Origin: Candidatus Latescibacterota bacterium
Lineage (GTDB): Bacteria; JAAXHH01; JABIQT01
Length of the DNA: 6,735 nucleotides
Direction: 5' to 3'
Assembly: GCA_018667995.1 (NCBI GenBank)
Contig: JABIQT010000867.1
Location: 1-6,735 of the forward strand
The notes beneath the pieces were generated by a model. The model worked only from the letters and a program-made list of their open reading frames with translations. It ran no database searches and was not told the origin of the DNA. The translations under genes and the position numbers were made by a program. Shown piece after piece: positions 1-6,735 of the stretch; position 1 is the stretch's first letter; each line of letters starts with the position of its first letter.

Positions 1-1473
1 GCCCCCGGTGTATTCCGCCGCGAGGGTCGTGAATGATTCGGCCGCGCCTTCGACATCGCCACTGAACAGCAGTAATTCCGCTAACCTATAGGCCGCCTCT
101 TCGCTCACCGAATCGTCCGATAGTCCTGATTGCGAGGGATCTGAGATCATCGTATACTGGGTTTCAGCCGCGTCAAGATTACCCAGGGCAAGGTGACAAT
201 CCCCGATTCGAAAGAGGATCTCTCTCTTGCGCTCTTTGTCCCCAGAGTCGCTTTGAAGCAAACGGAGCGCCGCCAACGCTGCTTCTGCGTTTGCATAGTG
301 GGTCAGTTGCAGGTCCGCTGACTGAAACCCGGCCTCAAAACTCTCCCCCGTCCCATCGTATCGCGAGGTTATTAGGCGGTACGTCGCCGCGGCGTCGTCG
401 ACACGGTTTGTGACACGATAGACATCGGCCAGTCCGAGAGCCGCTTGTGCAAGGATTTGTACCGGCAGTGGCCGATCCATCAATTGCATGTATGCGGCAA
501 TTGACTCATCGTAGTGCTGCTCTCTCGTGGACCACTGTCCGAACTCCGAGAGAAGGCGTCCATTCCCCCCGTTTATTCGATCGGCCTCTTCATATTCAGA
601 GAGAGCCTCAGACGGTCGGTTTCTCCGCAAATGGAAATTGCCCAGGAGCTTCAAGACCTCGACGGGTACGGAGTCCTCTTCAGAGGCACTAAGGATTTCC
701 TGGATAACAGGAGCATCGCCTCGGAGTTCTGTGAGCTGTTCTATCCTATCATCTATCAGGTCGAATTGTCTGGGTTGGTCCTTTAGGAGAAGAATGTACT
801 CTCGGGTGGCGTCAGGAATCTCTCCCAGAGTCGTGAATAAATCAGCAAGGTTTCGAGCGTAGAGGGAGGGTTTTTCAATAGCAATTCTTCCTCGAAGGAG
901 ATTCTCCGCAGCTTCACGGTACATACCTTGGTCCCGGTAGATCGCAGAAACGATGCGAAACATGGCCTCGTTCTTCGGATAGCTTTCGAGAATCATTTCA
1001 CACTGCCGACGTCCTTCGACCTCCCGATCGGTGCTGAAGTACACGTCGGCGAGCATTCTTCGATATACGACATTTCTTGGCGCGTCTTCGATCTGTTTTT
1101 GGAGCAACGCGATTGCCGGATCGAAGCGCTTGAGTCTAATATAGAGTCTTAGGACCGCGCTCAAAGCCTGCGCATCGTCTGGCTTTACGCGAAGCACGCG
1201 CTCATAGAGGGAGACAGCCTCATCGAAACGGCCCAATTCCTCGCGCTGGCGAGCCTGTTCGAGATCACGCTGCGGGTCGAACCTTGATTGCGGAGAGGCA
1301 AAGAACCGCATGCTAGTTACATAAGACACTTGTGAGTGACTGGTTGCGGGGGCAACAACTGAAAAGGCAATGACCGCCACAAGGAGAACACGGCACGCTG
1401 TTGGTGATTGCCAACCCATGCAGAGATTGTATGGTGGGTAGTGGGGTCTATTCACGAAATCTGGATGCGTCAT
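1..1473 (-). CDS. Exported tetratricopeptide-repeat protein, 3' end outside the window
   Basis: The frame is open from the start codon to the left edge (491 codons visible, no stop), so the protein is longer than seen. Two starts are possible. The ATG at 1473 overlaps the stop of the upstream gene as ATGA, and the ATG at 1419 puts a compact signal peptide at the N-terminus. Neither has a clear Shine-Dalgarno site. In long-form numbering, a hydrophobic core at about 29-43 (VLLVAVIAFSVVAPA) ends near ATSHSQ, with no lipobox cysteine, so export by Sec or an N-terminal anchor is likely, but not as a lipoprotein. About ten helix-turn-helix units follow, near 71-100, 110-132, 142-168, 175-202, 209-234, 274-301, 311-335, 346-372, 420-446 and 461-488. 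The first is canonical, with G81, F83, A86, Y90 and P98. The later units resemble YbgF/BamD-type TPRs. TPR solenoids bind proteins and are not enzymes. The position in an operon with an S41 protease suggests an adaptor or scaffold role in the periplasm, which is inference. Confidence 0.88.
   Translation of the reverse strand, partial: MTHPDFVNRPHYPPYNLCMGWQSPTACRVLLVAVIAFSVVAPATSHSQVSYVTSMRFFASPQSRFDPQRDLEQARQREELGRFDEAVSLYERVLRVKPDDAQALSAVLRLYIRLKRFDPAIALLQKQIEDAPRNVVYRRMLADVYFSTDREVEGRRQCEMILESYPKNEAMFRIVSAIYRDQGMYREAAENLLRGRIAIEKPSLYARNLADLFTTLGEIPDATREYILLLKDQPRQFDLIDDRIEQLTELRGDAPVIQEILSASEEDSVPVEVLKLLGNFHLRRNRPSEALSEYEEADRINGGNGRLLSEFGQWSTREQHYDESIAAYMQLMDRPLPVQILAQAALGLADVYRVTNRVDDAAATYRLITSRYDGTGESFEAGFQSADLQLTHYANAEAALAALRLLQSDSGDKERKREILFRIGDCHLALGNLDAAETQYTMISDPSQSGLSDDSVSEEAAYRLAELLLFSGDVEGAAESFTTLAAEYTGG
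1470..1473 (-). promoter_or_regulatory. ATGA stop/start overlap between the DUF4175 and TPR genes
   Basis: On the minus strand the DUF4175 stop TGA (1472-1470) overlaps an in-frame ATG (1473-1471) of the TPR gene. This four-base overlap is the classic sign of translational coupling by re-initiation. The weak Shine-Dalgarno context in front of this ATG fits dependence on ribosomes arriving from the upstream gene. If the true start is the ATG at 1419, the genes are instead separated by 50 bases and the overlap is incidental. Confidence 0.55.
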
Positions 1474-4400
1474 TTGGTAGAAGTGTTGTCACGAGGTTCT
1501 TCGGCCAATGCTCGAAAATAAGCACGAATCAGGTCTTCATATTCTGAGGGGTATGTACCGTCGCGAGCGCTGCGAAGTAGATCCTCTCGTAACGGTTGAT
1601 TAAACTGCAGCAATCCCGGTGGAAGTTCATTGGGAGAGGGGCGCCCGGCCAGATCTTCTCCAGAGGTCGCCTTGCGCTCGTCCTTATAGTCCCTCTCCCT
1701 CATAGATTTTGAAGCGTCAAGCAACCGTGAGAGTATTCGCTGCTGGCGTTCTACGAGCTCTGGTGCCATCTGCTGTTGGGTCAGCTGCTTGACCGACTCC
1801 TTCATCTCGCGCTCAATCTCACTCAGCCGTCCCAGAACATCGGCCTGCTGCCGCTGTTCACGCTGCATTTGCTCGAGACTTTTTCGAATCTGCTCCTGCT
1901 GCTGAGCCAACCGGCTCATGCGGGACCGCTCCTCCATGGACAGTTTCTGCTGGCCGGACTGTCCCTCTCCTTTGCCTTGCTGTTGCTGCATCATCTGATT
2001 TAATTCGTCGTTCACGCCGGACTGTTGCTGCGACATACTTTGCAGCTGCTGTAGCATCTCCATCATGCCAGACGACGATCCAGATGCATTCATATCATTC
2101 ATGGCTTGCTGCAAAGACAGCACCGTCTGATTCAACGAGGCCATAGCTTCAGCCTGCTGCTCTGCTGCGGTTCCACGATTTCGTTCGGAAATACCCCGGC
2201 TTGCGTCCTGCATTCGATTCAGGCTTTCACCGAGTGATCGACCTACCTCGGGTGAAACAAAGAACGTTTTCTGTGATGTGCCCACAAGAGCGTCGGCTAC
2301 CTGTGCCGTACCGTTCGACAAGCTCTGTTGGTCTTCGGCGATGTCATCCAATCGCGACTCACGCCCCGAAGGCTGTGCTGTGCGGGTCTTCAGTGCTTCT
2401 TGTCCCTGCGACAGGTCTACGAGGGTGTGCATGGCTTGCCGCATCTCGGCAGCGATCTGCTCTTGTTGCTCCTGTTGCATTTGTGACTGGGCGTCCTGTA
2501 GCTGTTGCGAAAGTTTCGAGAGTTGTTCACCAGTTTGTTCCTGGCCCTGCTGGGCCTGCTTCATCTGGCCTTTTGCCAGCTGCTGGGAAATCTGCTGCAT
2601 CTGCTGTGATATAGCCTGCTGCTCCATTGAACGCGCGGCGTCCTGAATTTCCTCCTGCGGCATTTCGCCCTGCACAGCTTCCATGGATTCTGCCAATTCC
2701 TGCAGATCTTTCTGCATGGCTTGCGTGTCCTTACTCAATTCGGCCTGCTTCTCTGAAAGGCTTTCGCGAGCCTCTGATGAGGGATTCTCTGAGTCGTTCT
2801 GCGTGGCATACTGTAGCTCCTCCTGCCGTTCCAGTAGCTCCTGCGCCTTCTTGACGGCAGACTCCATCTGCTGCTCGGCACGCATCCTCTTCAGTATAGA
2901 AAGACTACGCTCGAGCCGTTTTTTGAATTCTTCCTGTGCCTTCTCAAAATCCTTCATGGCTTCAGCCATCTGTTGCTCATCTGGATTCTGCATGGCCTCT
3001 TTAACGTCTTTCATGGCTTCCATGAGTTCGGGAGTCGCTATCTCCTGAAACATCTCTCGGAGTTGGTTCATCTGTTCGAGGAGTTCGGGGTCCATGACGT
3101 TTTGCTGCTCAACCTGTTCCATGGCTTCCTGCATAGCGTCAGCTACCTTGAGAACAGCCTCGGCCATCTGCTCCTGCTCTTTAACAAGTGCTTCCGCTTC
3201 TTTCTTCTGCTCCCAGGAAAGATCTGATGGCTCCTGGGACGATTCTGATTGTTCAAGTTCGCGGTTAAGGTCCTTGAGTTGTTCTTCGGCCGCTTCCTGC
3301 CTCTGGAGCAACTCTGTGATATCAGCAACATGTTCCCCCTGTTGAGCATCGAGTTCCTCGTAGATCTCTGTAATGGAAGGAAATCGTACGGTATATGTCT
3401 GGCTGACAGCAAGTTTGGGACCGCTAATGGCATCATTGTCGTAGATTTCCACATAGTATGAGAGGACATCCTCCGGGAACAGACCGAGATTGGAAAGGTC
3501 CCAGACAAACGGAACTGAAAAGGTTCTCACTCGCTGATCAACGGGAATATACTTACGTCTTGTGGCTCCACCGTCCGTATCCTGGTATACAAGATTCATC
3601 GATGAAAATCCGAAATCATCTGATGCGGCGAGAACGAGAGGAATCATCATGTTTTCGTTTAAATCGGTATCCTGTCCTGGCGAGATGATACGGACCTCAG
3701 GTAGTCGATCCGATAAGGCGGTTATCTGGTACTGAGGAGGTGTGGCGTTGCTCCTATCGTTCTCATTTCGCAACTGGATACTGTACCGATCATTCTGTGT
3801 TATCTTCAATGCGGTTAGCGCATGACTACCTGAGACTGCCATGGGGAATGTTTCCTTCGTTCCAGCCATGACGACCTGGGCCTGCTCGATCGGCTGGCTT
3901 GCCCTGACATCCAGAGTGACATTTGTACCCTTGATCGCAATGATGTCACCGGTACCATCCGCTGTTGTTCTTGGAGCCATCTTTGTATATGACGGATATT
4001 CATAGGTAAGATTGAGTGAGGCAATAGTGGGGCGGTCCACTACTGTAATGGTGAAGCGGCCGCTCAACGCGTCTCCGGCTTCCACCAGGTACTGAATGTC
4101 CTGATTGAGGGCACGGAGAGTCAGCGAAAACGTTGACCCGGTATCACGCGTCAGCGTATGCTGCTCCTCTTCTCCATCTTTTCGCGTCAGGTGAACAAAA
4201 GCATCATCAGGCATCTCACCCGATACCGTGGCAGCTATGGTCACAGACCCGCCCGCTGGGATTTCGAAGTCACCCGGTATCACGGATAGAAAGGTGCGCT
4301 GCGGTACTGGATAGTGCGTCAGGGGATGGGATATTCTTTCGAAGGCCGATATCAATGGGGAGTAGAATAACGCCAACGCCAAGCAAAGTATCAAAGCCGA

Positions 4401-4904
4401 GAGCCCAAGCAATCGGCCCGCTTTTGGAATGCGTTCTCGACCATCTGCATCGTTAAAGTCAGCATGCTCAGTCGCGGCGGCACTGGAGACGATCGCGGCC
4501 TCAAGCAACCCCTCAGCTCCTGGGGCCGACGCGGATTCTCGCTGGCGCCAGAGCTGTAGTGTCATGGTTACACGATCGAAGAGGTCCGGATAGTGTCGAT
4601 CCACCCTCCGCGCGAGCTGGTCATCGGACGGCTTTTTTAGATAGGGAGAAATACAGTAGCGTGCGGCTATAGCAAAAAGAACCACGAGGCAGAAAGAGAG
4701 GAGTACCAGCCGTGGAGCGGGAGAGAATCGAAAAAGGGCTTCCGTCCCTCCCGAAAACAGGACAGCCATGAGAATAGCTGCACCCAGTATCAGGAGTCCG
4801 CTAACAGCGGCAACTCTTCTACGTTTTACGCGCAACCCGTCAAGACGCTCCTGTAGATGTTTCCACGAGTCTTCTGACGGATTGGACGGTGATCGAGTTT
4901 GCAA
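1470..4904 (-). CDS. DUF4175-type membrane-anchored giant coiled-coil protein
   Basis: This 1144-residue protein of unknown function starts at TTG. No ATG or GTG lies nearby in frame, and the next Met is at residue 46, inside the first membrane segment. A basic N-terminus (RVKRRR, 25-30) precedes membrane segments at about 31-50 and 64-83. A short, probably cytoplasmic domain (about 84-162, with LARRVDRHYPDLFDR at 97-111) leads to a third segment at about 163-183. By the positive-inside rule the remaining 960 residues are periplasmic. Residues 200-510 look like several beta-rich Ig-like domains (YEYPSYT at 301-307; ASDDFGF at 427-433). Residues 515-1075 are almost all helical coiled coil, very rich in Gln, Glu and Met, with a Ser/Gly linker at 939-946. 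The C-terminus has the motif YPSEYEDLIRAYFRALAEE (1118-1136), typical of the family. The gene begins 53 bases after the protease stop and its stop overlaps a candidate TPR start. The family name rests on architecture and remembered motifs, not on a search. The reading frame itself is certain. Confidence 0.9.
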   Translation of the reverse strand: MQTRSPSNPSEDSWKHLQERLDGLRVKRRRVAAVSGLLILGAAILMAVLFSGGTEALFRFSPAPRLVLLSFCLVVLFAIAARYCISPYLKKPSDDQLARRVDRHYPDLFDRVTMTLQLWRQRESASAPGAEGLLEAAIVSSAAATEHADFNDADGRERIPKAGRLLGLSALILCLALALFYSPLISAFERISHPLTHYPVPQRTFLSVIPGDFEIPAGGSVTIAATVSGEMPDDAFVHLTRKDGEEEQHTLTRDTGSTFSLTLRALNQDIQYLVEAGDALSGRFTITVVDRPTIASLNLTYEYPSYTKMAPRTTADGTGDIIAIKGTNVTLDVRASQPIEQAQVVMAGTKETFPMAVSGSHALTALKITQNDRYSIQLRNENDRSNATPPQYQITALSDRLPEVRIISPGQDTDLNENMMIPLVLAASDDFGFSSMNLVYQDTDGGATRRKYIPVDQRVRTFSVPFVWDLSNLGLFPEDVLSYYVEIYDNDAISGPKLAVSQTYTVRFPSITEIYEELDAQQGEHVADITELLQRQEAAEEQLKDLNRELEQSESSQEPSDLSWEQKKEAEALVKEQEQMAEAVLKVADAMQEAMEQVEQQNVMDPELLEQMNQLREMFQEIATPELMEAMKDVKEAMQNPDEQQMAEAMKDFEKAQEEFKKRLERSLSILKRMRAEQQMESAVKKAQELLERQEELQYATQNDSENPSSEARESLSEKQAELSKDTQAMQKDLQELAESMEAVQGEMPQEEIQDAARSMEQQAISQQMQQISQQLAKGQMKQAQQGQEQTGEQLSKLSQQLQDAQSQMQQEQQEQIAAEMRQAMHTLVDLSQGQEALKTRTAQPSGRESRLDDIAEDQQSLSNGTAQVADALVGTSQKTFFVSPEVGRSLGESLNRMQDASRGISERNRGTAAEQQAEAMASLNQTVLSLQQAMNDMNASGSSSGMMEMLQQLQSMSQQQSGVNDELNQMMQQQQGKGEGQSGQQKLSMEERSRMSRLAQQQEQIRKSLEQMQREQRQQADVLGRLSEIEREMKESVKQLTQQQMAPELVERQQRILSRLLDASKSMRERDYKDERKATSGEDLAGRPSPNELPPGLLQFNQPLREDLLRSARDGTYPSEYEDLIRAYFRALAEEPRDNTSTK

Positions 4905-4911
4905 GACCGTG

Positions 4912-4917
4912 CCCTTT
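4912..4917 (-). promoter_or_regulatory. Probable ribosome binding site of the DUF4175 gene
   Basis: AAAGGG on the minus strand lies 7 bases before the TTG at 4904. It is a partial Shine-Dalgarno match and supports TTG as the start, since the frame stays open further upstream but offers no ATG, GTG or TTG in the gap. Confidence 0.5.
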
Positions 4918-4935
4918 AAGTGATCGGTGCTGCCT

Positions 4936-4955
4936 GAATCGACCGCGGCCGATTC
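4936..4955. repeat. Near-perfect 20-base palindrome between the protease and DUF4175 genes
   Basis: GAATCG at 4936-4941 pairs with CGATTC at 4950-4955, around a self-complementary CCGCGG core (4943-4948). The only mismatch is A4942 against C4949. It begins 2 bases after the protease stop codon (TAA, 4960-4958 on the minus strand) and ends about 31 bases before the DUF4175 start. In RNA it would form a short GC-rich hairpin. No U run follows on the minus strand, so it is not a standard intrinsic terminator. A weak attenuator, an RNA-processing or stability element, or a protein-binding site are all possible. Confidence 0.5.
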
Positions 4956-4957
4956 GT

Positions 4958-6580
4958 TTATTGATCCAGGTCTTCGGTCAGGAGCATGGCATGCGTTGTG
5001 AAGAGTGCCAATGCATTCTGAAGCTGTATGTCGCCGTCCGCTGCCACACGATGAGCTTCCTCGTCACCCCAGAGGTTTCGGGCGATGGAACGCTTCAGTT
5101 GCAGCTTTGTTACGTCCATGTCCACGTCGAAATCTTCCGAAGTAAATTCTATGCCTGAGTCCTGTGCCTGGGCTCTGAATCCACTAACCATCTGGTCATC
5201 AACCTCAAAGGTGGTGAGGAACGATTCGAAGTCACCCTTCAAGCCCTGGTGCTCAACGCCGTAGTCCGTTGCAAATTCGAAGGTAGCGCGATCGAACTGC
5301 TGCCAGCCCCGAAATTTGGCCACGAATGGAAATTCACGCTTGGGAGCTTTGATCTTCACATCTGGTGTTATCCCTCCACCGCCATATACAAGACGTCCAC
5401 TGGCGGTTTCAAAAACGGGTTGATCTTCGGCACCGGCTTCAAGCGCCTCGTCGCCATCTGGTTCATCCTGCATGGCCTCTTCAAGGTAGTCCTGATATGA
5501 CTTATTCTTGTAGTCTCGCTGAATCAATCGGCCGCTTGGCGTATAGTATTTAGCTGTCGTGAGTTTAAGGGCCGATCCGTCTCTCAGGTAGGGTTCCGCG
5601 AAAAGCGTCTGCACCAGGCCTTTGCCAAAGCTGCGTGTCCCGACTATTACCCCGCGGTCATAGTCTTGAACAGCACCTGCTACGATTTCGGAGGCACTGG
5701 CGGATCTATGATCTAGGAGGATAATCAGAGGCACCTCGGGGTGTGCCGGCGCGTCGGCCGTAAATTCCTGATTGGCACTGCGCGTTCGACCTCGGGTGGA
5801 GACGATCGTCTTTCCGCCCCCAATGAACTTGTTGGATACTTCTACCGCCTGATCAAGATATCCGCCGGTGTTTCCTCTAAGGTCCAATATCAGCTGGTTC
5901 ATTCCCATGGCTTCGAGTTTGTTAAGGGCATCCTCCAGTTCCTGCGAGGTTGTCTTCGCAAATCGGATCATCTGGATATATCCAGTCCTGTCATCCAGCA
6001 AATAGGAGGCACGAACACTTTTAATAGGAATTTTGTCGCGGGTTATCGTTGCAACAAAGGGCTTCTCTACACCTGCTCGGTCAATGGTGACGTCAACAGT
6101 GGTGCCCTTCTCTCCTCGCAGTTTTTCAACTACCTCATCATTCTTTATTCCTATGGCGGACTGGCCATTAATCTTGATAATCCGGTCGCCAGATCGTAGA
6201 CCGACGGCCTCTGAGGGTGAGCCCTCGATAACCGAAATCACTGAGAGTATGCCTCCCAGTACATCAAACTCAATGCCCACACCGTAGAACTTCCCGCTGA
6301 AGTTCTCTCCCATTTTGTCGAAATTCTCTTTGCTGAGAAAGTTCGAATGAGGATCAAGTGAGCGGAGCATCCCATCGATAGCTCCATAGATCAACGTATT
6401 GGCTTCGACTTTCTCCACGTAATTGTCATTAACCAACTTCAATACATTAGTGAACAGAGTGAGGCCCGCATATAAATCATTAGCGGCGTGCGACTCTCGT
6501 GTGGCGGTATTACCGATCATGAAGGAAAACACGGCCACAGATAAGACGACAGTCACGAAGCGTTTTCTGCGTATATACAT
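4958..6580 (-). CDS. ctpA: S41 family C-terminal processing peptidase (CtpA/Prc type) with PDZ domain
   Basis: This 540-residue periplasmic serine protease should cleave exported proteins from or near their C-termini. A basic start (YIRRKR) and hydrophobic core (8-24) form a Sec signal or anchor, with possible cleavage near SHA-AN (30-34). The N-terminal helical region (37-98) contains the family motif MLRSLDPHSNFL (71-82). A PDZ domain covers about 99-180 (YGVGIEF; GLRSGDRIIKING at 127-139). The S41 core contains LILDLRGNTGGYLDQA (230-245), the nucleophile Ser295 (middle Ser of SASAS, 293-297), general base Lys320 (GKG) and Gln324. The 25-residue Ser-Lys and 4-residue Lys-Gln spacings match E. 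coli Prc S430/K455 and Bacillus CtpB S309/K334/Q338, so it should be active. An acidic insert (366-386) sits before the GGGGITPDV strand (400-408). A 130-residue C-terminal extension (about 412-540), absent from short CtpA proteins, follows. It has a good ribosome binding site and promoter, and is first in the operon. The exact substrate is unknown. Confidence 0.95.
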   Translation of the reverse strand: MYIRRKRFVTVVLSVAVFSFMIGNTATRESHAANDLYAGLTLFTNVLKLVNDNYVEKVEANTLIYGAIDGMLRSLDPHSNFLSKENFDKMGENFSGKFYGVGIEFDVLGGILSVISVIEGSPSEAVGLRSGDRIIKINGQSAIGIKNDEVVEKLRGEKGTTVDVTIDRAGVEKPFVATITRDKIPIKSVRASYLLDDRTGYIQMIRFAKTTSQELEDALNKLEAMGMNQLILDLRGNTGGYLDQAVEVSNKFIGGGKTIVSTRGRTRSANQEFTADAPAHPEVPLIILLDHRSASASEIVAGAVQDYDRGVIVGTRSFGKGLVQTLFAEPYLRDGSALKLTTAKYYTPSGRLIQRDYKNKSYQDYLEEAMQDEPDGDEALEAGAEDQPVFETASGRLVYGGGGITPDVKIKAPKREFPFVAKFRGWQQFDRATFEFATDYGVEHQGLKGDFESFLTTFEVDDQMVSGFRAQAQDSGIEFTSEDFDVDMDVTKLQLKRSIARNLWGDEEAHRVAADGDIQLQNALALFTTHAMLLTEDLDQ

Positions 6581-6587
6581 TAGCCTA

Positions 6588-6593
6588 CTCCTT
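6588..6593 (-). promoter_or_regulatory. Shine-Dalgarno site of the S41 protease gene
   Basis: AAGGAG on the minus strand lies 7 bases before the ATG at 6580. This strong match with ideal spacing settles the protease start. Confidence 0.88.
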
Positions 6594-6605
6594 GGCGGAC
6601 AGGAA

Positions 6606-6641
6606 ATCAGTATGCCAGCAATGAATCGAACGCATCAGTAT
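6606..6641. repeat. Pair of 8-base direct repeats in the protease leader
   Basis: ATCAGTAT occurs on the plus strand at 6606-6613 and 6634-6641, with start positions 28 bases apart, between the promoter and the ribosome binding site. The second copy overlaps the possible extended -10. It could be a regulator binding site, but a repeat this short in about 150 bases is not rare by chance. Confidence 0.25.
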
Positions 6642-6645
6642 AGCA
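6637..6645 (-). promoter_or_regulatory. Possible second promoter (extended -10) inside the leader
   Basis: TGCTATACT on the minus strand is an extended -10 element (TG, one base, TATACT). It lies about 57 bases before the protease start. No -35 match is present at 17 bases (AGTACC), so it would depend on the extended -10 alone. It could be chance in this AT-rich leader. Confidence 0.25.
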
Positions 6646-6677
6646 AAGTTGGAAAATAGGGTACTTCACAGACTCCG

Positions 6678-6706
6678 ATGATAGCGCAAAGCAGGTTCAA
6701 AGTCAA
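6678..6706 (-). promoter_or_regulatory. Sigma70-type promoter driving the three-gene cluster
   Basis: On the minus strand, TTGACT (6706-6701) and TATCAT (6683-6678) are separated by exactly 17 bases. Each hexamer matches the sigma70 consensus at 5 of 6 positions. The predicted transcription start is near 6671, giving a leader of about 90 bases before the protease ATG. It is the only strong promoter candidate seen upstream of the cluster. If the host uses a Bacteroidota-type -33/-7 signal instead, this call would be weaker. Confidence 0.7.
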
Positions 6707-6735
6707 TTGTTTTTCTGTGGGGTGTATAATGGGCA

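Follow-up and report, generated by a model that had tools for sequence, protein, structure and literature searches.

We describe a four-gene envelope operon, conserved across an entire order, in which an S41 protease gene is followed by genes for a 1144-residue DUF4175 protein, an exported TPR protein and the murein-peptide recycling ligase Mpl. On our preferred reading, to which we give an even chance of being correct, the DUF4175 protein is a peptidoglycan- or division-linked inner-membrane scaffold with an obligate periplasmic TPR partner, and a single lineage has added a C-terminal processing (CTP) protease and Mpl to this pair. The original prediction, made from a 6735-base stretch of DNA (the window), was of an envelope protease module; it is partly supported, being partly right on composition and wrong on emphasis.

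The operon and its conservation within the order

The window spans all of contig C869, part of a draft genome of 6.06 Mb. Its minus strand, to which all window coordinates given here refer, carries three co-oriented genes, encoding the S41 protease (540 amino acids; 4958..6580), the DUF4175 protein (TTG start; 1470..4904) and the first 491 residues of the TPR protein, which is cut by the contig end (1..1473). The tight spacing originally noted is evident from the ORF coordinates and the Pfam assignments: 53 nt separate the S41 and DUF4175 genes, and the DUF4175 stop and TPR start share a 4-nt ATGA overlap (1470..1473). An AAGGAG ribosome-binding site (6588..6593) lies before the ATG of the protease gene, an AAAGG site precedes the TTG start of the DUF4175 gene, and a candidate sigma-70-like promoter is located upstream of the operon (6678..6706; 10/12 positions, a consensus match that is weak evidence by itself). 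All three products also bear export or membrane signals, as originally noted, namely an N-terminal hydrophobic helix in the protease, three transmembrane segments in the DUF4175 protein and a signal helix in the TPR protein.

Searching the same genome with the Mur ligase of a relative recovered contig C8, which opens with the missing TPR C-terminus (139 amino acids, L135:1-420), alignable to the C-termini of related TPR proteins, and continues with mpl (L135:417-1841), which shares 4 nt with the end of the TPR gene and whose product exceeds the TIGR01081 equivalog cut-off (473.3 bits vs 388.7). Alignment to relatives leaves a gap of about twenty residues between the two TPR parts. No exact end overlap was found between C869 and C8, and we therefore infer the join from the gene order in relatives. 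The proposed single operon of exported proteins is supported, and it extends to the TPR end and Mpl on C8, both unseen in the window.

The order was sampled through 16 genomes from at least three families. The S41 gene adjoins the window-type DUF4175 gene in all 16, with one intervening gene in G001, and, wherever the contigs reach, the TPR gene comes after DUF4175 and mpl after the TPR gene; purD mostly lies upstream of the operon in the opposite direction. The Pfam model recovers at least one and no more than three S41 genes per genome of the order. In G001, which belongs to another family, S41 and DUF4175 are separated by a 5'-nucleotidase-like gene, and DUF4175 and TPR by a GDSL gene; all four operon genes, with TPR located by profile search, nevertheless retain their order and share one strand. 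Because the arrangement is kept in 15 further genomes, it is neither a chance arrangement nor a mis-assembly, and the survival of the gene order through insertions argues for selection over chance.

Distribution beyond the order

Public genomes were scanned with a DUF4175 alignment narrower than the cross-phylum one, yielding 79 loci, some of them identical to the order's own records; 77 distinct outside loci, including extra loci from distant genomes, were analyzed. Within the fetched stretches, an S41 gene was found near DUF4175 in none of the 77. DUF4159 is encoded directly upstream of DUF4175 in 38 of the 67 outside loci that have an upstream neighbor, the next gene downstream encodes the TPR family in 26 of 70 that have a downstream neighbor, and the (DUF4159)-DUF4175-TPR genes are adjacent in many FCB-type lineages. 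Genomes with the window-type DUF4175 contained the TPR family in every case tested (17/17), including those in which the two genes are unlinked: where they are not adjacent, the family was present in 10/10 genomes, with matches that cover most of the profile (E-values 1e-57 to 1e-132), and it was also recovered in three genomes where they are. A match at the same level occurred in one of 31 genomes lacking DUF4175, itself 59% complete; in TPR-rich genomes, 31 candidates were scored and weak members could be missed.

Given that S41 is linked in the order only and the TPR family co-occurs with DUF4175 across phyla, the protease is a lineage addition and DUF4175-TPR the lasting pair. The notion of the protease as the core of the module does not survive this comparison, its linkage being confined to one order (16/16 vs 0/77 outside loci). 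The pattern named beforehand as counting against the module, adjacency in close relatives with scatter elsewhere, was found for S41 and was not found for DUF4175-TPR.

Two other readings of the protease turn on the same data. Mpl and S41 may simply be co-transcribed, as housekeeping genes that happen to lie in the DUF4175-TPR operon and have no mechanism in common with the pair; the absence of S41 from the neighborhood outside the order and the two inserted genes tolerated in G001 are consistent with this, but we consider it unlikely because the gene order is kept across three families despite the insertions and two of the four genes come from families with known wall-related members. Alternatively, S41 might process or remove the DUF4175 or TPR protein as a form of quality control. 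Its first place in the operon, the shared compartment and the tight linkage across the order would suit such a role, which nevertheless appears quite improbable, as neither a cleavage motif nor a degradation signal was found and the module occurs without a linked S41 in other phyla.

A family of ~420 amino acids (motif IPMDLxQTDHLKAYGIAYW) with no Pfam or NCBIfam match is encoded after the TPR gene in several phyla (L148:9387-10649, L079:14953-16215); it is present in 12 of 13 genomes tested and unlinked in the window's order.

The protease and the TPR protein

Judging from its domains and residues, the protease is an S41A C-terminal processing peptidase: it contains the S41 catalytic domain (5516..5989; Pfam, orthologue alignment; Peptidase_S41 match 8.6e-49), a Pfam-matched PDZ domain (residues 101-173; 6062..6280) and a Ser/Lys dyad, and scores above the cut-off of NCBIfam TIGR00225. 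Ser295 (5698-5696) and Lys320 (5623-5621), which are 25 residues apart, are invariant together with Gln324 in 8/8 orthologues, their catalytic roles being assigned from the family motif. Hydropathy indicates an N-terminal hydrophobic or signal helix (residues 8-26; 6503..6559). The closest PDB match is Pseudomonas aeruginosa CtpA (1e-66, vs 5e-32 for Prc), and an L..F..VL pattern near the N-terminus can be aligned with the helix through which CtpA dimerises and to which LbcA binds.

The TPR protein, recognized by Pfam (2.4e-22) and by its relatives, begins with a signal helix (residues 24-39; 1357..1404). In the AlphaFold2 model (pLDDT 90), residues 41-61 are disordered and a TPR superhelix spans residues 67-487 (13..1275; pLDDT >90 over most of its length), starting ~25 residues after the signal helix. 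The original observation that this protein lacks a lipobox was borne out both for the window protein and for its module orthologues, which carry Sec-type signals; the sole lipobox among the surveyed proteins is that of an unrelated TPR protein encoded upstream at L064.

These features bear on the proposal that the TPR protein serves S41 as an adaptor, activating or feeding it, as LbcA does for CtpA and NlpI for Prc, with DUF4175 anchoring the complex. Several observations lean this way: the genes form one operon in 16/16 genomes, CtpA is the closest structural match of the protease, among natural bacterial PDB entries the TPR profile matches LbcA best (7.6e-23), and the L..F..VL pattern aligns with the LbcA-bound helix. 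However, that helix also dimerises CtpB, TPR and DUF4175 orthologues occur across phyla with no S41 nearby (0/77), and we discounted homology to LbcA as generic TPR likeness, since eukaryotic OGT and designed TPRs score above it and LbcA falls outside the Foldseek top 50. LbcA binds CtpA via an N-terminal helical adaptor domain that precedes its TPRs (PMC11021448); such a domain is absent from the AlphaFold2 model of the window protein. With neither this defining domain nor a lipobox, and with relatives that have no linked protease, the window protein falls outside the LbcA/NlpI adaptor class with which it had been compared, and we judge an adaptor role improbable, although the TPR protein may still make contact with the protease.

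The DUF4175 protein

The DUF4175 assignment (PF13779) has an E-value of 2.1e-15 and a score of 56.3 bits, above the gathering score of 27.3. The AlphaFold2 model (50 orthologues; mean pLDDT 83), read together with sequence features and alignments, shows in order a transmembrane hairpin (residues 28-89; 4638..4823), a third transmembrane helix (residues 158-179; 4368..4433), three Ig-like beta domains (residues 204-507; 3384..4295), whose Foldseek matches are Ig/FNIII arrays, a long Q/E-rich helical, coiled-coil region (residues 511-1077; 1674..3374) and the conserved C-terminal YFxAL motif (YPsEYEdLIRaYFRAL, residues 1118-1134; 1503..1553). The N-terminus is positively charged, which under the positive-inside rule would place the bulk of the protein, including the Ig-like domains, in the periplasm. 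Matches of the DUF4175 profile in the PDB, for the most part to designed or low-complexity coiled coils, were disregarded.

Wall, division and envelope neighbors

Gene neighborhood, an indirect line of evidence, links DUF4175 to the wall in independent lineages. Four Ignavibacteria/Bacteroidota loci (L071, L072, L073 and L095) have wall and division genes ahead of DUF4175; in the first of these (L071:3252-13369), murC, murB, ftsQ, ftsA and ftsZ (NCBIfam names) lead directly into DUF4159 and DUF4175. In two KSB1-type loci (L061 and L079), SurA is encoded before DUF4175, and FtsE and FtsX after it. DUF4159 is unlinked from DUF4175 in the window's order, where it comes after the CdaA diadenylate cyclase and a D-Ala-D-Ala peptidase; the three genes stand in a row at L138:6064-9191 and L141:7642-11151, and L142 has the same layout, judged by length and position. 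In Zixibacteria, SecD and SecF precede DUF4175 and a TMEM260-like transferase is also a neighbor, which suggests a general envelope link more than one with the wall, and several lineages have neither wall nor division genes near DUF4175.

A second type of DUF4175 is encoded in the window's own genome (contig C14, L007:1-3309) and at L010, L016, L022 and L029; in genomes of the same order it lies 3 nt after the BatA/VWA gene of MoxR-DUF58-BatA clusters, which suggests a broader role for the family. The DUF4175-TPR pair might accordingly help to assemble membrane or secreted protein complexes in the manner of Bat (MoxR/VWA-type) factors, with secondary links to the wall. This doubtful alternative draws further on the placement of DUF4159 by BatA and DUF58 in L045 and on the SecDF neighbors in Zixibacteria; against it, neither MoxR nor DUF58 occurs near the window-type DUF4175 and several lineages show the wall and division neighbors described above. 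At the order's S41-type loci, MoxR, DUF58 and VWA genes are all absent, which sets these loci apart from the Bat/MoxR-VWA clusters.

Among other observations at such loci, a histone-deacetylase-family gene comes after the second DUF4175 type on C14, a contig cut upstream; a Peptidase_MA-TPR fusion comes after DUF4175, and MoxR next, at L043:6141-11166 and L037:6140-11130, with DUF58 and BatA following in L043; and the window's own genome has a tandem pair of second-type DUF4159 genes (L136:2-1423).

Discussion

We propose that the core of the system is a two-protein envelope device, consisting of DUF4175 and an obligate soluble periplasmic TPR partner. DUF4175 would be held in the inner membrane by its three N-terminal transmembrane helices and would project its three Ig-like domains and a coiled-coil region of ~570 residues into the periplasm, where the TPR protein probably docks on it. 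The device would contribute to peptidoglycan growth or to division. The operon of the window's order would have gained the CTP protease and the murein-peptide recycling ligase Mpl, with the protease most likely trimming or degrading wall-related proteins in step with wall turnover.

DUF4175 and DUF4159 occur in many FCB-type phyla and are nearly absent from the open literature searched, and the window-type DUF4175 travels with one TPR family. The position immediately behind ftsZ in Ignavibacteria, and alongside Mpl and a CTP protease here, points to wall growth or division as a specific role, open to testing, for this family of uncharacterized giant membrane proteins. A bolder version, which we advance only tentatively, is that DUF4159-DUF4175-TPR constitutes an undescribed, widespread FCB peptidoglycan or divisome scaffold into which the CTP protease has been built here as a regulated output, so that a single operon would govern wall turnover, proteolysis and muropeptide recycling.

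Comparison with known systems

The literature searched yielded no described system of such composition, in agreement with the original prediction. DUF4175 is almost absent from the open literature searched, in which one paper was found for it and nothing for DUF4159, and the titles and abstracts of the MoxR/Bat literature mention no function for either domain. AdvA of Acinetobacter baumannii, a DUF4175-annotated protein, is essential for division and localizes to mid-cell (PMC7481262); it shares the DUF4175 annotation with the window protein and differs from it in having that annotation before residue 203 and two predicted transmembrane segments.

The MoxR-DUF58-BatA/VWA (Bat) clusters resemble the present system in that DUF4175 and DUF4159 relatives, and TPR proteins as well, lie in or near them, whereas the window operon has no MoxR, DUF58 or VWA gene. 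Escherichia coli Prc-NlpI likewise combines a CTP with a TPR protein in the periplasm, but NlpI is a small, four-TPR lipoprotein and the window protease matches CtpA far better than Prc. The CtpA-LbcA system of P. aeruginosa shares with the window an S41 CTP of the CtpA/CtpB type with a PDZ domain, a long exported TPR protein and a link to cell-wall enzymes. It differs in that the window TPR protein is not a lipoprotein and has no adaptor domain, the C-terminal 185 residues of the window protease are unmatched to CtpA, and the window operon adds DUF4175 and Mpl.
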